A stretch of DNA of 64,000 nt from Prochlorococcus marinus str. MIT 9107 (GTDB lineage Bacteria; Cyanobacteriota; Cyanobacteriia; PCC-6307; Cyanobiaceae), in assembly GCF_000759855.1 (NCBI RefSeq), contig NZ_JNAI01000007.1:1-64000 (forward strand), in the 5' to 3' direction. Shown here one piece after another: positions 1 to 64,000 of the stretch (the stretch's first letter is position 1; every line of letters begins with the position of its first letter). Under the pieces are notes generated by a model. That model was not told the DNA's origin and ran no database searches. It saw nothing but the letters and a program-made list of their open reading frames with translations. The translations under genes were made by a program, and so were the position numbers.

Positions 1-339
1 AATAAAAGAGGAGCTAAAGGTTATTGGATATCAACTGCCAAAATAATTAATCAAGATTTATTTGATGAATATGTAAATAAAGTTGGACCATGGCTGAAAG
101 AGGTTGGAGGTCAAGTCTTTGCAAAAGATACAGAGCCTCAAGGAAAGGAGAGGACCGAGGATGCCAATTTAGCAGTTATTTGTGAATTTCCATCAATGAG
201 GGCAGCCGTTGAAGCTTATGAATCTGAAAAATATAAAGAGTTTTCAAAGCTAAGAAAAGTAGCCACTGAAAATTCTACGTTTACAATTATGGAAGGTTTG
301 GATGAAGCAGCAAAGCTTAGAAGAGCAATGGTTATGTAA
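1..339 (+). CDS. DUF1330-family protein, 5' end outside window
   Basis: Frame 1 is open from the first base to TAA at 337-339 (112 codons seen). The protein resembles the DUF1330 ferredoxin-like fold: an N-terminal strand, a helix ending near PWLKEVGGQVFAKD, then VICEFPSMRAAVEAYES and a C-terminal TIMEG strand. A paralog of the same layout lies at 18468-18764 (FAKDLDGQTVEGK and IIEFPSKQAAIDAYNSSEY). DUF1330 proteins are small and their biochemical role is not established. The start codon lies left of the window. It is unusual only in having a relative inside the island 18 kb away. Confidence 0.75.
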   Translation, partial: NKRGAKGYWISTAKIINQDLFDEYVNKVGPWLKEVGGQVFAKDTEPQGKERTEDANLAVICEFPSMRAAVEAYESEKYKEFSKLRKVATENSTFTIMEGLDEAAKLRRAMVM

Positions 340-545
340 GAAATATCTTGTTTTTTTAATGGTTATATAGCGAATAAAGAGTTTGAAAAAGAATATTGGC
401 AGTAATTGATCGGAGATAACTGAACTAGTTTAAGGGGACAATTGACACCTTCACAAAAAAATTAAATTAATTCTAGAAAATTACAATTAACTAGAGAATA
501 ATTTTAGGGATTATCTCCTTATTGGCAGATGGCAATAGATTATTA

Positions 546-694
546 ATGAAGGAATTAAAAGAAAATACTATTGATCAAATAAGAACTCTTCTTAGGTATT
601 TGAGTGAAACAGATCTATTAAAAAAAAAGATATTCTTATGTGTTTAGACGAAATAGCAAGAGAGTATGGAGGAGAAATTGTAGATAAAAATTAA
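546..694 (+). pseudogene. Small acidic protein gene with a poly-A frameshift
   Basis: ATG at 546 reads MKELKENTIDQIRTLLRYLSE and then hits a TAG after an A9 run around 620-628. Reading one base further back through the run continues as DILMCLDEIAREYGGEIVDKN and stops at 692-694, about 49 residues in all. The continuous helix-rich sense across the A-run suggests one former gene with a one-base deletion, or transcriptional slippage. The family is not recognised. Confidence 0.5.
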
Positions 695-791
695 TCGCTA
701 ATCCAGATCATAAATAATATTGCTAGAGCAATCTTATGACGAAATTAAAGTCATTTGTTCCAAGTTCCAAGACGTATCTTAAGCTGCAGAT

Positions 792-881
792 ATGGAAGTA
801 AAAACACTTTTAAAAGAACTTGCAAGGGTTTGGAAAAAAATATTAATGACGCTTAAGACATGGATTGGTAAATTTAAATAA
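792..881 (+). CDS. Possible 29-aa basic peptide
   Basis: ATG at 792 opens a 29-codon frame beginning MEVKTLLKELARVWKK and ending WIGKFK before TAA. It is amphipathic and lysine-rich. No good Shine-Dalgarno sequence is seen. It could be a remnant of a longer gene or a chance frame in AT-rich DNA, so confidence is low. Confidence 0.25.
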   Translation: MEVKTLLKELARVWKKILMTLKTWIGKFK

Positions 882-932
882 GTATTTTCTACGATGTTTT
901 AGTTTGAGATCTATATTTGAATAGTATTAGCT

Positions 933-1055
933 ATGGAAATTCTTATGCAGAAAACACTTGCTAATTTCTTCTACTGGTTATTGATGAAGACAGCGGAAAG
1001 TTACTATGGCGACTCGATAAAAACAGAAGAAGTTCCCTATTCTTATTATTTTTAA
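933..1055 (+). CDS. Possible 40-aa hypothetical protein
   Basis: ATG at 933 opens a 40-codon frame (MEILMQKTLANFFYWLLMKT at the start, ending VPYSYYF). It is preferred to the frame on the opposite strand at 978-1163, which has no ribosome site. No family is recognised and coding status is uncertain. Confidence 0.25.
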   Translation: MEILMQKTLANFFYWLLMKTAESYYGDSIKTEEVPYSYYF

Positions 1056-1149
1056 AGTAATAATTTTAAAATAACTCAGGAAATTACTCTTTTTGAAAAA
1101 TAAGCATTTTACTAAGTTTCTAGCAGAAACAAAATAAAGGAGATAACTT

Positions 1150-1346
1150 ATGAAAGTTTTCAACTAAAAATTATCTTATTTGGTTTAATTGGAATCATAT
1201 TATTTTTATTATTCTTTTCAGATAGTGCTAATACTAAGAATCTATATTTAAAAAAGTTAAATAAAAAAAAAGAAAATTATTGCCTAGTGATTGATTTTCA
1301 ATCAATATCCAAAAATCATAATTTTCATCCTTTACATGGGGCGTAA
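1150..1346 (+). pseudogene. Frameshifted small single-span membrane protein
   Basis: A good ribosome site (aaggag) precedes ATG at 1150, but that frame stops after MKVFN. The overlapping frame runs on through FQLKIILFGLIGIILFLLFF, a clear transmembrane helix, then a basic tail, and stops at 1344-1346. A start signal in one frame with a membrane protein in the next implies a one-base indel close to the start. The family is unknown. Confidence 0.45.
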
Positions 1347-1416
1347 CTTCTTACTGCAGAAAATATATATTATTTATATATATTGAAAAATCAAAAATTT
1401 ATCTTAAGGATAATCA

Positions 1417-2043
1417 ATGAAACTGAGAAATTTATTTTTAAAGATTCCTGGATTTGTATTATTGTTAGTTTTTTGTTCTGTAAATAGTCAATTTTTAGCA
1501 GAGGATAGAAAAAATTGTCCAGAAGATTTTCCATCTGAAGGAACACAATTTATCGTGACGGGGGAAAATGAATTCAAATTAACTATTACCAAGCAAAAAT
1601 TTCTTAGAGATGCACTTAATAATGAATCTTTAGAAGAACATATTGCATTATTAAAACTTGATGTAGTGGAAGATTATCAGAAATTTCTTAAGAGCGATGT
1701 CTCTTATACGGAAACAAAGTATGGAGGTTTTAAATTTACAGAAAAATTTGATAATACTTGGAATACAATGAAAAAATCCATAGCATCTATGAGAGATTTA
1801 GGCACATGTATAGAAAAAGATCTAGTCTTATTTAGTGGAGAATGGTCTTCAAAATCAATAAAAAGAGTTGTAAGAATTATTAAGCTTGAAGAAGCTTTTC
1901 ATGACTTATTTATGTTGGAAGATGAAGATCCAAAATTTAAAATTGATAAATTGGAAAAGAAATATCCAACAATCCTTAACTCTGAAGATCCAAAATTTCT
2001 TAGAAAGGTTATTAATAATTGGAAAAAGAATAGGACATTTTAA
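1417..2043 (+). CDS. Exported protein of unknown function
   Basis: A 208-residue protein with a signal peptide (KIPGFVLLLVFCSVNSQFLA, residues about 9-28), so it is probably periplasmic. The mature part is helical, acidic and basic in patches, and carries a repeated EDPKF motif near residues 170-200, with two cysteines (CPEDFP and GTCIEK) that could pair. An aaggata ribosome site precedes the ATG. No known domain is recognised. It sits alone, upstream of an M48-like protease gene on the same strand with an 85-bp gap. Confidence 0.7.
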   Translation: MKLRNLFLKIPGFVLLLVFCSVNSQFLAEDRKNCPEDFPSEGTQFIVTGENEFKLTITKQKFLRDALNNESLEEHIALLKLDVVEDYQKFLKSDVSYTETKYGGFKFTEKFDNTWNTMKKSIASMRDLGTCIEKDLVLFSGEWSSKSIKRVVRIIKLEEAFHDLFMLEDEDPKFKIDKLEKKYPTILNSEDPKFLRKVINNWKKNRTF

Positions 2044-2128
2044 CTTTTGATAATATTAAAAAACAAACTTGCTAAAATTTTTAGTTCTCTTTTTAAGTTA
2101 CTTTATTAGAAAGATATTTATTATTTAG

Positions 2129-3070
2129 ATGCTTAGAAATATAAAAAACAAACATTCATTCAAATTATTTACTGGAATTTTTATCTTAACTTTTTCTTTT
2201 TTCTACTTAGCGAATCATTTGAGAAATAATTCAACTTATTTTATGCCAAAAGAATATAAAATCATAAAAAAAATAGTTGATAAAATTGCATCAAAGAATG
2301 ATCTAGGTAATAAAGAAATTCCATTTTCTATAGCAAGCGGAATTTATATGGAATATAGAGCAGAAGAATTAGGATTATGCGAAAAGGACGGATGTTGGTA
2401 TTACAGGAATTTAGATCCATATAAGAACCATAAAAAAGTTAATGGTGTAAGTATTAATGAGCTTATAAATCAATCATATTTATACAATGGGATAGAGGCT
2501 TATGCCTGGAATGATGTGGTCTGGCTTAGTAAATCATCTTTTATTACATATAAGGATAAACCAGATTATTTAGGTTGCACAATTGGACATGAATTATCCC
2601 ATATAGTTTTTAATGATCACATCAAACAATCAATTAAGTTATCAGAAAAACTAAAAAAATTAAAAGATAAAAATAAAGTTGAAATACCAATTAATTCTGA
2701 TGGAACAAAAAAGAGTGATGAAAAAGTGCAAGATAAAAAAGATTTGATTAAAGAACTTTTGCAAAAAGAGTTGAATAGAGAGTCTGAAATGATTGCTGAT
2801 AATAATGCTGCAAAGATGATGATTAATGCTGGATTTGCTAAGGAAACATGTCTTGATGAGATCACTTTTATTGCAGAAAAGTCTCAATGGGATGCGGATA
2901 CAGACAAAGAAAGTACACATCCAGGATATTTGGAACGTTCTAAATCTTTACAGAATTTCATAGCGAAATACGATAAGTTAAATGAATTGAAAGACTTTGA
3001 GCCATATAAATGGAATTGGAGTTACAACAGAAAATTAAATATACTAATTTTCTCTCCTCAAAAATATTAA
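2129..3070 (+). CDS. M48-like membrane-anchored zinc metalloprotease
   Basis: A 313-residue protein with an N-terminal transmembrane or signal segment (FKLFTGIFILTFSFFYLANH, about residues 11-30). The zinc motif HELSH follows in GCTIGHELSHIVFNDH (about residues 150-165). The likely third ligand is the Glu in RESEMIADNNAA (about 218-229), as in M48 peptidases. A lysine-rich insert separates the two. It probably acts on membrane or periplasmic proteins. It is shorter than HtpX and has one N-terminal anchor, so it is closer to Oma1/BepA-type domains than to HtpX. The substrate cannot be told. Confidence 0.75.
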   Translation: MLRNIKNKHSFKLFTGIFILTFSFFYLANHLRNNSTYFMPKEYKIIKKIVDKIASKNDLGNKEIPFSIASGIYMEYRAEELGLCEKDGCWYYRNLDPYKNHKKVNGVSINELINQSYLYNGIEAYAWNDVVWLSKSSFITYKDKPDYLGCTIGHELSHIVFNDHIKQSIKLSEKLKKLKDKNKVEIPINSDGTKKSDEKVQDKKDLIKELLQKELNRESEMIADNNAAKMMINAGFAKETCLDEITFIAEKSQWDADTDKESTHPGYLERSKSLQNFIAKYDKLNELKDFEPYKWNWSYNRKLNILIFSPQKY

Positions 3071-3116
3071 TTACCTGACATTTTCACTATCTGCAGTGAG
3101 ATATGGTTTTCAAGAG

Positions 3117-3159
3117 TCGGGGCGACAGTATTCGAACCTGCGACCTAGTGCTCCCAAAG
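3117..3159 (-). repeat. tRNA-Pro 3' fragment 1
   Basis: This matches the 3' half of the intact tRNA-Pro at 27786-27827 (discriminator, acceptor strand, T arm, variable region, anticodon stem) with one base change in the T stem. It diverges right after the anticodon ('ctcccaaag'). CCA is not encoded; the flank is GAG. It is interpreted as a displaced 3' end left by integration of an element at the tRNA gene. Confidence 0.85.
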
Positions 3160-3261
3160 TAATCGCCTTCCAATTTTAGACAATATCCTCATGACACTAG
3201 TATTAGTAAGACTTATGAGTCAAAAGCTAGTTTTTTAAATAAGTCTCAGGAATTCAACAAA

Positions 3262-3322
3262 TGTATACAAAGTTTTCCCTATGTATACAATTAATCGCTA
3301 AATAATCGCTAAATAATCGCTA
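3262..3322. repeat. Paired TGTATACAA (20-bp period) plus three AATCGCTA (11-bp period)
   Basis: TGTATACAA occurs at 3262-3270 and 3282-3290. AATCGCTA follows at 3293, 3304 and 3315 with exact 11-bp spacing. The same octamer pair returns at the other end of this module (4703-4721). The layout resembles arm-type or accessory sites beside a tRNA attachment core, which lies about 130 bp to the left. Confidence 0.8.
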
Positions 3323-3445
3323 GATAAAGTACTAGTTCCCTAAATCATCTATTAAATGTTTACTCATTTATGCACTTTTTTGTAAAAGATGATCCTTGTA
3401 AAATGGACTAATTAAGCTATTTATGTAATAGCGGATACATTTTTT

Positions 3446-3877
3446 ATGGACTTTAAAAGATTTTATTCTTTAAATTTTATTGCTAAATTACTTCTTAGTG
3501 CGATTTTTGTAAATGCCATACCAACAAAGATTGCTAACTTTGGTAGTCAAGCACAATACATAACAAGCAGAGGGTTCCCAGAGCCACTTTCCAATCTTTT
3601 ATTAATTGCAGCAATAGTACTTTTAATTTGTGGTTCAATACTATTAATTTTTTCAAAAAAAACAAAACTTGCGTGTTCACTACTTCTCATTTTCTTAGTC
3701 CCTACAACGATTATTTTTCATTTAGTACCTCTTCAATTAATGGCGATTGCTCGAAATTTATCATTAATCGGAGGATTACTAATAGCAATTGATAAAACGA
3801 ATGTTAATTCTTTTAAGCAAGATGCAAAAAAAGAAGCTGAAGAAATTGAATATTCTGATTTGAATGAAGATAATTAG
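3446..3877 (+). CDS. DoxX-like membrane protein
   Basis: A 143-residue protein with four predicted transmembrane helices (about residues 10-27, 49-70, 72-95 and 98-116) and an acidic, probably cytoplasmic tail. The pattern FIAKLLLSAIFVNAIPTKI...GFPEPLSNLLLIAAIVL is typical of the DoxX family, small membrane proteins linked in some bacteria to quinone or redox stress functions. It is cargo of the first tRNA-flanked module, followed by hli and two very small genes on the same strand. Confidence 0.65.
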   Translation: MDFKRFYSLNFIAKLLLSAIFVNAIPTKIANFGSQAQYITSRGFPEPLSNLLLIAAIVLLICGSILLIFSKKTKLACSLLLIFLVPTTIIFHLVPLQLMAIARNLSLIGGLLIAIDKTNVNSFKQDAKKEAEEIEYSDLNEDN

Positions 3878-4008
3878 AATAAGTATCTTTTTGAAAATCT
3901 TCGAACTTATTTAGGAATAGCAGAAGGAATGGCCTAAAAGATAAATGGCTATTTAACCTATTTAGACTTTTTAGTTCTTAAAATATATAAATTCAGATTT
4001 CAAATAAA

Positions 4009-4263
4009 ATGATTGATTTTAAAGATGGTTTTTCAAGCGAAAGCTATTACCCAGATAGTAAATATTATCTTGAACAGGAAAATACTCCTAAAGAGACTCC
4101 ACTTTCCGAAGATCAAATATCCAATATGAAGGAAATTTTTGAATGGCCAAATACCTATTGGTTTATTGCGGAAAGAACTAATAGCAGACTTGCAATGATA
4201 GGCTTCATGGCTGTCATTATTAACTACACCTTATTTGGTTGGATAGCATATCCAATTCTTTAA
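4009..4263 (+). CDS. hli: High-light-inducible protein (Hli/SCP)
   Basis: An 84-residue protein with a long acidic N-terminal part and one C-terminal transmembrane helix carrying the chlorophyll-binding motif ERTNSRLAMIGF (about residues 62-73). Hli proteins sit in the thylakoid membrane and protect photosystem assembly under light stress by binding chlorophyll and carotenoid. Multicopy hli genes in islands are a known trait of high-light Prochlorococcus. The next small gene starts directly after the stop codon, so the two are probably co-transcribed. Confidence 0.9.
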   Translation: MIDFKDGFSSESYYPDSKYYLEQENTPKETPLSEDQISNMKEIFEWPNTYWFIAERTNSRLAMIGFMAVIINYTLFGWIAYPIL

Positions 4264-4395
4264 ATGAATATAGATTTTTTTAAGATATTTTTTAAGGAGC
4301 TTTGGAATAATCAACCAAATACTGTTATTGGTGTAGGAGTAGCCACATTAGTATTTTTAGGGATTTATATAACATTACTCAATAAATATAAATAG
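4264..4395 (+). CDS. 43-aa single-span membrane protein (LWNNQPNTV family)
   Basis: ATG follows the hli stop codon with no gap. The product has a short polar head (KELWNNQPNT) and one transmembrane helix, ending LLNKYK. Paralogs sit at 13719-13832 (LWNNQPNTVIGLGVATLV) and, more diverged, at 5639-5767 (ELWQNHHDPTHAAY...LLNKYQ). Function is unknown. The link to hli suggests a thylakoid protein, which is inference. Confidence 0.65.
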   Translation: MNIDFFKIFFKELWNNQPNTVIGVGVATLVFLGIYITLLNKYK

Positions 4396-4403
4396 TATTT
4401 TTA

Positions 4404-4665
4404 ATGGCTCAACTGTATTGGTTAATTAATTCGAATAGATCGGAGGTAAGTAGTTTTATAAAAAATACAAACTAATAACTATAGTTTTTTTGAGTATATG
4501 TTTGTTGATACTGGAAAAATAGTTGGTGTATTAGGAAAAGAACCACCAGTAATTCAAAAAAGAGAAGAATTAAAGATTGAAAAGGCTAGGGAAGAATGGA
4601 AAAATTTAATTAGTCAGAGTTGGAGTGTTACCTTGGAGGTATTGAATAAACCAAGTGATAATTAG
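4404..4665 (+). pseudogene. DUF1651 protein gene, frameshifted
   Basis: ATG at 4404 reads YWLINSNRSEV and stops within 24 codons. A second frame then continues FEYMFVDTGKIVGVLGKEPP...KIEKAREEWKNLISQSW to TAG at 4663-4665. The second part matches the DUF1651 genes at 10571-10834 and 12261-12512. DUF1651 is a small marine-picocyanobacterial family of unknown role, typically ending in an EA..W..L...GW motif. Deletion of the middle part broke the frame. Confidence 0.7.
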
Positions 4666-4702
4666 CAATTAAGCCTACTAGGTATATCAAAACTATATAA
4701 AT

Positions 4703-4721
4703 AATCGCTATTTAATCGATG
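4703..4721. repeat. AATCGCTA pair, 11-bp period (right end of module 1)
   Basis: AATCGCTA at 4703 and AATCGATG at 4714. It repeats the octamer found at the left end of this module (3293-3322). A near-identical block of about 95 bp, including the terminator hairpin, occurs at 10861-10960. Confidence 0.75.
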
Positions 4722-4747
4722 TTTGAATTATTGAGACTTCTGAGAAA

Positions 4748-4776
4748 TAAAAAAGGCAACCTTGGGATGGTTGCCT
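4748..4776 (-). terminator. Minus-strand terminator beside tRNA fragment 2
   Basis: On the minus strand a GGCAACCATCCCAAGGTTGCC hairpin-type sequence is followed by a T-run. It lies just 3' of the truncated tRNA-Pro. A similar hairpin at 10930-10955 has a mispaired base in the stem. Confidence 0.65.
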
Positions 4777-4797
4777 ATGAATTGGTTTTTATAGTTT

Positions 4798-4844
4798 AGG
4801 GGGCGATAGGATTCGAACCTGCGACCTAGTGCTCCCCAAGCACT
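4798..4844 (-). repeat. tRNA-Pro 3' fragment 2
   Basis: Matches the tRNA-Pro 3' half with changes in the acceptor strand and anticodon loop ('ctccccaag'), then diverges. A decayed attachment remnant, flanked left by a terminator hairpin as at the other copies. Confidence 0.8.
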
Positions 4845-4980
4845 CCTTAATTCACTTGAGATTAATCAATATTTCTCTACTATAAATAGGATTTATATGA
4901 GTTAGTGGAATGAGTTTGAGTCTCAATCTGGTACAAAGTATATACTCCTATATGAGAAGTTTTGAACCTTAGCTCCCCCT

Positions 4981-5013
4981 TACGACATAGTGCTCACTGT
5001 TAACTAGGTCGTA
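4981..5013. repeat. Inverted repeat TACGACATAGT / ACTAGGTCGTA
   Basis: Two 11-base arms with one mismatch and an 11-base centre. The arm sequence GACCTAGT is that of the tRNA-Pro variable/anticodon region, so this is a second, palindromic copy of the tRNA core inside the module. Related sites: 11178-11198, 12579-12603, 21931-21951. It lies just before the repeated leader at 5032. Confidence 0.6.
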
Positions 5014-5031
5014 GATTTGATATTTTTTTAG

Positions 5032-5075
5032 GAAAGTTGATCTAAAATTAGAGGGATAAAACCCTCTTTTTTTTT
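5032..5075 (+). promoter_or_regulatory. Repeated leader with terminator hairpin abutting the start codon
   Basis: A diverged GTCGATCTAAAATTAGAGGG leader: the hairpin GAGGG-ATAAAA-CCCTC and a T-tract run into ATG at 5076. It belongs to the family at 9381, 9946, 14172, 17616, 17956, 22354 and 22700. No ribosome site fits between hairpin and ATG. Confidence 0.7.
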
Positions 5076-5201
5076 ATGTCCTCTTCAATGAAAGATTTCT
5101 TAGATAAATTTTTTGATTTATGTAGAGAATATCAAGAAGAAATCTCACCTCAAAAGATGGCAGAAATTTTAAGGGATTACGCTGATAGATTAGATGGTTG
5201 A
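5076..5201 (+). CDS. 41-aa repeated cargo protein, copy 1
   Basis: Encodes MSSSMKDFLDKFFDLCREYQ and continues to ILRDYADRLDG. Two near-identical copies are at 9426-9551 and 22743-22868, each directly behind the same leader. It is predicted to be two amphipathic helices, with many acidic and aromatic residues and one cysteine. Only Ser replaces Pro in the EEISPQK stretch here. Family and function are unknown. Conservation of the reading frame between copies argues that it is translated. Confidence 0.75.
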   Translation: MSSSMKDFLDKFFDLCREYQEEISPQKMAEILRDYADRLDG

Positions 5202-5253
5202 TAAAGTCAAAAGAAAAACCTAGATTAAAGAAGTAAATTTTAAGCAGAATTAA

Positions 5254-5631
5254 ATGTCTATCATTACTGACAATAAAGTACTAGTTAATATTTGCAGCGG
5301 TTTAAAATCCAAAAATAAAGTAACTTTAGGTTTATTGGCTGCCCTTACTGCAGAAGACGAAGGGCATCAAGTAACTCTTTTTCTAGAGGGAAACGGAGTA
5401 AACATCCTAAATTGTAAAACAGCTGGTGAAATAGTTGCTAAGGGTACTGGAGATTTATACGAACACCTCGAAAATTTAAAAAATTCTAACGTTACCATAT
5501 ATGTCTCAGAAATTTCGGCTAAATCGAGGGGTTACGATAATACGCTTCTTCATGGATATAGAGCAGAGTTTGCAATGCCCAATGTACTAATTGAAGAGTC
5601 GATTAAAGCGGATAGCGTACTTTGCTATTAA
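5254..5631 (+). CDS. DsrE/DsrF-like family protein
   Basis: A 125-residue protein with the DsrE-type alpha/beta fold: VLVNICSGL strand, ALTAEDEGHQVTLFLEGNGV, and NLKNSNVTIYVSEISAKSRGY. DsrE proteins act in sulfur relay or as small soluble redox-related proteins. The cysteine in ISAKSRGY's usual position is replaced by Ser or Lys here, so sulfur transfer by the canonical residue is doubtful; Cys15 and Cys54 remain. It leads a same-strand run of very small membrane genes, the next starting 8 bp after its stop. Confidence 0.7.
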   Translation: MSIITDNKVLVNICSGLKSKNKVTLGLLAALTAEDEGHQVTLFLEGNGVNILNCKTAGEIVAKGTGDLYEHLENLKNSNVTIYVSEISAKSRGYDNTLLHGYRAEFAMPNVLIEESIKADSVLCY

Positions 5632-5638
5632 ATCGATT

Positions 5639-5767
5639 ATGCGCTTACTACTCCCACTAGAAGAGCTTTGGCAGAATCACCATGACCCAACCCATGCAGC
5701 TTATAGTATGGGTGGAGTAATATTACTGTTGGTAATTTATAATCGATTACTCAATAAATATCAGTAA
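5639..5767 (+). CDS. 42-aa membrane protein with signal-like N-terminus
   Basis: Starts MRLLLPLEELWQNHHDPTHA, followed by a transmembrane helix (GGVILLLVIY) and LLNKYQ. The tail resembles the small proteins at 4264 and 13719. The first seven codons match the start of the signal peptide used by the nuclease at 10165, suggesting recombination between small genes. Function unknown. Confidence 0.6.
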   Translation: MRLLLPLEELWQNHHDPTHAAYSMGGVILLLVIYNRLLNKYQ

Positions 5768-5769
5768 TA

Positions 5770-5862
5770 ATGATGGGAAGTTTACCTAAATTAATTGCTC
5801 TTTTAATGGTGTTATTACTTTTAGGAAGCACATTTGTTGGTGGAATTATTGTAAAACAATGA
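5770..5862 (+). CDS. 30-aa single-span membrane peptide
   Basis: MMGSLPKLIALLMVLLLLGS, then FVGGIIVKQ: nearly all transmembrane helix with a short basic end. It starts two bases after the previous stop and overlaps the next gene by ATGA. It is the size of photosynthetic small subunits such as PetG or PsbM but is not recognised as one of them. Confidence 0.55.
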   Translation: MMGSLPKLIALLMVLLLLGSTFVGGIIVKQ

Positions 5863-5960
5863 AAAACCCAATAGACATATTTAAAAGGTGGTTACTAGAC
5901 TTACTTGTTCCATATATAGAAGGAACTAACAAAAAAAAGAAAGACAAAAAGAAAGATTAA
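5859..5960 (+). CDS. 33-aa basic-tailed peptide
   Basis: Overlaps the previous stop (ATGA) and directly abuts the next ATG. MKNPIDIFKRWLLDLLVPYI is an amphipathic helix and the tail is mostly Lys and Asp. Probably translated by coupling with its neighbours. No family recognised. Confidence 0.5.
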   Translation: MKNPIDIFKRWLLDLLVPYIEGTNKKKKDKKKD

Positions 5961-6062
5961 ATGATTCATATGTATGGAATAGCAATTACTTATGGTGTTG
6001 TTAGTTTGTTATTACTAGGTGGCTTTGCTTATCTAACCTTCAAAATGACCTCAAAAAAATGA
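5961..6062 (+). CDS. 33-aa single-span membrane peptide
   Basis: Begins at the base after the previous stop. The sequence has one helix (IAITYGVVSLLLLGGFAYL) and a basic end (KMTSKK). It is the fourth of four back-to-back micro-genes, and an ATGA overlap at 6059 leads into another start (MKRLFLIFIFNED, 13 codons). Function unknown. Confidence 0.55.
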   Translation: MIHMYGIAITYGVVSLLLLGGFAYLTFKMTSKK

Positions 6063-6089
6063 AACGCTTATTCCTTATATTCATTTTTA

Positions 6090-6356
6090 ATGAAGATTAA
6101 CTCGCAGGGCTGGAGCTTAATTTTTAGTATTGGAACTATAGTGATAAGTTTTTTTATTTTGGATAAGGGAGAAAGGAGGAAAAAATATAATTCAATGTCT
6201 AGCAAAGAAAGACAGGAGCTCATTTTAAAGAAGATGAAAGCTAAAGGAATAGAAGTTGGAAGTGGAGTTCCAAATAAAAAATACGATAGTGAAGAAGTTT
6301 ACGAGTTAATACATATTGCAAATTGCTTTCCAGAATTAAGAGAAAAGAACAATTAG
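6090..6356 (+). CDS. 88-aa membrane-anchored hypothetical protein
   Basis: An N-terminal transmembrane helix (WSLIFSIGTIVISFFIL, residues 8-24) is followed by a basic soluble domain with QELILKKMKAKGIEVG and YELIHIANCFPEL. A truncated copy of the first 18 codons lies at 16326-16397. Role unknown. It ends the run of small same-strand genes that starts with DsrE. Confidence 0.6.
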   Translation: MKINSQGWSLIFSIGTIVISFFILDKGERRKKYNSMSSKERQELILKKMKAKGIEVGSGVPNKKYDSEEVYELIHIANCFPELREKNN

Positions 6357-6363
6357 TATATAA

Positions 6364-6599
6364 CGTTACTTTGATAAATAAGGATAGATCGAGAATTAAA
6401 GTATTCGAACCTTTCGAAGCTGTTTCTAAACCTTCTCCTTCTCTTGACGCAATGATGATTAGTTACTGATTTGTTTATAAGAGAATTAGTAAACCAGTTA
6501 TGAAAGGCAGCAGCTAAGAAACTATTGAGGCAGCAAGAAAAAATATATGGAATTAGACCAAGGGTGGTAAAGAATAGTATTTTTGGGTCTTACTTTTAG
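6364..6599 (+). pseudogene. DUF1651 protein gene, decayed copy
   Basis: Nucleotide-level relative of the intact gene at 19985-20233: LINKDRSRIKVFEPFE, then DAMMISY, are still readable. An in-frame TGA follows ISY, a TAA follows a GSS stretch, and indels occur near the end. No start codon is visible at the left end. Confidence 0.7.
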
Positions 6600-6645
6600 T
6601 CATCGCGGGCGATACATCCTCAAAGTCTCCTAAATCAATACAAAA

Positions 6646-6667
6646 CCTCGCCCGCTCCTCGCCCTTA
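6646..6667. repeat. CCTCGCCC pair, 11-bp period
   Basis: CCTCGCCCGCT at 6646 and CCTCGCCCTTA at 6657. The class matches the TCGCCCG pairs at 9322-9339 and 11152-11169. It lies left of tRNA fragment 3. Confidence 0.7.
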
Positions 6668-6734
6668 GAATTTCAAGACAAATGAGAAAAAAAACGAGTT
6701 AGGAATAACGCTATTATTACTTGGATTATTAGAG

Positions 6735-6780
6735 TCTGGGTGAGAGGATTAGAATCTGCGACCTAGTGCTCCCAAAGCAC
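6735..6780 (-). repeat. tRNA-Pro 3' fragment 3 (degenerate)
   Basis: Recognisable tRNA-Pro 3' half with at least four substitutions in acceptor and T arm ('tgggtgagaggattagaa'), and an intact ACCTAGTGCTCCCAAAGCAC segment. It is one of the most decayed copies. Confidence 0.75.
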
Positions 6781-6868
6781 TTAAAACCCTAGTAGGGTAC
6801 TATGTCTACTGACCATGACTAAATAGTTGCGGGGTATTGCAAGATTTGACATGGCAAATTATGAGATA

Positions 6869-6886
6869 TTTGTTGGCGATTTGTTG
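6869..6886. repeat. TTTGTTG pair, 11-bp period
   Basis: TTTGTTG at 6869 and 6880. The preceding TTTGACATGGCAAATTA resembles TTTGACATGACAAATTA at 20467-20483, next to another repeat pair. No clear partner pair is found at the right end of this module, only GTTGGCG near 9064. Confidence 0.6.
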
Positions 6887-7002
6887 TCTCTTTATGACAA
6901 TAACGAAAAAAAACTGGGAACTAAGTCTTAGAGAAAATGAAATATGAGTCTTAGGTGTAAAAAAAGGCCTCCATATCGAACAAACAGTAGAGATTGTTTA
7001 AA

Positions 7003-7803
7003 TTAATATAGGCTAAAAACTGCCTGAAAAGGACCACCGCCAAATTGGCCTACAATATTTCCAGTATTATTAGTTGGTATTATCGTCATTCCACTATTAG
7101 ATACAGTAAATTTCACTTCTAATCCCTTAGTACTATCTTCAATCACCACATGATTAGTCAGTGCTAATGCTCCAACCAAATGAGTTGCATCACAAGCTGT
7201 TGCCGTTACATAAGAACTATTAGTCAATCTTGCTGCCATAGTACCTTCAGTAAGAGTTTCACTTGCTTTTGCATCATCAGCATCATATGGATTACTGCAA
7301 CTCCCACTGAAACTTGTCAATGTTTCTGTAAAATTTTGAGCTGTACAACCAGAGGTAGAATCTGCTGTGGCATCACTATTTGAACAATATGTCGTGCTAT
7401 TTAATTGATAACTTCCCTTTAGCCCAAATGTATTAGCCATCTTCACGTATGCATGTGGATATGTTGCACTTGCGGGTCTTGTGCTAGTACCACCACTTAG
7501 AGTTGCTGCTCCTGCGGCAACATCAATTTCTATACCGTTAGTATTTGTATAAGTTGCTGTACAACTAGAACCATCGAAATCAGTCCCAGATAAAGGATTA
7601 GAAGTACAGAGTCCCATTTCTAGTATCTTGACGACATATCTATCTGGTGTTTTATAACAACCATTTGCATTAATAGATGAAGGATTTTCTAAACTACAAA
7701 CATTTGCCTCTACAGGCTCAGGCGTAAGAAAGAAAGCACTCATACATACACCAAATCCAGTAGTAAGCTTGAGAAGATAGTTTTGTGATTTAAAAGTAGT
7801 CAT
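7003..7803 (-). CDS. Secreted Thr/Ser/Asn-rich protein
   Basis: A 266-residue protein with a signal peptide (LTTGFGVCMSAFFLTP, cleavage near VEANVC) and a mature part rich in Ser, Thr, Ala and Asn with ten or more cysteines. It ends QFGGGPFQAVFSLY, with alternating residues and a terminal aromatic typical of a beta strand. It is directly upstream of nothing and 44 bp downstream of the barrel gene at 7848-8963 on the same strand, so the two are likely one operon. It could be a surface passenger or partner of that barrel. No domain is recognised. Confidence 0.65.
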   Translation of the reverse strand: MTTFKSQNYLLKLTTGFGVCMSAFFLTPEPVEANVCSLENPSSINANGCYKTPDRYVVKILEMGLCTSNPLSGTDFDGSSCTATYTNTNGIEIDVAAGAATLSGGTSTRPASATYPHAYVKMANTFGLKGSYQLNSTTYCSNSDATADSTSGCTAQNFTETLTSFSGSCSNPYDADDAKASETLTEGTMAARLTNSSYVTATACDATHLVGALALTNHVVIEDSTKGLEVKFTVSNSGMTIIPTNNTGNIVGQFGGGPFQAVFSLY

Positions 7804-7847
7804 AATTGGGTGATCAAAAATTTAGTAACTAATTAAAGAATTAAGAG

Positions 7848-8963
7848 CTATTTACTGGTTGCTCTATTTGTGAATGTTCCTGTCGATCTTTCAAGTAAAA
7901 TATCATAATTACGTTTGACTGGTTGAGTCATTTGAGTGATCATATTTTTCTTATAATTTGATCTCTCAAATTTGACTGGCTTACCGGTAATATTCATTCT
8001 TAAACCAAAAAAAGTTTCATCTGTTCCTGGCAGAGAGGTGTTTAATGTAGTAGAAGTAGCAGAAATTTCATTAGATAAATAAGCTTCAAAACTGACGTGC
8101 GGAGTAGCTTGCCAACTCACTGATCCTTCTAATCCGGAATTATCTTGAGTATGTTTATAGTCCCAATTAAAACCTCTTACAAAGAAAGCAAGTTCTGGAT
8201 TATTTGGCAATCTGTAACCTAGTTCCACATCCCATCCTGGTACTACTCTTTCTTTATATGATGTACCTTTTATAGTTACATCCTTTTCATCTGTTATTGA
8301 CATATACCAGTTATTTCTAAATTCAAAATCTTTCCAGAAATATTCTCCACCTAATCCAAGTCTGCTGTGTGCATCGCTATAATCAGTCATTCTGTAATCC
8401 CAGAACGCATTAGCTCCAACCATAGATACATTGTTAGGGCGATTTCTAATTCCTAAACCAAGATTAATGGTGGAACCATCTGCATTAGTTGCAGTAGCGA
8501 ATCTTGCCTGAGAAAATGCCAGAGTTTTTAAATCGCCTTCTTCATCTGTTGCAAGTTCGCCAAGTTTCATCAAACTATTGATTGAGAAGCTTGTATCTGA
8601 TTCTGTTCCGCTAGAAATATTTACGGAAGTCTGAGCAAGAAATGGGATTTTTTGTATCTCACCATTTGCTTTTGCATTCGTAAAATTAAATCCAGCATCA
8701 ACTAATAATCTATTAAGATCATTCGCCATGATGCTCGTATATTCATTTCCTTGCGCACCATTATTCATTAAAGGAACAAACTTAGTTGAATAGGTTGCTC
8801 CTTTAATTATATATTCATCTAATTTGTCTTTTGGCTCGTATATATCTTGCTTAATTTTAACTTGATCAAATTTGATATCTTCAAATTTGTATTCATTAGC
8901 TGATACAGAAAGAATTGATCCAGAAGCAAGTGTAGTTAAAGATAAAGCTTTAAATAATTTCAC
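7848..8963 (-). CDS. Inverse-autotransporter-like beta-barrel outer-membrane protein
   Basis: A 371-residue protein with a signal peptide (LSLTTLASGSILSVSANE). The middle reads LGLGIRNRPNNVSMVGANAF, WDYRMTDYSDAHSRLGLGGE, YFWKDFEFRNNWY, then PGWDVELGYRLPNNPELAFF and NGxxL-type strands. This is the pattern of the intimin/invasin inverse-autotransporter barrel. In intimins an extracellular passenger follows the barrel; here only about 40 residues follow, so the protein is barrel-only. The neighbouring secreted protein may be its surface partner (inference). Confidence 0.65.
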   Translation of the reverse strand: MKLFKALSLTTLASGSILSVSANEYKFEDIKFDQVKIKQDIYEPKDKLDEYIIKGATYSTKFVPLMNNGAQGNEYTSIMANDLNRLLVDAGFNFTNAKANGEIQKIPFLAQTSVNISSGTESDTSFSINSLMKLGELATDEEGDLKTLAFSQARFATATNADGSTINLGLGIRNRPNNVSMVGANAFWDYRMTDYSDAHSRLGLGGEYFWKDFEFRNNWYMSITDEKDVTIKGTSYKERVVPGWDVELGYRLPNNPELAFFVRGFNWDYKHTQDNSGLEGSVSWQATPHVSFEAYLSNEISATSTTLNTSLPGTDETFFGLRMNITGKPVKFERSNYKKNMITQMTQPVKRNYDILLERSTGTFTNRATSK

Positions 8964-9097
8964 TTAATAAAATTTTTAACTTAATTACTTATAGTTGCAA
9001 ATAATAAATAAGTAAAGTAAGTATTGATTTTTAATTACAAAAAGATATCCTCATTTAAGTTCGTTGGCGGCTATGAGCCAACAAGTAAAAGCAACAA

Positions 9098-9131
9098 AAA
9101 AGCGAGTCTGGTTAACTCTTTGCTACGACTT
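9098..9131 (-). terminator. Degenerate minus-strand terminator beside tRNA fragment 4
   Basis: On the minus strand AGCAAAGAGTTAACCAGACTCGCT is followed by a T-run. It is a mutated version of the hairpin at 13899-13930, where the stem is intact. It lies left of tRNA fragment 4. Confidence 0.5.
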
Positions 9132-9143
9132 GTTTTGATTGAG

Positions 9144-9193
9144 TCTGGACGACAGGATTAGAACCTGCGACCTAGTGCTCCCAAAGCACCCGC
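9144..9193 (-). repeat. tRNA-Pro 3' fragment 4
   Basis: tRNA-Pro 3' half with changes in acceptor and T loop ('ctggacgacaggattagaacc'), extending to CCAAAGCACCCGC. It starts a block of about 215 bp that is nearly identical to 10976-11190. Confidence 0.85.
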
Positions 9194-9290
9194 CCTCCAA
9201 TTTGAGACAGTAACCTAAATAAACAAGTCAGGCTATGGCAAGTTAGTTGCAATATCAGAGGAGTTGTGAGTCTCAAAAACAGGTCAAAGG

Positions 9291-9339
9291 TATACAAAAT
9301 TATCCATAAATATACAAATCCTCGCCCGTTTGTCGCCCG
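9291..9339. repeat. TATACAAA boxes (20-bp period) and TCGCCCG pair (11-bp period)
   Basis: TATACAAA at 9291 and 9311; TCGCCCG at 9322 and 9333. It has the same architecture as 3262-3322 with a different second repeat. A short echo of the tRNA core, CCGACCTAGTGCT, follows. Confidence 0.8.
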
Positions 9340-9380
9340 CCTCCGACCTAGTGCTTTTATTAAAGAGTAAAATATTATTG

Positions 9381-9425
9381 ATTGACAGTCGATCTAAAAT
9401 TAGAGGGATTAAACCCTCTTTTTAT
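9381..9425 (+). promoter_or_regulatory. Repeated ATTGACAGTCGATCTA leader with hairpin
   Basis: The ATTGACAGTCGATCTAAAAT box is followed by hairpin AGAGGG-ATTAAA-CCCTCT and a T-tract reaching the ATG at 9426. It acts either as terminator or attenuator, or as a structural recombination site. Gene-proximal copy for the 41-aa protein. Confidence 0.75.
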
Positions 9426-9551
9426 ATGTCTTCTTCAATAAAAGATTTCTTAGATAAATTTTTTGATTTATGTAGAGAATATCAAGAAGAAATCCCACCT
9501 CAAAAGATGGCAGAAATTTTAAGGGATTACGCTGATAGATTAGATGGATAA
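9426..9551 (+). CDS. 41-aa repeated cargo protein, copy 2
   Basis: Near-identical to 5076-5201 and 22743-22868 (MSSSIKDFLDKFFDLCREYQ; Ile replaces Met at position 5, and EEIPPQK is restored). The frame can be extended upstream to 9330, but that part is the leader hairpin. The other two copies share only the stretch from this ATG, which fixes the start. Function unknown. Confidence 0.75.
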   Translation: MSSSIKDFLDKFFDLCREYQEEIPPQKMAEILRDYADRLDG

Positions 9552-9706
9552 TTAACACCTATAGTTTCTAGATTTTTAAAAATAAATTTAATTGGTTAAC
9601 TTATAAAAACTTCATATTTTTTTGGTAATTTATACTCTTTTATTCAATAAATATTTGAGAATTTTAAATAATCATGCTATTTAATTATTCCCGACCTTAA
9701 AAAGTC

Positions 9707-9889
9707 ATGATGAAGAAAACAAAAAACACACCTCAACGTAAAACTACACTTAAGTGGAACGTTAATGGAGAACTATCTTCTATTGATATGGCAAGAATAC
9801 TTGAGGCTCTCTCAGTCAAAGAGTTAAGCCAGTGTGAGCTTGCATGTAATAGGGATGCAAAAAAATTAAATCTCGGTATGTGGTGGTAA
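9707..9889 (+). CDS. 60-aa hypothetical protein
   Basis: Basic N-terminus (KKTKNTPQRKTTLKWNV), then a helical part (IDMARILEALSVKELSQCEL) and LNLGMWW at the end. Two ATGs occur in a row; either could start it. No family recognised. It lies between two copies of the repeated leader and is probably cargo of the same module. Confidence 0.5.
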   Translation: MMKKTKNTPQRKTTLKWNVNGELSSIDMARILEALSVKELSQCELACNRDAKKLNLGMWW

Positions 9890-9945
9890 TTAGGTTAAAT
9901 TTTCAAATGTTTAGGAAGAGTTGAAGGATTAGCTACTTATTAATG

Positions 9946-9989
9946 ATTGACAGTCGATCTAAACTGAAGGGATAAAACCCTCTTTTTTA
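9946..9989 (+). promoter_or_regulatory. Repeated ATTGACAGTCGATCTA leader with hairpin
   Basis: ATTGACAGTCGATCTAAACT, hairpin AGGG-ATAAAA-CCCT, T-tract, then ATG at 9990 of a lipoprotein gene. The second leader within 600 bp. Confidence 0.75.
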
Positions 9990-10157
9990 ATGAAAAGATT
10001 ACTGCTTGTACCTTTAATCTTATTACTTTTGACTAGTTGTCAAAGCAAAAAAGATATCTGCGCTTCATGGGTAGGGGGTGTAATTAGTTATCGAGAGGCT
10101 CAGGAAAAACTAGATGTCCAAAGCCCTGGCGGTTATTGTCAGGATTACAAAGACTGA
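9990..10157 (+). CDS. Small lipoprotein
   Basis: A 55-residue protein with a lipoprotein signal (MKRLLLVPLILLLLTSC, lipobox LTSC, Cys17). The mature part is short with two more cysteines (KDICASW and GGYCQDYKD). Probably membrane-tethered in the periplasm. Its first codons match the signal peptide of the nuclease that follows 7 bp after it, so the signal sequence appears duplicated. Function unknown. Confidence 0.65.
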   Translation: MKRLLLVPLILLLLTSCQSKKDICASWVGGVISYREAQEKLDVQSPGGYCQDYKD

Positions 10158-10164
10158 ACAAGAA

Positions 10165-10560
10165 ATGAAACGCTTACTACTCCCACTACTAGCTGCTCTC
10201 GCTTTACCTGCGTCTGAATTAGCATTCGCATCATTTCCAATTGTTTTTATAAAAGACTGCTATGACGGAGATACTTGTACTACTTTAAAGGCCGAAAAGA
10301 TAAGACTGGCTTGTATAGATACTCCAGAGTTAAAAGGTTGGAAGGCGGATCCTATTCCAGCTAAAGAAGCGAGAGATTTTGTGAATAAATTAGTGGCTAA
10401 TGAGAAAGTTTCTATTAAAAGAATCACTAAAGATAAATATGGAAGAACTGTTGGTGAATTATTTAAAAACGGAGTTAATATTCAAGAACTTATCGTTGAA
10501 AAAGGATATGGGAAGATATATAAGAAATACGCCTATCAATGTGAATGGAGCAAGAAATAA
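10165..10560 (+). CDS. Secreted thermonuclease (staphylococcal nuclease family)
   Basis: A 131-residue protein: signal peptide (LLPLLAALALPASELAFA) followed by an SNase domain. Recognised signatures are DCYDGDTCTTL (metal-binding Asp), IRLACIDTPEL (catalytic Arg and Glu) and KDKYGRTVGELF (catalytic Arg). It degrades DNA or RNA outside the cytoplasm and could serve nutrient scavenging. The frame is open from 10114, but ATG at 10165 gives the normal signal peptide and fits the short gap after the lipoprotein, so it is preferred. The next gene begins 10 bp downstream. Confidence 0.85.
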   Translation: MKRLLLPLLAALALPASELAFASFPIVFIKDCYDGDTCTTLKAEKIRLACIDTPELKGWKADPIPAKEARDFVNKLVANEKVSIKRITKDKYGRTVGELFKNGVNIQELIVEKGYGKIYKKYAYQCEWSKK

Positions 10561-10570
10561 AGGGAAATAA

Positions 10571-10834
10571 ATGGATAAAGACTCTAGGAAAGTTACTGAG
10601 GAGGCATGGTTAATATGTCCTGACTGGACTGAGGTACGACGTTTTACAAAGAATAAAAAAAATAAGGATAAGTTTTTTGAGTACATGTTTGTAGATTCTG
10701 GAATTGTTGTTGGTTCTAATAGCGAAGCTCCTCCACTTATGAAAACAAGAAAAGAGATAAAAATAGAAGAAGCAAGGAAAGAATATCAACAATTAATCAC
10801 AGCAGGATGGCAAGTTACTGAGCCAAATTGGTAG
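10571..10834 (+). CDS. DUF1651 family protein, intact copy
   Basis: An 87-residue protein: AWLICPDWTEVRRFTKN, FEYMFVDSGIVVGS, PLMKTRKEIKIEEARKEYQQ, ending TAGWQVTEPNW. The conserved order W..R.F, then K.R..I..EEAR..Y..L...GW, marks the DUF1651 family of marine picocyanobacteria, of unknown function. It follows the nuclease by 10 bp on the same strand. Decayed relatives are at 4404, 6364 and 12261, and another intact type at 19985. Confidence 0.75.
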   Translation: MDKDSRKVTEEAWLICPDWTEVRRFTKNKKNKDKFFEYMFVDSGIVVGSNSEAPPLMKTRKEIKIEEARKEYQQLITAGWQVTEPNW

Positions 10835-10881
10835 TGATATTTAGCGATTAAGCCTACTAGGTATATCAAAGCTATACAAAT

Positions 10882-10900
10882 AATCGCTATTTAATCGCTA
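10882..10900. repeat. AATCGCTA pair, 11-bp period
   Basis: AATCGCTA at 10882 and 10893, after GGTATATCAAAGCTATACAA. It is almost the same as 4681-4722. Its octamer does not match the left pair of this module (TCGCCCG), suggesting a hybrid module. Confidence 0.75.
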
Positions 10901-10975
10901 TTTGAGTTTTCAAGACAAATGAGAGATAAAAAAGGCAACCTTGGGATAGCTGCCTATGAATTGGTTTTGATTGAG

Positions 10976-11023
10976 TCGGGGCGACAGGATTCGAACCTGC
11001 GACCTAGTGCTTCCAAAGCACCC
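10976..11023 (-). repeat. tRNA-Pro 3' fragment 5
   Basis: Near-perfect tRNA-Pro 3' half with one change in the anticodon loop ('cttccaaag'). The flank lacks CCA (GAG). Left of it, 10930-10955 is the minus-strand terminator-like hairpin. Confidence 0.85.
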
Positions 11024-11151
11024 GGCCTCCAATTTGAGACAGTAACCTAAATAAACAATTCAGGCTATGGCAAGTTAGTTGCAATATCAGAGAAGTTGTG
11101 AGTCTCAAAAACAGGTTAAAGGTATAAAAATTATCCATAAATATAAAATCC

Positions 11152-11169
11152 TCGCCCGTTTGTCGCCCG
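11152..11169. repeat. TCGCCCG pair, 11-bp period
   Basis: TCGCCCG at 11152 and 11163, the same as 9322-9339. It is followed by the palindromic tRNA-core copy at 11178-11198. Confidence 0.75.
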
Positions 11170-11177
11170 CCTGCGAC

Positions 11178-11198
11178 CTAGTGCTCTATGAGCACTAG
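11178..11198. repeat. Perfect palindrome CTAGTGCTC-TAT-GAGCACTAG
   Basis: Nine-base arms with a 3-base centre. The left part, CTGCGACCTAGTGCTC, equals the tRNA-Pro sequence, so one tRNA half-site was mirrored here. It may be a recombinase core site or a relic of one. Confidence 0.7.
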
Positions 11199-11222
11199 AT
11201 CATAGAATTTATAAATTTATTA

Positions 11223-11280
11223 ATTGACAGTCGATCTACAATAAGGAGCAAATGCCCCTTATTTTAGATCGAGTGTCAAT
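11223..11280. repeat. Full-length palindromic form of the repeated leader
   Basis: ATTGACAGTCGATCTA at the left is answered by TAGATCGAGTGTCAAT at the right, with an inner stem AAGG.GC/GC.CCTT. The 58-bp imperfect palindrome would fold into one long hairpin. All other leader copies keep only the left arm plus the inner hairpin. No gene starts directly behind it. Confidence 0.8.
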
Positions 11281-11355
11281 CATGTAAACAAAAAGAAATC
11301 AGCATAACTACGCATATACAACATAAATTAGATTGACTAATATTTTATTAATCGA

Positions 11356-11412
11356 ATGGAGGAATCGGAAATGATTGATAGTCCACCAGTGAATTCAATA
11401 AGATTGGCTTAA
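11356..11412 (+). CDS. Possible 18-aa peptide
   Basis: ATG at 11356 with an upstream purine-poor region; product MEESEMIDSPPVNSIRLA. It is followed by a clear terminator at 11453-11494, so a short transcript is plausible, but coding is unproven. Confidence 0.2.
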   Translation: MEESEMIDSPPVNSIRLA

Positions 11413-11452
11413 AAAACCAAGTTCCACACAACTTACTAATTATTACTAAAAG

Positions 11453-11494
11453 AAAGAGATTGTTTCCTAATGGCTGGAGTGCAATCTCTTTTAT
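11453..11494 (+). terminator. Intrinsic terminator
   Basis: AAAGAGATTG and CAATCTCTTT form the stem, followed by TTATT. It is nearly symmetrical and could serve both strands; the minus-strand gene at 11570-12064 ends 80 bp to the right and would read towards it. Confidence 0.6.
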
Positions 11495-11569
11495 TATGAA
11501 ATTAATTTATCTAGATAATCTTTTATATATTCTTTTCCAAAGAAAGTAAAAAAAAATAAAATGTATTGA

Positions 11570-12064
11570 TTACTTATTAATAAATGAAAATCGACCTAAA
11601 AAAGAGGGAATAAAACTTTCTTCCTTTTTATTTTCTTTTGTTTTTTCATTTAATTGAATTACATTATTTTTGGCAGAATCATTATTATTAAGTGCTAATT
11701 CAAAATTATTAAATATATTAATTTTTAGGCATTCCTTGAATAATTCCTTACATAAAGAAATAAAGGATAAACAAGTAATTCCTATTATTTTAAAGAGATT
11801 TAGAAATTGAATAAAAGCAGACATCAATGACTTAAATATTTCAGATACATTTTTTAAAAATGTTCCAAAAAGTTCATATATTTGAATGAAGCTTTTAAAA
11901 AGAACATCAATAAGAGTAATTATATTTCTAAAGATTAAAGTAAAATCATTAAACAATTTACTTAAAAGTACATTAATTGAATTCTCATTATCTTTGGTAA
12001 ATATTTTTACAATGCCAATCCAAATAAGAAATGAAGTTAGAAGAGTAATTAAGACTTTAATCAT
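11570..12064 (-). CDS. Hydrophobic hypothetical protein
   Basis: A 164-residue protein with an N-terminal membrane helix (LITLLTSFLIWIGIVKIF) and several later amphipathic or hydrophobic helices rich in Phe, Ile and Leu (IQIYELFGTFLKNVSEIF, IIGITCLSFISL). A polar tail follows (KTKENKKEES). It may be a membrane-associated helical protein. Overlapping + strand frames are shorter and look like shadows. No family recognised. Confidence 0.5.
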   Translation of the reverse strand: MIKVLITLLTSFLIWIGIVKIFTKDNENSINVLLSKLFNDFTLIFRNIITLIDVLFKSFIQIYELFGTFLKNVSEIFKSLMSAFIQFLNLFKIIGITCLSFISLCKELFKECLKINIFNNFELALNNNDSAKNNVIQLNEKTKENKKEESFIPSFLGRFSFINK

Positions 12065-12260
12065 TGAAGAGTATTTTTTTTAATCAGAGCAATATTTGCT
12101 ATGAATCGCAATCAAAACAATTACTCAAAAAGTAAGAGACACCAAAGATAAAATTTTTCTATCAATTGAAAATTCTATTATGCAAGTGACCTCTCTATTG
12201 CAAGTTTAAAAGCCTCTAATCGTTTAGTCACAATATTTCCAAGAGTTATGTTTAAGATAT

Positions 12261-12512
12261 ATTAATCATTTTTTAATTAATTCCAATAGATCAGAAGTAA
12301 GGCGATTTACTGAGAATAGAGATAGTGAGGATCAATTTAATAAATATGTATTTATAGACAATGGAAAGATAGTTGGATATTTAGGCAAAGAACCACCACT
12401 ATTGCAAAAAAGAGAAGAATTTAAGCTAGAGGAGGCTAGAGAAATTTGGAAAAAATTAATATCACAAGGTTGGCAAAGAACTGACCTATTTGATGAGAAA
12501 CCAAGTGACTAG
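12261..12512 (+). pseudogene. DUF1651 gene without a start codon
   Basis: An open frame reads FLINSNRSEVRRFTENR, FIDNGKIVGYLGKEPPLLQK, REEFKLEEAREIWKKLISQG, ending in a stop at 12510-12512. It is the full-length relative of the frameshifted copy at 4404 and similar to 10571. Upstream the frame stays open to 12228 but has no ATG, GTG or TTG, so the start has been lost. The coordinate 12261 marks the first homologous codons. Confidence 0.6.
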
Positions 12513-12553
12513 AGCGACATGACTCAGCAAAGTTATGTAAGGTATTGCAAATC

Positions 12554-12571
12554 CTCGCTAAAATCTCGCTC
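12554..12571. repeat. CTCGCT pair, 11-bp period
   Basis: CTCGCTA at 12554 and CTCGCTC at 12565. A matching pair (CTCGCTCA twice) is found at 16448-16466. No tRNA fragment lies just to the left, so an earlier fragment may have been deleted. Confidence 0.7.
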
Positions 12572-12578
12572 ACAAGCA

Positions 12579-12603
12579 ACCTAGTGTCTCATATTAACTA
12601 GGT
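12579..12603. repeat. Inverted repeat ACCTAGT / ACTAGGT
   Basis: Seven-base arms, 11-base centre, the same arms as 4981-5013. It is the palindromic tRNA-core copy next to a repeat pair. Confidence 0.6.
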
Positions 12604-12643
12604 CGTAAAAAGATGTTTTTCAATCTCGACAATATACTTAAAT

Positions 12644-12793
12644 TTAAGAACAAAAATGATGAAATCTTTGATCATCAACGTCTGCCATTAAATCATATTC
12701 TTTCAATTTTTTTGTAATCCTTTTATATTCAATATCATTTACAAAATTAGCTAAATATTTTTCTAAGAAATTTATATTGATTTTTAGGTTCAT
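12644..12793 (-). CDS. 49-aa hypothetical protein
   Basis: The minus-strand ATG at 12793 has a good ribosome site (aaagga). Product starts MNLKININFLEKYLANFV and ends DDQRFHHFCS. Small, charged and helical, with no family recognised. It may form a unit with the similar-sized gene at 12867-13007. Confidence 0.5.
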   Translation of the reverse strand: MNLKININFLEKYLANFVNDIEYKRITKKLKEYDLMADVDDQRFHHFCS

Positions 12794-12866
12794 TAATATC
12801 CTTTATTTATTAATAGCTATTAATTCTCCTTTTAACTTTTTATTGAATTACACTCGATTATGAAAT

Positions 12867-13007
12867 TTAATTTAGATTATTTTCAAATTCAGGTCTAATT
12901 TTAATAAGTTTTGAAATTGCTAATTCAAGCTCCTCTTCAGTATTAAAACCTAAAACATCGTAGGTCTCTAAACCTAATAAGGTATCTTCTTTTAAAGTTA
13001 TTTCCAT
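12867..13007 (-). CDS. 46-aa acidic hypothetical protein
   Basis: The product starts MEITLKEDTLLGLETYDVLG and continues FNTEEELELAISKLIKIRPE, an acidic helical protein. The sequence ahead of the ATG is A-rich without a ribosome site. The clean codon pattern supports coding, but the function is unknown. Confidence 0.5.
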   Translation of the reverse strand: MEITLKEDTLLGLETYDVLGFNTEEELELAISKLIKIRPEFENNLN

Positions 13008-13159
13008 TTTTTGTAAATTAATAACTTAATAATAGATTTTTATTATTTAAAACAAATAATTAGTTTTTGATTCAACACCTGTAAATCATTTCAAATTCTT
13101 ATTTAATTTTTTAAAACCAAAGTTAAATATCGCTAAAATTTAGTTTTAGAAAATTAGAA

Positions 13160-13408
13160 CTAGCTAATTCTCAATTTATATCCAAACTTCATCAATTGGT
13201 TATACGTCGATTTTATTTGTATAGCCTTGAGAGAAAGACGTTTCTCCGCATTCTTTTGTAAGTAAAAAAAACCTTTGTTATCTGTATTTTTCTCAATAGA
13301 CACATATTCTTTTCCTTTCTCTAAAATCCAAGGCTCTAATTGGAAATTATCATCTCCTATTTGATAATCCCATGGATAAATACCATTAGTTTGATTTTTT
13401 AGTGACAT
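13160..13408 (-). CDS. 82-aa hypothetical protein
   Basis: No signal or membrane segment. The sequence has aromatic and polar stretches (NGIYPWDYQIGDDNFQLEPW) and a C-terminal basic helix (KRLSLKAIQIKSTYNQLMKF). The length and composition look like a real small soluble protein. No family recognised. It is the leftmost of three small minus-strand genes transcribed in the same direction. Confidence 0.5.
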   Translation of the reverse strand: MSLKNQTNGIYPWDYQIGDDNFQLEPWILEKGKEYVSIEKNTDNKGFFYLQKNAEKRLSLKAIQIKSTYNQLMKFGYKLRIS

Positions 13409-13539
13409 ATTGAATACCTTAACTTCAGTAAAAGTATCCTGGTATTTTGTGATGGAATTTTTGTGTATCTACAGAGACTCTTATTATGTCGCTTTTTGAA
13501 TCTTTCACATATTTGTTATTACAGGCAAAAAAAAAGACC

Positions 13540-13692
13540 CTTGCGAGCCTGGATGATGGGGATTTCTATCATGACAAATTAAAAAGGAACAAACAACCCC
13601 ATCGATAGGTAATTTTTATCACTTACAAACACTATATATAGTGCTAGGATTTTTAAAAGGCTGGGTGATGGGGATTATCACGCTTTTATATC
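13540..13692 (+). ncRNA. Candidate structured RNA with repeated TGATGGGGAT blocks
   Basis: GGATGATGGGGATTTCTATCA (13552 on) and GGGTGATGGGGATTATCAC (13663 on) are repeated about 110 bp apart. The first GATGGGG can pair with CCCCATC at 13597-13603. Between them lies CACTATATATAGTG (13627-13640), a palindrome that contains a -10-like TATATA. This could be a leader or small RNA ending in the terminator at 13694. No known RNA family is recognised. Confidence 0.35.
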
Positions 13693-13693
13693 G

Positions 13694-13718
13694 AGGGCGA
13701 ATCTAACGCCCTTTTTTT
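13694..13718 (+). terminator. Terminator hairpin abutting the ATG at 13719
   Basis: AGGGCG-AATCTAA-CGCCCT followed by TTTTTT and directly by ATG. It has a different sequence but the same arrangement as the repeated leaders: hairpin, T-tract, start codon. Confidence 0.75.
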
Positions 13719-13832
13719 ATGGGATATTTTCAGGGGCTTTGGAATAATCAACCAAATACGGTTATTGGTTTAGGTGTAGCAACATTAGTATTGTTGGGAA
13801 TTTATATAGCATTACTCAATACTTATAAGTAA
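13719..13832 (+). CDS. 37-aa single-span membrane protein (LWNNQPNTV family)
   Basis: MGYFQGLWNNQPNTVIGLGV, then a membrane helix and LLNTYK. Closely related to 4264-4395, and the DNA is also similar over most of the length. It is found here without hli and behind a terminator-like hairpin. Function unknown. Confidence 0.65.
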   Translation: MGYFQGLWNNQPNTVIGLGVATLVLLGIYIALLNTYK

Positions 13833-13853
13833 GAAATTAAGCACCTTTTCAAA

Positions 13854-13865
13854 ATCTTCGAAGAT
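13854..13865. repeat. Palindrome ATCTTCGAAGAT
   Basis: A perfect 12-bp palindrome. Further copies are at 17518-17529 and 20247-20258, each just before a module end. The copy at 17518 also shares the preceding AAGCACCTTTT. Confidence 0.6.
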
Positions 13866-13898
13866 GCTAGCGCTCCTTTCTTATTTGAGATTGCAGAC

Positions 13899-13930
13899 AA
13901 TAAAAAAGCGAGTCTGGTTAACTCGCTAGT
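13899..13930 (-). terminator. Minus-strand terminator beside tRNA fragment 6
   Basis: On the minus strand AGCGAGTTAACCAGACTCGCT is followed by a T-run. The stem is intact, unlike the copy at 9098. Confidence 0.65.
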
Positions 13931-13949
13931 ATGAATTGCTTTTTAAGAG

Positions 13950-13994
13950 TCGGGGCAACAGGATTCGAACCTGCGACCTAGTGCTCCTAAAGGA
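13950..13994 (-). repeat. tRNA-Pro 3' fragment 6
   Basis: tRNA-Pro 3' half with single changes in acceptor ('cggggcaaca') and anticodon loop ('gctcctaaagg'). It diverges after the anticodon stem. CCA is absent. Confidence 0.8.
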
Positions 13995-14171
13995 CTCGGG
14001 CGTAACTATGAGAAATCTTCAAGAATTAAGTTATAGCTTAGCTAAATCATAGTTATAGAAAGCTATTTGAGACTCACTATTTATTATTGTAAGTACCCGT
14101 ATAGACTTTTTATGACACTTTAGCGCCCCATACTGCCGAGTAACTTCTTTTGATAAAGATAAATAGAAATT

Positions 14172-14214
14172 ATTGACAGTCGATCTAACATAGAGGGATA
14201 AAACCCTCTTTTTT
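14172..14214 (+). promoter_or_regulatory. Repeated leader, now heading a 6-codon frame
   Basis: ATTGACAGTCGATCTAACAT, hairpin GAGGG-ATAAAA-CCCTC, T-tract, then ATG at 14215, but the frame stops after MQVIRV. The former cargo gene has been lost. The next real gene is pstS at 14364. Confidence 0.7.
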
Positions 14215-14363
14215 ATGCAAGTAATAAGAGTTTAAAACGAGCGACCAGGTTGTATATATCAATAGTTTTTGATTATATCAAAATATTTTGATGTATTTCT
14301 TAATCTTTGTATTTCGCTTTTTGTTTGATGCTATAAATGAATTGTCTTTAATCTAAGTCGCTA

Positions 14364-15335
14364 ATGAGTATTTTTAAAAAAACTCTCATTTTATCTTCTG
14401 CAATTTCATTAATACTTTCTCCATCTGCGATGGCTTCAAAAAGATTGAGTGGAGCTGGTGCATCATTTCCTTCGAAGATTTATACCAGGTGGTTTTTTGA
14501 CTTGGCTAAATCTGGAGGCCCTAGAGTTAATTATCAAGCAGTAGGTTCTGGATCTGGAAGAAAAGCTTTCATAGACGAAACTGTGAATTTTGGAGCATCA
14601 GATGATCCAATGAAAGATTCTGATATAGAGAAAGTTAAAAGAGGACTTGTTCAAATACCTATGGTAGGTGGCACTATTGCCTTTGGATATAACTACGATT
14701 GCGATTTAAAACTTACTCAAGAGCAAGCAGTACGTGTCGCTATGGGTATGGTTAAAAACTGGAAAGAATTAGGTTGTAAATCAGGTAAGTTAACTTGGGC
14801 ACATCGTTCTGATGGCTCAGGCACGACTAAAGCTTTTACAAATTCTATGGAGGCTTTCTCTAAAACTTGGAATTTAGGTACTGGTAAATCTGTTAAATGG
14901 CCTTCGGGAGTTGGTGCTAAAGGTAATTCTGGTGTTGCAGGTGTTATTCAAAATACTCCAGGTGCAATTGGTTATGTAAATCAGTCATACATTAAAGGTA
15001 ATGTTAAGGCTGCTGCACTTCAAAATCTTTCTGGTGAATTCGTTACCCCCAATACTGAATCAGGTTCAATAGCTTTAAATGGAATAAAGCTTGATAAGAA
15101 CTTGGCCGGTAAAAATCCAAACCCCACTGTTAAAGGAGCTTATCCAATAGCAACCTTAACTTGGGTACTTGCTTATGAAAAAGGTAATGGCAGGAATACT
15201 AAGGCAATTCAAGATACATTCTATAAATTACTCAGTGATGAATACCAAGATAAAGCGCCTGCCTTGGGTTTCGTTCCCTTGAAAGGAGAAATTTTAAAAA
15301 AATCAATTGAGGCTGTTGGAAGAATAGGAAGGTAA
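14364..15335 (+). CDS. pstS: Phosphate ABC transporter substrate-binding protein
   Basis: A 323-residue protein with a signal peptide (LSSAISLILSPSAMA). The PstS core reads LSGAGASFPSKIYTRWF, VNYQAVGSGSGRKAF and FGASDDPM, then RSDGSGTTKAFT, the phosphate-binding SGT segment, and GNSGVAGVIQNTPGAIGYV. It binds phosphate in the periplasm for the Pst importer; pstCAB are not in the window. It is intact, unlike its neighbours gap and arsR. Together they resemble the phosphorus/arsenic gene block seen in Prochlorococcus islands. It probably responds to phosphate limitation, but no Pho box is claimed here. Confidence 0.93.
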   Translation: MSIFKKTLILSSAISLILSPSAMASKRLSGAGASFPSKIYTRWFFDLAKSGGPRVNYQAVGSGSGRKAFIDETVNFGASDDPMKDSDIEKVKRGLVQIPMVGGTIAFGYNYDCDLKLTQEQAVRVAMGMVKNWKELGCKSGKLTWAHRSDGSGTTKAFTNSMEAFSKTWNLGTGKSVKWPSGVGAKGNSGVAGVIQNTPGAIGYVNQSYIKGNVKAAALQNLSGEFVTPNTESGSIALNGIKLDKNLAGKNPNPTVKGAYPIATLTWVLAYEKGNGRNTKAIQDTFYKLLSDEYQDKAPALGFVPLKGEILKKSIEAVGRIGR

Positions 15336-15342
15336 TTTAGAA

Positions 15343-15837
15343 CTAGTAAGCCAAGCAATTTGTAGTACAGGATGCTGCTGTAATTAATTTATGTTTTTCA
15401 GGTTTATAAAGGGCTTGATTAATTCCATAAACAATATTAAGTGCTTGTTCCCCTCCCACAATTCCTTTTACAGGACAAGCAACTATTACTTTTTTTATTC
15501 CAAGAGAATCAAAGTATGGATTTAATTCTTTAGGAGCTTTGTTTTTACCTGTACATTCCAAAACAAGATCAACCGAAGATTTATTCCATGGAACATCAAG
15601 ATAGTTCTTTATTGATGTAAAGGAAATTTTTTTATCTTCAATTATTATTTCGTTGTCATTTGAAGCTATATTTTTATTCCATTTACCATGAACAGAATCA
15701 AACTCTAGTAAATGAGATGCAGTTAAAGAATCCCCATTAATTTCATTTATATGAGTTATTTCAACATCTTTTCTTTCCCATAAAATTCTTAAAACTAACC
15801 TACCAATTCTTCCAAATCCGTTAATTCCAATTTTCAT
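15343..15837 (-). pseudogene. gap: Glyceraldehyde-3-phosphate dehydrogenase gene, C-terminal half missing
   Basis: Starts MKIGINGFGRIGRLVLRIL (NAD-binding Rossmann motif) and runs to the active-site segment AASCTTNC, then stops two residues later (LAY). GAPDH is normally about 335-345 residues; this is 164, so the catalytic domain after the nucleophile Cys is absent. The frame is open to 15888, but ATG at 15837 gives the normal N-terminus. The remaining half cannot be an active enzyme. It is divergent from an ArsR-type gene. Some arsenate-resistance clusters carry such a gap gene to make 1-arseno-3-phosphoglycerate. Confidence 0.85.
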
Positions 15838-15863
15838 AGAAATATCAAAACATAATATAATAT

Positions 15864-15901
15864 ATATCAAAAATAATTGATATATCAATTATTTTTGATA
15901 T
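15864..15901. promoter_or_regulatory. Perfect 38-bp palindromic operator between gap and arsR
   Basis: ATATCAAAAATAATTGATA is followed by its exact reverse complement. ATCAA(N)TTGAT-type dyads are typical ArsR/SmtB operators, and the site lies between the divergent gap and arsR starts. It probably controlled both genes. It remains perfect although both genes are damaged. Confidence 0.8.
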
Positions 15902-15947
15902 GTGTAATTAAATTTTTTAGGTTAGTATTTAAAAAGTTAATGATCTT

Positions 15948-16271
15948 TTGATTTTGTTAGAACAACTTAAAAAGATTGATAGTGAGCAATTTATTGGGAT
16001 AATGGAGTCCTTCTCAGATCCGATTAGAATAAATATTCTTGAATTAATGATGGGTGGAGAGATATGTGTTTGCGACATAGTTAAAGTAACTGGATTATCT
16101 CAATCTAAAATTTCCTATCATATAAAAATCCTTAAGGATTAAGGTCTTATCTCTGATAGACAAGAGGGTAGATGGGTTTACTACAAATTAGATTTGGAAG
16201 TATTATCAGATATTAAAAATTGGATGGGTAATTTAATTCAGTCATCATCAAGTAAAAGTTCTTGTGAATAA
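15948..16271 (+). pseudogene. arsR: ArsR-family regulator gene with an internal stop
   Basis: Reads SFSDPIRINILELMMGGEIC (with the ICVCD metal or arsenite-type cysteine pair) and TGLSQSKISYHIKILKD, a recognition helix of the winged HTH. TAA at 16140-16142 interrupts the frame, which then goes on GLISDRQEGRWVYYKLD to TAA at 16269-16271. The full length of about 107 codons fits ArsR. A single nonsense change (for example GAA or CAA to TAA) explains it. The N-terminal part alone lacks the wing. Confidence 0.85.
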
Positions 16272-16325
16272 ATGGTTTTTAACCTATTTAGGTTTTTTAC
16301 TCATTACATATAAATAATTTTTAAA

Positions 16326-16397
16326 TTGAAAATTAATTCTCAGGGTTGGAGTTTAATTTTTAGTATTGGAACCATTGTTTGTTTATTGCTTATTTAA
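16326..16397 (+). pseudogene. Truncated copy of the 88-aa gene at 6090
   Basis: A TTG-initiated frame KINSQGWSLIFSIGTIV matches residues 2-18 of the protein at 6090-6356 at both DNA and protein level, then ends CLLLI and stops. The break coincides with the start of the block preceding the repeat pair at 16448. Confidence 0.65.
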
Positions 16398-16447
16398 GTC
16401 ATAGTGAGCGAGTTCAGTCAGCAAAGTATTGCAGGGTATAGCAGAAT

Positions 16448-16466
16448 CTCGCTCAAAGCTCGCTCA
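16448..16466. repeat. CTCGCTCA pair, 11-bp period
   Basis: CTCGCTCA at 16448 and 16459. The block from CAGCAAAGTATTGCAGGGTA through the pair to the tRNA fragment is repeated at 24056-24225. Confidence 0.8.
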
Positions 16467-16539
16467 GTCTGATTATTCTAAAATGTAACCAATAAAAAAG
16501 ACAGGCTGGGAAACCTTTCTATAAATTGGATTCTAAGAG

Positions 16540-16589
16540 TCGGGGCGACAGGATTCGAACCTGCGACCTAGTGCTCCCAAAGCACCCGC
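16540..16589 (-). repeat. tRNA-Pro 3' fragment 7
   Basis: Exact match to the tRNA-Pro 3' half through CCCAAAGCACCCGC. A partly paired minus-strand hairpin and A-run lie at 16494-16520. CCA is absent. Confidence 0.9.
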
Positions 16590-16672
16590 ACGAACAAGGC
16601 TATAATTGATACTTAAGTATTTGCTATAGTTTTGAGTAGGTTGGTTTGATTAAATAATTGAAAAAAAGCTAT

Positions 16673-16691
16673 TTTTGCGTGAATTTTGCGT
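16673..16691. repeat. TTTTGCGT pair, 11-bp period
   Basis: TTTTGCGTGAA at 16673 and TTTTGCGTGAG at 16684. No matching pair is found at another module end, so the partner end is probably deleted. Confidence 0.7.
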
Positions 16692-16699
16692 GAGATTTA

Positions 16700-16721
16700 A
16701 TTGACAGTCTATCTAAAATAA
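16700..16721 (+). promoter_or_regulatory. Partial repeated leader
   Basis: ATTGACAGTCTATCTAAAAT survives, followed by AAGGGGCAATTAATAAA, where the hairpin's right arm and T-tract are lost. It runs into the coding fragment at 16722. Confidence 0.55.
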
Positions 16722-16901
16722 GGGGCAATTAATAAATTAGTTAATGGAGTACACAGAGGAACAACTAAATTTATTAAAAAAAAGAAACCAGAATTTAATT
16801 TAAAACCAGTTCCTTTATTAGATGTTGTTGTTGAATTTCTAAAAAAATATGAAGTATATCTTGAAAACTTAATTGAATATTTTGCCATTAAGTTTTTTTA
16901 G
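16722..16901 (+). pseudogene. Gene fragment fused to a leader, no start codon
   Basis: An open frame of 59 codons after a TAA inside the leader reads INKLVNGVHRGTTKFIKKKK and KPVPLLDVVVEFLKKYEVYL, ending at TAG 16899-16901. There is no standard start. A competing ATG at 16744 gives only 19 codons. It seems to be the 3' part of an unknown gene joined to the leader. Confidence 0.4.
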
Positions 16902-17153
16902 GATTAATTCAAATATTTAAAGAGATTATGACTTAATTCAACTATCAGCGCATGAAATTATTAAGTAGACAAGAATAAATTATTTACCTTTCAATGTCAC
17001 ATTATTTCTTCTAACTGGAAATGGACCCCTCAAGGAAGCATGAGAAGTAACTTGGATAACTTATTAGGTTAAATTTAGTCCCTATTCAAGTAAAAAAACT
17101 AATAATAAATTTTGCAAAACATACTATATTTACTTAGTTAAAAATTTAAATGT

Positions 17154-17279
17154 ATGGTTCAAAAAAATAATACCAATAATAAATCAATCTCAAATAAAAC
17201 ACCAATCTATGAAATTAAAGAACCACCCATATTAAAAAAATTTTTAAATAAAATACTTGGCCCAATACAGTTTTTCTAG
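17154..17279 (+). CDS. 41-aa hypothetical protein
   Basis: MVQKNNTNNKSISNKTPIYE, then IKEPPILKKFLNKILGPIQF. An Asn/Lys-rich head and a basic amphipathic tail. The region ahead is AT-rich without a clear ribosome site. No family recognised. Confidence 0.45.
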   Translation: MVQKNNTNNKSISNKTPIYEIKEPPILKKFLNKILGPIQFF

Positions 17280-17311
17280 ACTTGATCTATATAATAATTA
17301 TTTAATTGATT

Positions 17312-17503
17312 ATGTTTAAGCCAACTGATGAGCAAATGGAGGAGTGGTTTAAACCTGCGTTTGAAGAAATAAACACGATATTGGATGAGGTAAACAGAGA
17401 AACCAAATGCGGTAATGAATATTTGATCCAAGTGTTGAAGCAAATTACTGAAGCCTATGAAGGCGTTCAGAAAGTGATGGATCAAGAGGGTATAGAAAAC
17501 TAA
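17312..17503 (+). CDS. 63-aa acidic helical protein
   Basis: Starts MFKPTDEQMEEWFKPAFEEI and continues as an acidic helix (LDEVNRETKCGNEYLIQVLK). The frame can begin at TTG 17306 (two more residues), but ATG is more likely. No family recognised. It is followed by a module end (palindrome at 17518, repeat pair at 17553). Confidence 0.6.
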   Translation: MFKPTDEQMEEWFKPAFEEINTILDEVNRETKCGNEYLIQVLKQITEAYEGVQKVMDQEGIEN

Positions 17504-17552
17504 GCACCTTTTTGTAGATCTTCGAAGATTTTATAAGGTCTTTATAGATCCT

Positions 17553-17572
17553 AGATCCCCCTACAGATCCCT
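17553..17572. repeat. AGATCCCC pair, 12-bp period
   Basis: AGATCCCC at 17553 and AGATCCCT at 17565, with a further AGATCCT just left. The matching form AGCTCCCC(CTAC)AGCTCCCC is at 20262-20281, the other end of this module. No tRNA fragment is kept to the left. Confidence 0.7.
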
Positions 17573-17615
17573 CTTACAACCGAGTGCTTACTATTCATAT
17601 GGATAAAAATAAATT

Positions 17616-17661
17616 ATTGACAGTCGATCTAAAATTGGAGGGATAAAAAACCTCTTTTTTT
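17616..17661 (+). promoter_or_regulatory. Repeated leader facing a convergent gene
   Basis: ATTGACAGTCGATCTAAAAT, hairpin GAGG-GATAAAAAA-CCTC, T-tract. The ATG behind it (17663) gives only a frame antisense to the DUF3721 gene. Here the hairpin may act as terminator for whatever reads in from the left, or the cargo was inverted. Confidence 0.65.
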
Positions 17662-17890
17662 AATGGTTATGTTTGTGCATACTGCATGGCATCCATTTAT
17701 CACCCATTTGATGAGCGCCTTCACAAGCAAATTTATAGGCCTCTTTTTCTGCCTCTTCTTTCGTATTAAATAACATTGGCATTTTCATTTCTTTTTCTAC
17801 TGGTTTATTTGAACATCCGAATATAGGAATTGATATCAAAAGAAAAGTAATAAGAGAAATAATGTGTTTCAAAATTAATTTATAAATCAA
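17660..17890 (-). CDS. DUF3721-type lipoprotein
   Basis: A 76-residue protein: signal peptide with lipobox-like IPIFGC, then MLFNTKEEAEKEAYKFACEG and AHQMGDKWMPCSMHKHNH. The TKEEAE...GCxGAHxMGDxWMPCxMH pattern is that of DUF3721, a small cyanobacterial family. The conserved Cys, Met and His residues suggest metal binding (inference). A TTG eight codons inside could also be the start. Confidence 0.75.
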   Translation of the reverse strand: MIYKLILKHIISLITFLLISIPIFGCSNKPVEKEMKMPMLFNTKEEAEKEAYKFACEGAHQMGDKWMPCSMHKHNH

Positions 17891-17955
17891 TTCAGCTTAG
17901 TATTTAATATCTTTGGAAATATTTAAAAAGTTAAATTCTTTACATATATATATTG

Positions 17956-17999
17956 ATTGAAAGTCGATCTACAATAAGGAGCAATTAGCTCCTTTTTTT
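17956..17999 (+). promoter_or_regulatory. Repeated leader, AAGGAGC hairpin type
   Basis: ATTGAAAGTCGATCTACAAT followed by AAGGAGC-AATTA-GCTCCTT and a T-tract, then ATG at 18000. It shares the AAGGAGC stem with 22354 and 11223, in place of the GAGGG stem. Confidence 0.75.
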
Positions 18000-18395
18000 A
18001 TGAAGTTAAAAAATATTTTAAAAACTATTGGAGCGCTTCATATCCTTTGGGGATTGTTAATTATTTTTCTACTCATTTTTTCAGTGGAAACTATTGCAGG
18101 TGATGCTTCAAGTGAAACATTGCTTCTTGTAAGAGGTACTTCAGATGTAGTAGCAGCTAGTAATTTGGGAATTGGTTGTTTATTGATTATTTGTAGTTCT
18201 ATAAAAGATAAAGTCTCTTTAAGAAAAGTTTTATCTGGTGAATTAGCTTTGATGTTTTGTTTTTTAGCAGTAGCTATATTCAATTCTTTTAATGCTGGAA
18301 CAATTGTCGATGGTGGACCTCCTCCTCCTTTTTGGTTTGTTTTGATAGTTAATCCTCTTTTATCTATTTACGGATTAAATAAAGACAACAGATGA
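18000..18395 (+). CDS. Four-helix membrane protein, unknown
   Basis: A 131-residue protein with hydrophobic segments at about residues 8-30, 50-68, 80-97 and 108-124 (for example ALHILWGLLIIFLLIFSV and FWFVLIVNPLLSIYGL) and a GGPPPPFW loop. Starts right behind the leader hairpin. No family is recognised with certainty; it looks like the small DoxX/DUF4345-style membrane proteins. The following ATG (18392) opens an 18-codon signal-like frame, MNQFLLSLLAVFAF, a probable remnant. Confidence 0.6.
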   Translation: MKLKNILKTIGALHILWGLLIIFLLIFSVETIAGDASSETLLLVRGTSDVVAASNLGIGCLLIICSSIKDKVSLRKVLSGELALMFCFLAVAIFNSFNAGTIVDGGPPPPFWFVLIVNPLLSIYGLNKDNR

Positions 18396-18467
18396 ACCAA
18401 TTTCTGCTTTCACTACTAGCTGTTTTCGCTTTCATGTTAAAGTCCTAAGAATTTATTTTTTATCTTA

Positions 18468-18764
18468 ATGTCTAAAGGATTTTGGCTCGTTACTACCACA
18501 GTTACAAATCCAGCGTTTGCTGAATATGTTGAAGCATTTCAACCTTGGATAGAGTCAGTGGGTGGTTCTGTATTTGCGAAGGATCTAGATGGTCAAACTG
18601 TTGAAGGGAAAGGTGGAAAATTATCTGTGATTATTGAGTTCCCATCAAAGCAAGCTGCAATTGATGCTTACAACAGTTCTGAATATCAGGAGCTAAGCAA
18701 GTTACGCTGGGCTAACTCAATCGATACAAATATCACAATCATGGACGGAAGTGTAACTCATTAA
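18468..18764 (+). CDS. DUF1330 family protein
   Basis: A 98-residue protein: GFWLVTTTVTNPAFAEYVEA, WIESVGGSVFAKDLDGQ, IIEFPSKQAAIDAYNSSEYQ, ending TNITIMDGSVTH. The ferredoxin-like DUF1330 fold is clear. A paralog is partly seen at 1-339. The role is unknown. The next ATG overlaps its stop (TAATG). Confidence 0.85.
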   Translation: MSKGFWLVTTTVTNPAFAEYVEAFQPWIESVGGSVFAKDLDGQTVEGKGGKLSVIIEFPSKQAAIDAYNSSEYQELSKLRWANSIDTNITIMDGSVTH

Positions 18765-18826
18765 TGAGTACTAAATGGGAAGAAATTCCTTCAAGAGAAG
18801 ATTTACTTTACTTGGTAAACTTTTGA
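18764..18826 (+). CDS. Possible 20-aa peptide or gene remnant
   Basis: ATG overlaps the stop of the DUF1330 gene. MSTKWEEIPSREDLLYLVNF then stops, where the sequence runs into the convergent gene at 18803-19018. It is probably the 5' remnant of a truncated gene. Low confidence as a functional product. Confidence 0.3.
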   Translation: MSTKWEEIPSREDLLYLVNF

Positions 18827-19018
18827 TCGCCCATTACATTTTCTTACTGCCCAAGGGATTGTAGTATCTATACTCTCTTGTTCTATACAAATGGTTTGAT
18901 AATTTGCCCAAGTTTTCAAGGAGATTAGATTGAAAGCAATAATACTGAAAATCAGTATTAGTAATATTAAACAAATACTTATAAAGGCTTTAAAAATTTT
19001 TTCATCAAAAATATTCAT
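18803..19018 (-). CDS. 71-aa membrane-anchored protein
   Basis: An N-terminal transmembrane helix (AFISICLILLILIFSIIAFN, residues 11-30) followed by a short extracytoplasmic part with two cysteines (QTICIEQES and VRKCNGRS) that could form a disulfide. No family recognised. It is convergent with the DUF1330 gene. Confidence 0.55.
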   Translation of the reverse strand: MNIFDEKIFKAFISICLILLILIFSIIAFNLISLKTWANYQTICIEQESIDTTIPWAVRKCNGRSKVYQVK

Positions 19019-19166
19019 TTTTTATTAAAAATTTAATCCTATTTGCATTTTGAGATTAACAAATAAATTTTAAAGACACATTAAAAAAGTAAATTTTAAA
19101 TAATTAACTTGTTTATCTCAAATTAAAAAGTATTAATTAATTAAGAGAACAATTTATTTATTCAAA

Positions 19167-19685
19167 ATGCCTTCTTTATTAACACTTTTTTTTTATATAC
19201 TTGCTGGAGCAGGTTTAGGAACTTTAATGATCTTCACAGGTATTCCTGCTGCTTCTTTATTGGGAGCTATCATTGGAGCTGGGGTTTTAAGTGCGAGTGG
19301 TCTAATTGATGTTGCAGTTTGGCCATTAGGTACAAAAACAGCACTTGGGATAGGAATAGGAACTGTGATAGGGACTGGAATTAATCAAGAAACCTTAACC
19401 GAATTACAGAACTTGTGGAAGCCAGCATTAATTATCACATTTTCTTTATTGATAACTGGACTTTTAATAGCATTTCTAATAAGTAAATTTTTAGGAATTG
19501 ATACTGCCATTGCAGTACTAGGTTCTGCTCCTGGAGGGACAATAGGGATGAGCCTAGTTGGATCTGAGTATGGAGTAGGTGCTTCAGTTGCTGCTTTACA
19601 CGCGGTCAGATTAATAACCGTTTTATTATTAATTCCTGCTGTTTTAAATTTATTCGGTTTAAAAGATGGTATTAATACTCCTTAA
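19167..19685 (+). CDS. AbrB-type membrane protein
   Basis: A 172-residue protein with five or so membrane helices (for example LLTLFFYILAGAGLGTLMIF, IPAASLLGAIIGAGVLSAS) and the motif LGSAPGGTIGMSLVGSEYGV followed by AALHAVRLITVLLLIPAV. The motif and the helix pattern fit the AbrB family (PF05145; not the AbrB regulator). Full-length members have about 350 residues in two repeats; this is one repeat, as in the half-size cyanobacterial forms. Transport role unknown. Confidence 0.75.
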   Translation: MPSLLTLFFYILAGAGLGTLMIFTGIPAASLLGAIIGAGVLSASGLIDVAVWPLGTKTALGIGIGTVIGTGINQETLTELQNLWKPALIITFSLLITGLLIAFLISKFLGIDTAIAVLGSAPGGTIGMSLVGSEYGVGASVAALHAVRLITVLLLIPAVLNLFGLKDGINTP

Positions 19686-19984
19686 ATAAATTAACTTTAT
19701 TATTTTTATATTAATGTCATATATCTGATAAGAAATCTAGTCTTAACTTAAGACTTGAAAAGTAATTTAAATAAGTTTGCTAGTCTTTTTCATTGATAGG
19801 TGTACTGTCATGCAAACAGCCTTCTCGATTATTCAGAGTGGGGTTATTTATTGATAGAGAAAATAAATCAAAATTGAAGAAATCAAGATAAGCAATGGAA
19901 AGACTAGAAGGAGAACCTTCTGGAATTATTGATATTTAATTAAAAAATTTACTCATTATATATAGAGAAAATTATTATATATGT
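19686..19984. other. Intergenic region without a convincing gene
   Basis: AT-rich stretch. The only small frame of note is at 19895-19939 (MERLEGEPSGIIDI), probably a remnant. No hairpin or repeat of the island families is seen. Confidence 0.4.
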
Positions 19985-20233
19985 ATGGAGAAATTTACTC
20001 TTATAAATAAGGACAGGAGCAGGATAAAAGTTTTCGAACCTTTCGAAGATGTTTCTAAACCTTCTCCTAGTATTGATGCAATGATGATTTCCTATGGATG
20101 TGTTTATAAGAGAAGTAGTAAACCAGTTAGGAAAGGAAGCAGGGTTGAAACTATCGAATCAGCCAGGAAAGAATATAAGGAATTATTAGAGGAAGGATGG
20201 AAGAAAACAAGTATCTTCAATAGCTACTTCTAA
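19985..20233 (+). CDS. DUF1651 family protein, second type
   Basis: An 82-residue protein: EKFTLINKDRSRIKVFEPFE, PSPSIDAMMISYGCVYKRSS, then TIESARKEYKELLEEGWKKT. The C-terminal ESARKEYKELLEEGW is the DUF1651 signature. The decayed copy at 6364-6599 is its closest relative, and 10571-10834 a more distant one. The ATG at 19985 reads MEKFTL; an ATG also lies just upstream. Function unknown. Confidence 0.75.
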   Translation: MEKFTLINKDRSRIKVFEPFEDVSKPSPSIDAMMISYGCVYKRSSKPVRKGSRVETIESARKEYKELLEEGWKKTSIFNSYF

Positions 20234-20261
20234 TCACCTAGGGGGGATCTTCGAAGATTCT

Positions 20262-20281
20262 AGCTCCCCCTACAGCTCCCC
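20262..20281. repeat. AGCTCCCC pair, 12-bp period
   Basis: AGCTCCCC at 20262 and 20274, joined by CTAC; it follows the ATCTTCGAAGAT palindrome at 20247-20258. It is the partner of 17553-17572. Confidence 0.75.
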
Positions 20282-20307
20282 TTTGGGGGTATGAGACAAC
20301 AAACAAT

Positions 20308-20336
20308 AAAAAAGAGAGTCTGGGAAACTCTCTAGT
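20308..20336 (-). terminator. Minus-strand terminator beside tRNA fragment 8
   Basis: On the minus strand AGAGAGTTTCCCAGACTCTCT is followed by TTTTTATT, a perfect intrinsic terminator. It lies 3' of the truncated tRNA copy. Confidence 0.75.
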
Positions 20337-20355
20337 ATGACTTGGTTTCTAAGAG

Positions 20356-20401
20356 TCGGGGCGACAGGATTCGAACCTGCGACCTAGTGCTCCCAAAGCA
20401 C
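20356..20401 (-). repeat. tRNA-Pro 3' fragment 8
   Basis: Exact tRNA-Pro 3' half to CCCAAAGCAC, then diverging. GAG is present in place of the encoded CCA complement. Confidence 0.9.
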
Positions 20402-20490
20402 TTAACATCCATAGTTCAGCACTAGGTTTTCAAGCTATATTTAATTTTTTGCTTAGTTCTGCGAAGTTTGACATGACAAATTAAGTAATA

Positions 20491-20511
20491 TTTGTCCGCA
20501 ATTTGTCCGCA
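20491..20511. repeat. TTTGTCCGCA pair, 11-bp period (left end)
   Basis: TTTGTCCGCA at 20491 and 20502, preceded by TTTGACATGACAAATTAAG. The identical pair is at 21634-21654, so the module between is bounded by the same 21-bp block. Confidence 0.9.
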
Positions 20512-20525
20512 GTATATTCAAACAA

Positions 20526-21581
20526 TTAGTTTCTACTAAGTCTTTTAATTATTGGACAATAAATATCAGCTGCCATAACAGCTGTTGGATCATTTCCTAT
20601 TTTCATCCAACCTTTCATAGCTCCTCCTGCATAATTAACTCGATCCCCTTTCCTGTCAAAGGTAAGGTCAACACAGTCAAGTGTGTATTTATAAAAACGT
20701 TTATCAACCCCATCTGGAATTACTATTTCATCTGTTCCCTCTTCTCCATAGCAAGATCCTCCAGATGACCAACTACCACTTCCATAATCTCGATCATAAT
20801 AGGCACTTCCGCTTCCACCCCAATCACAATCTATATATCCTGGTTTCGCAGGAATATAATCACCCGTAAAAGGATTATTAGTTTTTCCAAAAAATGTAAG
20901 ATATCTCCCGTACTTATTACGGATCATTTTCTGTTTTACAGATGAATCATCGAGAGCATAATCCCAAGTATTATCTCTGTTATGAAAAACACCTAATAAA
21001 AACTCTGGATCATAGTATCTATATCCCGCATTTTTAAAAGTGTACATTTCTTTAATGGCGCAGGAGCTACCAATTTTTTTATTATCTGAATTGAACCAAG
21101 ATAAACTTTTTGAATAATTTTTTCCATAACAATCACAATAGTTAGAGATATTTCTAGGTGAATAGAATTTCTTTTTTACTAAATTGTCATTTGATACTAG
21201 AAAAGCATGGTAATTAGTAAGGAAGCAAGTTTTTTTGAAATCGGAGAAAACGTTATATTTTTTATCTACAGCAAGTATTGATTCGCAGGCTAAATTGTAG
21301 CTCTCATCATTTAGTTCTCCTAGTCTTTGGGTATAGATATTGAAGTTGCTTTCATTTTCTCTTATTTGTTTAAGGTCTCTTATGCAGCTGCTTAATTTAT
21401 TTGGTTTGAAAATATTAAAGATATTTTTTTTATTTTTATCGTCCATCTTACTTAGCGCGTTAACACATCCTTGATAATCTTGAGCTTTGAGGCACTTTTC
21501 GTGAATGGACTCGGCTCTAGAATGGCCAATAAATAAGGTGTTTAAAAGGATTACTGAAAATAAGAAAAACTTTCCTTTCAT
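20526..21581 (-). CDS. Exported Cys- and aromatic-rich protein
   Basis: A 351-residue protein with a signal peptide (FLFSVILLNTLFIGHSRAES). The mature N-terminal part has HEKCLKAQDYQGCVNALSKM, a motif of secreted picocyanobacterial proteins. The later part is rich in Gly, Ser and Tyr with paired cysteines (CDWGGSGSAYYDRDYGSG), and the end reads VDLTFDRKGDRVNYAGGAMK. It is the only gene of its module. Periplasmic or surface role; no domain recognised. Confidence 0.65.
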   Translation of the reverse strand: MKGKFFLFSVILLNTLFIGHSRAESIHEKCLKAQDYQGCVNALSKMDDKNKKNIFNIFKPNKLSSCIRDLKQIRENESNFNIYTQRLGELNDESYNLACESILAVDKKYNVFSDFKKTCFLTNYHAFLVSNDNLVKKKFYSPRNISNYCDCYGKNYSKSLSWFNSDNKKIGSSCAIKEMYTFKNAGYRYYDPEFLLGVFHNRDNTWDYALDDSSVKQKMIRNKYGRYLTFFGKTNNPFTGDYIPAKPGYIDCDWGGSGSAYYDRDYGSGSWSSGGSCYGEEGTDEIVIPDGVDKRFYKYTLDCVDLTFDRKGDRVNYAGGAMKGWMKIGNDPTAVMAADIYCPIIKRLSRN

Positions 21582-21633
21582 ATATTTGATTGAAAGATAA
21601 TCTAAATTATAAATTTGTTTCTAAAAAAAACAA

Positions 21634-21654
21634 TTTGTCCGCAATTTGTCCGCA
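21634..21654. repeat. TTTGTCCGCA pair, 11-bp period (right end)
   Basis: TTTGTCCGCA at 21634 and 21645. Identical over 21 bp to 20491-20511. Confidence 0.9.
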
Positions 21655-21726
21655 ATCTTTGAGGACAGAATTTAGAAAATAAAAAAGACAGGCTAGGAAA
21701 CCGGTCTATAACTTGGATTCTAAGAG

Positions 21727-21776
21727 TCGGGGCGACAGGATTCGAACCTGCGACCTAGTGCTCCCAAAGCACCCGC
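21727..21776 (-). repeat. tRNA-Pro 3' fragment 9
   Basis: Exact tRNA-Pro 3' half to CCCAAAGCACCCGC, with a minus-strand terminator-like hairpin at 21680-21708 and GAG in place of the CCA complement. Confidence 0.9.
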
Positions 21777-21903
21777 TACGCAAATTGCGACAGCCCCCAT
21801 GAGAAACAAGTGAGGCTATAGCTTATTAATTGGTATTAAAAGAAAATTTATGAGTCTTAAAAAGTAGAAAGATATAGCAAGGTGTTGCATAAATAAGCAA
21901 AAG

Positions 21904-21922
21904 CTCGCTCAAATCTCGCTCA
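21904..21922. repeat. CTCGCTCA pair, 11-bp period (left end)
   Basis: CTCGCTCA at 21904 and 21915. Same pair as at 24086-24104, the right end of this module. Confidence 0.85.
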
Positions 21923-21930
21923 CAAGCAAC

Positions 21931-21951
21931 CTAGTGCCCTATGAGCACTAG
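21931..21951. repeat. Palindromic tRNA-core copy CTAGTGCCCTATGAGCACTAG
   Basis: A one-mismatch version of the palindrome at 11178-11198. It lies between the repeat pair and the decayed leader at 21981-22008. Confidence 0.65.
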
Positions 21952-21980
21952 ATCGTAGGATATAAATATATATTCATCAT

Positions 21981-22008
21981 TAGTCGATCTAAAAAAGAGG
22001 CAATTAAT
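21981..22008 (+). promoter_or_regulatory. Degenerate repeated leader
   Basis: TAGTCGATCTAAAAAAGAGGCAATTAATAA: box partly kept, hairpin lost. Upstream of the DUF3303 gene by about 70 bp. Confidence 0.5.
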
Positions 22009-22074
22009 AACATTTATTTTCAGGAATTATTTTTTTTGCTAGTAATAGAAAGCCAATAAAAATTAAAAAATAAA

Positions 22075-22347
22075 ATGCTTTACGTTCAGCATTGGTCATT
22101 TAAGGCCGGATATCATCAAAAAGGTGCAGAAAAATTTCTTGGTGGAGGGGGAGATTATCCTGGAGTTGAGATGATTGGAAGATATCACGCGCCCGGATCT
22201 TTAGAGGGTTGGATAGTTTTAAAGACTGATGATCCAAAAGCAATATATCAACACGCCGCTGAATGGGGTGAATTTCTAAATTGGGAAACCACACCCGTAT
22301 TTACTGATGAAGAAGCTGGTCCAATAGTTGCCAAAGTCTACTCATAG
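22075..22347 (+). CDS. DUF3303 family protein
   Basis: A 90-residue protein: MLYVQHWSFKAGYHQKGAEK, then GVEMIGRYHAPGSLEGWIVL and YQHAAEWGEFLNWETTPVFT. The pattern matches DUF3303, small soluble alpha/beta proteins of cyanobacteria with no assigned role. Its stop is 6 bp ahead of the next leader. Confidence 0.8.
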   Translation: MLYVQHWSFKAGYHQKGAEKFLGGGGDYPGVEMIGRYHAPGSLEGWIVLKTDDPKAIYQHAAEWGEFLNWETTPVFTDEEAGPIVAKVYS

Positions 22348-22353
22348 ATTGCG

Positions 22354-22397
22354 ATTGACAGTCGATCTAAAATAAGGAGCAATTAGCTCCTTTTTTT
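22354..22397 (+). promoter_or_regulatory. Repeated leader, AAGGAGC hairpin type
   Basis: ATTGACAGTCGATCTAAAAT, AAGGAGC-AATTA-GCTCCTT, T-tract, ATG at 22398. The hairpin begins right after the upstream gene, so it could also serve as that gene's terminator. Confidence 0.8.
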
Positions 22398-22661
22398 ATG
22401 AACACTCTCATCATTTCTACTTTTAGCTGTACATTTGAAGAATTTAAAAATGATGTAACGACATTATTTCTTGAAGAAATGTGCAAGGAGTTTGTAACTG
22501 ATTATGAGTTTGTAAAAGTCAACGAACACAAATCTCATTTATTAATGAACTGTACTGACTTAGAAAAATTAGGTGCAGAGATGGAATCTCCTTTCGCAAA
22601 GGAATGGGATAAAAAAAATAACTGTAAGGATACCGTATATTCGATCGAACTTTTCGCTTAA
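22398..22661 (+). CDS. 87-aa hypothetical protein
   Basis: Alpha/beta pattern with TLIISTFSCTFEEFKNDVTT, FLEEMCKEFVTDYEFVKVNE and SHLLMNCTDLEKLGAEM. The arrangement of strand, helix, strand, 'MNCTDLE', helix is like small ferredoxin-fold proteins (DUF3764/DUF1330-like), but no firm family can be given. It is followed by a stray signal-like frame MKRLLLVPLY (22661-22693). Confidence 0.6.
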   Translation: MNTLIISTFSCTFEEFKNDVTTLFLEEMCKEFVTDYEFVKVNEHKSHLLMNCTDLEKLGAEMESPFAKEWDKKNNCKDTVYSIELFA

Positions 22662-22699
22662 ATGAAACGCTTACTACTTGTACCGCTATATTAAATACG

Positions 22700-22742
22700 A
22701 TTGACAGTCGATCTAACATAGAGGGATAAACCCCTCTTTTTT
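22700..22742 (+). promoter_or_regulatory. Repeated leader with GAGGG hairpin
   Basis: ATTGACAGTCGATCTAACAT, hairpin GAGGG-ATAAAC-CCCTC, T-tract, ATG at 22743. Confidence 0.8.
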
Positions 22743-22868
22743 ATGTCCTCTTCAATGAAAGATTTCCTTGATAAATTTTTTGATTTATGTAGAGAATATC
22801 AAGAAGAAATTCCACCTCAAAAGATGGCAGAAATTTTAAGAGATTATGCTGATAGGCTAGATGGATAA
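22743..22868 (+). CDS. 41-aa repeated cargo protein, copy 3
   Basis: Same protein as 5076-5201 and 9426-9551 (MSSSMKDFLDKFFDLCREYQ; PPQK in the middle; ends YADRLDG). Synonymous differences from the other copies (for example aga/agg, gat/gac) suggest selection on the protein. It ends 12 bp before the DUF4268 gene. Confidence 0.75.
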   Translation: MSSSMKDFLDKFFDLCREYQEEIPPQKMAEILRDYADRLDG

Positions 22869-22880
22869 TAGGTTATAGAA

Positions 22881-23789
22881 ATGGATACAAAACTTGGAAC
22901 ATTAAAGAATGTAAATCTTAGAGAAGCATGGAGTCATGAAGCACAAGATTTTACTCCTTGGCTTGCCGACAATCTTGATCGATTATCTGCAGCTATAGGT
23001 ATACCTCTTGAATTAGAAGGTCAAGAAGTTAGTGTTGATTCATTCTCAGCGGATATCCTTGCCAGGAACCCCCAAAACGACTCGAGAGTTCTTATTGAAA
23101 ACCAATTAGAACAGACCGATCACACACATCTTGGACAAATCCTTACCTATTTAGCTGGATTAGAAGCTCAAGTTGTTATTTGGGTTGCCAGCAGTTTTAG
23201 AGATCCTCATATATCTGCAGTGCATTGGCTAAATGATCACACTGTCGCACCTTTTGCTTTTTTTGCTGTTCAGGTAAAAGCTGTACAAATTGGTAATTCT
23301 CCAATTGCTCCATTATTCGAAATCGTTGCTAAGCCAAATGATTGGGATCGTCAAATACAAAAACAAGTACGATCATCCGGAGAACTTAGTGGATTGAGTA
23401 AATGGAGACTTCGCTTTTGGGAACATCTTCTTGAACGTCATCCAGAGCAGGAAGAATGGGACGGACGTTTGGCGACTAGTTCTCATTGGCGTCAAGTTCC
23501 TGACTCTGATCTTTGGGTTTCTATTTATATTGGAAAAAAGGAAGTAGGTTTATTTGTTCGAGGTGGTCGAAATGCAGAAATTGAGAACATATTCCTGCAG
23601 TTGGAACCTCATCAAGAAGCATTAGAAAAGTTTCTTGGCGCCCCTCTCGGAGATGGAGAAAAAAGAGGATATTTCTTTCACCAAAAATCATCGGGTGATT
23701 TGACTGATGAAACTTGCTGGTCAGAAAAGGTTGATTGGCTTCATCAAATGCAAGATTTATATGTACGTAATTTAAAAGAAGTCCTTTAA
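22881..23789 (+). CDS. DUF4268-type protein with a PD-(D/E)xK nuclease-like N-terminal domain
   Basis: A 302-residue protein. The N-terminal half reads DSFSADILARNPQNDSRVLI then ENQLEQTDHTHLGQILTYLA. The order Asp-(x)-Glu-x-Gln is that of a PD-(D/E)xK-like core (Lys replaced by Gln). The C-terminal DUF4268-like part starts WRLRFWEHLLERHPEQEEWD. Such proteins are found across bacteria, often in variable or defence-related regions. Codon use is less AT-rich than that of neighbours, consistent with recent transfer. The activity is not known. Confidence 0.75.
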   Translation: MDTKLGTLKNVNLREAWSHEAQDFTPWLADNLDRLSAAIGIPLELEGQEVSVDSFSADILARNPQNDSRVLIENQLEQTDHTHLGQILTYLAGLEAQVVIWVASSFRDPHISAVHWLNDHTVAPFAFFAVQVKAVQIGNSPIAPLFEIVAKPNDWDRQIQKQVRSSGELSGLSKWRLRFWEHLLERHPEQEEWDGRLATSSHWRQVPDSDLWVSIYIGKKEVGLFVRGGRNAEIENIFLQLEPHQEALEKFLGAPLGDGEKRGYFFHQKSSGDLTDETCWSEKVDWLHQMQDLYVRNLKEVL

Positions 23790-23804
23790 GTAAATGCTTA
23801 CTCG

Positions 23805-23975
23805 TTAAATAAAGAACTTGTTTATCCCTTTATTTAAAGTCATTTCCTGAGTACCTTTCATGCAGCCTCCAGTTGGATAGCTGATAACCTTTTTTGAAAT
23901 TGCACCAATACCAATAGCTATTAAACCAATTCCTAATATTGCTTTTGATCTTTTACTTGAAAGCAGAGATTTCAT
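23805..23975 (-). CDS. Small membrane protein
   Basis: With ATG at 23975 the product is 56 residues: MKSLLSSKRSKAILGIGLIA, then IGAISKKVISYPTGGCMKGT. It has one glycine-rich membrane helix and a GGCMKGTQEMTL end. The frame is open to 24062, and ATG at 24002 is another start, but the part upstream overlaps the module-end repeats. Convergent with the DUF4268 gene. Function unknown. Confidence 0.45.
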   Translation of the reverse strand: MKSLLSSKRSKAILGIGLIAIGIGAISKKVISYPTGGCMKGTQEMTLNKGINKFFI

Positions 23976-24085
23976 TGTAATTGTTGTTTTTTTTCTAATC
24001 ATAGGAATTATTGGGATTATTTTGTGAATGTCATAATCAGTTTGAGCGATACCACTCAGCAAGGTTATGCAAGGTATAGCAGAAT

Positions 24086-24104
24086 CTCGCTCAAAGCTCG
24101 CTCA
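24086..24104. repeat. CTCGCTCA pair, 11-bp period (right end)
   Basis: CTCGCTCA at 24086 and 24097; same as 21904-21922 and 16448-16466. Confidence 0.85.
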
Positions 24105-24128
24105 GTCTCATTATTCTAAAAGAAAGCA

Positions 24129-24158
24129 ATAAAAAAGAGAGTTTGGGAAACTCTCTAG
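24129..24158 (-). terminator. Minus-strand terminator beside tRNA fragment 10
   Basis: On the minus strand AGAGAGTTTCCCAAACTCTCT followed by a T-run. The stem is perfect. Confidence 0.7.
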
Positions 24159-24179
24159 TGTGACTTGGTTTTGATTGAG

Positions 24180-24225
24180 TCGGGGCGACAGGATTCGAAC
24201 CTGCGACCTAGTGCTCCCAAAGCAC
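24180..24225 (-). repeat. tRNA-Pro 3' fragment 10
   Basis: Exact tRNA-Pro 3' half to CCCAAAGCAC, then diverging. It is the last truncated copy before the intact gene. Confidence 0.9.
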
Positions 24226-24350
24226 TAGTGCTAACTTTTGAGAAATACATAAGACGCTAGTTATATTCAAAACTTATACTGGGTTTAGAAGTTAATTTGA
24301 GACAAGATTTTGATTAATTTGATTAGTTTTAATTAGTATAAATTATTTCC

Positions 24351-24370
24351 TAGCTCTACTCTTAGCTCTA
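24351..24370. repeat. TAGCTCTA pair, 12-bp period (left end)
   Basis: TAGCTCTA at 24351 and 24363, preceded by AGTTTTAATTAGTAT. The right end of the module (27703-27722) has the same pair preceded by AGTTTTAATTAGAAT. Confidence 0.85.
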
Positions 24371-24501
24371 TTTATAAAACTAATTTATTTTGCCCAATTC
24401 AAAGATTGTAAATTTAAAAATATTAAATTAAATTTAAAAATATGGTTTTAGATTTAGTGTATTTTTAAATTCGAAATGAAGATTAGTTGATTTAATAAAT
24501 A

Positions 24502-25731
24502 ATGAACTCAAAAATAAATTTAATTTTAAAGCTTTTCATTTTCTTCTCTTTCGCAATTTCCCCAATTGGCGAAATTTCAAAAGGTTTTGCATTCCCTTTA
24601 AGCTCTAAATGCAGTAATTCTAAAAAAATAAAAGATATCTATCAAAATAATATATCTGGGATTGTGACAGTAAAAGCTGGTAACTCAATTGGTACTGGAT
24701 TTGTAATTAATCAGACAAAAAATAAAACATATTTTCTAACAAACTTACATGTTGTTAAAGGGCAAGATGATATTGAGATACTTTGGGCTGATCGTAATAA
24801 AACAAGGGCATACATAATTGCGGATGCAAATATTACTGGAATGAATAGTCAAAAGAAATATGTTGATGATCTTGCAATTCTAGAGATGGAAGGACTAAAA
24901 GGTGAAGTAATAAATTTCAGTAAAAGACCTATTGCAGTTGGTGATGATGTTTTTGCGATAGGTACACCGAAAGGCCTAGATTTTTCATTAACTAGAGGCA
25001 TTATTAGTGCAATAAGAGAAAATGGGGAAATAATTCAGACAGATGTTGCTTTGAATACTGGCAATTCGGGCGGCCCACTCTTGGATAAGTATGGGTGTGT
25101 TATTGGAATAAATACATTTGATATCAAAAATACAGAAGGTTTGAATTTTGCAATTTCCTCAAACGTTATTAAAAATTTCATAAATCAAAAAGCACGTTGG
25201 AAGTTTGGTAAAAGTGGAAATAGAGAAGAATATATAAAATTTCAAGAAGCTATATCCAACCTCACAAGGAATCAAAAGAAAAAAGATTATAAAAGTAATT
25301 ATTATCCAGGACCAAAAGGGAGTATTAAACCAAAAGGGAAGGGATGGTTCTTCATAAAAGAATCATGTAAGTACTGGGATAAGGATAAAATGGGCGAATG
25401 TTTTGAGAAAGCAACACCTATAGAAAAAGAATGGTCCTGGCTTAAATTCATGAAAATTAAAGGGGATTCAATTTCTAATCCTGATTCAATAATTTTTAGG
25501 ATTAAAACAACATATCCAGTTGCAAATGGAGAGGGTTTTTATGAAGATGATTTCGATGTTTTTATTGATATATATTGCAAAAACAATCAGATGTCGGCTT
25601 ACGTCCCAAATATGCTTAGTTCAACTGGTACTTACCTCATAGACAATAAACCAATATATTCATATTCTCTAAATGCTGTTACTTTTGATTTATTATCCCA
25701 ACGAGGTTGTAATGTAAAACCTATTGATTAA
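24502..25731 (+). CDS. HtrA-like trypsin-fold serine protease with an unknown C-terminal domain
   Basis: A 409-residue protein with a signal peptide (LKLFIFFSFAISPIGEISKG). The catalytic triad is visible: His in FLTNLHVVKG, Asp in VDDLAILEM, Ser in NTGNSGGPLLD. An HtrA/DegP protease domain spans residues 45-240. There is no PDZ domain; in its place a domain of about 170 residues begins after NREEYIKFQEAI and has PGPKGSIKPKGKGWFFI. It is probably periplasmic and may cut surface proteins. It ends by a 4-bp convergent overlap with the next gene. Confidence 0.85.
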   Translation: MNSKINLILKLFIFFSFAISPIGEISKGFAFPLSSKCSNSKKIKDIYQNNISGIVTVKAGNSIGTGFVINQTKNKTYFLTNLHVVKGQDDIEILWADRNKTRAYIIADANITGMNSQKKYVDDLAILEMEGLKGEVINFSKRPIAVGDDVFAIGTPKGLDFSLTRGIISAIRENGEIIQTDVALNTGNSGGPLLDKYGCVIGINTFDIKNTEGLNFAISSNVIKNFINQKARWKFGKSGNREEYIKFQEAISNLTRNQKKKDYKSNYYPGPKGSIKPKGKGWFFIKESCKYWDKDKMGECFEKATPIEKEWSWLKFMKIKGDSISNPDSIIFRIKTTYPVANGEGFYEDDFDVFIDIYCKNNQMSAYVPNMLSSTGTYLIDNKPIYSYSLNAVTFDLLSQRGCNVKPID

Positions 25732-26369
25732 TTACTCAACTTTTCGTTTATATGTTTTTTGTAGTTCGGCATAATGATGAATACATCAACAGAATAAATA
25801 ACCCACATTAGGTATATTGCATTAGCTAAGTCAAAAAAAGATTTATTCAGCAGTATTAAGAAGTAAATTGGGAAAGTAATACTTATAGAAATCAATATAT
25901 TAGAAAAAAATATTTCCCATCCTCTTTTTTTACTAATTTGGCTACTTAATTTTAGAGATTTTAATGGGCCTAATGAAAGGTCTTCTGAAATCACATCGAC
26001 GTATTGAAAACGTTTTGCAAGGATTATTCCAGGAAATATTAACAGGACTATTCCTAAAACTATAAAAAGATCACCAATAAGGGCATTCCTAAAAACTATC
26101 CAACTTTTAATAAAGAGTTTTTTCTTATTTTTTATGACTGGGATTTCATAATAATTTTCTAATCTAATATTTTCAATAAAAATAGTCTTGTAAATTGTTG
26201 AAGTTATCCTGAATAAAATTGCAGAAATTATCCATACTAAGTGATATGGAATGCTTAGTCCCTGCAGTAACTTAAATGCTGTAACAAGAAATAAGTAGTA
26301 AAGTCCAAAAGCTTTTATTATTTTTGGATTAAATACTTTAAGTATTATTTTCTTAGCTAGGTCAAGCAT
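25728..26369 (-). CDS. Multi-span membrane protein, unknown
   Basis: A 213-residue protein with five or six membrane helices, for example AFGLYYLFLVTAFKLL, IGDLFIVLGIVLLIFPGIIL and ILISISITFPIYFLILL. The LLIFPGIILAKRFQYVDVIS motif and the charged stretch after it look like YciC/GDPD membrane-domain proteins (membrane organisation), a loose similarity. Transcribed towards the protease. Confidence 0.55.
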   Translation of the reverse strand: MLDLAKKIILKVFNPKIIKAFGLYYLFLVTAFKLLQGLSIPYHLVWIISAILFRITSTIYKTIFIENIRLENYYEIPVIKNKKKLFIKSWIVFRNALIGDLFIVLGIVLLIFPGIILAKRFQYVDVISEDLSLGPLKSLKLSSQISKKRGWEIFFSNILISISITFPIYFLILLNKSFFDLANAIYLMWVIYSVDVFIIMPNYKKHINEKLSN

Positions 26370-26490
26370 TCAATTCAATAAGTTTTTTTTATATTACATC
26401 TAAAATATTTGAAACTTTATATAGTGTTTAATGAAGAAATATAAGAGGATCGTTACTTTAAGCTAGGAAATCCTTCAGGATATAAATATA

Positions 26491-27561
26491 TCAATAGCCT
26501 GTAATCTGTCTATACTGAAGACCATTAATTGTTCTTTGCATAGTGGACCTTTGAATCGCATTCCCCATTTGTATAAGAGCATTTGAAATTTGAGCACCTC
26601 TAACTTGTTTCTTCAGTTTATTTAGATCTGTAATACCAGTTTTGATTTGAGCTATTTCAAGAGGTGTCAGGCACTCAAGAGTTATAGTTTTTGTTCTTCT
26701 TTTGCTTAACAAACCTCCACCAGTTTGAAACGTGTAGTTGTAGTTCTTTCTTCCGTCTGAGCATTCGCTACTTGTGCTTCCCTCAGAAATTGAAAAGTCG
26801 TTATTTTTTATTCGTTCTTCTTTAGCATCTTCTTTCTTTAAGGCTAACTTAAAATTATCTCTTCTTTTTAAATAATCATTAGATTCAGTTCTTAGTTTGG
26901 AAAGAAATTCTTGGTTATTTGTTTCCAAAGCTTTGAAGTATTTTTCGCCATACTTTTTCCCTAAAACTATCCCTAGATAATATTTATCCCCGAAACGTCT
27001 ATCACATCCCAACCACGATAGGGATTGAATATTACCTACCTTTAGAGCTTCATCACATGCTCTTTGCCTTCCTTCTTCTTTTGATAAATGATACGCATAA
27101 AAATGAAAATAAGAAGTAACATTCCATGCTTCTGAACAATAATTGGATAATGGGTAAATATTATGAGCATTTACAATATCTCTATAACCTTCTCTTTGAA
27201 TTTCAAGATTTGGATATTGCATTTTTGTCCAACCTCTTATAAAAGTAGCCTCAGATAATTCTTGATCACTAATATCTTTTTGACTAAGAATTTCCTTAAT
27301 TAATCTTTTAAGTTTCCTGAACTGCCTTCGGTCAGTTTCTGCTTTAACTCTTAAAGTCCTTAATTTATTAATTTGCTTGGAATCTTCTTTATAGGCTGGT
27401 TTTTCTATAAGACTACAAGTTATGTTTCCAGCTGGAGAGCTTTCAAATACTGGAGGAAATAGTTCCTCAGGATAATAAACCTTTGGATATCCATATTCTT
27501 TTGCTTTTAAATATTCATATGAAATAACAAAAGATAGTAAAAATATTAATATTTTTTTCAT
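26491..27561 (-). CDS. Exported helical protein
   Basis: A 356-residue protein with a signal peptide (KKILIFLLSFVISYEYLKAK). The mature part has helical repeats of a TPR/SEL1 type appearance (LSEATFIRGWTKMQYPNLEI, GYRDIVNAHNIYPLSNYCSE), then KRRDNFKLALKKEDAKEERI, probably coiled coil. The end is a Ser/Cys part and IQMGNAIQRSTMQRTINGLQ. Probably periplasmic. No domain is certain. Part of the newest-looking module together with the HtrA-like protease and the membrane protein. Confidence 0.6.
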   Translation of the reverse strand: MKKILIFLLSFVISYEYLKAKEYGYPKVYYPEELFPPVFESSPAGNITCSLIEKPAYKEDSKQINKLRTLRVKAETDRRQFRKLKRLIKEILSQKDISDQELSEATFIRGWTKMQYPNLEIQREGYRDIVNAHNIYPLSNYCSEAWNVTSYFHFYAYHLSKEEGRQRACDEALKVGNIQSLSWLGCDRRFGDKYYLGIVLGKKYGEKYFKALETNNQEFLSKLRTESNDYLKRRDNFKLALKKEDAKEERIKNNDFSISEGSTSSECSDGRKNYNYTFQTGGGLLSKRRTKTITLECLTPLEIAQIKTGITDLNKLKKQVRGAQISNALIQMGNAIQRSTMQRTINGLQYRQITGY

Positions 27562-27702
27562 GACATGATTTTATATAAATCAATTTTAAAAGAACTTATA
27601 TGAAATATTTAATTAAATTAAAATTTTCATAATTTTTATTTAACAAATAATTAGATTCAAATTTATGAAATTTTCATGAGCTAATCAGTTTTAATTAGAA
27701 TC

Positions 27703-27722
27703 TAGCTCTATTTCTAGCTCTA
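27703..27722. repeat. TAGCTCTA pair, 12-bp period (right end)
   Basis: TAGCTCTA at 27703 and 27715. Matches 24351-24370. Confidence 0.85.
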
Positions 27723-27746
27723 TTTGTATATTTGAGACACTCTAGA

Positions 27747-27778
27747 AATAAAAAAGCAAGGGCTTGGATCCCTTGCTA
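27747..27778 (-). terminator. Intrinsic terminator of the intact tRNA-Pro
   Basis: On the minus strand AGCAAGGGATCCAAGCCCTTGCT followed by TTTTTTATTTC, 5 bp beyond the encoded CCA. It has the same arrangement as at the truncated copies but another stem sequence. Confidence 0.85.
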
Positions 27779-27782
27779 TTAA

Positions 27783-27860
27783 ATGGTCGGGGCGACAGGA
27801 TTCGAACCTGCGACCTAGTGCTCCCAAAGCACCCGCGCTACCAAGCTGCGCCACGCCCCG
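27783..27860 (-). tRNA. trnP-UGG: tRNA-Pro(UGG), intact
   Basis: Read on the minus strand: acceptor CGGGGCG pairs with CGCCCCG, D stem GCGC/GCGC, anticodon stem GGTGC/GCACT with loop TTTGGGA (anticodon TGG), T stem GCAGG/CCTGT with TTCGAAT loop, discriminator A. CCA is encoded at 27783-27785, in contrast to all truncated copies, which have CTC there. It is the integration target of the island. Its 5' half and promoter are repeated in diverged form at 28974-29060. Confidence 0.97.
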
Positions 27861-27951
27861 CTCATAAGATCTTAGTTCATAACAGACATCTATAAAAGAG
27901 TAAATTACGAAAGATTTTATAAAAAATCACTTTTTTGGCCAGAAAATGATC

Positions 27952-27972
27952 TTTGTCGCTATTTTGTCACTC
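27952..27972. repeat. TTTGTCGCTA / TTTGTCACTC pair, 11-bp period (left end)
   Basis: Copies at 27952 and 27963, plus a further TTTTGTCGCTAG at 27984 and an inverted TAGCGACAG at 28011. The partner pair is at 28892-28910. Confidence 0.75.
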
Positions 27973-27999
27973 GAAAAACAAATGTTTTGTCGCTAGAAA

Positions 28000-28776
28000 T
28001 TAGTCTTTTGTAGCGACAGAAATTATCTCTGAATTTGCATTGAATTTTAATGCAATATTTTCTAATTTTTCTAATCTTGCTAAAAGTTTTTGATTCTGAG
28101 AAATTATCTCATTATTTTTAGCTTTTGATTCTTCTATAGCTGCTTTTAGATTTTTGTTATTTTTCTCAAGAGTGGATATTTTTTTATTAATTAGTTTTTT
28201 ATCATTAAAACTTATTTGAGTAGGTTTATTTAATTCGCCAAGTTGAAAAGTAAAACCTGCTTTTACAGCACCACTATCTAAAGTTCCTCCTCCATAAGAT
28301 TTTGATCAACCAAAAACGTAAGATCCTCCAGCATTAATATCAATTCTTTAACTTACCATTGAAGCGCAACCAAAACCAACTGCATATCTACTGCTATATA
28401 AACCACTCCCTAAGCCGCAAGTTGTTTTAGATTCTTTTGACATTTGAGGTAGTGCAGACAATGCTGCTGTGAGGGCAGTAGAACCAGCAATTCCCTCTCC
28501 TAAACTATCAATATTGTTGTAGTTAGAGATTATATTTTTATGGTTTTGTTGAATAGCAGGTCCTAATCCAAATTTTGTGCAATTTACATCGTCATCGTTT
28601 TCCGCAATGCCTATGAAAGATGAACAATAATCTGCTGCACTATTTAATTGATTAGGAACTATGTAGTCATCAATAATATCTACATAACTATTAGTTGGTG
28701 TATCAGCTTTAGCGGGAGCAGATAAAAAAGGCAAACTTATAGAACTAAGGAGTAAGCAAGGGAGAAGTTTTTTCAT
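28000..28776 (-). pseudogene. YadA-like anchor-domain surface protein with two in-frame stops
   Basis: ATG at 28776 starts a signal peptide (LLPCLLLSSISLPFLSAPAKA). A head with AADYCSSFIGIAENDDDVNC follows, then SKESKTTCGLGSGLYSSRYA, VGFGCASMVS, TAA at 28348-28350, RIDINAGGSYVFG, TGA at 28306-28308, SKSYGGGTLDSGAVKAGFTF. That is the YadA-type trimeric barrel pattern, and it continues with a coiled coil (LEKNNKNLKAAIEESKAKNN) to TAA at 28000-28002. All three pieces are in the same frame, so only two nonsense changes separate it from a 258-codon gene. Unusually, the coiled coil follows the barrel. Confidence 0.8.
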
Positions 28777-28891
28777 TGTTTTTAAAGACTATTTTTTTAG
28801 AGGTTAATAATCTCTTAGAAGAAAAGCTATAAAACATCTAAAAATGAAGTAGAAAAGCAGGTGTCATGAGAGCACCCGCGCTTGTAAAGCC

Positions 28892-28910
28892 TTGTCGCTT
28901 TCCGTCGCTT
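28892..28910. repeat. GTCGCTT pair, 10-bp period (right end)
   Basis: GTCGCTT at 28894 and 28904. It mirrors the GTCGCT pair at 27952-27972. An AGCACCCGCGCT tRNA echo lies just left of it (28871-28882). Confidence 0.7.
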
Positions 28911-28973
28911 TTTATTCTGTAATAAAAGTAAGAAAGTCAGTTATTGCAATCAGTCTCGTTAGTAAAAAGGTAT

Positions 28974-29014
28974 GCTCCCAAAGCACCCGCGCTACCAAGC
29001 TGCGCCACGCCTCG
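28974..29014 (-). repeat. tRNA-Pro 5' half remnant
   Basis: Matches the tRNA-Pro from the anticodon loop to the 5' end, with one base missing in the D loop and one change in the acceptor. The flank beyond it (AATAAGATTTTAGTTTATAA) resembles the region upstream of the intact gene (CATAAGATCTTAGTTCATAA). This is the displaced original 5' half, implying an element entered from the 5' side and supplied a new 5' half and promoter. Confidence 0.85.
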
Positions 29015-29167
29015 TTAATAAGATTTTAGTTTATAAGGGTCAATTAGACAAAAAGAATAAATTAATTTTGAAAAATTATTTTGGATATAATAAATTATCT
29101 AATCTATTAAGTTTTTGCTATTACATTTATTTGTAAAGGTTAATTATTTAAAAATAATCTCGGCCCC

Positions 29168-29659
29168 ATGAAAAAGTTAGAAGAACTGATTTCTTCCTAT
29201 AAAGATTTCCCAAAAAAGGTATTGATTCTAAAGATGTTCTTGAAATAATTCATGAGAATGCAGTCTTCTCTGAATTGATTATTAAAATGTCTTCTAGTGA
29301 GATTTTTGAAAAGCTGAGGCAATAATTTCAATAGATGCAAGAGGTTTTATTTTCAGATCTCTAAGCCTTTAATTGAAGTAAGGAAGCCAGGTAAGCTGCT
29401 TGGTGAAATACTTAAGAGAAAAATATAATTTAGAGTATGGAGATAATTCTCTTTCAATTAAAAAAAATCTTTAAAAAAGTATAATTCTTTCGCTATTGTA
29501 AATAACTTACTAGCTACGGGCGGGACTGTTGATTGTGTAGCAAATTTAGTTAAGAGAAACGACAAAAAAATCTTGGTATTATTAACTGTTGTTGAATTAG
29601 TAACTTTAAAAGGAAGAAGTAAAGTGAATTTCTCAGTGGAATCATCCATATCATTTTGA
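29168..29659 (+). pseudogene. apt: Adenine phosphoribosyltransferase gene, multiply broken
   Basis: ATG at 29168 reads MKKLEELISSYKDFPKK. Further pieces in other frames are LEIIHENAVFSELIIKMSSS, ISIDARGFIF and GEILREKYNLEYGDNSLS, then SFAIVNNLLATGGTVDCVAN and LTVVELVTLKGRSKVNFSVE, ending at TGA 29657-29659. The PRPP loop DDLLATGGT has become NNLLATGGT. Apt salvages adenine to AMP; this copy cannot. Several frameshifts show old decay. It sits at the right border of the tRNA island. Confidence 0.85.
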
Positions 29660-29755
29660 TTCAATTTTAATTCCAGTCTTCAAATAGACTTGGTGAGATA
29701 AATGGCTTAATCTAAAATTATAAATTGAATTCTATTAATCCTTTCTCAGTTGCAA

Positions 29756-30451
29756 ATGTCTAAAGATATCAAAACTCCTTTCGGAAGAATTAGTCCAGAG
29801 GTGAGTTTAATCCCAATCTATTATTTAATATTTATATATGGTTTTGTTTATATTTTTCCATATGGTGAAAATTTGATAGGAGTAAGTTGGTTTGACTGGC
29901 TTAGAAGTGAGGATGGCCCTCTTGAATGGCTTCAGTTTTTTGAATATGTATCATCTTCTATTCTAGCTTTATTTATTTATGTAAGAAGAAAGAAAAAAAA
30001 GGAGATCAACTCTCTTATTTGGCTTATGATAGCTATTTTATCTTTATTAGTCGCAGGAGAGGAAATAAGCTGGGGAGAGAGGATAACAGGAATTGGAATT
30101 ACAAGTGTATCTAATTTAAATGTTCAAGGAGAAACTAATTTTCATAATTTACCTTTTTTTCATAATTATTTATTAGACCCAGTTTTTGAAATAAGTTGTA
30201 TTTTTCTTGGTTGGTTTGGGTGGAGGAAATTCAAAAAAATTGATGCTTTTCCTAGTAAAGCACTGTCTCTTTATTTCTTATTTGTCGCTCTATTTTACTT
30301 TTATTTTGATATTTCATGGGCCTCTACAACAGAACAAATAAGAAATGATCAAGAGATTTTTGAACTTTTATTATCTTCAGGAATTTTTATACATTGCTTG
30401 GAAAATTTCAGAAGAAATAAACCAAAATGGTTGATACATAAAAATATCTGA
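29756..30451 (+). CDS. Multi-span membrane protein, unknown
   Basis: A 231-residue protein with about five membrane helices (LIPIYYLIFIYGFVYIF, FFEYVSSSILALFIYV, IWLMIAILSLLVAGEEI, PVFEISCIFLGWFGW, ALSLYFLFVALFYFYFDIS). The charged, conserved-looking AGEEISWGERITG and NFHNLPFFHN motifs suggest an enzyme-like or metal site in the membrane. No family is certain. The frame begins at TTG 29750, but ATG at 29756 is more likely. Confidence 0.6.
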   Translation: MSKDIKTPFGRISPEVSLIPIYYLIFIYGFVYIFPYGENLIGVSWFDWLRSEDGPLEWLQFFEYVSSSILALFIYVRRKKKKEINSLIWLMIAILSLLVAGEEISWGERITGIGITSVSNLNVQGETNFHNLPFFHNYLLDPVFEISCIFLGWFGWRKFKKIDAFPSKALSLYFLFVALFYFYFDISWASTTEQIRNDQEIFELLLSSGIFIHCLENFRRNKPKWLIHKNI

Positions 30452-30468
30452 GATTTCTAATGTTTTAG

Positions 30469-30576
30469 ATGAATTTATCCTTGAAATTATTAATGGATTA
30501 TATTAGTCCGATTGATCCAGCAGTAAAGCCTACTGCTAAAAAAAATGTGAATTCAAGAAGATCTCTAGGGAGATAA
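30469..30576 (+). CDS. Possible 35-aa basic peptide
   Basis: MNLSLKLLMDYISPIDPAVK followed by a basic end with SRRSLGR. It has no clear ribosome site. It may be real or a remnant; no family recognised. Confidence 0.3.
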   Translation: MNLSLKLLMDYISPIDPAVKPTAKKNVNSRRSLGR

Positions 30577-30831
30577 TTGACAATAAGGTTTATTTGAGTC
30601 ATTTGACCTTGTGCTCCTCAGGTTTATTAAAGTTTTAAAAAATATAACTAATAAATTTTTTTTGTGAGATTAAAAATATTAAATTTTTTGTTTTTCTACA
30701 GAATTCAAAAATTAAATTTTAGATATTTCAATGAGGCTTTTTTTTTACTCGTAAGGTAATTTGATTTTAATTATAAGTTAATAATTTTTTTTAATGCTAT
30801 ATTTCTATAAAACTTTCTTTTCACAGATCTG

Positions 30832-30996
30832 ATGGACTATAAAAAAAAATCTTTAACTAAAATGAATCGCAATGAAAGCTATGAAGAAATAGATACAAGA
30901 CTAGCTTCTGGATGGTACGTAGATTCAGTAGGAAATACAAAAATGAAAAAATATAAGACTAAAAAGGTTTCATTTAAAATTTCAAAAAAAGTTTAA
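30832..30996 (+). CDS. 54-aa basic hypothetical protein
   Basis: MDYKKKSLTKMNRNESYEEI, then DTRLASGWYVDSVGNTKMKK and a Lys-rich end. The ASGWYVDSxGN core looks like a folded small domain, and the product is likely a soluble basic protein. Not recognised as a named family. The 3' end reaches the duplicated leader block that precedes the porins. Confidence 0.5.
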   Translation: MDYKKKSLTKMNRNESYEEIDTRLASGWYVDSVGNTKMKKYKTKKVSFKISKKV

Positions 30997-31267
30997 AAAC
31001 CCTAAATAAATAGTCGAAACTTCTAAAACCATTTTCTTTGATTAGTGATTCAATATTTTTATTAAAACAATTGAAAACCGTTACAAGTATCCAAAAGTGT
31101 AGCCTTTGATATATAAAAGCATAAAGGTTACATTTAAAATTAAAGATAATTTAAAACTAGAGGTGTAAATCTCTAGAACAATTTTCCTTTGAGTAACTTT
31201 TCGATTTTTTATTATTTGTACTTAAAAGCTGATAAATTGCCAATATTATCCAAAAATGTAGCCGTTG
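30966..31267 (+). repeat. Two imperfect copies of a 160-bp porin leader
   Basis: GGTTTCATTTAAAATT at 30966 and GGTTACATTTAAAATT at 31126 start two blocks that share AACAATTTTC/AACCATTTTC, TTTTTATTA and TATCCAAAA(A/G)TGTAGCC near the end (31088 and 31247). The right copy is the direct upstream region of the first porin. A lost gene or duplicated promoter is the likely origin. Confidence 0.6.
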
Positions 31268-31334
31268 CTACTTCATTTTGTACCTAATAATACCTTATAA
31301 TTAAGTGTCCTTTAAATTTCGTGTGAGGAAATTT

Positions 31335-32495
31335 ATGAAGCTTTTCAAAAGCTTGCTTATAGCTCCTGCAACACTAGGTCTTTTAGCACCTATGTCTGCT
31401 ACAGCTAATGAGCTTAACCTCGCTGAGGTTTCTGGCTACTCTTCTTCTGAAGAAGTACAGAACATTAGCGAATTCTATCCAAAAGAACTAGCTGTTACAA
31501 ACAGCCGAGTTGACGGTTTAGAAGCAAGAATTAATGAGTTTGAAGCTGGTGGCTTTTCAGAAACAACAACAGCATCATTCAGTGCAGACTTCTACTTAGG
31601 TGGAGTTGATGGTGGAACAAGTGCTACAGATGATCCTTTCATGGCAACTTACGGTTTCCAGATTGATCTAAACACTAGCTTCACTGGTGAAGATTCACTT
31701 GATATCTCTATAGATGCTGGTAACACTTCTAGTTCCACTACTTCTGTTACAGAATTTGATGGTAACGCTACTGGAGATGTGCTAACTGTTGACGGTGTTT
31801 CTTACACTTTCCCAGTAGGTGGCGCAACAGTATTCGTTGCTGACAATGGAGATGGTAGTGCTTTATTCACCACAGCATGCTCTTACGGTGGACCAACAAA
31901 TACACTTGATGACTGCGGTAATGTAAACGCTGGAATTACTGGTGGTGCTGTAGCCACAGGAGCTAGCTATGACTTCGGTAACGGATTCTCAACTGCTGTT
32001 GGATTACAAACAAATACTGAAGCATCTACTGGAATCATGACTGAAGAGTCAACTGATGCTTATGCACTTAACGCGGCCTACACTGATGACAATTACGGTT
32101 TCTCAGTAACTTGGAGCAACATTGAAGATGGTTCTAATGGTAATGATACTTACACTGCACTTAACGGTTCCTTCACTCCTGACGGAGAAGCTTTACCTTC
32201 TATAAGTGTTGGTTATGAAATCGGTGATGATGATAGTAAGTCAACTGATGAAGAAATCACAAGTTTCTTTGTTGGACTTCAGTGGGATGAAGTAGGACCT
32301 GGCGCCTTAGGAATTGCAATGGGCCATAGCAACACAGTTGAAGGTGCTGAAGAAGAGTACATGTACGAAGCATATTACTCATACCCAGTGAATGACCAAA
32401 TGACAATCACACCAGTGATTTATACAAAGGAAAGCGCAACATCTGGTCAAGATGATGCAACTGGTTTCCTAGTTAAGACATCATTCAGCTTCTGA
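31335..32495 (+). CDS. Outer-membrane porin, copy 1
   Basis: A 386-residue protein: signal peptide (KLFKSLLIAPATLGLLAPMS, cleavage after ATANE), a short helical region (VTNSRVDGLEARINEFEAGG), then a beta-barrel with alternating strands and a final Phe (VKTSFSF). The barrel is rich in Asp, Gly and Thr. It probably mediates uptake of small solutes. The frame starts at GTG 31305, but ATG at 31335 with GAGG eight bases before it is preferred, as in the paralog. Closed by the terminator at 32536. Confidence 0.8.
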   Translation: MKLFKSLLIAPATLGLLAPMSATANELNLAEVSGYSSSEEVQNISEFYPKELAVTNSRVDGLEARINEFEAGGFSETTTASFSADFYLGGVDGGTSATDDPFMATYGFQIDLNTSFTGEDSLDISIDAGNTSSSTTSVTEFDGNATGDVLTVDGVSYTFPVGGATVFVADNGDGSALFTTACSYGGPTNTLDDCGNVNAGITGGAVATGASYDFGNGFSTAVGLQTNTEASTGIMTEESTDAYALNAAYTDDNYGFSVTWSNIEDGSNGNDTYTALNGSFTPDGEALPSISVGYEIGDDDSKSTDEEITSFFVGLQWDEVGPGALGIAMGHSNTVEGAEEEYMYEAYYSYPVNDQMTITPVIYTKESATSGQDDATGFLVKTSFSF

Positions 32496-32535
32496 ATTTA
32501 ATTATTTAATTTAGAAAATCTCCTATACACATTTA

Positions 32536-32560
32536 AAACCTGCTTTTATGCAGGTTTTTT
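32536..32560 (+). terminator. Terminator of porin 1
   Basis: AAACCTGC-TTTTAT-GCAGGTTT followed by T. It lies 40 bp after the porin stop. Confidence 0.85.
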
Positions 32561-32656
32561 AATGTCATGACAAATTTTGTTTTGTCTACAAACACTTGTA
32601 AATTCAAAAAAAATTACTTATTCTAGATTGTATTTGATTTCTGTGTGAGGAAATTT

Positions 32657-33919
32657 ATGAAACTTTTTAAGAGTTTGTTGATCGCACCAGCAGCATTGGG
32701 ACTTATGTCTCCATTAGCTGTCAGTGCTTCTGAAACAAACTTAAATGAAATCTCAAACTACTCTGATGTTGAGACTATTGATTTTGCTAACTCATTTGGC
32801 AAGGTCGATTCAAACCAAAAGGAACTACTTGCTGGTGGTGAAGGCTTAGTTGATAGTGATAGCTATAATCATAGACATGATGGTGGTTTCTCAGAAACAA
32901 CTTCATTAACTGGAGCAGCTTTTTCACAAATTGGCTCAGTTGATAAAGGTGATGACACTGAAGCTTTAACTGCTACTTACTCTTACAATCTTGATCTAAA
33001 TACTTCATTTACTGGAGAAGATAATTTGTATGTAGGTATAGAAACTGGTAACGCTGTTTCAAGTGTAGACTTTCGTACGGGTGATTCTGTAAATGGCAGC
33101 GATGAGTTAAGCGTTGCGTCTATGTATTATCAATTTCCTGTTGGAAATTTTGATATAGCTGTAGGACCATTACTTGATAATGATGATTTAATGCCTACAA
33201 CTACAACCATTTATTCAGATAAATTCTTTATGAGTGGTTACGGTTTACTTAAATCCAATTTTTGGCTTTACGATAGAACAGGTGCTGGAGTTGCAGTATC
33301 AAGAAATTTTGATAATGGCTTTAATGCTTCTGGTAGTATTATCGGAGCAGAGGCAGCGACATCAGATGGTTTCTTAACTGAAGAAGGGGCTGATGTAGTT
33401 ACTCTTTCTGCTGGTTATGACGGAGATAGTTTTGGTGGAGGTATTGTTTATGTTTCTAGTGATGGATACTGTGATTTAGTCAATGATTACATTTCTACTA
33501 CTTGTTCTGATCTTGGAATAACTTCAGACATATCTGCTGATGTAGTTGGTATCGGAGGTTACTGGACCCCTAATGACGGTCAGACAACAATCAGTGCTAC
33601 TATCAATCATGTCGATCCAGATATAAGTGGAATAACTACAGATGAGTTCACCGACCTTCAATTAGGTTTAGAGCATGAATTTGGTGCGGGTGTATTGTCA
33701 GCCTCATGGAAGTCAATTCCTTTATTAAAAGTATCAGGTTCAGATCTTGTTAATGATACTCTGGGTTCTTATTATGAAATTTATTTCACTCAGCCAATTA
33801 ATGACTCCTTAGATCTAACCTATGGTGTGTCTGTAGCAGATCCAGATACTGATAGTGATGATACCATCGAACTATTGGACTACTCAGCAGTTGGTGCTCA
33901 AGCTACCTTTAAATTCTAA
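32657..33919 (+). CDS. Outer-membrane porin, copy 2
   Basis: A 420-residue paralog of the previous gene with the same start (gtgtgaggaaatttATG; KLFKSLLIAPAALGLMSPLA), the same motifs GGFSETTSLTGAAFS and DLNTSFTGEDNLYVG, and a C-terminal Phe (GAQATFKF). The coiled-coil segment after the signal is shorter and degenerate. The two differ strongly in the barrel loops, suggesting different pore or surface properties. Ends at the terminator at 33978. Confidence 0.8.
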   Translation: MKLFKSLLIAPAALGLMSPLAVSASETNLNEISNYSDVETIDFANSFGKVDSNQKELLAGGEGLVDSDSYNHRHDGGFSETTSLTGAAFSQIGSVDKGDDTEALTATYSYNLDLNTSFTGEDNLYVGIETGNAVSSVDFRTGDSVNGSDELSVASMYYQFPVGNFDIAVGPLLDNDDLMPTTTTIYSDKFFMSGYGLLKSNFWLYDRTGAGVAVSRNFDNGFNASGSIIGAEAATSDGFLTEEGADVVTLSAGYDGDSFGGGIVYVSSDGYCDLVNDYISTTCSDLGITSDISADVVGIGGYWTPNDGQTTISATINHVDPDISGITTDEFTDLQLGLEHEFGAGVLSASWKSIPLLKVSGSDLVNDTLGSYYEIYFTQPINDSLDLTYGVSVADPDTDSDDTIELLDYSAVGAQATFKF

Positions 33920-33977
33920 GATTTATTGATTAAAGAGCTATTTCAAGTCCTTAAATTAATTTATTAAAGATTCATTA

Positions 33978-34013
33978 AACAGCCCACTTTTTAAAAGTAT
34001 GGGCTGTTTTTTT
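33978..34013 (+). terminator. Terminator of porin 2
   Basis: AACAGCCCA-CTTTTTAAAAGTA-TGGGCTGTT followed by T6. Confidence 0.85.
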
Positions 34014-34480
34014 ATCTACTATATTTAAAAGAGCATTATAAAAGCATTTCTTTTTTATCTCATGATTAATTTTTATTTATTCCATCGGTTTAAAATTCCT
34101 CAAGAAGCCATTTGATTTTATAAATAATATGTTTTCATGGATCTTTTTAGTTCTTTTGATATTTGGTATTTATAAGAGACTAGTAATTTTTTGTTTTCAG
34201 GTTGTTTTGCAAGAATCATAATCAATCTAATATTTTCTATAAAGTTGAAATTGGAAGTAGAAATGTTTTATTTCCCGATAAGAGGAAACATTAAATGATA
34301 AAGAATTATCTAATTCTGTATATTTTTTTTAATTATTACTACTATCATTGATCATATTTAAATGACCCAATTTTTAAATGTTTAATATGTAAACAAGATA
34401 TAGAGATATTAACAAAAACTTTAAAAAAAAGGTCATTTATTATGTTCTACTTGCCTAGAGAACATAGAAATAAATGCACA
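34014..34480. other. Intergenic region without a gene
   Basis: About 470 bp of AT-rich sequence. No convincing frame. One inverted repeat, TATGTTCT-acttgcctag-AGAACATA, lies at 34441-34466. Confidence 0.5.
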
Positions 34481-34484
34481 AAAA

Positions 34485-34512
34485 AAAAGCCTTAAGTAAA
34501 AGGCTTTTTAAT
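34485..34512 (-). terminator. Terminator downstream of the minus-strand hli
   Basis: AAAAGCCTT-AAGTA-AAGGCTTTT with A/T runs on both sides, able to work on either strand. It is the first hairpin downstream of the hli gene at 34630-34737. Confidence 0.6.
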
Positions 34513-34629
34513 TATGTAAATACTTTATTAAGCTTAAAACGAAGGATTGTTATTAGCCAAATAATTCATTTAACTTTCTTCGTTTAAACAATAATTTTCT
34601 GTATTTTTTTGTAATTTTGGTTATTGAAC

Positions 34630-34737
34630 CTAAAACCATCCTGGAATAATTTGTCCAGTGGTTACATATGCGCCAACAGCTGCAACGAAACCTAACATTG
34701 CGGCCCAACCATTAAAACGTTCTGCTTCAGGAGTCAT
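34630..34737 (-). CDS. hli: Short high-light-inducible protein
   Basis: A 35-residue protein: MTPEAERFNGWAAMLGFVAA then VGAYVTTGQIIPGWF. It holds the Hli core ExxNxxxAMLGF (here ERFNGWAAMLGF), one thylakoid helix that binds chlorophyll and carotenoid, and it is only as long as that helix. It is of the short, core type of Prochlorococcus hli. Identified from its sequence because it is shorter than the usual annotation limit. Confidence 0.93.
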   Translation of the reverse strand: MTPEAERFNGWAAMLGFVAAVGAYVTTGQIIPGWF

Positions 34738-35276
34738 AATAATAATAGAAATATATGTGTATTATTGTAACAGCATTCATGACGCTTTGTAAAGTATTTT
34801 ATATTTTTTTTATAGAAGTCCCTATTTGAAAGGTATTTAAAGCTTAATTTTAACATAAATGATACATAAACGTGAATATTGTTCTTTGTTCTAGGAATCT
34901 TTTGAAAAATTTAGGTTAAGTAATTTTTGACTTTTTAATTCAGGTTTTATATTAAAAGTAAATCTTTAAATGTCTCTCAAAATCTTTGATAATTTTAATT
35001 TGTGCATACATTTGATATCTTACAAATAATGGTCCGAGATAAATTTGCAGGAGTTAGGGTTTGAATCCTAATTCTTTAGTCTAAGCAATTAAATGCTTTT
35101 TTAATCTTTAAAAATATTCCCATAATTTATTTTGACAAAAAATTTTTTTCTTCAGTATTCTGTAATTACTAATCAATGAGCTATCACTGATTGATTAAAA
35201 ATTCTTTAAGTTATGAGAGAGAAAGTTTGGTAAGTTTATGTATTATTTTCGATTAATGTAATCAATTATTTAGATG
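34738..35276. other. Intergenic region between hli and tRNA-Lys
   Basis: About 540 bp, AT-rich, without a supported gene. An inverted repeat AATCAATGAGC-TATCA-CTGATTGATT lies at 35171-35196. It holds the hli promoter region at its left end. Confidence 0.5.
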
Positions 35277-35348
35277 TGGGTCGCCTGAGATTCGAACTCA
35301 GGACCAGCCGGTTAAAAGCCGGATGCTCTACCGCTGAGCTAGCGACCC
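35277..35348 (-). tRNA. trnK-UUU: tRNA-Lys(UUU)
   Basis: Minus strand: acceptor GGGTCGC/GCGACCC, D arm GCTCAGCGGTAGAGC, anticodon stem TCCGG/CCGGC (mostly) with loop CTTTTAA (anticodon TTT), T arm CTGAGTTCGAATCTCAG, discriminator A. CCA is not encoded (CAC follows). Complete cloverleaf. Confidence 0.96.
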
Positions 35349-35520
35349 ATTATGTAAAATTGAGTACATTAAAAATTATCCCTTTTTAAGGTAAAAAAAA
35401 CAACTTATTATTCTAACTTGAACAATTGAAATACAATTCTTAACTTATTAAAAAAAAAAAAAAATCTCTCTTTCTCTTCTGCAGAAAGCTAGAATGATAA
35501 ATAAATAACTATTCAAGAAC

Positions 35521-35637
35521 ATGTTAAGAATCATCTTAGTTTTCGCCCCAATTATTGCAGCTCTAGCTTGGGTCATATTTAATATACAAAAACCTGCAAG
35601 GGAGCAATTTACAAGGGATTTTTTGGGAAAGGATTAA
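35521..35637 (+). CDS. psbY: Photosystem II protein PsbY
   Basis: A 38-residue single-span protein: [20 protein letters not shown] and then [18 protein letters not shown]. The APIxAAxxWVxFNIxxPAxxQ pattern marks PsbY, a peripheral small subunit of photosystem II near cytochrome b559. The trmFO start follows 6 bp after the stop, so they may share a transcript. Confidence 0.9.
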
Positions 35638-35643
35638 TTTAAT

Positions 35644-37056
35644 TTGATAAACAATGAAGTAATAGTTATAGGTGCCGGTCTAGCTGGATCAGAGGCTGCT
35701 TGGCAAATAGCAAATGCAGGAATTGCGGTTAAATTAGTTGAAATGAGACCACTTTCTTTAACCCCGGCTCACCATACTGATCAGTTTGGCGAACTTGTAT
35801 GTAGCAATAGTTTTGGGGCCTTGAGTCATGACAGGGCTGCTGGTCTTTTACAAGAAGAATTAAGAAGATTCAACTCTTTAATAATTAGAACAGCTGATAA
35901 ATTTTCTGTTCCTGCAGGAGGCGCTTTAGCCGTCGACAGATCAAAATTCAGCAAATATTTGACAGAGAAATTAACAAATCATCCTCTTATTGAGGTAAAG
36001 AGAATTGAACAATTAGACATACCTTTAAAAGATACCGTTACCGTACTTGCTACTGGACCATTAACTTCAGAAACCTTGGCAAATAAAATTAGAAATTTTA
36101 CGGGCATTGATTCTTGCCATTTTTATGATGCAGCAAGTCCTATCATCTACGGTGAGACCATTGATCAAGAAAAGATATTTAAAGCAAGTAGATATGATAA
36201 AGGTGATCCGGCATATTTTAATTGCCCTATGAATGAAAATGAATACCTCAATTTCTGGAATGAATTGATTAATGGACAGCAGGCTTCTTTAAAGGATTTT
36301 GAAAAAGAATCAGCAAATTTTTTTGAAGCTTGTTTACCAATTGAAGAAATAGCTAGAAGAGGAATTGAAACAATGCGATATGGCCCTTTAAAAGCTATTG
36401 GTTTATGGAATCCAGAATGGGGCGATTTATTCGATAGAGCAAATAGATTAAAAAAAAGGCCCCATGCAATAGTTCAATTAAGGAAAGAAGATTTAGAAGG
36501 TAAATTATTAAATATGGTTGGTTTTCAGACTAACCTCAAATGGTCAGAACAAAAAAGAATATTTAGAATGATTCCTGGCTTAGAAAAAGCTGAGTTTGTT
36601 CGTTTTGGTGTAATGCATAGAAATACTTTTTTAGAATCTCCCAAACTACTGTTGCCAACACTTCAATTTTTAAAAAGGGATTCACTTCTTGCCGCTGGCC
36701 AAATAACAGGGACGGAGGGCTATGTAGCTGCAGCCGCAGGTGGTTTATTGGCGGGTATAAACGCTTCTTTACTTGTGATAAGAAAAAATCCTGTTACTTT
36801 CCCTGCGGAATCAATGATAGGCTCCTTGATGAACTTTATTAGTAATAAAAATATAATAATGTCTAATCAGAAAAAAAATAAATTTCAACCAATGCCCCCT
36901 TCATTTGGATTATTGCCAGAATTAAATAATAAAATAAAGGACAAAAAAATACGGTATAAAGCTTACCAAGAAAGGTCTCTTGATGCTTTGGAAGGGTTTA
37001 AAAAAAAATTAGATTCATATTTCGAAAAAGATCAATTACTTGTTCAGATTAATTAA
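35644..37056 (+). CDS. trmFO: tRNA (uracil-54-C5) methyltransferase, folate/FAD-dependent
   Basis: A 470-residue protein with the FAD motif [14 protein letters not shown] (residues 8-21), the ETHxxQ-like [18 protein letters not shown] with the conserved CSNS, and [20 protein letters not shown] near the C-terminus, all typical of TrmFO/Gid. It methylates U54 of tRNA using methylene-tetrahydrofolate and FADH2. It starts with TTG. Length is normal. Confidence 0.95.
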
Positions 37057-37080
37057 AATGAATTACCTATCAATTTAAAA

Positions 37081-38625
37081 ATGAAAGATAATAAAAAAAA
37101 TTTTGACGCAATTATTATCGGTTCGGGAATAGGAGGGTTGGTTACAGCTTCCCAGTTAGCTGCAAAGGGTGCGAGAGTTTTGGTTCTTGAGAAATATATT
37201 ATTCCTGGTGGAAGTGGAGGATCGTTCAAGAGAAAAGGTTATACCTTTGATGTTGGAGCTTCAATGATTTTCGGATTTGGAGAGAAAGGGTATACAAATT
37301 TATTAACTCGAGCTCTAAAAGATGTAAATGAAAAATGCGAAACTATTCCTGATCCTGTTCAACTAGAGTATCATCTTCCAAATAATTTTAATATTTCAGT
37401 TGATAGAGAATATGAAGTATTTATCAGCAAATTGTCAGACCGTTTTCCGGAGGAAATTGAAGGTATCAAGAAATTTTATGGAACCTGTAATAAGGTATTT
37501 AACTGTCTTGATTCAATACCACTTTTGTCAATTGAGGATCCAGCTTATCTTTTTAAGGTCTTTTTAAAAGCTCCATTATCTTGCCTAGGTCTTGCAAGAT
37601 GGTTGCCAATAAATGCTGGAGATGTTGCAATGAAATTTATTAAAGACAATGAACTATTAAGGTTTATTGATATTGAATGTTTTTGTTGGTCAGTTATGCC
37701 TGCTCTTAAAACCCCAATGATCAATGCAGGAATGGTTTTTACAGATAGACATGCAGGAGGTATTAATTATCCAAAAGGAGGGGTTGGGAAGATTGCTGAG
37801 AAACTAGTTACTGGTCTTGAAAAATTAGGGAGCAAAATACGTTACAGAGCTAATGTTAATGAAATAATCTTAGAAGATAAAAAAGCTGTAGGAGTAAAGC
37901 TATCAAATGGAGAGGAAATTCACTCAGATATCATTGTCTCTAATTCCACAAGATGGGATACTTTCGGTCTTAAAAATAATAAAAAAGGTTTAATTTCAAG
38001 AGATTGCGTACCAAAAAGTGAATATAAGTGGTCTGAAACTTACAAGCCTTCTCCATCTTTTGTTTCAATACACTTAGGAGTCTCTGGAGAATTAATTGAT
38101 GATAATTTTAATTGCCATCACATTATTGTTGAGGACTGGGAAGAATTAGAAAATGAAAAGGGAGTAATTTTCATTTCTATTCCCACTCTTTTAGATAAAT
38201 CTTTAGCTCCAGATGGTAAACATATCATTCATGCATTTACCCCTTCTTCTATAAGTGAATGGGATAATCTTTCAAGAAAGGAATATCTTACTAAAAAAGA
38301 AAATTACTATTCATTTTTAATTGAAAAAATTTCTAAGATAATCCCAAGATTAGATCAAAATATTGACCATAAAGAAATTGGTACTCCTAGAACTCATAGA
38401 AAGTTTCTTGGAAGATTTGAGGGCAGTTATGGACCAATTCCTAATAAAAAGTTACTCGGACTTCTTCCAATGCCCTTTAATACAACAAATATTGAAAATC
38501 TTTATTGCGTAGGGGACTCATGTTTTCCCGGGCAAGGTTTAAATGCTGTAGCTTTTAGTGGTTTTGCCTGCGCACATAAAATTGGATCAAAACTAAATAT
38601 TAATGATTTTAATTTGCCTGATTGA
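37081..38625 (+). CDS. crtH: Carotenoid cis-trans isomerase
   Basis: A 514-residue flavoprotein with the dinucleotide motif IIGSGIGGLVTASQLAAKG (about residues 12-30), then GGSGGSFKRKGYTFDVGASM and the C-terminal GDSCFPGQGLNAVAFSG. This is the CrtISO family, related to CrtI, which isomerises poly-cis-lycopene to all-trans-lycopene for carotenoid synthesis. The first Met at 37081 gives a normal N-terminus. It follows trmFO by 24 bp. Confidence 0.92.
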   Translation: MKDNKKNFDAIIIGSGIGGLVTASQLAAKGARVLVLEKYIIPGGSGGSFKRKGYTFDVGASMIFGFGEKGYTNLLTRALKDVNEKCETIPDPVQLEYHLPNNFNISVDREYEVFISKLSDRFPEEIEGIKKFYGTCNKVFNCLDSIPLLSIEDPAYLFKVFLKAPLSCLGLARWLPINAGDVAMKFIKDNELLRFIDIECFCWSVMPALKTPMINAGMVFTDRHAGGINYPKGGVGKIAEKLVTGLEKLGSKIRYRANVNEIILEDKKAVGVKLSNGEEIHSDIIVSNSTRWDTFGLKNNKKGLISRDCVPKSEYKWSETYKPSPSFVSIHLGVSGELIDDNFNCHHIIVEDWEELENEKGVIFISIPTLLDKSLAPDGKHIIHAFTPSSISEWDNLSRKEYLTKKENYYSFLIEKISKIIPRLDQNIDHKEIGTPRTHRKFLGRFEGSYGPIPNKKLLGLLPMPFNTTNIENLYCVGDSCFPGQGLNAVAFSGFACAHKIGSKLNINDFNLPD

Positions 38626-38641
38626 ATAAAAAATTATCCTC

Positions 38642-39148
38642 ATGACAGAAAAATTTAAAACTCTTTTTCCTTTAAAAAGCTCTCTAATTTCTTTGTATAT
38701 TGCTCTTACAGTTCCTATTCCATTTATTTCAAGTGAACAATTAAGAATACCTTCATTGATTTTCTTCATTTTAGGTCTATTTTTGATTGTTAATATTACT
38801 AGCGATTATATAGAGACTTGTGAAAAGAAAATTTCTTATAAAACAAGTTTTATCTCTAGAACCTTTGGCAAAAAAAATTGGGAAATTTGTTGGGAAGAAA
38901 TTAAGTCTATAAAATCCTTACCAACCAGCCAAGGGAGTAGAGTTTTTTATTTTGTTGATGAAGAAGGTAAAAATCTTCTAGTACCCCAACGGATTGAAAA
39001 ATTTGATATTTTTTTAGATGAAATTGAGGGAAAAACTAATATTAGTACAGAAGGTATATCCTATATCTCACCATTATGGACATATAAATTAATCACATTG
39101 TTATCGGTTCTAATGTTTATTGGGGAAATAAGCTTATTTTTGGTTTAG
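38642..39148 (+). CDS. Conserved-type membrane protein, PH-domain-like
   Basis: A 168-residue protein with two N-terminal membrane helices (SSLISLYIALTVPIPF, IPSLIFFILGLFLIVN). A beta-rich part (KKISYKTSFISRTFGKKNWE, ICWEEIKSIKSLPTSQGSRV) resembles bacterial PH-like domains, and one C-terminal helix (LITLLSVLMFIGEISLFLV) follows. Function unknown. It follows crtH by 16 bp and overlaps the convergent regulator gene by 4 bp. Confidence 0.65.
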   Translation: MTEKFKTLFPLKSSLISLYIALTVPIPFISSEQLRIPSLIFFILGLFLIVNITSDYIETCEKKISYKTSFISRTFGKKNWEICWEEIKSIKSLPTSQGSRVFYFVDEEGKNLLVPQRIEKFDIFLDEIEGKTNISTEGISYISPLWTYKLITLLSVLMFIGEISLFLV

Positions 39149-39882
39149 ATATTATCAAGGCTGAATCTATATCCTTGTTGCCTAACTGTTGTTATACCGC
39201 CACCTTCTCCTAAGCCTGCCTGTTCTAGTTTTCTTCGTAAGGTTAAAACTTGAGTGTCAACCGACCTTGGTCCACCGCTAAACGGAGGCCAGGCCATCCT
39301 CAGGAGCTCTTGTCTACTTCTAACCATCCCAGGGGGCATCAATAAAGCACAAAGCAATGCGAACTCCCTAGGGCTTAATTCCACGGGTTTTTCACTAAGC
39401 GTCACCTGACGAAGGAGAAGATGGACTTCTAATGGCCCAACTTCAACTTTTTCTTGTAATCCTATTCTGCCTCTTTTCAAAAGTGTTCTACATCTTGCTG
39501 CTAATTCTTCAAGACCAAATGGTTTTCTGAGAACATCATCAGCTCCTTCATCCAATAAATTTACTAATGCTTCAACACCTGATCTTGCAGTTAAAACGAT
39601 TACAGAGGCCCCTAACTGTTGGGCTAACCTCATGGCAGTATTCTGCTCAAGAATTTCTGCACTGACCAATAGGTCAGGAGATTGTTCTCTGCATAAGTCA
39701 ACTGCCTCTGCAGCCGATCCAACTGCAGCAGCAAGGTGACCATCTTGGCGAAGTCTTTGTACAAGGACTGTTCTAAGTGTGGGGTGAGGTTCAACAACAA
39801 GAACTCTTGAGGGAGTTTGAGAGCTCGATGGCAATTGTGAACTGCCAGGGGTTGAAGCTAAGATTTGCTCAGTTGATTGCAT
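39145..39882 (-). CDS. OmpR-family response regulator with a degenerate receiver
   Basis: A 245-residue protein: a low-complexity Ser/Gln/Pro head, receiver (RVLVVEPHPTLRTVLVQRLR to about residue 145) and a winged-helix output domain (LSPREFALLCALLMPPGMVR, PRSVDTQVLTLRRKLEQAGL, TTVRQQGYRF). In the receiver the acidic pair is reduced to EP and the phospho-acceptor segment reads PDLLVSAEILEQ, with Ala where Asp is expected. Thr (VIVLTAR) and Lys (VLRKPF) are kept. It probably works without phosphorylation. Base composition is richer in GC than neighbours. Confidence 0.85.
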   Translation of the reverse strand: MQSTEQILASTPGSSQLPSSSQTPSRVLVVEPHPTLRTVLVQRLRQDGHLAAAVGSAAEAVDLCREQSPDLLVSAEILEQNTAMRLAQQLGASVIVLTARSGVEALVNLLDEGADDVLRKPFGLEELAARCRTLLKRGRIGLQEKVEVGPLEVHLLLRQVTLSEKPVELSPREFALLCALLMPPGMVRSRQELLRMAWPPFSGGPRSVDTQVLTLRRKLEQAGLGEGGGITTVRQQGYRFSLDNI

Positions 39883-39968
39883 TCTTAATTATTGTTGGGC
39901 CAGGCAATTTTTTATCATCCTTAATAAGGTATAACAAATGCTAAATAAAAATCAGAATCTATCGAATT

Positions 39969-40238
39969 ATGACATCATTTGAAAATCCTAAAGCAATTCG
40001 TCATTTTCAATCAATTTGCGATAGTTGCCAAGACTTGGTTAGTCGTTTTCATACCTCTTCAGACCTTCAATTATACTGTGATGGTTATCTCCAAGCCTTG
40101 AGGAATTGCAGTAGTTTAGAGCTTAGAGATCAAGAGAAATTAGAAAGTTTAATGGAAAGATGGATTTTAGATCCATCAAGTTTTATTGAACAAGGTGGTG
40201 AAGAAAATAAAGGGTTTTTTGATAAAAAAAGAGTTTAA
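39969..40238 (+). CDS. 89-aa hypothetical protein
   Basis: Soluble, helical: FENPKAIRHFQSICDSCQDL, then YCDGYLQALRNCSSLELRDQ and ESLMERWILDPSSFI. It looks like a small conserved cyanobacterial protein (perhaps DUF6761), with no assigned function. Divergent from the response regulator with an 86-bp gap. Confidence 0.65.
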   Translation: MTSFENPKAIRHFQSICDSCQDLVSRFHTSSDLQLYCDGYLQALRNCSSLELRDQEKLESLMERWILDPSSFIEQGGEENKGFFDKKRV

Positions 40239-40287
40239 AATATTAACTTTTATTAACTAATATCAGTATTTATACTTATAAATTTTT

Positions 40288-40611
40288 TTAGGAAGCTAAT
40301 TCAATCTCAATTTTTTCTTTTAAGGTACCAGAGTTGTACATCTCGATAAGGATGTCCGATCCTCCTAGAAATTCACCTTTTAAATAAACTTGGGGGATAG
40401 TAGGCCAATCTGAATATTCTTTAATTCCCTCTCTGACATCAAAATCACTAAGAACATCAAAAGTACTAAATTCAACACCTATAGAGTTGAGAATTTGAAC
40501 GACATTGTTCGAGAACCCACATTGAGGCATTAATTTAGTACCTTTCATGAAAACCATAATTGGATTTGATTCTATTAGATTTTGGATTTTATCTTTAGTG
40601 AGATTTTCCAT
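40288..40611 (-). CDS. grxD: Monothiol glutaredoxin (Grx4 type)
   Basis: A 107-residue protein: NPIMVFMKGTKLMPQCGFSN with the CGFS active site, then SDWPTIPQVYLKGEFLGGSD with the cis-Pro and glutathione-binding GGSD. CGFS glutaredoxins bind a shared [2Fe-2S] cluster and work with BolA in iron-sulfur handling. The bolA gene ends 3 bp upstream, which supports that pairing. Confidence 0.95.
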   Translation of the reverse strand: MENLTKDKIQNLIESNPIMVFMKGTKLMPQCGFSNNVVQILNSIGVEFSTFDVLSDFDVREGIKEYSDWPTIPQVYLKGEFLGGSDILIEMYNSGTLKEKIEIELAS

Positions 40612-40614
40612 AAT

Positions 40615-40845
40615 TTAACTTGGGGTTTTTGTTTTTAGAGCTAGTGCATGAATAGCTTCTGAGGCTAATTCTTCTTTTAGAGCAGAATAGACTAGCTGAT
40701 GTTGTTTAACTAATGATAATCCATTGAACTTGGATGAAATTACAGTAACCTCCAAATGGTCATTCCCCTTAAGATTTTCAACTTTCACTTGGGAATCAGG
40801 TAACTTCTCCATTATTAAATTTATAACTTTTGATTTAGTAATCAT
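40615..40845 (-). CDS. bolA: BolA family protein
   Basis: A 76-residue protein: [24 protein letters not shown] core (here [20 protein letters not shown]), then [20 protein letters not shown] and [11 protein letters not shown]. It has the BolA fold; the His in NDHLEV and the C-terminal AIHALALKT are typical. It partners CGFS glutaredoxin. Same operon as grxD. Confidence 0.93.
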
Positions 40846-40854
40846 GATTAATAT

Positions 40855-41373
40855 TTAGAAACCTTTATATGTTGTGTCAACGAAACCAAGTTGTAATAAA
40901 TTATTATATGCTTCTTTGCCTTCAGGACTATTTGGAGTCATTAATCTAATTATTTCAACAAGTAAAGGTACAGCCACTTCAGGTTGTTTTTTCCTTTTGT
41001 AGAGAGAAGCTAGCCTAGCATTTGATTTTGCCCAAATTTTTATAGATTTTCTTCCTTTTTTATCCATTTCTAGTGGTATTCTTGCATCCAAGCCTTTAAA
41101 TGATCCATTGAGATCTCTATAGAATCCAGCAAGTTGTCTAGCTAAATTCCTTGCTTTGTCATAAGATCGTTTTGCTTTTTCAAAATCACCATTTTCTACA
41201 AGTTTATCGCCCTCATTTAAATATTCTTTTACATCAGAAATTGATAGCTTTTTGTTAGAACTTGAAAGGACCTTATATTCATTTGAGTTTTTACTTTCTG
41301 CATAAGATAGGTTCATATATGTTGGTATCCCAAGAAAAATAAAAATTATTGGGAACATTTTTAAGAATTTCAT
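40855..41373 (-). CDS. Exported TPR-like protein
   Basis: A 172-residue protein with a signal peptide (MFPIIFIFLGIPTYMNLSYA). Helical repeats follow, such as DVKEYLNEGDKLVENGDFEK, AKRSYDKARNLARQLAGFYR and ARLASLYKRKKQPEVAVPLL, of TPR type. Possibly thylakoid-lumenal or periplasmic. The bolA start lies 10 bp downstream, so it may lead the bolA-grxD transcript. No specific family given. Confidence 0.6.
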   Translation of the reverse strand: MKFLKMFPIIFIFLGIPTYMNLSYAESKNSNEYKVLSSSNKKLSISDVKEYLNEGDKLVENGDFEKAKRSYDKARNLARQLAGFYRDLNGSFKGLDARIPLEMDKKGRKSIKIWAKSNARLASLYKRKKQPEVAVPLLVEIIRLMTPNSPEGKEAYNNLLQLGFVDTTYKGF

Positions 41374-41415
41374 ATTCTGATTATTTATTAAAGTTTATAT
41401 TAACTGATAATGGAT

Positions 41416-42096
41416 TTATCTACCTACATTTTTTAAAGCAATATTTTCAGCATTATGCATTCTTTTATGCAAAATTTCATTGAAATCTTTTATTGATAAA
41501 TTGGAACTTTTATTTACTAATAAAGGCTCTCCAAAACATAAGGAAACTTTACCTCTTATTTTAGGAGGTACTCGGCTATAAGCAATTCCAATTGGAATTA
41601 TAAATATTGAATTTGTTTTTTTTGCTGCCAATAACGCCAATCTATATAAACCCTCTTTAAGCTCAAGTTCCTTTCCGTATTTATTAATTTTTCCTTCAGG
41701 GAAAACTACAAGTTGATCCTTTTTTACTATCAGATTTACTGCATATTTTAATATTGAAAGAGAAGGAGATAATTGATCAATGGAAAAACAACCGAGTCTT
41801 TTTAGAAACCAACCTTGTATTCCTTTCATTTCTGATTTTGTAACCATAAATCTGCAATCTTTCTTAGTAACCCTTCTACCCATTGCCTTAGTAAGGACTA
41901 ATCCGTCCCATCTCGATCTATGTGTTGGGGCTAAAATAATTGATGAATTGTTTGGTATTGAGGAGATTTTATTTTTTATTTTTATTTCACTAAAAAAACA
42001 CTTTATTACAATGTCCTGAGTAACAAACATAGCTAAAAAACCTAAAAAAGGATTAATACTATAATGAGTATTTATAAATTTTTTCTTCAAGTTCAA
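41416..42096 (-). CDS. plsC: 1-acyl-glycerol-3-phosphate acyltransferase-like protein
   Basis: A 226-residue protein with the acyltransferase motif HRSRWDGL (H-x4-D, residues 59-64) and FPEGKINKYG (motif III), then IPIGIAYSRVPPKIRG (motif IV). PlsC enzymes add the second fatty acid to make phosphatidate. Several paralogs may exist; the acceptor cannot be fixed from sequence. Divergent from pdxJ. Confidence 0.85.
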   Translation of the reverse strand: MNLKKKFINTHYSINPFLGFLAMFVTQDIVIKCFFSEIKIKNKISSIPNNSSIILAPTHRSRWDGLVLTKAMGRRVTKKDCRFMVTKSEMKGIQGWFLKRLGCFSIDQLSPSLSILKYAVNLIVKKDQLVVFPEGKINKYGKELELKEGLYRLALLAAKKTNSIFIIPIGIAYSRVPPKIRGKVSLCFGEPLLVNKSSNLSIKDFNEILHKRMHNAENIALKNVGR

Positions 42097-42187
42097 TCAA
42101 CTGTTTATTAATAATTTATAGGTTTGTATTTTTTTTTTCGCTATTATTGGGCGGTTACAAGATTGTCTAGAAACTAAAATTTCGATT

Positions 42188-42904
42188 ATGACTACTTTAG
42201 GAGTAAATATTGACCATATTGCAAATGTAAGGCAAGCAAGGAGAACTGTAGAGCCTGATCCTGTACAATTTGCTTTTTTAGCTGAATTAGGGGGTGCAGA
42301 TTCAATAACAGTTCACTTAAGAGAGGATAGAAGACATATACAAGATAGAGACGTTTTTCTTTTGAAAGAAACTATAAAAACTAAACTGAATTTAGAGATG
42401 GCGGCAACAGATGAAATGTTAGATATTGCTAAAAAACTTCTTCCGGATTACGTAACACTTGTACCAGAGAAAAGAGAGGAAGTTACTACTGAAGGTGGGT
42501 TGGATGTGAAAAACAATGTTACATACCTTAAGAATTTTGTTGGGAATTTAAAAGATTCAAACATTGAAATTAGTGCATTTATTGATCCTGTTGGTGAGCA
42601 GATCAATTATTCCAAAGAAATAGGATTTAACTTTATAGAATTACATACTGGAAAATATTCTGAACTAACCGGTCAAGATCAATACAAAGAGCTCCAAAGG
42701 ATTATAGAGTCTGCACATTTAGCAAATGACCTTGGAATAGTTGTTAATGCTGGGCATGGCCTAAATTACAATAATGTAAAAAAAATTGCATCAATTAACA
42801 ATATGAACGAGCTAAACATAGGACATAGTATTGTTGCAAGGGCTTTAGCGGTAGGATTAGAAAAGTCTGTTCGTGAAATGAAGTCACTTATTACATCAAA
42901 TTAA
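42188..42904 (+). CDS. pdxJ: Pyridoxine 5'-phosphate synthase
   Basis: A 238-residue TIM-barrel protein: GVNIDHIANVRQARR at the start, SITVHLREDRRHIQDRDVFL, LNLEMAATDEMLDIA, DYVTLVPEKREEVTTEGGLD, ELHTGKYSEL, VNAGHGLNYNNV and NIGHSIVARAL. All are PdxJ signatures. It joins deoxyxylulose 5-phosphate with aminoacetone phosphate to form vitamin B6. Length and residues are normal. Confidence 0.97.
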   Translation: MTTLGVNIDHIANVRQARRTVEPDPVQFAFLAELGGADSITVHLREDRRHIQDRDVFLLKETIKTKLNLEMAATDEMLDIAKKLLPDYVTLVPEKREEVTTEGGLDVKNNVTYLKNFVGNLKDSNIEISAFIDPVGEQINYSKEIGFNFIELHTGKYSELTGQDQYKELQRIIESAHLANDLGIVVNAGHGLNYNNVKKIASINNMNELNIGHSIVARALAVGLEKSVREMKSLITSN

Positions 42905-42912
42905 ATTTCAAA

Positions 42913-43230
42913 ATGACAACATATTTTTTCGTCGCGGCAAGTGAAAAGTTTTTGACAGTTGAAGAACCTCTTGAAGAAATTTTGAAAGAGAGGAAGAGAA
43001 ACTACAAAGAAAACAATAAAGAAATAGATTTTTGGCTCTTAAAAAATCCATCTTTTTTGCAAACCAATCAATTTGCTGATCTAATATCAAAGATTCCATA
43101 CCCCCCAGCAGCTTTATTGTCGACGGATAAAAAATTTATAACTTTCTTAAAGCTACGTTTAGAGTTTGTTGCTGTTGGGGAATTCGAATGTCCTAATGCA
43201 GAAATAACTGATCCATTTAAACTTGAGTAA
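42913..43230 (+). CDS. ycf54: Ycf54-like protein of the Mg-protoporphyrin ester cyclase
   Basis: A 105-residue protein: TTYFFVAASEKFLTVEEPLE, RNYKENNKEIDFWLLKNPSF and KFITFLKLRLEFVAVGEFEC, the Ycf54/DUF2488 pattern. Ycf54 assists the cyclase that makes the fifth ring of chlorophyll. It starts 8 bp after pdxJ. A core photosynthesis gene. Confidence 0.92.
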   Translation: MTTYFFVAASEKFLTVEEPLEEILKERKRNYKENNKEIDFWLLKNPSFLQTNQFADLISKIPYPPAALLSTDKKFITFLKLRLEFVAVGEFECPNAEITDPFKLE

Positions 43231-43247
43231 TATAATCAATCAGTAAA

Positions 43248-46200
43248 TTGCTCAATCTTTATAAATCAAACAAAATTGAAGTAATTAGTGAGCTTTTGGC
43301 AGAAGAATTAAAAATATGTCCTCCTTTTATAAATGAGAATTTAGAAATAGCTGTTCCTAATTATTTTTTGGGTAAATGGTTAAGTGAACAAATAACTATA
43401 AAAAACAAAATAAGTGCTCTTTATGAATTAAAAACAATATCAAGTTACACCGAATCATTATTGACAAATTTTTTCCCAGAAATTGATATGGGGTTATGGA
43501 ATTTTGAATCAATAAAATGGGGAATTATTGATTCATTAGAAGAACTAAATAGCTTTAAAGAATCATTTCCGCTTAGAAATTGGATTAATAAATATTTGGA
43601 TAATAAAAAGACAATTGATGGAGACCTATATAATCTGACAAAAAAGATCACGAGTAATTTTATTGATTATCTAATTTTTAGACCTGAAATGATTTCTGAA
43701 TGGAATAGATATGAAATTAATTCACTTAATCTATATAAGAATTTAAATAAAGATCAATTTTGGCAACCTATTTTATATAAATTATTAGAGAAAAAGATAT
43801 CTGAAAAGCCTTCATGTTTATACATGATTGAATTAATAAAGAATTTAAGAGAAATTAAAAAATTTCATATTAAAATACCAAATCAAATTTATATTATTTC
43901 AGATAATAACTTATCTAAACTTTATATTAATTTTTATTCAGAACTTTCAAAATTTACTAAGGTAAATTTGTATTTGTTATCTGCAGGAGATGATTTATGG
44001 AACAGAATAAATTGTATTGAGGGTGAGTTGGAATTTGAAAATTTTGAAAGTAAATTTAATTTTAATACAAATATTGAGAAAATATTTGGTAAATTTGGAG
44101 CAAACTTTCAGAAACTAATTGAGGAAAATATTTATAAGGAAGGTATCAATTTAAAAAATAATCTAATATACATTGATCCAATAACTAATTTTTATGAGAA
44201 GAAAGATACTCCTCTCCTTAATCAAATACAAAAAAGAATAATTGATAATAATAGAAATGATTTTATAGTAAATGAAAGTGATGATTCAATATTACTTTGT
44301 GAGCATTTTAATCAGAATAGTCAATTAGAATATATAAGAAATAAAATTATAGAAATAATAAATTCTTGCGAGAATATTAATTATAGTGATATCGCTGTTT
44401 TATCTCCACAAACTAATCAAATTAAACCTTATCTAAGGTATATCTTTAATAATGAAATAATAAATGGTATAAAGATACCTTATATTTTTATTGATGAGAA
44501 TAATAATGATTCTTCAGATATATATAAATTTCTAATTGACATAACTGGAATAGCAAATGAAAAAATTACAATTGAAAGAATAGATTTTATTCTTTCTAAA
44601 AAGGAGACTCAGAACATCTTGGACTTTGATGTTACTGAAAAGGATGAAATTATTTTGTTACTTTCCCAAGTAGGTTTTCATTGGGGATTAGATTCCAATG
44701 AAAGATTAGGAGAAGAAAAAAATAGCCTTGAATGGTGTATAAATAGAATTATTTTAGGCTTAATTTATGACAAAGAAATCAATTTAAGTACTTTTAATCT
44801 AAAGCCATTTAGCCCAAAAAATATAAGTTTAGATTTGAATAAATGGGTTAAAATATTAATCAATTTAAAAAAATATATTAATCTACTAAGGGGATCTTTT
44901 TCTTACTTAGTTTGGGTTGAAAAGATAAAGTTTATATTAAAAAAAATTGCTGATTGTAACACGAAATATAATTTGGAAATAAGCGAAATAAATAGAATTC
45001 TTGATAGTTACGCAATACCTTTAATTCCTGATGACCCTATTTTGTTAAATGTTTTTATAGAGATATTAATTTCTTGTATAAATAAAGCTAAATATCAAAG
45101 CAAATCACGTATCAACAAGATTCTAGTGAGTGATATTGAAAATGCAAGACATATCCCACATAAGGTTATCTTCCTAATAGACATGAATAGTATTTATTAT
45201 CCAAAATTATCAAAGAATGAAAATATTAATTTATTAAATAATAAATATCACCTGGGAGATCCATCAGTTTTTGATAGAGAGAAATATTTATTTCTTGAGT
45301 TGTTAATTGCCTGTAGAGATAAATTTATAGTTAATTGGGTAAAAAATGACAAAAATAATAAAAAATTAGATGTTTCTTTTCCTATAAAAGAGTTAATTTC
45401 TTTTTTTGATAGTTTTTTAAAACAAGACCAAAGAAAACTAATAATTAAAGATTCTGATTTAAATAAAAAAGAAATAATTGATCTTAATAGTTCTAAGATA
45501 ATTAAAAGTAATTACTCTTTAGTAGAAAATATAGATTGGAATGAAAAAAAATCTGATACTAAAAATTATAAATTGTCAGAACTGATTTATTGGTTCAAGA
45601 CTCCACAAAAATATTGGCTAAATAAAAGAAATATTTCTCCCAAGGAAATATTTATTCATCATCCAGATGATGAATATGTCAGTAATCTGCAAAAGTCGCA
45701 ACTAATTACAAAAATAATCCAAGAATTAGAGATTGATAACCATAATTTTATTGATGATTTAAATAATTTGAATATTAATGATAAATTGGTTGAAAATGGT
45801 ATTTTTATGCCCAAAAATAGTTTTTTTATAAAGGAAAAAGAAATCAAGGATTTAATAGGTAGTTTATCTACAAGTTTGAGTCAACATAATAAGATTAATA
45901 GAATTTATGTAAAATTAAATGCAAATAAAGAAGAATATTTTATCGCTGATGACACTGTAATTGAATTAATTCATTCGAAACTAAGTTTAAGTCGTTTGAC
46001 AGAGGCTTGGATAAAATCACTCTTCATTTCTTCTTTAAATAAGAATATAAAAAAGACTAAATTAATTTTTAGAATAGAAAATCATTATAAATCACAAATT
46101 ATTCAACCACCAGGAGCAATTGAGTCAAATTTAATTTTGGAGGAATACATTAATATTTTTAAAAATTATTCTGAAAAATGTTTACCTCTACCTCCAGAAA

Positions 46201-46427
46201 GTACTTATAAATATGTAGAAGCAAAAATAAAATCAAAAAATGAGAAAAAAGCTTTTACGGATAGATGGATTGGTAATAAAACTTTTTCTAAAGGAGAAAA
46301 AGATAATATTGAAATGAAGTTATGTTTTGGAAATGAAAAAGAACCAGATTTCTTTTTTGGAAATAATAATTTTGATAAATTATCATTCAGATTATATGGC
46401 CCTCTTATTGAAGCATTAAAGAAATAA
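43248..46427 (+). CDS. recC: Exodeoxyribonuclease V gamma subunit
   Basis: A 1059-residue protein, similar in length to E. coli RecC (1122). Seen features are LYKSNKIEVISELLAEEL at the start, NYFLGKWLSEQI, then in the middle IAVLSPQTNQIKPYL and the HIPHKVIFLIDMN region. The end, PLIEALKK, is like RecC. With RecB and RecD it forms the RecBCD helicase-nuclease; RecC recognises Chi. It starts with TTG. Very AT-rich with many Asn and Lys residues. Confidence 0.9.
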   Translation: MLNLYKSNKIEVISELLAEELKICPPFINENLEIAVPNYFLGKWLSEQITIKNKISALYELKTISSYTESLLTNFFPEIDMGLWNFESIKWGIIDSLEELNSFKESFPLRNWINKYLDNKKTIDGDLYNLTKKITSNFIDYLIFRPEMISEWNRYEINSLNLYKNLNKDQFWQPILYKLLEKKISEKPSCLYMIELIKNLREIKKFHIKIPNQIYIISDNNLSKLYINFYSELSKFTKVNLYLLSAGDDLWNRINCIEGELEFENFESKFNFNTNIEKIFGKFGANFQKLIEENIYKEGINLKNNLIYIDPITNFYEKKDTPLLNQIQKRIIDNNRNDFIVNESDDSILLCEHFNQNSQLEYIRNKIIEIINSCENINYSDIAVLSPQTNQIKPYLRYIFNNEIINGIKIPYIFIDENNNDSSDIYKFLIDITGIANEKITIERIDFILSKKETQNILDFDVTEKDEIILLLSQVGFHWGLDSNERLGEEKNSLEWCINRIILGLIYDKEINLSTFNLKPFSPKNISLDLNKWVKILINLKKYINLLRGSFSYLVWVEKIKFILKKIADCNTKYNLEISEINRILDSYAIPLIPDDPILLNVFIEILISCINKAKYQSKSRINKILVSDIENARHIPHKVIFLIDMNSIYYPKLSKNENINLLNNKYHLGDPSVFDREKYLFLELLIACRDKFIVNWVKNDKNNKKLDVSFPIKELISFFDSFLKQDQRKLIIKDSDLNKKEIIDLNSSKIIKSNYSLVENIDWNEKKSDTKNYKLSELIYWFKTPQKYWLNKRNISPKEIFIHHPDDEYVSNLQKSQLITKIIQELEIDNHNFIDDLNNLNINDKLVENGIFMPKNSFFIKEKEIKDLIGSLSTSLSQHNKINRIYVKLNANKEEYFIADDTVIELIHSKLSLSRLTEAWIKSLFISSLNKNIKKTKLIFRIENHYKSQIIQPPGAIESNLILEEYINIFKNYSEKCLPLPPESTYKYVEAKIKSKNEKKAFTDRWIGNKTFSKGEKDNIEMKLCFGNEKEPDFFFGNNNFDKLSFRLYGPLIEALKK

Positions 46428-46429
46428 AA

Positions 46430-46903
46430 ATGACTAAATTTCAGTTAAAATTTTTTTTAAAATCTGCCTATGAACTAATTCTTGTTTGTTTACAGTTCTT
46501 TATTATTAGTCTCCATTTTTTTCAATGGGAATTTATTCCACAAAATCAAATAATTCAAGTTAGTCCTTTTTCTTATTTAGTGGGGTTTTTAATTATCTTA
46601 ATCGCTTTCATAATATTGTTAATTGCAATTAAAGACTTAGGTAGAAATTTATCCCCTTTCCCAAGACCTATATCTAATAGCAATTTAGTTACTACTGGAA
46701 TTTATCAATTTACTCGTCATCCTATGTACTATTCTTTAATATTTATTTCCTTTGGCGTTTTCATAACAAAGCTATCTATTTATTATTTATTTTTATCAAT
46801 AAGTCTATGTTTAATAATTAAATTTAAGATTGCTTTAGAAGAGCAATATTTAAAAAATAAATTTAATAATTACTTACTTTATAAAAATGAGGTTAAATAT
46901 TAA
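46430..46903 (+). CDS. Isoprenylcysteine-methyltransferase-like membrane protein
   Basis: A 157-residue protein with about four membrane helices and the ICMT/PEMT motif LVTTGIYQFTRHPMYYSLIF (about residues 84-103), then ALEEQYLKNKFNNYLLYKNE. The TGxYxxxRHPMY motif binds S-adenosylmethionine. Substrate unknown. It lies between recC and recB, 2 bp after recC and 12 bp before recB, so it is inserted into the recCBD operon. Confidence 0.8.
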   Translation: MTKFQLKFFLKSAYELILVCLQFFIISLHFFQWEFIPQNQIIQVSPFSYLVGFLIILIAFIILLIAIKDLGRNLSPFPRPISNSNLVTTGIYQFTRHPMYYSLIFISFGVFITKLSIYYLFLSISLCLIIKFKIALEEQYLKNKFNNYLLYKNEVKY

Positions 46904-46915
46904 TTCAATAAAGAT

Positions 46916-49900
46916 ATGGATATTAATCAGATTAATTTAGATAATAAATTTAAATTAGTAGAAGCAAGTGCAGGAACTGGTAAAAGTTTCACGTTGTCTC
47001 ATATAGTTTTAAGAAATGTTTTGGAGAAAAATATTAAACCAGATGAGATACTCTTATTGAGTTTTACAAAAAATACGTGTTCTGAATTACGAGATAAAAT
47101 ACTTTTGAGATTTCAGGATTTAAAATTATATTTGCAAAATCATAATGAAATCAATATAGATAATACTCTTAAAGATTGGTATCTGAAATTTAAGGAGAAT
47201 GGAAAATCTAAGGAAGAAATTATATCCGAAATTGATAATTTCGTTAATGAAATTTATAAATTACAAGTAACTACATTCCATGCTTTTTGCAATAATATTA
47301 TTGATGAATATAGTATTGAAATAGGTGTAACTCAAGATCAATATATTGAGAATAATATAGATAATTTGTATAAGGATGTAATAGATAATTTATGGATTGA
47401 AGATTTTCTAAATCTTAATCCTGAGATGATTTTAGCTGTTACCAAAAAAAAAATAAGTTCTAGATTTGGAACTAGAATCAATAAGTCATTTTTTGTAGAA
47501 ATTTTAAAAAATATAGATCAAGAAAATATTTGTAAATTTCAAATAAATAATAAATATAATATTATTGATATAAATAATTATTGTAATGAATTTTTTTATG
47601 TAAATTGGAATGAGTTTTGTGTTGAATGGAATAAGAATGGTAAGGAATTATTTTTAAAACTTATAGATTTGGGAAAATTAATTAAGGACTGTGGTGGTAA
47701 AAGTCAAATTTATGCTGCAAAACCAAGAAATGATAAGTTTAATCAAGTAAATTGTTGGATTGAAGAAATTAACCAAAGACTTTATTCGGAAAATTTTATT
47801 GATTTTCTTTATGATATTTCTAAAGAAGATCTTTTATTTAAATATTTTTACAATGAAAATATATCAAAAGAAATTAATAAATATAATTTAAAATTAGATT
47901 TTACCAAATTTAATTTATTACAAGATAAAATTTATAAAATAAAAGAAGGTTTCTACACTGAATTTGTAAGAATATTTACCCAATTAGCTTATATAAAATT
48001 AATTGAATTAAAGAAAAGTTTTTCTATTTTCAACTTTAATGATCTTATAAAGACTGTAGAAAATACATTTCTAGATTCAGAAATTATTAATACTAGCACT
48101 CTATATAAAATTCAAAAAAGATTTAAATGTGTCTTAGTAGATGAGTTTCAAGATACAGATAATATTCAGTGGAATTTAATAAAAAAGTTCTTTAATACTA
48201 AAAATCATTTTTTGCTTTGTGTCGGAGATCCAAAACAAGCGATCTACAAATTTAGAGGTGGAGATATTGAGACTTACCTGGATGCGAGATCTAATGCAAT
48301 TGAAGTTTTTAGTCTTACAGATAACTATAGATCCTCAAAAAAGTTAATGGATGTTATTAATAAACTTTATAGGAATGGACTTAAAGAATCAAAACTTAAT
48401 TACTGTAAATTAACTTCTAGAATTAATGAAAATATTAATTCTGAATTTAAATATAATGATGCATTTGAAATTGTAGAATTTTCAAAAAAAGATAATGATT
48501 TAGAGGATCTTGTAACACATTACATAGTGGAATTTATCTTAAATAATAAAGAATTTGATATTAATAAAATTGCGATTCTTACATTAAATAATTCTCAATG
48601 CTTAGATTTGAAAAATAAATTAAATCAGTTTAACCTCCCATGCAAAATTCAAAATAAACAAAATATTTTTGATACAGAAGCAAGCTCTCTATTGTTTTTA
48701 TTCATTGATTGTTTATTAAATCCAATGATTTTTAAAAATATAACTTTGCTTGCTGCTTCAAAGTTTATTGAAATTGAATTAGAAGAATTTCTTAATGATG
48801 GAATTAGTAATAATTTAGAAATTTTGATAAATAAATGCATTAATTGGTCTCAGGAAATTACAGAAAAGGGTTTTTTAAATATTGTTTATGAACTTCTTAT
48901 AAATTACAATTCATCCTCGATTATTAAAGATTCAGATTTAAATTCAAATTTATTTCAACTTTCAGAAATTGTTGAAATAGAATTAATCAATAATGATTTT
49001 AATCTCAATAAGGTTTTTATCTGGTATAAAAATCAGTTAGATCATTCTTTAAGAATTTGTACTGGAGAAGATTTTTTGACTAAAGATTATAATCTTCAAA
49101 ATGGAATAAATCTTTCTACCATTCACAGCAGTAAGGGCCTAGAATTTGACATGGTCTTATGTCCATATCTTTCAATTATTTCTAATAAGTCAAATAAAAT
49201 TAAAGGACCTATTTGGAAATCAAATATTAATAGAAACATCTACATTAATATTTCTAATAATTATGCGAAGGTTAAAAAATTTAAATTATTAGAAGAAGAA
49301 GATTTATTTAAAGAGAGTGAGAGATTAATTTATGTAGCACTTACAAGAAGCAAATATAAACTTATAGTTTTTAATGATTTAGAAGATACAAATAATATCT
49401 TAAATAATCATTTACTTAATAATTTGGAAAATATTAATATTTATAAGTCTACTTATGAAGTTATTAAAGAAAAAGAGAAAATTAAAGAAATTTTCTCTAA
49501 GTTTCAAATTAACCGATTTAACAATAATCTTTGGAAAATCAATAACTTTAATAAAAAAATATCCAAAGAATTTAATTCTGATCAATTTATTTCTTATTCA
49601 AGTTATTCCTCTTGGATAAGTAAAGATAAAAATATTGATGCAGTCATTAATCAATATAAGGATTATGAAGATAATATATCAATTATCAAAGAGTCTAATT
49701 TTAAGAAATCACAGAATTATCCCAATTATTTTTCTTATCCAAATCCCTTAAGCGAATTCCCAAGAGGAACTATTGCTGGGACTTGCTTGCACAAAATAAT
49801 AGAAAGATTTGAATTCAGAAACGATAATAATCAAGAATTAATTGATTTAATTATTGAGGAATTAAACTTTCATCAAATCGATCCTTCTTTGGCTTTTAAA

Positions 49901-50542
49901 GTAAAAGATGCGATTTTAAGAATTATAAATATATCTTTAGGGAGTAAATTACAAAACAAAAAACTTGTTGATATCCCAAATGAATACTTACTTAAAGAAG
50001 TTAAATATGATTTAACATTATCTTATAAAGGTAGAAATATAAATTCTCACGATATATCAAAATGTTTTCTTTTAGATCAGGAATATGAATTTGGTGAAGA
50101 ATATGCAGACAAAATAAATGATCTTCAAATTATGAATAAAGGCTTTCATTCAGGATGTATTGATTGTATTTTTCCTGTAGGTAATACATTAGAAGATAGT
50201 AAATGGTGGATAATTGATTGGAAAAGTAATTTAATTTCTGGAAGTGATAATAGTGATTGTTTACCAAGAAACTATAACTATGAAAATATGAGAGATGAAA
50301 TGATTAAACATCATTACCCCTTGCAATCTCATCTTTATTTATTAGCATTACATAGATTATTAAAGTGGAGACTTAAAAATTATCAACCACATAAAAATCT
50401 AGGAGGATATATTTATTTGTTTTTAAAGGGATTGCCAGATTTTGAATTATTTCAAAAATCTAATTCGCAGGATAAATCTCCAGGCGTTTTTATTAGTAAT
50501 GCTCCTTTAAAGAGAATTAATTATTTAGATAACCTTTTTTAG
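46916..50542 (+). CDS. recB: Exodeoxyribonuclease V beta subunit
   Basis: A 1208-residue UvrD-like helicase-nuclease. It has Walker A EASAGTGKSFTLSHIV (residues 17-32), VTTFHAFCNNII, Walker B LVDEFQDTDNIQWNL, CVGDPKQAIYKFRGGD, TIHSSKGLEFDMV and YVALTRSKYKL. The C-terminal nuclease has the HSGCIDCIFPVG and WWIIDWKSN residues (Asp...Asp-x-Lys). It is the 3'-5' motor and the only nuclease of RecBCD. The recD ATG starts 1 bp after its stop. Confidence 0.95.
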   Translation: MDINQINLDNKFKLVEASAGTGKSFTLSHIVLRNVLEKNIKPDEILLLSFTKNTCSELRDKILLRFQDLKLYLQNHNEINIDNTLKDWYLKFKENGKSKEEIISEIDNFVNEIYKLQVTTFHAFCNNIIDEYSIEIGVTQDQYIENNIDNLYKDVIDNLWIEDFLNLNPEMILAVTKKKISSRFGTRINKSFFVEILKNIDQENICKFQINNKYNIIDINNYCNEFFYVNWNEFCVEWNKNGKELFLKLIDLGKLIKDCGGKSQIYAAKPRNDKFNQVNCWIEEINQRLYSENFIDFLYDISKEDLLFKYFYNENISKEINKYNLKLDFTKFNLLQDKIYKIKEGFYTEFVRIFTQLAYIKLIELKKSFSIFNFNDLIKTVENTFLDSEIINTSTLYKIQKRFKCVLVDEFQDTDNIQWNLIKKFFNTKNHFLLCVGDPKQAIYKFRGGDIETYLDARSNAIEVFSLTDNYRSSKKLMDVINKLYRNGLKESKLNYCKLTSRINENINSEFKYNDAFEIVEFSKKDNDLEDLVTHYIVEFILNNKEFDINKIAILTLNNSQCLDLKNKLNQFNLPCKIQNKQNIFDTEASSLLFLFIDCLLNPMIFKNITLLAASKFIEIELEEFLNDGISNNLEILINKCINWSQEITEKGFLNIVYELLINYNSSSIIKDSDLNSNLFQLSEIVEIELINNDFNLNKVFIWYKNQLDHSLRICTGEDFLTKDYNLQNGINLSTIHSSKGLEFDMVLCPYLSIISNKSNKIKGPIWKSNINRNIYINISNNYAKVKKFKLLEEEDLFKESERLIYVALTRSKYKLIVFNDLEDTNNILNNHLLNNLENINIYKSTYEVIKEKEKIKEIFSKFQINRFNNNLWKINNFNKKISKEFNSDQFISYSSYSSWISKDKNIDAVINQYKDYEDNISIIKESNFKKSQNYPNYFSYPNPLSEFPRGTIAGTCLHKIIERFEFRNDNNQELIDLIIEELNFHQIDPSLAFKVKDAILRIINISLGSKLQNKKLVDIPNEYLLKEVKYDLTLSYKGRNINSHDISKCFLLDQEYEFGEEYADKINDLQIMNKGFHSGCIDCIFPVGNTLEDSKWWIIDWKSNLISGSDNSDCLPRNYNYENMRDEMIKHHYPLQSHLYLLALHRLLKWRLKNYQPHKNLGGYIYLFLKGLPDFELFQKSNSQDKSPGVFISNAPLKRINYLDNLF

Positions 50543-50543
50543 A

Positions 50544-52247
50544 ATGACTAAAACAAATACGGATATTGAAAAGTTCCAATATGACCATATATTTAATTTA
50601 ATATTAGGTATTTTTAAATTCAATGAAAAAAAATATGGTAATTTCGTAAAAGATATAATAACGATTTTATTAGAGTTTGAAAAAAATGGTGAAACTATTA
50701 TTGATGTAGATAATAGTTTAATAATCTTTGAAATATTAGAAGATGGCTGGCCCAATAAACATCTAGATATTCTTATAAATATAGGCTTGATAGGCTCCCT
50801 TAATTCTCCATTCCTATTAGTAGATAGAAAATTATCTCTTGCAAAATGGTCAAGAAATATAGAAAGAGTTATTAATTCATTTTTAAAAAAAATAGATACC
50901 GATAATTTAATGAATTCGATGATTTATGAAGATAATAATAAAATTGATCAAATTAAAAATATATTCAAATATTCAAACATAGTTTTCCTTCAAGGAGGAC
51001 CAGGCACAGGTAAAACAACTTTAATAATAAACTTAATAATAGAACTCCTTCGAATTGATAACTTTTTAAATATTGGTTTGTCATCTCCAACCGGTAAAGC
51101 TACAGCTCGACTAAAAGAAGCTCTTAATGATAATAAAAATATTTCCTTTAGCAAATTTCTAGACCAATTAGAATTTCAAACTTTACATAGATGGATCTTA
51201 AATTCTCAAAATAAATCTCTTAAGTTGAAATTTAAACTAAAAGAACTTGATATTTTCATAATTGATGAAATGTCAATGGTAAATATAGATTTGATAGAAT
51301 CAGTTTTAAGTTTATTAGCAAAGGACTGTAAAATTATTTTAGTTGGAGATAAAAATCAATTGTCCCCAGTAAATAACTGTTCTATCTGGAATTATTTGTT
51401 TGAATATTGTGAAAATAGCGCAATTAAATCTTGTGTAGTAAATTTAGAAAAAACTTATAGAAATATTGGAGATATAGCATTAATTAGTAGTTTAATATTT
51501 AATAATGATTATTCTTTACTTAATCAAAAGATAAAAGAATTAGAAAAAAATAATAAATCAAAAGAAGTTACTTTTTCAAAAAGTAGAGAAAAAGATATTC
51601 CAAAACATTTATTTTTTTCAATTAAAAGTCATCTAAATAAGTTAAGTCTTTCAACTTCAAATTTAAGTAAAAAAAAATATATATTTGATGAGGGTATTGA
51701 TAATTTATTGCTTAAAGAAAAAGATTTAGTAGATAAGATATTTTTTGATTTACAAAGTCACTTGATTTTATGTGAAAAAAATGATGGAATATGGAGTGTT
51801 GAATATTTGAATGAAATTGTTCTTGGTCAAAAAAGACCCTATGACCTTAAAACTCTTAACGAGGGTGTTCCGATCATGTGTACAAAAAATAACAATGAAC
51901 TTGGATTGTCAAATGGCGATATCGGTGTACTTATAGGTTTAAAAAATGATAGAAAATATCTTTTCAGAAAATTTAATGATAATAACGAAGAAATTGTCAC
52001 TTTAATTGATCCATCTAATTTAGAAAATGTTATTCCAGCAATAGCTATTACTATTCATAAATCTCAAGGAAGTGAATCTGAGGAAGTAAGCATTTTGTGG
52101 TCCCAAAAATATAGAAGAAATAAATATGCTTTAAAAGAACAAAAAAATAGTGAAAATATCTTTTGCAGAGATAATTTCGAAAAAAGGTTATTTTATACTG
52201 CTGTAACAAGAGCGAAAAAATTTCTAAATATATATTATTTAAATTAA
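50544..52247 (+). CDS. recD: Exodeoxyribonuclease V alpha subunit
   Basis: A 567-residue SF1B helicase: Walker A LQGGPGTGKTTLIINLI (about residues 148-164), SPTGKATARLKEAL, TLHRWIL, IIDEMSMVNIDLIESVL, ILVGDKNQLSPVN, LEKTYRN and the end AITIHKSQGSESEEVSI, FYTAVTRAKKFL. It is the 5'-3' motor of RecBCD. A little shorter than E. coli RecD (608). The presence of all three subunits implies active Chi-controlled repair. Confidence 0.95.
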   Translation: MTKTNTDIEKFQYDHIFNLILGIFKFNEKKYGNFVKDIITILLEFEKNGETIIDVDNSLIIFEILEDGWPNKHLDILINIGLIGSLNSPFLLVDRKLSLAKWSRNIERVINSFLKKIDTDNLMNSMIYEDNNKIDQIKNIFKYSNIVFLQGGPGTGKTTLIINLIIELLRIDNFLNIGLSSPTGKATARLKEALNDNKNISFSKFLDQLEFQTLHRWILNSQNKSLKLKFKLKELDIFIIDEMSMVNIDLIESVLSLLAKDCKIILVGDKNQLSPVNNCSIWNYLFEYCENSAIKSCVVNLEKTYRNIGDIALISSLIFNNDYSLLNQKIKELEKNNKSKEVTFSKSREKDIPKHLFFSIKSHLNKLSLSTSNLSKKKYIFDEGIDNLLLKEKDLVDKIFFDLQSHLILCEKNDGIWSVEYLNEIVLGQKRPYDLKTLNEGVPIMCTKNNNELGLSNGDIGVLIGLKNDRKYLFRKFNDNNEEIVTLIDPSNLENVIPAIAITIHKSQGSESEEVSILWSQKYRRNKYALKEQKNSENIFCRDNFEKRLFYTAVTRAKKFLNIYYLN

Positions 52248-52385
52248 ATCTTATTTTTGAGAAATTAGTAAGATTTTAACCTCAAGATGTTAGATTAATG
52301 ATTCGGCTCTGTAAGGCTAGTCAACAATTTAAGTAAATTTAGATATTTGTTGAATGCCTAATCAGAAGATCATTGGGCATTTAAA

Positions 52386-54167
52386 ATGGCTTTAAAAAAA
52401 AATAATAACTCTCTTGATAGTGAGCAGGATAGATCTCAGAATCAAGATGTTTCACTAATCGATTTAAAGAACTTAGAGAACAAATCAGAAATTGAATCTC
52501 AACCATCGCAAGAATCGAAAGGAAATGATAATGAGAATGGATTTCTCGATTTTGGTTTTAATCAATCGATCTTAAATTCTTTAAGAAATAAAGGATACAA
52601 AAATCCAACTCCTATCCAAAAAGCTGCAATTCCCGAACTATTGTTAGGCAGAGATTTACTAGGCCAAGCGCAAACAGGAACAGGAAAAACTGCAGCTTTC
52701 GCATTGCCACTAATAGAAAAACTTGCAGATAATAAAGAATTAAATGCCAAGGTTTTAGTTATGACTCCTACTAGAGAATTGGCAACTCAAGTGGCAGAAT
52801 CTTTTAAAAGTTATAGTTCTGAATCTAGTAATTTTAAGACTGTTGCAATTTATGGAGGTACCGACTATCGAAATCAGATTTCCGCATTGAAAAGAAAAGT
52901 TGACGTAGTAGTTGGAACACCTGGACGAATAATGGATCATATAAGGCAAGGAACTTTTAAAATTAAAGACATAAATTGTCTTGTTTTAGATGAGGCCGAT
53001 GAGATGTTAAATATGGGTTTCCTTGAAGATATTGAATGGATAATAGACCAACTTCCGGAAAATAAGCAGATGGTATTGTTTTCCGCAACAATGCCTAATG
53101 AGATTAGAAATATAGCAAAAAAATATCTGAATGATCCCGCCGAAATATTAATCAAAAGTGTAAAAAAAGAAACTCAATTAATTTCTCAAAAATTTCTATA
53201 TGTACAAAGGCATCATAAGTTAGATGCTTTAAAAAGAATATTAGAACTTAATAACGAGGGAGTAATAATTTTTGTGAGGACAAAACTACTTACTACTTCA
53301 ATTGCTGAAGCTTTAGAAAATTCAGGTCATACTGTTGCAGTACTTAATGGTGATATTCCTCAAAATCAAAGAGAAAATACTGTAGATAGATTAAAAAAAG
53401 GATTTATTGATATCCTTGTTGCAACTGATGTAGCAGCTAGAGGATTAGATGTTGAGAGGATTAAACTTGTTGTTAATTACGATTTTCCTTTTGATAATGA
53501 AACATATACTCATAGAATTGGAAGAACTGGAAGGGCAGGCAGATCAGGAGAGGCAATTTTATTTGTTAATCAAAGGGAAAAACATTTTCTAAGAAACTTA
53601 GAAAACTCAACAAGAACTAAAATTGAAGAAATTAATATACCAAGTAATAAAATAATAAATGAAAAAAGGATGGAGAAACTTATAGAGAACGTTAACGAGA
53701 GTTCTTTAGCTAAAGATGAAAATGAAGAAAATAAAGCTTTGATTATTGATGTATTAGATTCTTTAAAAGAAAAACACTCTATGGATCACTCAAATATTGC
53801 AATGGCGGCGATAAATTTAGTAATAGGTAATAAAGCATTTTTTGTTAATGAAGATGATTCTTGGATTCATAAACAAAATAATAATGATCGTAATAGATCA
53901 AATAGAAATGGAAATAATCGTATTAGAAATTCAAATAGAAGAAATAATTATCAAAATGATTCTTTTGAAACCTATAAATTTAACTTTGGTAAATTTGATG
54001 GGGTTAGAGTTGCAAATATTATATCCTCAATCTGTAATTCAACTAATATAAATGGTAGATCTATTGGTAAGATACAAATTTTTAATGATTACAGTTTGGT
54101 AGATTTACCAAGGGATCTGCATAGAGAAACTAAAAATAAATTAAAAAAAATTAAAGTCAGAAACTAG
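52386..54167 (+). CDS. deaD: DEAD-box RNA helicase (DeaD/CsdA type)
   Basis: A 593-residue protein: Q motif region (NPTPIQKAAIPELL), motif I AQTGTGKTAAFALPL, PTRELATQVAE, DEAD (VLDEADEMLNMGF), SATMP, then HRIGRTGRAGRSGEA. The C-terminal DbpA-like RNA-binding part is seen as FGKFDGVRVANIISSICNS and SIGKIQIFNDYSLVDLP, with an Asn/Arg-rich linker at about 500-530. It unwinds RNA in cold adaptation and ribosome assembly. Confidence 0.95.
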   Translation: MALKKNNNSLDSEQDRSQNQDVSLIDLKNLENKSEIESQPSQESKGNDNENGFLDFGFNQSILNSLRNKGYKNPTPIQKAAIPELLLGRDLLGQAQTGTGKTAAFALPLIEKLADNKELNAKVLVMTPTRELATQVAESFKSYSSESSNFKTVAIYGGTDYRNQISALKRKVDVVVGTPGRIMDHIRQGTFKIKDINCLVLDEADEMLNMGFLEDIEWIIDQLPENKQMVLFSATMPNEIRNIAKKYLNDPAEILIKSVKKETQLISQKFLYVQRHHKLDALKRILELNNEGVIIFVRTKLLTTSIAEALENSGHTVAVLNGDIPQNQRENTVDRLKKGFIDILVATDVAARGLDVERIKLVVNYDFPFDNETYTHRIGRTGRAGRSGEAILFVNQREKHFLRNLENSTRTKIEEINIPSNKIINEKRMEKLIENVNESSLAKDENEENKALIIDVLDSLKEKHSMDHSNIAMAAINLVIGNKAFFVNEDDSWIHKQNNNDRNRSNRNGNNRIRNSNRRNNYQNDSFETYKFNFGKFDGVRVANIISSICNSTNINGRSIGKIQIFNDYSLVDLPRDLHRETKNKLKKIKVRN

Positions 54168-54176
54168 GCCCAGAGA

Positions 54177-54470
54177 ATGAAAGCTAACAAATATAAATTC
54201 TTTATTTTTGTGAATCTGATGATCCTTTTCAACTCCTTTAATAGTAATTATTTAGCTCAAACGAAACAAAATTCAATCATAAAATTATTTTGTCTTCAAA
54301 GTGTCAAAGAGGAGATGATGAAATCAGAAATTGAATATAGTGAAGAAATTGCAAATGAAACTTGTGACTGTTATTACGAAGAATTTATGCAAACAGCAAG
54401 TCATCAAGAAGCAAAAACAAAATGTAAATTAAAAACTAAAGAAAATTTAAATCATAATAGAAAAATTTAA
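54177..54470 (+). CDS. Small exported protein
   Basis: A 97-residue protein with a signal-like segment (FFIFVNLMILFNSFNSNYLA) and the mature part SIIKLFCLQSVKEEMMKSEI, then ETCDCYYEEFMQTASHQEAK with three cysteines. This cysteine pattern is seen in other small exported cyanobacterial proteins. Function unknown. It lies between deaD and the ABC exporter with short gaps of about 10 bp. Confidence 0.65.
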   Translation: MKANKYKFFIFVNLMILFNSFNSNYLAQTKQNSIIKLFCLQSVKEEMMKSEIEYSEEIANETCDCYYEEFMQTASHQEAKTKCKLKTKENLNHNRKI

Positions 54471-54480
54471 TTGCTTTTTT

Positions 54481-56253
54481 ATGAGATCTAAGAACAAACA
54501 AAATCCAATAATTAGACTTTATTTGAATCTTATTGAAGAAAGAAAATTACTATTTTTTGCTTTTTTTAGTTCCATCATTAACAAGATATTAGATTTAGCC
54601 CCCCCTGTAATAATCGGTCTTGCAGTGGATATCGTTGTAAAAGAACAGAATTCATGGATTGCTGGTTTTGGGATAAAAGAAGTCCCTGCACAATTAATTT
54701 TTCTTGCATTTGCATCAGCAATAGTTTGGTCTGCCGAATCTTCCTTCGAATATTTATATTCGGTTTTATGGAGAAATTTAGCTCAGCTATCGCAACATAA
54801 ATTAAGAATTAAAGCATATGAGCATATACAGGAATTAGATATGGAATTTTTTGAAAGCGATAATACTGGAAGGCTATTATCTATTTTGAATGATGATGTA
54901 AATCAACTCGAGAGATTTCTAGACCAAGGGGCTAATCAGATTATTCAGTTATTTATAACTGTTTTAATAATTGGTGGAACTATGATTTGTGTTGCTCCAA
55001 AAATTGCTTTATTTGCTTTCTTTCCTATCCCAATAATATTCTTAGGATCAATTAACTTTCAAAAGAAGCTTTCTCCTAAATATAAAGATGTAAGAAATAA
55101 AGCTGGACTGCTGGCGTCAAGACTTAATAATAATTTAAGTGGAATTTTGACTATAAAAAGTTTTACCAAAGAAAAATGGGAACTTAATAGATTAAATAAA
55201 GAAAGTCTCGCTTATCAAAGAAGTAATAAGGCTGCAATAAAATTATCTTCAGCATTTATCCCTCTTATAAGATTCGCAATATTATTTGCTTTTATAGCAA
55301 TTCTATTAATTGGTGGTTTCCAAACTTGGAATAAGACACTTAATGTAGGTACTTATAGCTTTTTAGTATTTATTACACAAAGACTATTATGGCCTTTAAC
55401 TACTTTGGGTCATGTTTTAGATGATTTTCAGAGATCTATGGCATCAATAGATAGAGTAATTGATCTTATAGATACGCCTATAAAAATAAAAAATGGAAAA
55501 ATAAAAATTGAACCTAAAGATACCAAAGGAAAAATAATTTTTAATAATGTAAATTTTAATTATCCTGGACGAGATTTAACTTTAAAAAATATAAATTTTA
55601 ATATTGAAAATAACTCAACATTAGGAATTGTTGGTTTAACAGGTTCCGGTAAAAGTACAATAATAAAACTACTTCTTAGGATTTATGATAGTAATAATGG
55701 GTCAATAACCTTGGATGGCATTTCTATTAAAGAAATTAATTTGAGGGATTTAAGAAAGTGTATATCTCTAGTTAGTCAAGAAACTTATTTATTTCATGGC
55801 ACTGTACAAGAAAATATTGCCTATGGCTCAATCAACCCAAGTTTGCGAGAAATCATAAATGCCTCAAAGATAGCGGAAGCACATAAATTTATTGAACAAT
55901 TGCCAGATGGTTACAAAACCATAGTGGGAGAAAGGGGGCAAAGGCTCTCAGGAGGGCAGCGCCAAAGAATTGCCTTGGCGAGAGCTATTTTAAAGGATGC
56001 TCCAATATTAATATTAGATGAAGCTACAGCCTCAGTTGACAATGAAACAGAGGCTTTAATTCAAAAATCATTAACCAAAATCACAAAAGAAAGAACCACT
56101 ATAGTAATAGCTCATAGATTAAGCACTATAAAAAGTGCAGATAATATTATTGTTATTGATAAAGGTAAAATAGTTGAAAGTGGAAAGCATGAAAAGCTAT
56201 TAGATAAGAACAAAATATATGCTGATTTGTGGAATGTTCAAGTAGGCATCTAA
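54481..56253 (+). CDS. ABC exporter, membrane and ATPase domains fused
   Basis: A 590-residue protein. The N-terminal part has six membrane helices (first around LLFFAFFSSIINKILDLAPP). The ATPase has Walker A GLTGSGKSTIIKLL, Q-loop VSQETYLF, signature LSGGQRQRIALARAIL, Walker B PILILDEATASVD and switch AHRLSTI. It is an MsbA/HlyB-type half-transporter that works as a dimer. Substrate unknown; lipid or peptide export is common. Confidence 0.92.
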   Translation: MRSKNKQNPIIRLYLNLIEERKLLFFAFFSSIINKILDLAPPVIIGLAVDIVVKEQNSWIAGFGIKEVPAQLIFLAFASAIVWSAESSFEYLYSVLWRNLAQLSQHKLRIKAYEHIQELDMEFFESDNTGRLLSILNDDVNQLERFLDQGANQIIQLFITVLIIGGTMICVAPKIALFAFFPIPIIFLGSINFQKKLSPKYKDVRNKAGLLASRLNNNLSGILTIKSFTKEKWELNRLNKESLAYQRSNKAAIKLSSAFIPLIRFAILFAFIAILLIGGFQTWNKTLNVGTYSFLVFITQRLLWPLTTLGHVLDDFQRSMASIDRVIDLIDTPIKIKNGKIKIEPKDTKGKIIFNNVNFNYPGRDLTLKNINFNIENNSTLGIVGLTGSGKSTIIKLLLRIYDSNNGSITLDGISIKEINLRDLRKCISLVSQETYLFHGTVQENIAYGSINPSLREIINASKIAEAHKFIEQLPDGYKTIVGERGQRLSGGQRQRIALARAILKDAPILILDEATASVDNETEALIQKSLTKITKERTTIVIAHRLSTIKSADNIIVIDKGKIVESGKHEKLLDKNKIYADLWNVQVGI

Positions 56254-56270
56254 TAAAAATTTTTCTAAAA

Positions 56271-56828
56271 CTATATTAAGAAGTTAAATGATTCAATTAC
56301 ATTATTAAACATCCCATCAACTTTATTCCATCTCTCTTCATTTGTTCCTACAGCAAAAGTATAAAGAGTTCCTCTATCAATTACGACAGTAGCAAGTTCA
56401 TGTCTGGCCTGTTCATTTAAATTTAATGCATACTCTAAATCATAGAAAGTATGATTTGATGCATCCCTTTTGTTAGCATTAATAAGTTTTACCTCTCTAC
56501 CTGAACCTTCAGGAGCAATAACTTTATCAATTAATGTTTGACCTACTTCACTTGGGCTTCCCAACTGTTCTAGTTGAATCTCTTTATTTACATCAGAAAT
56601 TACTAAACTTAATGTCTCATTACTATTGATTAAATCATGATAAATAATTTCTGGCCCTCCATCAACTTTTACTCTAGTCCATCCTGTTGGATACAAAAAC
56701 GCATATCTTCCGTCTGGGCTTTGATAAGATTCTAATCCCGCATTGAGTGCTCCACTACAAGCACTAAGTGTTAAACATAAAAAAATCAAAAATAAATATT
56801 TGTATGGGTTAAATTTAAGATTTTTCAT
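56271..56828 (-). CDS. CyanoP-like PsbP-family lipoprotein
   Basis: A 185-residue protein with a lipoprotein signal (YLFLIFLCLTLSACSG; Cys near residue 24). The PsbP fold is seen in YQSPDGRYAFLYPTGWTRVK, VDGGPEIIYHDLINSNETLS, LEQLGSPSEVGQTLIDKVIA and FYDLEYALNLNEQARHELAT. CyanoP binds the lumenal side of photosystem II during assembly. Convergent with the ABC exporter and facing away from recR. Confidence 0.9.
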   Translation of the reverse strand: MKNLKFNPYKYLFLIFLCLTLSACSGALNAGLESYQSPDGRYAFLYPTGWTRVKVDGGPEIIYHDLINSNETLSLVISDVNKEIQLEQLGSPSEVGQTLIDKVIAPEGSGREVKLINANKRDASNHTFYDLEYALNLNEQARHELATVVIDRGTLYTFAVGTNEERWNKVDGMFNNVIESFNFLI

Positions 56829-56931
56829 TTTGTTTGAAATTACTAATTAAAATCATAATAAGACATTAAAAGCAAACAATTATGGCAATTTAGAATTTTG
56901 CGTCTAAATTATTCCTAGAAATAGTTTAATT

Positions 56932-57531
56932 TTGATTAACTATACCAAACCACTTTCAAAATTAATTGGTCATTTTGAAAAATTTCCGGGGATTGGTCCA
57001 AGAACAGCTCAACGACTAGCCCTGTTTATTTTAAAACAACCTGAAAGCACAATAAGGGATTTCTCAAAGGCCTTGTTAGAAGCTCATAGTAATGTTGGTC
57101 GTTGTACAAAATGCTTCAATTTGACTTCAGAGGATGAATGTGAAATTTGTAGAAATTCTGAGAGAAATCAAAAACTCATTTGTGTAGTAGCAGAAACCAA
57201 AGATTTGCTTGCTTTAGAGCGTGCTAGAGAATTTAAAGGGGTCTATCATGTAATTGGAGGTTTGATATCCCCAATGGATTCTGTTGGCCCGGAACTCCTA
57301 GAAATAAGAAGCTTAGTAGAACGAGTTAGTAAGTCTGAAATAGATGAGATCATATTGGCATTAACTCCAAGTGTTGAGGGAGATACCACAAGTCTTTATA
57401 TTGGAAAATTATTATCACCTTTCACTAAAGTTACTAGAATTGCATATGGCCTACCAATGGGCAGTGAACTTGAATATGTAGATGAAATTACACTAGCTAG
57501 GGCGTTAGAAGGGAGAACTAATTTAATTTAA
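56932..57531 (+). CDS. recR: Recombination mediator RecR
   Basis: A 199-residue protein: Hh[19 protein letters not shown], zinc finger [16 protein letters not shown], Toprim segment [16 protein letters not shown], then [20 protein letters not shown] and [20 protein letters not shown]. It loads RecA with RecO and RecF. Starts with TTG. It is 2 bp ahead of lipA. Confidence 0.96.
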
Positions 57532-57533
57532 AA

Positions 57534-58433
57534 ATGAGTCAAAATAATCTAATCAAGCAAGAAAAAATTTTAAGACTTCCTTCTTGGATAAAATTTCCTA
57601 TTAGTAAGGCTTCAGAGTTTGAAAATATACAAAGACTTATCAAAAAATCAAATATTCATACTATTTGTGAAGAAGCAAGATGTCCAAATAGAGCAGAATG
57701 TTATGCCTCAGGAACAGCTACTTTTTTACTAGGTGGATCGATATGTTCTCGTTCTTGTGCTTTCTGTCAGGTAAATAAAGGTAGACCTAGTTCAATCAAT
57801 ATTGATGAATGCATTCAAGTCGCTGAAGCAGTAAAAGTACTAAATTTGAAATATGTTGTCTTAACATCTGTAGCTAGAGATGATCTCCCTGATCATGGTG
57901 CAAATTTATTTGTATCCACAATTAATGAGATTAGAAAAATTGATTCAACTATAAAGATAGAAGTTTTAACTCCTGATTTATGGGGTGGTGGCAAAAATTT
58001 TGATGAAACTAATAACCTTCAGACCAAAAGATTGAAGATGATTTTAGAAAAAGATCCAGTTTGCTTTAATCATAATCTTGAAACTGTTGAAAGACTTCAA
58101 AAAGAAGTTAGGAGAGGTGCTAATTACAAAAAATCACTAAGTTTACTAAAAAAGTCAAAAGATATTGCTCCTAATATTCAAACTAAATCTGGAATTATGT
58201 TAGGTCTCGGGGAAACATTGGATGAAATAAAAAATACAATTTATGATCTTAAAAAAATAGATTGTGATCAAATTACAATCGGTCAATATTTAAGGCCCTC
58301 ATTAAATCATTTGGCAGTTAAGAAATATTGGGATCCATCAGAGTTTGAATATTTATATCTTTTCTCTAAGGAATTAGGATTTAAGAAAGTATCTTCTGGT
58401 CCCTTAGTTAGAAGTAGTTATCATGCTGGTTAA
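57534..58433 (+). CDS. lipA: Lipoyl synthase
   Basis: A 299-residue radical-SAM protein with the auxiliary cluster motif CEEARCPNRAEC (about residues 41-52), the radical-SAM motif CSRSCAFC, then VLTSVARDDLPDHGANLF and the C-terminal SGPLVRSSYHAG with the conserved RSSYHA. It inserts two sulfurs into octanoyl-lipoyl domains. It overlaps the convergent gene at 58430 by 4 bp. Confidence 0.97.
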   Translation: MSQNNLIKQEKILRLPSWIKFPISKASEFENIQRLIKKSNIHTICEEARCPNRAECYASGTATFLLGGSICSRSCAFCQVNKGRPSSINIDECIQVAEAVKVLNLKYVVLTSVARDDLPDHGANLFVSTINEIRKIDSTIKIEVLTPDLWGGGKNFDETNNLQTKRLKMILEKDPVCFNHNLETVERLQKEVRRGANYKKSLSLLKKSKDIAPNIQTKSGIMLGLGETLDEIKNTIYDLKKIDCDQITIGQYLRPSLNHLAVKKYWDPSEFEYLYLFSKELGFKKVSSGPLVRSSYHAG

Positions 58434-58930
58434 TTATCTTCAATTAAGGAGAGTTTCTTTTCAAGTTTTTTCAAAATGGGAATACATTCTCCTTTCATAA
58501 GTGTCCCGGCACCTCCCCAAACCAACCTTAAAAAGAGATCTAATGGGCTAGAACCAACTTCTTTTACAATTTTAAATCCTATTAACTTGAAGTATCTTAC
58601 AAGTTTTTTGCTGTATCCTTCACTATCAAAAATGGCTAAGAGTCTTGCTTTATTGCTTGATTTTTTTTCAATTGCCCAAGACATAGTTGTTGCCCATATT
58701 AATTCCGAAACAAAAGGGGGTGCTTTACTCAGTATTCTTAATGTATCAAGTTGAATCCCTTGCTTATTCAAATAAGTCCAACCTTTCATTTCGGCCCAAA
58801 TCTTTATGATGTTTTCTTTTTGTTCTGCTACAACGATTTTAAAAAAACAAAATCCAAGAGTTTCTCTAACTTGAATTTTAATTAATAGTCCAACGGAGCT
58901 TGCTACATTTTCTAATTCTTCAACTTTCAT
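58430..58930 (-). CDS. 166-aa hypothetical protein, perhaps acyltransferase-like
   Basis: A 166-residue soluble protein: IQVRETLGFCFFKIVVAEQK, IIKIWAEMKGWTYLNKQGIQ, APPFVSELIWATTMSWAIEK and YSKKLVRYFKLIGFKIVKEV. The latter part (ARLLAIFDSEGYSKKLVRYF) looks like the end of a GNAT fold, but the acetyl-CoA motif is not clear. It follows trhO in gene order with a 12-bp gap, so it may end that transcript. Confidence 0.55.
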   Translation of the reverse strand: MKVEELENVASSVGLLIKIQVRETLGFCFFKIVVAEQKENIIKIWAEMKGWTYLNKQGIQLDTLRILSKAPPFVSELIWATTMSWAIEKKSSNKARLLAIFDSEGYSKKLVRYFKLIGFKIVKEVGSSPLDLFLRLVWGGAGTLMKGECIPILKKLEKKLSLIEDN

Positions 58931-58942
58931 AATTTTGGAAAA

Positions 58943-59875
58943 TTAATCTTGATAGATTTTTTGATGTCCCCCTTTTAATCTATCGATCTGTTTTTGCCTT
59001 TCTTCAAATCTTTTTCTATCATCATCACTGAATTGATTTATGCAGAAATGACATTGAATACCTTCTCTATATTCTTTTCTCTTTTGATCTTGAATTGAAA
59101 CTGGCATTCCGCATGCATGACAAATGGAGTAAGAACCTTTTTCTAATTGGTGATCTAAAGCAACTCTTTTATCAAAAACAAAACATTCACCTTCAAATAA
59201 AATTTTTTCTTCAGGCATATCATCAAGGTATTGTAGGATTCCTCCTTTTAGGTGATAAATATTTTTATAACCTTTATTTTTAAGCAAACTTGTAGCTTTT
59301 TCACATCTGATGCCTCCTGTACAAAACATGGCTATATTTGGAGACTTCTTATTTTCTAAGTGACTATCTAAATGATCATCTACCCACTTAGGAAATTCCT
59401 TAAAGTTTTTTGTATTTGGATTTATAGCATTTTGAAATGTTCCTATTGAAACCTCATAGTGATTTCTAGTATCAATAACTATTGTATTTTGATTTTTAAT
59501 TAACTTATTCCAATTAACTGAGTCAATATAGTTCCCATTATCTTGTGAAGGATTTATTTTAGGTACACCCATTGTAACTATTTCTTTCTTAAGTTTTATT
59601 TTTAATTTTTTGAAGACTTTCTTATTTGAAAAGTTTACTTTTATATTTAAATTTCTATTATCGGTATATTTCGTTAGTAAATTGATAACAATTTCAATTA
59701 CATTTTTCTCAGCACAAATAGTTCCATTAATACCCTCACTTGCAAAAATCAATAAACCTGAAAGGTCATTTTTATTTTCAAGGTTTAATAATTTATTTTT
59801 GAGTTCAAGAATTAAGTCTTCTTGAAATGGGAAGAAAGAATAAAGAGAAACTATTCTATAGTTTTTGCTTTTCAT
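58943..59875 (-). CDS. trhO: tRNA uridine(34) hydroxylase, rhodanese domain
   Basis: A 310-residue protein: SLYSFFPFQ start, [20 protein letters not shown], then the rhodanese domain with [20 protein letters not shown] and the active-site Cys in [20 protein letters not shown]. The C-terminal part has paired cysteines ([18 protein letters not shown]). This is the YceA/TrhO family that forms 5-hydroxyuridine in tRNA. Its ATG overlaps the bioB stop by 4 bp. Confidence 0.92.
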
Positions 59876-60879
59876 AAAGAGGATAATGTTTTTTCATGGA
59901 TTCCAAAATCTTTATTAAATAGAACACCAACCTCTTTTAAAAGTTTTCTGTCAGATTGAAAAGATGGATTTGAAGTTGTAAGTAACTCATCTCCATAAAA
60001 AATTGAATTCGCACCACATTGAAAACATAAAATTTGTGCTTCTTTTGAAAGATTCTCTCGCCCTGCACTTAATCTTATTTTGCTCTTAGGCATAAGAATT
60101 CTCGCCGTAGCAATCATCCTTATCATCTCAATCGAATCAATTTCTTGATTTTCTTCTAAACCAGTACCTTCGATAGCTACTAATGAATTTATAGGAACAC
60201 TTTCAGGATGTGGATGCATGTTTGAAAGAACTTCCAAGAGAGATGCTCTATCACCATTACTTTCTCCTAAACCGATTATTCCTCCACAACATACATTTAT
60301 TCCTGCATTTCTTACTCTCTTGATAGTATCTAATCTGTCTTGATAAGTTCTAGTTGTAATAATATTTTTGTAATACTCCGGACTGGTATCAAGATTGTGA
60401 TTATATGCTGTTAAACCTGCCTCAGCTAGTCTTAAGGCTTGTTCTTCAGTTAGCATTCCAGCCGTAACGCATGCTTCCATTCCTAACTCTCTCACACCAC
60501 TTACCATCTTTAACATTGCATTAAAGTATTTCCCATCTCTAATTTCTCTCCAAGCCCAACCCATGCAAAACCTATCTGCACCCTCATTTTTTGCTATTTG
60601 AGCTCTTGCTAAAACCTCTTCAACTTGAAATTGCGGGTGACTTTTTATTTGGCTAGTGCTGTAGATTGATTGGCTACAATACGAGCAATTTTCCTCACAT
60701 CCACCAGTTTTTACGCTGAATAATGATGCTAATTGAATGTTGTAGTTGTTAAATTTCCTGTGAACGATTTGAGCTTTCCACATCAAATCAATCAGGGGCA
60801 TATTAAGTATTTCTAAAATCTCCTTTCTCTCCCAATCAAACCTAATATCTTTATATAACTGCATTTTCGAATTAGTCAT
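59872..60879 (-). CDS. bioB: Biotin synthase
   Basis: A 335-residue radical-SAM protein: [20 protein letters not shown], cluster motif [28 protein letters not shown], then [20 protein letters not shown] and [10 protein letters not shown]. It converts dethiobiotin to biotin. Length normal. Part of the minus-strand run from lysA to trhO. Confidence 0.96.
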
Positions 60880-60885
60880 TTCTTG

Positions 60886-61689
60886 TTAGGAAGAATATTG
60901 AGAATCTTCATAAGATTCATTTGGTAATGATTCTATACCGCCGAAACGTCTATTCCTTGATTGGTAATCAATTATTGCTTTAAGAAATTCAAACTCATTG
61001 AAGTCTGGCCAAAGAACATCAGATATATAAATTTCTGAATAAGCTAATTGCCACAAAAGAAAATTACTTATCCTTTTTTCTCCACTAGTTCTTATTAGTA
61101 ATTCTGGATCTTTAATTCCTTGAGTTAATAGCTCTGAATTAAACAATTCTTCATTTACTTCACTTGGTTTTATTTTTCCATAAGAAGTTTTTAATGCTAG
61201 TTTTTTCGCTACTTTTACTATCTCTTGTCTACCTCCGTAATTAACACAAACATTTAATAAAAAATTATTGTTGTTTTTAGTTAGAGATTCTGAATTGTAA
61301 ATTATTTTTTTTAAAGGCTCTGGGAAAGGGGTTAAATCTCCAATGAATTTTATTTTTATTGTTTCCTGATGTATCTCTAGAATTTCATTTTTCAAAACTT
61401 CTCTAAAAAGATTTATGAGGAAATTAACTTCTTTAGTTGGTCTTGTCCAATTTTCAGTTGAAAAAGCATATACAGTAAGTACCTTACATCCTAATTTTTT
61501 TGATGCTTTAATTATCTCTTTTAAAACACTAACGCCCTTGTTATGGCCAAATGATCGAGGTAAACCTTTTTTAGTAGCCCATCTCCCATTTCCGTCCATA
61601 ATTATCGCTACATGTTCGGGCACTTTTCGCTTATCTATTTTCTTAGATAAGTCATTACTTGTCTCGTTAATTATTTTTCCTAAGCTCAT
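60886..61689 (-). CDS. uppS: Undecaprenyl diphosphate synthase
   Basis: A 267-residue protein: VPEHVAIIMDGNGRWATKKG with the catalytic Asp, LTVYAFSTENWTRPTKEVNF, VNYGGRQEIV, DPELLIRTSGEKRISNFLLW and AYSEIYISDVLWPDF. It makes the C55 lipid carrier for cell-wall synthesis. It is 3 bp downstream of cdaA. Confidence 0.96.
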   Translation of the reverse strand: MSLGKIINETSNDLSKKIDKRKVPEHVAIIMDGNGRWATKKGLPRSFGHNKGVSVLKEIIKASKKLGCKVLTVYAFSTENWTRPTKEVNFLINLFREVLKNEILEIHQETIKIKFIGDLTPFPEPLKKIIYNSESLTKNNNNFLLNVCVNYGGRQEIVKVAKKLALKTSYGKIKPSEVNEELFNSELLTQGIKDPELLIRTSGEKRISNFLLWQLAYSEIYISDVLWPDFNEFEFLKAIIDYQSRNRRFGGIESLPNESYEDSQYSS

Positions 61690-61692
61690 TAG

Positions 61693-62601
61693 TTAATCCT
61701 TTTTGTGAGTAAAGATTTCTGATTTATTAGACTCTTTTTCATTGATATCACTGATAATGTTATCACTTACTCTTGTCTTTTGGGATAAAGCATTTTTACT
61801 TAAAGATGTTTTACTTGTTCCTAAAGAGTTTTGATTGCCAATTAAATCTACAAGAAGTTCTTGTAACCTACTGCTTGTAATTGGTCTTTCCAGTTTCCCT
61901 TGGTTTGCTAAGGATAACGTACCGGTTTCTTCAGAAACAACAATACAAATACATCTATCAAATCTTTCTGTAATTCCTAATGCGGCTAAATGTCTTGTAC
62001 CGTATCTACTAATTCCTTGTCTCGAAAGAGGAAGTATTACACCAGCAGATATTATTTTGTTACCTTTCACGAGAACTGCTCCATCATGTAAAGGCGTATC
62101 TGTAGCAAAAAGATTTATTAAAAGGTCAGTTGACAATTGTGCTTCAATATTTGTACCGGAATATAAAAAATCTTCAGGCCTTAAGTCACTCCCTAAATCG
62201 ACAACGATTAGAGCACCTCTTCTATTTTGGGAAAGTTTACCTGCAGTATCAACTAACTGAGTAATAGTAGTAGTAGTTGCTCTAAATTCTTTTGGCGGAT
62301 TTCCTAGTAATACAGTTAGCCTACCAGTACCTAATAATTCCATTAGTCTTCTTAGCTCTCCTTGCCAAAGGATTGCTAATGAGAGAGAGCAGGCTAGTAC
62401 TACAGCATCAATTAATTTTGATGTTAATGGAAGATAAGCATACCTTTGTATAAACCATGCGGATGAAACTAAAAATAAATATCCCCTTAAAAGCCATAAC
62501 GTTCTCTGCTCTTTTACCCTAGAAAATAATAAAAGTCCAAAACCAAGAGCGAATAAGACATCTAATAAAAACTTTAAATTTATAAACCCCCAAAAATTCA
62601 C
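61693..62601 (-). CDS. cdaA: Diadenylate cyclase, CdaA type
   Basis: A 302-residue protein with N-terminal membrane helices (LLDVLFALGFGLLLFSRVKE, LIDAVVLACSLSLAILW) and a DAC domain with the DTPLHDGAVLVKGNKI (DGA) and YGTRHLAALGITERFD (RHR-like) motifs. It makes c-di-AMP, which controls potassium and osmotic balance and, in cyanobacteria, night survival. The C-terminal tail of about 60 residues is Ser/Lys-rich. Operon lysA-cdaA-uppS. Confidence 0.93.
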   Translation of the reverse strand: MNFWGFINLKFLLDVLFALGFGLLLFSRVKEQRTLWLLRGYLFLVSSAWFIQRYAYLPLTSKLIDAVVLACSLSLAILWQGELRRLMELLGTGRLTVLLGNPPKEFRATTTTITQLVDTAGKLSQNRRGALIVVDLGSDLRPEDFLYSGTNIEAQLSTDLLINLFATDTPLHDGAVLVKGNKIISAGVILPLSRQGISRYGTRHLAALGITERFDRCICIVVSEETGTLSLANQGKLERPITSSRLQELLVDLIGNQNSLGTSKTSLSKNALSQKTRVSDNIISDINEKESNKSEIFTHKKD

Positions 62602-62629
62602 ATTAAATACAAAATTAATTTAAATGTAC

Positions 62630-64000
62630 CTAATTTTGTTTAATAAAGCGATCAGGTAATACATCATATTTTAAAAGATCAAAAGGACTTTCTCTCTTTT
62701 GAATAATCTCTGCTTCTCCATTACAAACTAAAAGAGCAGCAGGTCTTGGAATTCTGTTGTAGTTTGAACTCATTGAATTATTGTATGCGCCAGTACCAAA
62801 AACACATATTAAATCTCCTGTTTTACAATTTGCTAGTTCTATTTCCTTAAACAAAACATCACCCGATTCGCAGTGTTTGCCAGCAATAGTATATTTATTT
62901 TTTGAATTAATATTAAGTGGATTAGTCACTAAACATGCAGAATAATTTGATTGATATGTTATTGGTCTTGGATTATCACTCATCCCACCATCAACAGCTA
63001 AATATGTTCTAATACCAGGAATTTCTTTAAAAGCCCCAATTTTGTAAATTGTTATGCCTGCTGTAGATACAATAGATCTACCAGGCTCACACATTAATGT
63101 GGGAAATTCTAGGTTGTTTCTTTCGCAGGCTTTAACAACGGAAGAAGAAATTGTTTTAACCCATTCATCAATTGAAGGGGGATCATCACTTTCTGTATAT
63201 TTAATACCTAAACCTCCGCCAAGATTAAGTTCCTTAATATTGTGACCAAATTTTTTGGCGTCTAAAATAACCTTTATCATTATTTCACCAAGATCTTTAT
63301 GAGGATCTAGTTCAAAAATCTGGGAACCTATATGAGCATGTAATCCTTTTAATTTAAGATGATTAGTATCGCTGATACGTTTAAATAAAATATTCAAATA
63401 TTCAATTCCAAAACCAAATTTGCTATCAAATGATCCTGTCCTAATGTATTCATGTGTATGGCATTCTATTCCGGGAGTAAAGCGAATCATTATTTCTAAG
63501 TCTTGATTTAATGAATTAGAAATCTCATCTAATCTTTTTAAGTCATAGTCATTATCTACAATTATTTTTATATTGTTTCTGACTGCAAACTCTATTTCTT
63601 TATCAGATTTATTATTCCCATGAAAAACAATTTTTTCATTTGGCACCCCACCTTTTAGAGCCGTTAATAATTCTCCTTCTGAAACAGCATCAAGACCTAA
63701 ACCTTCTGAGGAAACCAGGTTACTCATGAATATAGAACTATTTGCTTTGGAAGCATAAATTGGTAGTGAATTCCCTGGGTAATATTTTTCTAATGCTCTT
63801 TTATAAGCTCTACAAGAGTTTCTTAAAGTGGTTTCATCTAAAATATAAAGGGGAGAATCATATTTTTTAACTAATTCTTCAATAGAACATCCACCAACTG
63901 ATAATTTCCCATCTCCTCCAATGGATGTAGTAATAGGTACGATATTTTTATTAGGACTTTCGGAGTCAATTTTTTGCGTTAAAAAGGATTTTTTTTCTTC
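62630..64000 (-). CDS. lysA: Diaminopimelate decarboxylase, 5' end outside window
   Basis: The frame stays open through the right edge. Ahead of the Met at 63727 it reads NSLPIYASKANSSIFMSNLV, with the PLP-binding Lys in YASKAN, so that Met is internal. Also seen are GLDAVSEGELLTALKGGVPN, HAHIGSQIFE, NLGGGLGIKYTESDDPP, CEPGRSIV and the C-terminal CESGDVLFKE and GAYNNSMSSNYNRIPRPAAL motifs. It makes lysine from meso-DAP. About 365 of roughly 450 residues follow that Met. Confidence 0.97.
   Translation of the reverse strand, partial: EEKKSFLTQKIDSESPNKNIVPITTSIGGDGKLSVGGCSIEELVKKYDSPLYILDETTLRNSCRAYKRALEKYYPGNSLPIYASKANSSIFMSNLVSSEGLGLDAVSEGELLTALKGGVPNEKIVFHGNNKSDKEIEFAVRNNIKIIVDNDYDLKRLDEISNSLNQDLEIMIRFTPGIECHTHEYIRTGSFDSKFGFGIEYLNILFKRISDTNHLKLKGLHAHIGSQIFELDPHKDLGEIMIKVILDAKKFGHNIKELNLGGGLGIKYTESDDPPSIDEWVKTISSSVVKACERNNLEFPTLMCEPGRSIVSTAGITIYKIGAFKEIPGIRTYLAVDGGMSDNPRPITYQSNYSACLVTNPLNINSKNKYTIAGKHCESGDVLFKEIELANCKTGDLICVFGTGAYNNSMSSNYNRIPRPAALLVCNGEAEIIQKRESPFDLLKYDVLPDRFIKQN

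Follow-up and report, generated by a model that had tools for sequence, protein, structure and literature searches.

Lambdoid phages carry short conserved boundary or linker sequences between their modules; different genes are joined at these sequences, which are thought to recombine by short homology. Integron cassettes are single small genes, mostly of unknown function, that are exchanged at a repeated short hairpin site. In Cluster K mycobacteriophages, the 13-bp SAS lies immediately upstream of gene starts, and a role in translation initiation has been proposed for it (PMC3203893). The window analyzed in this work, a stretch of 64,000 nucleotides from a Prochlorococcus genome (1.70 Mb, 13 contigs, 100% complete), contains a short element that we call the leader. 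As far as SAS and ESAS are described in the consulted sections of PMC3203893, the leader is like them a short repeat, partly with inverted repeats, before the starts of many unrelated genes, mostly in one orientation and confined to one lineage. Unlike them, its core begins about 43 nt before the start codon and looks like a promoter or operator: the start is mostly found 40–46 nt from the first base of the core, and the repeat thus does not sit right before the start codon at the ribosome-binding position. Gene exchange at SAS is not reported in those sections. At one place in the window, two leader cores face each other in a palindrome (Table 1).

Table 1. Positions of the palindrome, its parts and neighbors, and of leaders and signal-peptide starts in the window
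Feature	Position	Strand	Remark
58-bp imperfect palindrome	11223–11280	none	reads as a fusion of two convergent leaders through their hairpins
Left arm, leader core A	11223–11238	+	flank 11040–11222 matches relatives with a lone plus-strand leader
Right arm, leader core B	11265–11280	-	flank through Yfr11 matches relatives with a lone minus-strand leader
Shared inner hairpin	11240–11263	none	left half GGAGC type (leader A), right half GGGGC type (leader B)
Yfr11 small RNA gene, right neighbor of the palindrome	11350–11495	+	RF02363, 89 bits, cut-off 44
tRNA-Pro fragment and inverted short fragment, left neighbor of the palindrome	11152–11198	-	relatives have similar fragments ahead of leaders
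Degenerate leader (4 mismatches) before the third copy of the 41-aa ORF	5030–5078	+	different upstream flank
Leader before 41-aa ORF	9381–9428 (core 9382–9396)	+	core match
Leader before 55-aa ORF	9946–9992 (core 9947–9961)	+	core match
Leader upstream of PBP-like gene (14364–15335)	14172–14216	+	core match; no ORF of at least 25 aa directly behind
Leader without obvious hairpin	16700–16746	+	core match; no ORF of at least 25 aa directly behind
Leader before 36-aa ORF	17616–17665 (core 17617–17631)	+	core match
Leader before 131-aa ORF (18000–18395)	17956–18002	+	core match
Leader before 87-aa ORF (22398–22661)	22354–22400	+	core match
Leader before a further 41-aa ORF, a near-identical copy of those at 9426 and 5076	22700–22745	+	
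Signal-peptide coding starts (ATGAAACGCTTACTACT)	10165–10181, 22662–22678		also at many other loci

The palindrome and its two flanks

The initial annotation had described a 58-bp palindrome, and it was borne out at exactly the location given. Its 16-nt outer arms, ATTGACAGTCGATCTA and the mirrored TAGATCGAGTGTCAAT, differ by one mismatch and enclose an inner hairpin, in which the GGAGC and GGGGC halves leave mismatches in the stem. As single-stranded DNA, positions 11213–11290 fold at −19.7 kcal/mol; shuffled sequences averaged −4.1 (z = −8.8), and none of 200 was equally stable. Both arms count among the 10 copies of the core TTGACAGTCGATCTA found in the window with up to three mismatches, where 1.3 were expected. 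Genome-wide, the core occurs 17 times with up to two mismatches, and a reversed control 4 times.

Judged by its flanks, the palindrome is a chimera of two ordinary leaders, i.e., the junction between them. On the right, positions 11240–11600, comprising part of the hairpin, the right arm, the spacer and Yfr11, which begins 70 bases from the palindrome, align at 89.6% to a relative (L171) in which the right arm extends into a regular minus-strand leader (TTGACAGTCGATCTAAAATAAGGGGCAATTAGCTCCTTTTTTTTAATG) followed by an ORF. When 265 genus genomes were searched with the Yfr11 flank, 170 matched; 29 loci besides the window's own were fetched, and the best 12 (L331–L342) were read. Seven of these best 12 of 29 loci have a minus-strand leader at the flank, followed by an ORF in four (L331, L333, L337, L338; three kinds of ORF) and by no ORF that we found in three (L332, L334, L335). 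The other five (L336, L339–L342) have no leader. A second convergent core was present in none of the best 12 of 29. The palindrome itself, which lies outside the Rfam match to its right neighbor Yfr11 (RF02363; PMC2518516), was likewise seen at none of them. Two of the leaderless relatives, L340 and L342, have a reversed signal-peptide start near the flank, in L342 one base off.

On the left, the flank with its tRNA-Pro fragment continues into a plus-strand core in six of the eight loci read. Different ORFs of 60–199 aa follow in L198, L122, L036 and L200 (the last with 3 mismatches in the core), a 19-aa frame in L139 and no ORF in L040; L184 and L124 have the flank without a core. The two arms of the palindrome differ at 3 of 28 positions, and every variant occurs in other leaders. 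The rarest, a C at position 6 in the right arm, is found in 5 of 329 leaders, one being the arm itself.

We hence favor, with a probability of about 80%, a reading in which two convergent leaders collapsed onto each other where their hairpins look alike, with loss of the intervening DNA, while the leader core more widely is a genus-wide breakpoint joint and the leader an expression module. Leaders A and B would once have faced each other with their genes in between. Because the hairpin itself is nearly palindromic, it reads as a direct repeat on one strand in two convergent leaders, and recombination of hairpin with hairpin would delete the intervening DNA to leave core A, a hairpin and an inverted core B. 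The arrangement observed is core A, a hairpin with one GGAGC-type and one GGGGC-type half, and inverted core B. The undeleted arrangement, both leaders convergent with genes between them, was found in no genome, and deletion, inversion and two-step joining are therefore not distinguishable; an inversion followed by later loss may be an alternative route.

Two other origins of the palindrome were weighed. The initial annotation had taken it for the intact ancestral recombination site, of which filled sites retain only the left half, and as in an empty site, no gene lies between the arms. However, single, non-palindromic leaders occupy the flanks of both arms in relatives, the arms differ from each other in the way existing leader variants do, and the crossover zone is the left core and not the center. 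Moreover, palindromic empty sites were not encountered in relatives, neither at the best 12 of the 29 Yfr11-flank loci nor anywhere beyond the one genome of 266. We regard an ancestral site as scarcely tenable. Replication template switches extend quasi-palindromes, and a switch at the hairpin might have copied the left arm back onto itself. Such an inverted self-duplication is very improbable, as a minus-strand leader is already found at the right flank in 7 of the best 12 loci and the right arm has variants of its own, the C at position 6 being shared with 4 other leaders of 329. The caveat that the right arm could be a chance inversion unique to this genome was justified as to uniqueness, but the arm appears to be made from a second leader.

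The exact pattern TCGATCTA-N8-38-TAGATCGA occurred in 1 of 266 genus genomes, the source genome, so that the palindrome is known from one assembly. The pattern read backwards matched in 3 of 266; the short pattern alone is thus no rarer than chance, and the weight rests on both arms being leader cores. With the full left core and a laxer right arm, a search of 265 genomes returned the palindrome site and two genuine leaders, which matched since their gene happens to start ATGACAGATCGA. A second such palindrome, for which the initial annotation had proposed to search, was found neither with the exact pattern in the 266 genomes nor with the laxer one in the 265. Among 616 core hits with up to three mismatches in Prochlorococcus loci (overlapping loci and both strands counted, window duplicates left out), the sole adjacent convergent pair less than 150 nt apart is the palindrome, in two records of one place. 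The claim that every other copy lacks the right arm thus agrees with the core hits, in which no further convergent pair was adjacent within 150 nt; its second half, that a T-tract and a gene replace the arm, fails for 108 of 329 copies, which have no ORF of at least 30 aa starting 30–75 nt from the first core base. Viral contigs yielded 40 stretches matching the same pattern, which have nothing but the searched letters in common. The palindrome may be one scar of leader exchange; its main value lies in indicating that leaders recombine with one another.

The leader as a module

By its layout, the leader probably combines a promoter with a short 5′ leader that forms a hairpin. With up to one mismatch, the core motif is present in 264 of 266 genus genomes, and a reversed control pattern in 4. 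In a family survey of 151 evenly drawn genomes (completeness at least 85), the core plus TANNNT was found without mismatch in 10 of 11 genus members versus 1 of 140 other family members, there as a single copy. Across 329 distinct copies, the core is preceded by GA (G 58%, A 94%), and together they resemble a dyad, GATTGAC-A-GTCGATC, a likely regulator site. In the TANNNT box after the dyad, the T at +18 is present in 78 of 85 copies that were not selected for that base. Behind it follow a hairpin, a T-rich stretch and an ORF. Good hairpin stems were seen in 178 of 254 distinct segments versus 46 after shuffling, and the stems are formed by different sequences. An ORF of at least 30 aa starts 30–75 nt from the first core base in 221 of 329 copies, compared with 38 of 329 in a control scan; in 179 of 329, the distance is 40–46 nt, most commonly 43 nt.

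The leader might hence work as a compact expression module made up of the dyad, TANNNT as a −10 box, the 5′ hairpin, a U-tract and, some 43 nt from where the core begins, the start codon; the U-tract might serve to recruit ribosomal protein S1. This would agree with S1-dependent initiation at pyrimidine tracts preceding the start, a topic treated for MED4 in PMC5607370.

Nine representative proteins encoded behind leaders were compared with Pfam; four match families of unknown function (DUF3764, DUF3804 and twice DUF3303) and five match none. One 41-aa ORF (MSSSMKDFLDKFFDLCREYQEE...) is present in the window in three near-identical copies, at 5076, 9426 and 22743, behind leaders with different upstream flanks, and again behind a leader in a genome inferred to be MED4, whose leaders include those at 347626, 358210, 359654, 1347088 and 1361463. 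About 5 kb from the PBP-like gene, the window also contains a 371-aa ORF (7848–8963, minus strand) that matches, unusually, an inverse autotransporter beta-domain (PF11924, E 1e-63). A viral origin of the leader was considered and rejected: the exact core was found in 33 IMG/VR stretches, but a leader-like hairpin follows in L051, L067 and L070 only, and in the remaining stretches unrelated sequence lies behind the core.

The leader core is a breakpoint hotspot

Flank comparisons showed that breakpoints concentrate at the leader core, where upstream flanks appear to have been recombined with downstream sequences across the genus. For the 329 leaders, whose pairs are not independent because genomes are related and whose loci were fetched mostly for carrying a leader, 424 of 597 pairs sharing the upstream flank had no downstream DNA similarity (410 also none at the protein level), and 550 of 726 pairs sharing the downstream sequence had no upstream similarity. 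The same test on 1816 other ORF starts in these loci gave 38/1786 for flank-sharing and 437/2327 for downstream-sharing pairs, the latter kind being raised at ordinary ORF starts too (0.19 to 0.25). At the level of clusters, 46 of 52 multi-member upstream clusters join at least two downstream clusters, 44 of 52 once clusters with similar proteins are merged, and 41 of 48 do so in the reverse direction. In three genomes, identity is 97–98% up to the core and the DNA behind it is different; two of the three genes start with similar protein words, and there was no tblastx match.

Diverged homologues are rejected as the cause: of the 424 pairs without DNA similarity, 229 carry an ORF on both sides, and 215 of these 229 encode dissimilar proteins. 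In 175 pairs only one member has an ORF and in 20 neither, so not every case is an exchange of gene for gene. Leaders that are merely copied promoters would predict a shared gene behind a shared flank, and this was mostly not seen.

Repeated words in general do not behave in this way. Of 168 other 13-mers that recur in the islands, 150 were counted, with 723/5596 and 173/5213, and none of 117 assessable words exceeded 0.5 on both sides, although these overlap each other and thus represent fewer than 117 independent words. Leader words reached 27–29/31 and 21/24–25. Single-cell whole-genome amplification makes chimeras at short repeats, and many of our loci come from single-cell assemblies, so that the shuffling might be an artefact of amplification or of assembly chimeras. 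Yet the other assessable words lack the pattern, and it is unchanged in near-closed assemblies, a subset chosen by contiguity and completeness in which amplification chimeras are less of a risk, with 47/67 and 45/67 for leaders (102 leaders, 15 genomes) and 27/793 and 286/1122 for other ORF starts (18 genomes). An artefact is therefore most improbable.

Where the exchange takes place can be narrowed down from the pairs. In those sharing a flank, identity is high until the core and at about random level just past it; in those sharing a gene, it climbs at about −3 and across the core, with the hairpin partly following the gene. The identity switch falls inside the 15–18 bp core. Its variable positions tend to agree with the flank toward the left end and with the gene toward the right end, with scatter and no sharp switch. 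The proposal that genes had been joined at the leader was thus sound in that downstream sequences are joined and exchanged there far above the level of other ORF starts. It misplaced the joint at the center or right arm: the joint is the left core, and the hairpin tends to be carried along with the gene. Nothing points to single-strand or integron-type recombination, which had been invoked as the model.

The pattern fits an exchange anywhere in the shared stretch of 15–18 bp, longer if the hairpins match, and neither proves nor excludes a dedicated enzyme. For leaders with a common hairpin type, the joint may reach about 45 bp. Genes would be exchanged by short-homology recombination in the core, and selection would retain working joints. 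A stretch of 15–18 bp is short for RecA-type recombination. Alternatively, the core might be the recognition site of a dedicated recombinase, and leader plus gene a true mobile cassette with its promoter inside. Crossovers that map to a core containing a dyad, the genus-wide conservation of this core and the free combination of upstream and downstream parts would be in agreement with such an enzyme. However, an unrelated signal-peptide start behaves alike, which favors short homology as a general cause, the crossovers show no fixed nucleotide, and no recombinase was recognized among the 21 window ORFs scanned with Pfam. We hence consider a dedicated recombinase rather unlikely. Also unlikely is a dedicated recombination system of Prochlorococcus's own, in which core, hairpin and gene form a promoter-bearing mobile cassette, the mirror image of an integron, and the palindrome results from the excision of two cassettes that face each other.

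The leader is not unique, since the signal-peptide start (ATGAAACGCTTACTACT, MKRLLL) behaves alike and is a second breakpoint hotspot (233/278 and 76/123 in the flank test); the tRNA-Pro fragment gave 271/305 and 67/93. When 530 repeated 11-mers were ranked by the frequency of alignment ends, words of the tRNA-Pro anticodon region and of the signal-peptide start came out on top, together with A/T-rich words and one further complex word, TGGCTAATGAA. Leader-core words reached only about the 90th–95th percentile in this ranking, which is not unbiased because the stretches were partly chosen for holding leaders. For TGGCTAATGAA, the hazard for alignment ends was 0.63 over 27 copies in the island stretches. 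At 22662, a fragment of a signal-peptide start is cut off directly before a leader. Leader and signal-peptide start are both functional words, a probable promoter and an export signal, which suggests that short homology acts together with selection for joints that work.

The tRNA joint falls sharply at the anticodon loop, where an integrase would be expected to place it. Between 3.1 and 27.9 kb of the window, the tRNA-Pro repeat is present in 10 to 12 copies, including an intact gene (27784–27860, minus strand), and this looks like a series of integration scars. Inverted tRNA-Pro fragments, CTAGTGC-(T/C)CTATGA-GCACTAG, lie at 11178–11198 (with TCTATGA) and at about 21931, as well as in L139, L036, L198 and L200; their 7-bp arms around 7 bp have the geometry of an anticodon stem-loop and also of a tyrosine-recombinase core site. 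Two ORFs of 351–356 aa beside tRNA-Pro copies (20526–21581 and 26491–27561, both minus strand) were considered as recombinase candidates; their starts resemble those of secreted proteins. Neither Pfam nor PHROGs gave a convincing match for either, and solved structures gave none for the first.

If a promoter-hairpin module of about 45 bp doubles as a joint, this would explain how a newly arrived small gene could be expressed immediately. This bears on how single genes come and go in the islands of the ocean's most abundant phototroph other than through the tRNA-targeted elements known so far. Island breakpoints would be predictable to within about 15 bp, which makes the process testable.

Relation to known exchange systems

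The literature searched, which lacked the original tycheposon paper, had no match for the 15-mer core alongside "Prochlorococcus", and we found no description of the leader motif or of gene exchange at the leader there. Like integron cassettes, leader units are small genes exchanged at a short repeated hairpin site. Unlike in integron cassettes, the joint is upstream of the gene and not downstream, and each unit has its own putative promoter. Integron genes have their recombination site at the 3′ end and are promoterless; at leaders, identity switches in the core upstream of the gene, and the conserved TANNNT box and regular start spacing might reflect a promoter. With the joint on the wrong side of the gene, a leader unit is not an integron cassette. 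An integrase (IntI) was not found among the 21 window ORFs scanned with Pfam.

The window shares more with the tycheposons and tRNA-bounded islands of Prochlorococcus as covered in the consulted part of PMC10872708, being itself a tRNA-bounded island with repeated tRNA-Pro fragments that resemble integration sites. The 10 to 12 tRNA-Pro copies joined at the anticodon loop correspond to the scars of that system. A tyrosine recombinase was not detected among the same 21 ORFs with Pfam, and remnants may have lost theirs. Tycheposons integrate at a tRNA site, whereas the leader joint lies within the cargo and is a separate breakpoint, additional to that site. As short conserved joints between different genes, leaders are like the linkers of lambdoid phages; unlike these, they are found in chromosomal islands of cyanobacteria and look like a promoter-hairpin module. 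By this comparison, the leader resembles the phage linkers, and SAS in its layout, and appears to sit in a tRNA-bounded island of the tycheposon kind.
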